DNA of 7,481 nt from Thermoplasmata archaeon (GTDB lineage Archaea; Thermoplasmatota; Thermoplasmata; Thermoplasmatales; Thermoplasmataceae). Position numbers and translations under genes: made by a program. The notes below the pieces were generated by a model that saw only the letters and a list, made by a program, of their open reading frames with translations, was not told where the DNA came from and did not search any database. Shown piece after piece: positions 1-7,481 of this stretch (positions within the stretch are counted from its first letter, which is position 1; every line of letters begins with the position of its first letter). Location: contig JAKAUD010000070.1 of the NCBI GenBank assembly GCA_021827885.1, positions 1-7,481 on the forward strand, in the 5' to 3' direction.

Positions 1-97
1 CCAGTATCTCAGTCAAGGTCTTCTCCTTCCTGCCAGAAAGGTAGACCAACAGCCTGAGAAACCCGGACTGCTTCTCCAGGACCTTCAAAGGATCCAT
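1..97 (-). CDS. N-terminal fragment of a winged-helix-type transcriptional regulator (runs off the left edge)
   Basis: Reading leftward from the ATG at 97-95, the frame is open to the window edge and gives about 32 residues beginning MDPLKVLEKQSGFLRLLVYL and continuing SGRKEKTLTEIL. This resembles the first helices of small archaeal winged-helix (ArsR/MarR-like) DNA-binding regulators, where a 'K.LE....LR.L.YL...' helix is followed by a 'T.TEI' helix leading into the recognition helix. An in-frame TGA lies three codons upstream, so the start cannot be much earlier; ATG at 97 is the only reasonable choice. A weak AT box (CATTAAG, minus strand, near 121-127) sits about 27 bases upstream, as expected for a leaderless archaeal transcript. 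The gene diverges from the adenine methyltransferase at 191 across a 93-bp gap, so it might regulate that gene, but this is inference. The family call rests on a short stretch and remains tentative. Confidence 0.55.
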   Translation of the reverse strand, partial: MDPLKVLEKQSGFLRLLVYLSGRKEKTLTEIL

Positions 98-145
98 CGT
101 CCATCAATGCAACAGGGGTGCTTAATGATTTCCCATTCGGCAATC

Positions 146-160
146 AAAAATCGTTATAAG
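146..160 (+). promoter_or_regulatory. Putative archaeal BRE/TATA promoter of the adenine methyltransferase
   Basis: The run AAAAATCGTTATAAG has a purine-rich BRE-like part followed by a TATAAG box (155-160). An initiation site about 25 bases downstream would fall just before the ATG at 191, giving a very short or absent leader, as is common in archaea. No Shine-Dalgarno motif precedes 191, which fits. This box is the main argument for starting the methyltransferase at 191 rather than at upstream ATGs, which would lie before or at the box. Confidence 0.4.
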
Positions 161-190
161 CATGAAAATGATTGCTTATTCGACAACCAT

Positions 191-943
191 ATGAAGTCCC
201 TGTTCCCCTACTACGGAGGCAAGTTCAACCAGCTGAAGGATATCCTGCCGCTAATGAAGGAGCATCTTGATTCCTTTGACATAGTGGTCGATGTGTTCGG
301 GGGATCAGGCAAGGTGCTGTTGAATGTACCTGAGGAATGGAGGAAGATGAAGATATACAACGATCTGGATGAAGACCTCTATAAGACGTTCAGGGTGCTA
401 CAGGACCCGAAGAAAAGGTTCCAGTTGTCCAGGAAACTCAGGATGGCATTCCAGCATTACGACGTGTTCCAGGAGATGAAGCACAGGGCTTTCGATAGCG
501 ACGTGGATACCGCATTCAAGGTCATATACCTCCAGACCTATTCGTTCATGGGAGATGGGACAACATTCGGGAGGTACTTCAAGGGGTACAAGAGGAAGAG
601 GTTCCGTCTGGATGATTTCGTTTACGTCAGGGACTGGATAGTGGAGAATAAGGATTTCAGGGAACTGATGGATAAATACAACAAGACCAGAGTGTTCTTG
701 TATCTTGACCCGCCCTACCTGTCATCAGGGAAGAAGTACAGGAATAAATTCACCATTCAGGACCTGAAGGATCTAAAGGGAAAGATGGATAATCACTTGG
801 GCTCCCATCTCCTCAATCTTTCGACCTACGATGAGGGCATGGAAGAGATATTTGGGGAACCTGATAAGGTGATTGATTACGCAAATCCTTTGACAGAGAA
901 TGGTAAGAAGAAATGGGGATGCGGGTACTGGTGGAAGTTCTAA
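191..943 (+). CDS. D12-class (Dam-like) DNA adenine-N6 methyltransferase, stand-alone
   Basis: This 250-residue protein transfers a methyl group from S-adenosylmethionine to the N6 of adenine in DNA. Visible landmarks of the D12/alpha-amino group, counted from the ATG at 191, are the N-terminal PYYGGK (6-11, motif X), DVFGGSG (34-40, the SAM-binding motif I), the acidic NDLD (57-60) after the second strand, and the catalytic DPPY (173-176, motif IV). A target-recognition region probably lies between about 65 and 160. The same frame is open back to an ATG at 107, but the extra 28 residues do not look like the family, which normally starts a few residues before the GGK motif; the TATA-like box at 155-160 also favours 191. 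No restriction endonuclease gene is adjacent, so it may be an orphan or phage-derived methyltransferase. It is not of the type that DISARM calls DrmMI. Its AAG/AGG/GAC-rich codon use differs from the DISARM genes to the right. Recognition sequence unknown. Confidence 0.88.
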   Translation: MKSLFPYYGGKFNQLKDILPLMKEHLDSFDIVVDVFGGSGKVLLNVPEEWRKMKIYNDLDEDLYKTFRVLQDPKKRFQLSRKLRMAFQHYDVFQEMKHRAFDSDVDTAFKVIYLQTYSFMGDGTTFGRYFKGYKRKRFRLDDFVYVRDWIVENKDFRELMDKYNKTRVFLYLDPPYLSSGKKYRNKFTIQDLKDLKGKMDNHLGSHLLNLSTYDEGMEEIFGEPDKVIDYANPLTENGKKKWGCGYWWKF

Positions 944-976
944 CGATTTTACCATGTTACGAATAAGATTCATAAC

Positions 977-1004
977 GTAGCATCGCCATGTATATCGATG
1001 CTAC
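977..1004. repeat. Perfect 9-bp inverted repeat overlapping the start of the zinc-ribbon gene
   Basis: GTAGCATCG (977-985) and its exact complement CGATGCTAC (996-1004) flank a 10-base spacer. The right arm contains the ATG of the small gene at 998, and an AT box (TTCATAAC, 969-976) lies directly to the left. It may be an operator lying over the transcription start of a leaderless gene, or an RNA hairpin covering the start codon. It is also 33 bases downstream of the methyltransferase stop, but no T-tract follows, so a terminator is less likely. Confidence 0.55.
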
Positions 1005-1138
1005 TGAAATGTCCAAAGTGCGGTTATAAATTTGAGCCGTCTGAACAAAAAGGAAGACAGTATGAAACGATTGCAACGAGATATCCTTGTCCTCAATGCG
1101 GTGGTCAAGTTAGCAATCGAGCCGTTGCAGGTGATTAA
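998..1138 (+). CDS. Small zinc-ribbon protein (46 aa)
   Basis: The ATG at 998 opens a 47-codon frame ending in TAA at 1136-1138. The protein begins MLLKCPKCGYKFEP and has a second knuckle at YPCPQCGG, so two CxxC pairs (residues 5/8 and 31/34) are about 22 residues apart. That is the layout of a rubredoxin-like or zinc-ribbon fold that binds one zinc ion; it could bind DNA, RNA or a partner protein. There is no Shine-Dalgarno motif. An AT box at 969-976 about 25 bases upstream would support a leaderless transcript. The start sits inside a 9-bp inverted repeat, which may control it. It ends 23 bases from the end of the convergent radical-SAM fragment. The function is not recognisable from the sequence. 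The paired CxxC motifs make chance unlikely despite the short length. Confidence 0.65.
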   Translation: MLLKCPKCGYKFEPSEQKGRQYETIATRYPCPQCGGQVSNRAVAGD

Positions 1139-1161
1139 TCCAAAGACAGACCTCCAGCAGT

Positions 1162-1809
1162 TCACTTGCCTGGGTAATTCTCCGCTAACTCAATTAATTG
1201 AGCCGTACTTCTTTGAGCCATTTCTCGCTCTTTGTTATCTGATCTTCTTGGTCTCAGTTCCATTGCCTCTTCAAAATTCCTCGCATTCAGGATCTTATCG
1301 ACAAACCCTTTGTAGGGAACGAATGTTCCAGCATACCCCAATACTCTTCTTGCATCAGCTATCATTTCCAGTTGCTCCGTGGTCCACAGCGGTGAAACAA
1401 ATCCGCTCCTGGTTAAGGAATCAAGAGGTATAAATCGCATTGGATAAGCTGAAGCTCCCCATTCCATCAAATCCCTGATCCTAAGAAAGAAATCTGCTGG
1501 AGTGTCGCCTTTCTCATACTTGAAATCAAAGAAGTTATGAAGAACATAAAATATGAGGTTTTTCTTTCTATATCCCGCATTTGCAAGGAAATCAATGGCC
1601 TTTGAGACATAAAGTCCTTCCCAAGGCCAGTCGTAAGCCATGTGAATGGAGGGCGATTTTATGTCGGCTAGAAGTCCTGCAAATTCCTCTGTCATTAATC
1701 TTGCATCCAAACCCTGATTGAAGTCTGCTCTATACCCTCCATCTCTTAGCTCAATTAGAATATCCTTAGCAAAAGGTGATGCAAGGAAGTTATTGTCCCA
1801 TATTACCAC
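1162..1809 (-). pseudogene. C-terminal half of a radical-SAM-family protein, 5'-truncated
   Basis: The minus-strand frame encodes about 215 residues starting VIWDNNFLASP, then ADFNQGLDARL (29-39), SIHMAYDWPWEG (54-65), NLIFYVLHNFFDFKYEKGDT (84-103), MEWGASAYPMRFIPLD (115-130) and a C-terminal region with AGTFVPY. These blocks match what I recall of a family of radical-SAM-like proteins found in archaea, bacteria and phages, in which 'WDNNFLASP' is an internal strand of the barrel, not the beginning. The CxxxCxxC motif that would hold the 4Fe-4S cluster lies in the N-terminal half and is absent. The only start available at the 5' end is a GTG at 1809-1807, immediately at a junction with another gene's sequence. 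Upstream codons continue open but are antisense to that neighbouring remnant. I read it as a decayed, N-terminally deleted gene; a short translated product cannot be excluded because its own frame is intact. Confidence 0.6.
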
Positions 1810-1812
1810 CTC

Positions 1813-1989
1813 GTTGTGGGAAGGAAGGACCAGTGGGACATCGACTACAAGATCATGATGAAGGGATACGAAAATACGAAGACCAGGGAGCAGTTCTTCG
1901 AGTTCCTGAGGGAAAACATGAGTTTCGTTATTACGAAGATGTCGAGCGAGAGGGCGGATGAATTGATGGAGGAGCTGGAACTAGTTTGA
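1813..1989 (+). pseudogene. 3' remnant of an unidentified host-type gene
   Basis: A frame ending at TGA 1987-1989 gives a convincing coding tail, QWDIDYKIMMKGYENTK followed by QFFEFLRENMSFVITKM and SERADELMEELELV. Codons are almost all AAG, GAC, GAG, TTC, AGG, ATG and ATC, which matches the adenine methyltransferase on the left and not the flanking radical-SAM fragment. The frame stays open leftward only to about 1780, where it runs antisense into the radical-SAM sequence and meets a TGA at 1777-1779. The nearest ATG (1855) would give only 44 residues. The gene appears to have lost its 5' end at about 1800-1815. The charged, helical tail did not allow a family call. Confidence 0.5.
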
Positions 1990-1997
1990 TAAAGATA

Positions 1998-2007
1998 CGA
2001 GCGCTCG
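1998..2007. repeat. 10-bp perfect palindrome CGAGCGCTCG
   Basis: This is a self-complementary site 8 bases after the remnant's stop codon, followed by CTTTT (2008-2012). It might be a protein-binding site or part of a terminator; as an RNA hairpin only about three base pairs could form around a four-base loop. A palindrome of this length can occur by chance. Confidence 0.25.
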
Positions 2008-2044
2008 CTTTTCTGAAAAATACAGTACGAATAATATCAAGATC

Positions 2045-2069
2045 TCAGAATATAATCAGAAAAATATTT
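2045..2069 (+). promoter_or_regulatory. Putative promoter and operator region of the cytosine methyltransferase
   Basis: AAAATATTT (2061-2069) is centred about 29 bases before the ATG at 2094, the position of a TATA box for a leaderless or nearly leaderless archaeal transcript. Just upstream and overlapping its edge are two TCAGAA direct repeats (2045-2050 and 2056-2061), 11 bases apart from start to start, which is about one helical turn. An inverted copy, TTCTGA, lies at 2011-2016. Repeats of this kind next to a TATA box could bind a regulator that tunes methyltransferase expression; that is inference. An AGGAG-like run at 2072-2076 is too far from the ATG to serve as its ribosome-binding site. 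Confidence 0.35.
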
Positions 2070-2093
2070 CCAGGAGAAAGGATTAAGATTTGA

Positions 2094-3029
2094 ATGAGCA
2101 AACCGAAAGTTCTGGATCTTTTCTGCGGAATGGGGGGGCTCTCATTAGGATTTGCAAAGGCAGGATACTCTGTGACAGGGGTAGACGTGGCGGAAGATGC
2201 AAGGCTCGTCTATGAAAAAATTCCATCATCCAGATTCTTTAAAGCAGACCTTCGCAAGGACATCATTGAGGGAGAATATGATTACGTAATTGGAGGTCCA
2301 CCGTGCAAACCCTGGTCCAGCGTAAATCTGACAAGAAGGGGTGATAGCCACAGAGATTACGACCTCGTAAAAAGTTATGCCGACAACGTTCTCAATATAA
2401 GACCATCTGGATTTGTTCTGGAAAATGTCCCTCCCCTGAGAAATGATCCGGAATTTCGGAAACAGATGAGACGCTTCATAAGGGCAGGTTATTCCGTCAA
2501 GGTTGACCTTTACACATATTCAGATTATGGAGCAGCAACATCCAGAAGACGTATGTTCGCAGTTGGTTTCAGGGACCTCGATGCCGAGAGTTTTACTCGT
2601 GCCCTAGAAGCTTACAAGAAACCGGCCAAGACAGTTCTTAGTGCAATAGGTAGATACAGGAATCTCAAAAATGGTGAGCATCCTGATCATCAGTGGCCCA
2701 ACCTGAGAACTATTCATAAATACATTGATTACTATGAATCTGGAAAGTTTGGATGGGCAAGACTGGAGTGGGATAAGCCGGCCCATTCCTTTGGAAACGT
2801 TATGAAGACGTACACTCTGCATCCGGATTCAGATCCACATTTTGACAATCCAAGGGTCGTGTCTCCCCTCGAAGTTTCAAGAATAATGGGATTCAATCAT
2901 GGATTCAGATTCCCACATGGAGTTACTATGGGAAGAAAATATCAGATGCTTGCGGACTCTGTCAGTCCAACATTTTCGGAAAAGCTTGCAATAGCACTAC
3001 TGAATGCGGATTCGGACGTTAAAAATTAA
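2094..3029 (+). CDS. drmMII: Cytosine-C5 DNA methyltransferase, probable DISARM DrmMII
   Basis: This 311-residue protein methylates cytosine at carbon 5 in a specific DNA sequence using S-adenosylmethionine. The family motifs are present in order: I, DLFCGMGGLSLGF (8-20); IV, GGPPCKPWS (67-75) with catalytic Cys71; VI, ENVP (110-113); VIII, ATSRRRMF (148-155); X, ending LADSVSP (286-292). A short target-recognition region lies at roughly 160-255, so it is a small, complete enzyme. In motif X the usual Gly-Asn before Ser-Val is Ala-Asp, an unusual variant. It ends 94 bases from the end of the convergent operon carrying drmB and drmC, and DISARM class 2 systems use this enzyme type (DrmMII) to mark self DNA, so I assign that role. 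In the best-studied systems the gene is co-directional; here it faces the operon and has its own promoter. A solitary 5mC methyltransferase is the alternative. Family call very sure; DISARM role likely. Confidence 0.9.
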   Translation: MSKPKVLDLFCGMGGLSLGFAKAGYSVTGVDVAEDARLVYEKIPSSRFFKADLRKDIIEGEYDYVIGGPPCKPWSSVNLTRRGDSHRDYDLVKSYADNVLNIRPSGFVLENVPPLRNDPEFRKQMRRFIRAGYSVKVDLYTYSDYGAATSRRRMFAVGFRDLDAESFTRALEAYKKPAKTVLSAIGRYRNLKNGEHPDHQWPNLRTIHKYIDYYESGKFGWARLEWDKPAHSFGNVMKTYTLHPDSDPHFDNPRVVSPLEVSRIMGFNHGFRFPHGVTMGRKYQMLADSVSPTFSEKLAIALLNADSDVKN

Positions 3030-3123
3030 CATTTTTGATGAATTAAGGAATTTCATTCGTTTGCTTGAAAAATCTAACGAAAGCCCAGACATCATTTTAT
3101 CCGTTTCCTGCTATCTGGTTTGA
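3030..3123. terminator. Convergent intergenic region with oligo-T stretches in both directions
   Basis: Two genes end here tail-to-tail. On the plus strand a T5 run (3032-3036) follows the methyltransferase stop almost at once. On the minus strand a T5 run (complement of 3068-3072) lies about 50 bases past the end of the long gene. Archaeal RNA polymerase ends transcripts at such oligo-T stretches, so both may work as terminators. A weak inverted repeat, TTCGTT (3056-3061) and AACGAA (3076-3081), surrounds the second run. No coding capacity was seen. Confidence 0.35.
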
Positions 3124-6100
3124 TCATTCATTATTCCCAGTCGTTATGTGACTTTCTATATATTCATTATAATTCTCGATTACCCTCAATCTTGGAACTT
3201 CTTTCTCCAGATTTACCAAGAATGCGTTAACCACCTTAAAGAATGAGGACTCATGAATTTCAGCGGTAATTTCCCTTCTCACTTGGCTCTGTATCGTTCT
3301 AAATTGTTGATCAATCGTGTTTGACCTTAAGAAAGACCTTCTAAACTCTTGAAGAAGAACAGATGCCGTGTAACTTCTTTCCACTTCTTCAGCTTCAAGA
3401 TTCGCTTCAGGAATTCTTTTATTGATTCCAATGCATATTTTCCTGGTATCCTCTATACTTTTTGTGTGCTCAATACTATATATAAAATAGTCTCTATTCT
3501 CTATCGTAGTTAGTTCGTAATCTGTCCACCATCGCCTAATATATGACGGGTTGCTAGCTATTAATTTAAGACTCGACAAAAAATTGGCCATAAATTCCTC
3601 CGCTTCCTCGTATTCTAACCTGTTAATTTCCGAATAGAGGTTGATTGAACGGTTAATATATGAAATCCATCCTACGGAACTACTATAAAGATCCTGGAAC
3701 CCATTCCACTCATAAACTCCTTTGCGGAATTTTATATTTCTTGCCCATCTAATCATATATTTTAAAAACATTGATTTGAAAGACCGATGAAATCCTTCTA
3801 CATCGATGAGAATTTCAATTCCGATAAGATCCTTATTCAGGTTTTTCTTATTCGTCGGTTTTAATTCTTTTTCAGTTATGTATCCTCCCTCCTTGACAGT
3901 AACAGTCTCATCAACCTTTACGAACATACCCTTTCCTTCACCATTAATAATGAGTACAGCTTCTTCGCCTGAATTGATCTTTGAGTACCGTTCATGTCTT
4001 GCCCTAGGCGCAGATGAAACAGGAACCCCTTCCAAGCCGCCAAATTCAATCGTAACATCTTTGAGTTCTTCTTGAATTCCTTCTATTGCTGATAAGTCAA
4101 CTTCTTTCATAGCATTTTTCAGTAGCAGAGGTGCCTGCTCGGCATCTAACAAAGGTTGGACTGGCCGGGAACGAGGCTCTGTCATCCTGTTTGTAATCAC
4201 TCTGTTGATTTTTTCTAGATTTCTATTGGAGCCCACGAAAATATATTTCTTGACCGGACTATGATATACTGAATAGTCAATATCCGGATAAGTCGTCGCT
4301 ATGACAACGTTCTCCTTATTTTTTACTATTTGATCTTCCCGGGATTGTAAATCCCTCCAGCTGCAGATCTGTAAATGTCTCGAAGTGTTCTCTTCTAGCT
4401 CATAATTTTTCAACAGTTGGGTTACTCCACGAACATCAAAGCCATTAACAACGAATGTCACGTATGCTTGGTCAGATGAAGTAAGTTCTTTTATAATTCC
4501 AACCACGCGATCCAGTATGGGAGTAACACGATAACTGCCCAGTTTGTATGCTGATGTAAATATTTCCTCAGTGCGTTTGAAATGACTTTCCTCGATCCTT
4601 TCTCTTAAGGACTCCATTACTGTTTCGTATGTGATCGAACTTAAGGCTTTTCCAGGTCGCCTGAATACCTCAACCTGATTCTGCGATCCTTTAAGTCTCA
4701 GAGGACTCTTCTGCAATTCATCCACAAATTTTCTTATGTCTTCTTTAAGACTGTCGTTCTGCAGAAACTTGCTAATTTCTACCGCATTGTCCAGCCTATT
4801 AAGTTCGTCTATCGGCACTAATTCTATAGACGGTTTGAGTTCTACCGTTTGCGGAAGCTCTTTCCAGCGAGATGAAAGTGAATTTGAGTATCTCGACTCA
4901 TATCCAAGACCATTAACTTTAAGATAATTTAAAACTGTATCATTATCCCAAGTATGCGATATGACGTTGCAATTTACGTCAACGGGGGTATCGTAAAGGT
5001 GATAAAGGTGTCTGATATCTTTATTTGTGGAAAACATTAGAACAGCAGAGACTTTATTCGTCTTCAGAAATCTAATTAGACTTTTACTCTTCGGTCCTCT
5101 TATAATCCTGTCTCGAATGAGCTCATCTGTGTCGGGAATAACCAAAAGGTCTGGAGAAACTCTGTCTATATATTCAAACATTTCCGCTGGATCTTCGGTG
5201 AGATTAATAAAAGTTAGCTTGGCGCTTTTATTCGCCAGATCAGGAAAAGGAGTATGTATCGAAATATTTGAAATGAGTTTTTTAGGATTTCTCATTTCCG
5301 GAGACTGTAAAAGACAATTCCACAGCCATCTTTTGTCATAGTAGAGTTTCCCAGTATACTTTTCTATTTCAGTCAATTTCAGGTCAACGACCCCGTTTTC
5401 GTTAAACCGTGATCTTTTTCTTTTTTTATTCAGTTTAATCTCATCAAGGTTTCTGATGCAGTTTTCTCCGTAAATAGATGAGAGCTCTTTCCTAAACCTG
5501 TTCTTACATTTCAAGAAACTTTCGGTACAGTCCCCTCCCGATCTGTTTCCCTGACCAATTTTTCTGATCTCATATTCCGTGACAACCTTACGTTGGATTA
5601 CATCGACCCCGTCAAGGTTTTTCATTTCTGATTTGATCTCTTCCGAAATCTCGAAATTCGAAAAAGAATGGTCAAAGAAAACAGAGTTTCTAAATAATTC
5701 AGAAATACTTGGCACTCCTATATGTGTGAAATCAGAATTGTATGAAGAACTCACATCCACAATCATCATTCTCTTATCCTTATTGGTTGTCAGATATTCC
5801 ACTGCAAGAATCGGAATGAATTTTACCGTGTCCCATGGCCAAGTGACAATTATATGGAGAGGAGAGTTTAATTGGCTTACCCATTTTATATACTCTTCCT
5901 CTATGATGTTGGGTTTAATTTCCCAAACAAGGGGCATATTTGTAAGAAAATCCCTGGCTTTTGCCCCTTCATTCTTGGATACCTCTTCTACTGTACTGTG
6001 AAACACTGACCGGTTCAGGTTCACTCTATTATGGAAAGTGCAACCACAATTTAGACACCTGAATCTGCCCGCATCTTCTTGTTCTAAGCCAGCTATCCCG

Positions 6101-6156
6101 TTATGCGGTTCATGACAGTTTGGACAGGTTGGCAGGTAGTGAAAATAGAACTTCAT
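3124..6156 (-). CDS. 1010-aa zinc-ribbon plus degenerate SF2-helicase-like protein, candidate DISARM DrmE
   Basis: The N-terminus holds a zinc ribbon: CPNC (11-14), then CLNCGC (34-39). After it the protein follows the layout of a superfamily-2 helicase with worn catalytic motifs. HIIVTWPWDTVKF (101-113) stands where a Walker A loop would be but has no GxGK[ST]; PDLLVIPDTDEL (335-346) resembles a Walker B/DExx strand without DExH/DExD; AVLMFST (371-377) resembles motif III. The second lobe shows AYVTFVVNG (564-572), NVVIATTYPD (616-625) and KKYIFVGS followed by INRVITNR (650-657), in place of motifs IV, V and VI. The C-terminal ~300 residues are mostly helical and charged, without a domain I recognise. 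No ATPase activity is expected. Its ATG overlaps the drmC stop (ATGA), and AGGAA lies about 10 bases upstream, so it is translated as the third visible gene of the operon. DrmE, the extra protein of class 2 DISARM, is large and of unclear mechanism; position and partners make this the likely counterpart, but the identification is inference. Confidence 0.6.
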   Translation of the reverse strand: MKFYFHYLPTCPNCHEPHNGIAGLEQEDAGRFRCLNCGCTFHNRVNLNRSVFHSTVEEVSKNEGAKARDFLTNMPLVWEIKPNIIEEEYIKWVSQLNSPLHIIVTWPWDTVKFIPILAVEYLTTNKDKRMMIVDVSSSYNSDFTHIGVPSISELFRNSVFFDHSFSNFEISEEIKSEMKNLDGVDVIQRKVVTEYEIRKIGQGNRSGGDCTESFLKCKNRFRKELSSIYGENCIRNLDEIKLNKKRKRSRFNENGVVDLKLTEIEKYTGKLYYDKRWLWNCLLQSPEMRNPKKLISNISIHTPFPDLANKSAKLTFINLTEDPAEMFEYIDRVSPDLLVIPDTDELIRDRIIRGPKSKSLIRFLKTNKVSAVLMFSTNKDIRHLYHLYDTPVDVNCNVISHTWDNDTVLNYLKVNGLGYESRYSNSLSSRWKELPQTVELKPSIELVPIDELNRLDNAVEISKFLQNDSLKEDIRKFVDELQKSPLRLKGSQNQVEVFRRPGKALSSITYETVMESLRERIEESHFKRTEEIFTSAYKLGSYRVTPILDRVVGIIKELTSSDQAYVTFVVNGFDVRGVTQLLKNYELEENTSRHLQICSWRDLQSREDQIVKNKENVVIATTYPDIDYSVYHSPVKKYIFVGSNRNLEKINRVITNRMTEPRSRPVQPLLDAEQAPLLLKNAMKEVDLSAIEGIQEELKDVTIEFGGLEGVPVSSAPRARHERYSKINSGEEAVLIINGEGKGMFVKVDETVTVKEGGYITEKELKPTNKKNLNKDLIGIEILIDVEGFHRSFKSMFLKYMIRWARNIKFRKGVYEWNGFQDLYSSSVGWISYINRSINLYSEINRLEYEEAEEFMANFLSSLKLIASNPSYIRRWWTDYELTTIENRDYFIYSIEHTKSIEDTRKICIGINKRIPEANLEAEEVERSYTASVLLQEFRRSFLRSNTIDQQFRTIQSQVRREITAEIHESSFFKVVNAFLVNLEKEVPRLRVIENYNEYIESHITTGNNE

Positions 6157-6620
6157 GTTACTAGTTTCCTTAGTAAAGTCAGAATCTGGTAAGCAACTTC
6201 CTGATCTTCTAACATCAGTGCCAGTTCGTAATTTGTAACCATGCCAGCATAAGTGACATTGGCAGACCCCGTTATTACTCGCATTCCGTCACTTACGATG
6301 ACCTTCGCATGAAGCACTTCGTTTCTTATTTTGTGAATTGTAAGATTGCTATACCGTTCCTCCAGAGAAGTTATTTCCTTGGCGGAATTGGCAAATGTAG
6401 GATCCTCCGGATAATAGATAAAAACTTCGACGGTAATTCCCCGTTCTAGGGCTTTTCTTATTCTTTTAATAATAACTTGGTCTGACACGGAATATATTGT
6501 TAAGGAGAGATTTTCTTTAGTACTGTCGATCATTTCACAGACAGTGGAGGAAATAGATCTAATTCCGTACCCCACCCATCTTTCTCCCGATGTCACTAAC
6601 TTGACGTCGCCTGATCTCAA
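6153..6620 (-). CDS. drmC: Compact phospholipase D-like (HKD) protein, DISARM DrmC
   Basis: This 155-residue protein has one HKD motif: His104, Lys106 and Asp111 in HAKVIVSD, followed by GSAN (118-121) and Glu132 in NYELALML. This is the phospholipase D/nuclease fold. With one motif it would have to dimerise to form an active site, as small PLD-family nucleases do. The preceding half (residues 20-70, with SLTIYSVSD and GITVEVFIYY) supplies the conserved strands before the motif. DrmC in DISARM belongs to this family and directly follows drmB, as here. It is shorter than the DrmC proteins I recall, apparently lacking their extra N-terminal part. The start is a TTG at 6620-6618, immediately after the drmB TGA, which is in the same frame and prevents any earlier start; GGTGAT (6629-6624) is a strong archaeal ribosome-binding motif 3 bases before it. 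A GTG at codon 9 is possible but has weaker support. DrmC was reported to be dispensable in the tested bacterial system. Confidence 0.82.
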   Translation of the reverse strand: MRSGDVKLVTSGERWVGYGIRSISSTVCEMIDSTKENLSLTIYSVSDQVIIKRIRKALERGITVEVFIYYPEDPTFANSAKEITSLEERYSNLTIHKIRNEVLHAKVIVSDGMRVITGSANVTYAGMVTNYELALMLEDQEVAYQILTLLRKLVT

Positions 6621-7481
6621 TCAATCACCAGTTATTATGTGCCGATCAAGAAACATGTTCCTGTGTTCACAAGATGTCTCCGAAGTAAAAAGACAGCTAT
6701 AGCATGCTGAACCATTTTCCCTATTTGGCGGCTTTCTAGACTCAAAACAAAGCGGGTCATTAGAGCAGAAGGTATTTTTATCATCTGCTATCCCAATTAT
6801 CTCTTCCAAATTTCGCATATTGGCAAGTCCAACGAGTCCGCCCATGCTTCCATCTTCACCTGCAGAAGCCGTGTAAATAAGTATTCCACCTTTCTTGAAC
6901 TCTCTGTCTAAATATATTCTTTCTCTTATGGAGGCAGAGGAATATCCAGCGTAATGAGCCAAGGCTCTGATAAGAGAATGCGACAGTGTATGAAACCACA
7001 CAAACAATGGTTGCCTTGGAAGATTCTCCCAGTATTGATGCCCTCTGTCCAATCCAGATATCGATTTGTTGTCTTTATCCCATGTATTCCAAGACTCACC
7101 TTTAAGAATCCCCGAGTCTTCGTCGACCGTAATGAACAACCCTTCCCCTTTCCCTTCGAAACCCGGATACCACGTGAATTCACCATATCGTGACCCAGAA
7201 CTGATTCGTAGATCATTTCCCGCTCCGCCGATTCTGTCGACCTGTTCTATATAGGGGGTTCTGTGATAACCTATCTGAGCAGTCACTGTTCTGAGCATAG
7301 GCACAGGATAAACCTTCAGACGAGGAATGTTTCTCCTGCTTGCATTCACAGAAATTGGTCCTGAGATACTGAATGTTTGCCCTGAACGAATCTCACCTGA
7401 AGATAAGGAGTCATACTCTTCATAAACAAAGTCCAAGAACTTTTTATTTTTATCGGTGAGTCTAACAAAGAGATTTTTCAG
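6621..7481 (-). CDS. drmB: DISARM protein DrmB, C-terminal part with DUF1998 (runs off the right edge)
   Basis: The frame is open from the window edge to the TGA at 6623-6621, giving the last 286 residues; a TTG at 7436 is only an internal leucine codon, since LKNLFVRLTDKNKKF is encoded before it. Counting from the edge, the DUF1998 hallmarks are HTLSHSLIRAL (164-174), YSSASIRERIY (180-190), GGILIYTASAGEDGSMGGLV (198-217) and a cysteine cluster (Cys239, 245, 260, 263, 271; CYSC then ETSCEHRN) that probably binds zinc. This is the typical end of DrmB, which works with the helicase DrmA as the core DISARM effector that engages incoming phage DNA. Full DrmB proteins are about twice this long, so the N-terminal half is outside the window, probably preceded by drmA. 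The stop abuts the drmC start with no gap, indicating one operon. Other DUF1998 proteins occur in helicase-linked defence systems, but the following PLD gene favours DISARM. Confidence 0.88.
   Translation of the reverse strand: MKNLFVRLTDKNKKFLDFVYEEYDSLSSGEIRSGQTFSISGPISVNASRRNIPRLKVYPVPMLRTVTAQIGYHRTPYIEQVDRIGGAGNDLRISSGSRYGEFTWYPGFEGKGEGLFITVDEDSGILKGESWNTWDKDNKSISGLDRGHQYWENLPRQPLFVWFHTLSHSLIRALAHYAGYSSASIRERIYLDREFKKGGILIYTASAGEDGSMGGLVGLANMRNLEEIIGIADDKNTFCSNDPLCFESRKPPNRENGSACYSCLFTSETSCEHRNMFLDRHIITGD
6624..6629 (-). promoter_or_regulatory. Ribosome-binding motif GGTGAT that sets the drmC TTG start
   Basis: On the minus strand GGTGAT matches the complement of the archaeal 16S rRNA 3' end (…ATCACCTCC). 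It lies inside the last codons of drmB, three bases before the TTG at 6620. It supports the unusual TTG start of drmC and translation coupled to drmB termination. Confidence 0.5.

Follow-up and report, generated by a model that had tools for sequence, protein, structure and literature searches.

Organization of the locus

The analyzed stretch of DNA (7,481 nucleotides; hereafter the window) carries in its right part a minus-strand operon that runs from drmB, cut by the window edge, through drmC to a gene for a 1010-residue protein, with a drmMII-type methyltransferase gene on the plus strand. All four genes were open at the positions given in an earlier note on this DNA, as confirmed by an ORF check. 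The genes and the sites within them are as follows:

2094–3029, plus strand: drmMII-type C5-cytosine DNA methyltransferase, 311 residues, convergent with the operon
2298–2306, plus strand: catalytic PPC of the methyltransferase, residues 69–71 (pattern scan)
3124–6156, minus strand: putative 1010-residue pseudo-helicase subunit in the last operon place, with no family match above a curated cut-off
3157–3984, minus strand: C-terminal third of the 1010-residue protein, about residues 725–1000, the part that weakly matches the DrmE_fam profile
5833–5844, minus strand: TWPW motif, residues 105–108 of the 1010-residue protein, at least 90% conserved; in the model, a strand (101–104) precedes it and a helix (114–124) follows
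6046–6126, minus strand: N-terminal CxxC...CxxC zinc-ribbon-like motif, residues 11–37 of the 1010-residue protein; columns C11, C14, C34, and C37 at least 90% conserved
6153–6620, minus strand: drmC, PLD-family nuclease, 155 residues, TTG start
6258–6311, minus strand: sole HKD motif of DrmC, HAKVIVSDGMRVITGSAN (pattern scan)
6621–7481, minus strand: drmB, C-terminal 286 residues with the MZB/DUF1998 domain, cut by the window edge
6669–6767, minus strand: cluster of five cysteines near the DrmB end (motif inspection)

The earlier note had recognized a DUF1998-containing DrmB end, a one-motif PLD protein, and a degenerate helicase-like protein in a tight operon faced by a C5-cytosine methyltransferase, and these assignments were borne out. 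HMM searches placed the DUF1998 and PLD proteins in the DISARM families DrmB and DrmC. The DrmB end matched positions 313–604 of the 606-position PADLOC DrmB profile PDLC02583 (6e-85), NCBIfam DrmB_fam (255.5 bits; cut-off, 240), and Pfam MZB (4e-8), the domain equated with the DUF1998 region in PMC12458937. DrmC matched PADLOC DrmC PDLC02614 (6.3e-50) and PLDc_2 (3.3e-20), scored 74.2 bits against NCBIfam DISARM_DrmC_I, under its 133-bit cut-off, and contained one HxK(x4)D...GSxN motif (HKD). The methyltransferase matched PADLOC DrmMII PDLC02655 (3.8e-97, 323.5 bits; next profile, 151.5 bits) and Pfam PF00145 (4e-38), and a pattern scan detected DLFCGMGG, PPCKPWS, and VLENV, the PPC being motif IV. 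With TTG taken as the drmC start, drmB and drmC abut, and drmC overlaps the gene for the 1010-residue protein by 4 bp, an overlap that was identical in all eight loci checked. The end of drmMII faces that of the operon across a gap of 94 bp.

A recurrent archaeal gene order

A database search yielded 19 relatives of the 1010-residue protein (own protein excluded), with 23–39% identity over 81–100% of its length. A single conserved peptide pattern, taken from a family alignment (A1), was then used to scan a collection of 84,980 species genomes, a scan that covers loci carrying this pattern; 41 stretches matched, and 12 of them encode a relative. Eleven of the 12 contigs were archaeal (Thermoplasmatota/Thermoplasmata, Bathyarchaeota, ANME-1, Methanolobus, Archaeoglobales, Ferroplasma, and Methanosarcina), and one was from a Desulfuromonas bin. 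The carriers include named, cultured strains, such as Methanolobus vulcani B1d, M. bombayensis DSM 7082, and Ferroplasma acidarmanus Fer1. A single-sequence search of genome contigs with the 1010-residue protein retrieved no relatives, and none was found in viral contigs or plasmids. A protein search with another alignment (A4) returned three proteins and missed members of A1, so it was not exhaustive.

In all 12 loci, drmA lay upstream of drmB as a separate gene and the gene of the ~1000-residue family followed directly after drmA–drmB, with drmC in between in 10; drmC was absent from L007 and L009, and that of L003 was detected by tblastn. The contig start cuts drmA in L012, and contig ends cut the ~1000-residue gene in L011 and L012. 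In two scanned loci, DrmA matched the PADLOC DrmA profile with 1569 (L001) and 1525 bits. The drmA gene of the window locus is thus expected beyond the right edge, upstream of drmB. Ten loci contained a methyltransferase gene. In eight of them it precedes drmA, and in two it lies downstream of the ~1000-residue gene; the contigs of the remaining two start just ahead of or inside drmA. The earlier note had described the gene order as rearranged. Since all 12 loci of this lineage have the order drmA–drmB–(drmC)–1000-residue gene, the order is a lineage rule and does not reflect a rearrangement.

In a family tree that omits rows P0001, P0012, P0013, and P0018, the window grouped with the Thermoplasmatota rows L001 and L004 (100/99). 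A fragment of a neighboring gene matched a Ferroplasma-phylum genome (73% over 173 residues), and any match to it was found in 12 of 282 genomes. The tree and this match give good support to an archaeal origin of the window. The family is rare, occurring in 2 of 292 Ferroplasma-phylum genomes and in 7 of 246 Methanolobus-phylum genomes, two of the latter being marginal and two fragments (phylum names are GTDB labels). The phylum of the Desulfuromonas bin was sampled by four genomes, so bacterial spread was hardly covered. One Ferroplasma sp. locus (L020) encodes a fused DrmA–DrmB of 1666 residues, a DrmE-sized 805-residue homologue of the ~1000-residue protein (hhalign probability, 99.7%), a methyltransferase of the window's subfamily, and a glycosylase. 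Two Methanolobus-phylum genomes (G352 and G488) carried only fragments of the ~1000-residue gene, with no drmA or drmB profile match within the 18.6 and 11.5 kb read.

Predicted fold and motif loss of the 1010-residue protein

Neither NCBIfam nor PADLOC gave a match to the 1010-residue protein, no Pfam family reached its cut-off, and a PDB sequence search gave nothing convincing (best E, 0.01). Sub-cut-off Pfam leads were Zn_ribbon_10 (0.008) and RNase_H_2 (0.04), and the best lead across 20 family members was DUF1439 (four members, 1.9e-4); these leads were put down to chance or to the zinc ribbon. Neither a Walker A nor a DExD/H pattern was detected in the window protein, and the scattered matches in some of the 32 family rows never coincided with TWPW, whereas both patterns were present in 16 of 16 DrmA proteins used as a control. 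TWPW was present in 30 of the 32 rows; one has NWPF, and one begins past the motif. In the structural model, TWPW appears to occupy the place where a P-loop would be expected.

The best VIA matches of the model were RIG-I, Hef, DRH-1, Dicer-2, MDA5, and LGP2, with rmsd values of 7.7–8.6 Å over 347–377 residues, which may be put down to a different placement of the two lobes. Foldseek TM-scores were low (0.12–0.19 among the top five), and a viral fold library gave general helicases and unrelated low-scoring entries. The protein is predicted to combine a two-RecA SF2 fold that lacks the ATPase motifs with a zinc ribbon at its N terminus and an alpha/beta module at its C terminus. This prediction and the missing motifs agree with the helicase-like character proposed earlier. 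The resemblance to the SF2 helicases RIG-I, MDA5, and Hef is one of predicted fold only, as the 1010-residue protein lacks Walker A and DExD/H and shares about 10% identity with them.

Assignment of the methyltransferase

The methyltransferase gene is inverted, as the earlier note had said, but the enzyme is of a different subfamily from the larger methyltransferases found in 10 sister loci (21–33% identity). Among 14 others compared, it was closest to the enzyme of the Ferroplasma sp. DISARM (49.8% identity), whose gene directly follows that of the ~1000-residue homologue within the operon. An independent solitary or restriction-modification enzyme would fit the opposite strand, the divergent subfamily, and the nearby presence of a broken gene and a second methyltransferase gene. 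We consider this quite unlikely, because DrmMII was the top profile by a wide interval in bits and because the nearest compared enzyme adjoins a ~1000-residue homologue in a DISARM operon.

Comparison with known DISARM systems

Class 2 DISARM comprises drmA, drmB, drmC, drmE, and drmMII. The window contains DrmB as its own gene (C-terminal part), DrmC, and DrmMII; curated models, a low-power test in this case, detected no DrmE. The separate drmB, the PLD-type DrmC, and the 5mC methyltransferase are shared with class 2; the window's relatives also share with it a DrmA that stands apart from DrmB and retains its helicase motifs. Unlike class 2 systems, the window has a ~1000-residue zinc-ribbon pseudo-helicase after drmC and an inverted methyltransferase, and its DrmC has 155 residues against 247–264 in three bacterial loci. 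The earlier class-2-type assignment stood as far as a DISARM locus with a 5mC methyltransferase is concerned. PADLOC type II requires DrmE (PMC9252829); with no DrmE by curated models, the locus was not filed as canonical class 2. An archaeal class 2 DISARM, from Woesearchaeales proviruses, is already in print (PMC11705971).

Class 1 DISARM, described in PMC9252829 as drmD (an SNF2-like helicase), drmMI, drmA, drmB, and drmC, has the DrmAB core and DrmC in common with the window, which in contrast has a 5mC rather than an adenine methyltransferase beside the operon; a D12 adenine methyltransferase does occur in the window, 1.1 kb beyond drmMII. Dpd, Druantia, ARMADA, and BRIGADE, treated as YprA-family systems in PMC12458937, share the DUF1998/YprA logic and, in some cases, a PLD nuclease. 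In these systems, the helicase and the DUF1998 module are typically joined in one protein (PMC12458937), whereas drmA and drmB are unfused in 12 of 12 relatives of the window locus and fused in the Ferroplasma sp. locus. The term DrmE is absent from PMC12458937.

Relationship of the 1010-residue protein to DrmE

PADLOC DrmE matched none of 20 family members at E values up to 10 (three other families matched), NCBIfam DrmE_fam did not match the 1010-residue protein, and NF038316 was found in none of the seven genomes carrying the ~1000-residue family. This test has little power, because an 801-residue protein in drmE's place on a Lactiplantibacillus plasmid (L014; order drmMII–801-residue gene–drmA–drmB) was also named by neither PADLOC nor NCBIfam. 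The DrmE name of a lactobacillar protein (P0025) rests on its place and a C-terminal DrmE_fam match (78%). DrmE_fam occurred in 8 of 246 Methanolobus-phylum genomes, above the cut-off in four; a clear drmA lay in the gene cluster of six of these loci, and a seventh had a weak drmA match. One archaeal locus with a sub-cut-off match (L044; 60.6 bits) likewise has the order drmA–drmB–drmC–drmE, and in G393, one of the genomes with DrmE_fam, a marginal zinc-ribbon match lies elsewhere. Among the 246 genomes, none of the eight with DrmE_fam was among the five with a clear ~1000-residue family member, which is uninformative since about 0.16 shared genomes would be expected by chance.

We then compared profiles using hhalign. 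At full length, the family gave no signal against DrmE_fam (probability, 0.5%) or the L014 group (0.3%), and the two DrmE groups nearly failed between themselves (4%). With secondary structure supplied, the full-length score was 17.6 and block shuffles averaged 18.9; the secondary-structure term was 0.0, so that the run was effectively one without it. For the C-terminal thirds, the DrmE alignment (A2) retained seven proteins, four above and three below the DrmE_fam cut-off; two proteins judged non-DrmE, one of L041 (11503–13932) and one of L044 (10182–12542), the latter reading by eye like a gyrase subunit, had been removed beforehand. The family then scored 29.3 against DrmE_fam (7.4%). Column shuffles reached at most 21.2 (n = 60) and 19.7 (n = 100), and block shuffles had a mean of 17.6 (SD, 2.9; maximum, 27.1; n = 60), so that the match lies ~4 SD above. 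The reversed profile scored 16.6 and 11 control segments scored 12.8–22.9; scores e2, s2, and s3, high by construction through overlapping segments, were excluded from the controls. No signal was obtained against the L014 group (13.4), and the Ferroplasma group scored 21.5 against DrmE_fam, under one control family (22.9) and the block-shuffle maximum (23.7). DrmE_fam and the L014 group matched each other (45.6, 78%). The C-terminal match suggests, but does not prove, common descent of the ~1000-residue family and DrmE.

P0025 and the 1010-residue protein each modeled as an SF2 core, judged from separate models. That of P0025 had low confidence (pLDDT, 65.7); VIA ranked DEAD-box and DEAH proteins first, and Foldseek placed Dicer-2 and DRH-1 at the top. 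The earlier label DrmE-like thus did not hold as worded: the likeness consists of the fold class, the weak C-terminal match, and operon membership. Among the literature matches listed, there was no description of DrmE as a dead helicase.

The 1010-residue protein may be homologous to DrmE. A tentative reading, to which we give somewhat less than even weight, is that DrmE of bacterial class 2 and the ~1000-residue archaeal family belong to a single, ancient family of SF2 pseudo-helicases that are ATPase-dead and correspond to DrmD, the SNF2-like protein of class 1. It is weakened because DrmE models missed the lactobacillar DrmE stand-in and the Ferroplasma group did not rise above controls. 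That same control-range score, the empty full-length comparisons, and VIA ranks led by RIG-I-like proteins instead of the DEAD-box and DEAH proteins of P0025 would suit a pseudo-helicase unrelated to DrmE, recruited separately by archaeal DISARM and perhaps a nucleic-acid sensor of the RIG-I kind with its own output. We regard this as doubtful: the C-terminal match is weak yet collinear, the operon neighbors are the same, and with models of this quality a different ranking of SF2 proteins has little meaning, Foldseek also placing Dicer-2 and DRH-1 first for P0025. It is, in turn, rather unlikely that the locus is a canonical class 2 DISARM in which the 1010-residue protein is just a DrmE ortholog that has diverged. 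The 5mC methyltransferase, drmB, and drmC are all present, both proteins model as SF2 cores, the C-terminal thirds match weakly, the Ferroplasma relative has the size of DrmE, and the models also miss a protein that is DrmE by position; against this stand the lack of a DrmE model match and the empty full-length comparisons. As the two DrmE groups are themselves mutually distant, sequence cannot settle this point.

A model for the archaeal locus

We consider it probable that the window covers the distal half of a 5mC-type DISARM operon from an archaeal, Thermoplasmatota-like host, with the order (drmA)–drmB–drmC–pseudo-helicase, drmMII inverted at its tail, and a motorless 1010-residue subunit. 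A decayed remnant devoid of drmA is very improbable. The absence of drmA from the window and the fragments in G352 and G488 would accord with decay, but the window ends inside drmB, hence short of drmA, and the reading frames of the three full genes and of the DrmB part are uninterrupted, their motifs intact and their overlaps conserved.

According to PMC9142583, DrmAB is activated by unmethylated 5′-overhang DNA, 5mC lowers its ATPase activity, and nuclease recruitment is proposed. By analogy, the DISARM of the window would act in defense as follows. DrmA and DrmB would form a two-protein SF2 DNA translocase that loads on incoming DNA with single-stranded or overhanging ends and without host 5mC marks, and the archaeal DrmAB would translocate along such unmarked DNA. 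DrmC, a single-motif PLD nuclease and presumably dimeric, would cut the incoming DNA, and DrmMII would label host DNA as self. The 1010-residue protein may bind DNA or DrmAB without ATP and set specificity; it could serve DrmAB as sensor, clamp, or adaptor, as DrmE may do in bacterial class 2.

PMC9142583 calls for studies of how DrmAB works together with DrmD and DrmE. DrmE is the unexplained part of class 2 DISARM, and a recurrent archaeal cassette with a well-modeled motorless helicase at the operon end makes the question testable; annotators also gain the ~1000-residue family, which the libraries tested here missed. If the one-family reading is true, 5mC-type DISARM would combine DrmAB, an active translocase, with a helicase fold that lacks a motor and senses the structure of DNA, giving a role to the sole class 2 subunit without a known function.

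Possible repair genes beside drmMII

An HhH-glycosylase-like gene of one family lies beside the methyltransferase gene in the eight loci with an upstream methyltransferase, in L046, and in the Ferroplasma sp. locus. Pfam identified HhH domains in the three proteins scanned, and the two compared with the PDB both matched 1kea, an enzyme of G-T mismatch repair, best, with 162 and 102 bits against 117 and 93 for the next entries. PADLOC labels this family a type II nicking endonuclease, so it may have another role. No glycosylase-like or Vsr gene was found in the window, and such a gene may lie to the right. Apart from PMC10855626, which contains the word DISARM once, the literature matches listed gave no description of DISARM combined with T:G repair. 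The two Methanolobus loci have a Vsr gene 1.9–3.4 kb downstream of drmMII; the Vsr gene of L040 comes immediately after that of the methyltransferase. The presence of a T:G-mismatch glycosylase or Vsr with drmMII in many loci suggests that 5mC-based DISARM comes with its own means of repairing 5mC deamination.

Likely repair-type genes accompanying drmMII

The methyltransferase gene drmMII is accompanied by an HhH-glycosylase-like gene in eight contigs carrying a relative of the 1000-aa gene (L001–L004 and L006–L009), in L046 and in Ferroplasma sp. (L020), and by a Vsr gene in L005, L010 and L040. When two of the HhH-glycosylase-like proteins were compared with the PDB, the G-T mismatch repair enzyme 1kea was the closest entry for both; the PADLOC name of this family is nicking endonuclease. 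The drmMII companion in 5mC-type DISARM, whether HhH-glycosylase-like or Vsr, is likely a T:G-mismatch repair gene.

Variation among DISARM subunits

DrmC is only about 155 aa long in the window (6153–6620) and its relatives, whereas it measures 247–264 aa in three bacterial loci. According to PMC12458937, most DrmC proteins have an N-terminal four-helix bundle, which is probably the part missing from the short window-type DrmC. The Ferroplasma-type loci L007 and L009 have no drmC; 3′ of their operon lies a gene for a UvrD-PDDEXK helicase-nuclease, whose scan covered the L007 copy. In the Ferroplasma sp. genome, DrmA and DrmB are fused into a single 1666-aa protein (L020, 4753–9753), beside whose gene no drmC profile match was detected. 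Another archaeal genome displayed a tandem of three ~815-aa genes ahead of drmA (L041, 8912–16471), of which the first and third match DrmE_fam, although the score of the third falls short of the cut-off.

Two further loci hold 1000-aa gene fragments:

L047, 10175–11308: 1000-aa gene fragment
L048, 10596–10958: 1000-aa gene fragment

No drmA or drmB profile matches were found near either fragment, and both are probably decayed copies.

Left part of the window

107–943: D12-class adenine DNA methyltransferase (PF02086, 6.1e-15; phage-type profile phrog_56)
1162–1986 region, minus strand: radical-SAM-like gene without its 5′ part (profile match starts at 142 of 305)
1813–1986, plus strand: 58-codon open stretch, no family match

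The D12-class methyltransferase is not obviously a member of the DISARM operon. The radical-SAM-like gene abuts the 58-codon open stretch at ~1810, and this meeting point, which adjoins the defence genes, is probably a recombination junction.
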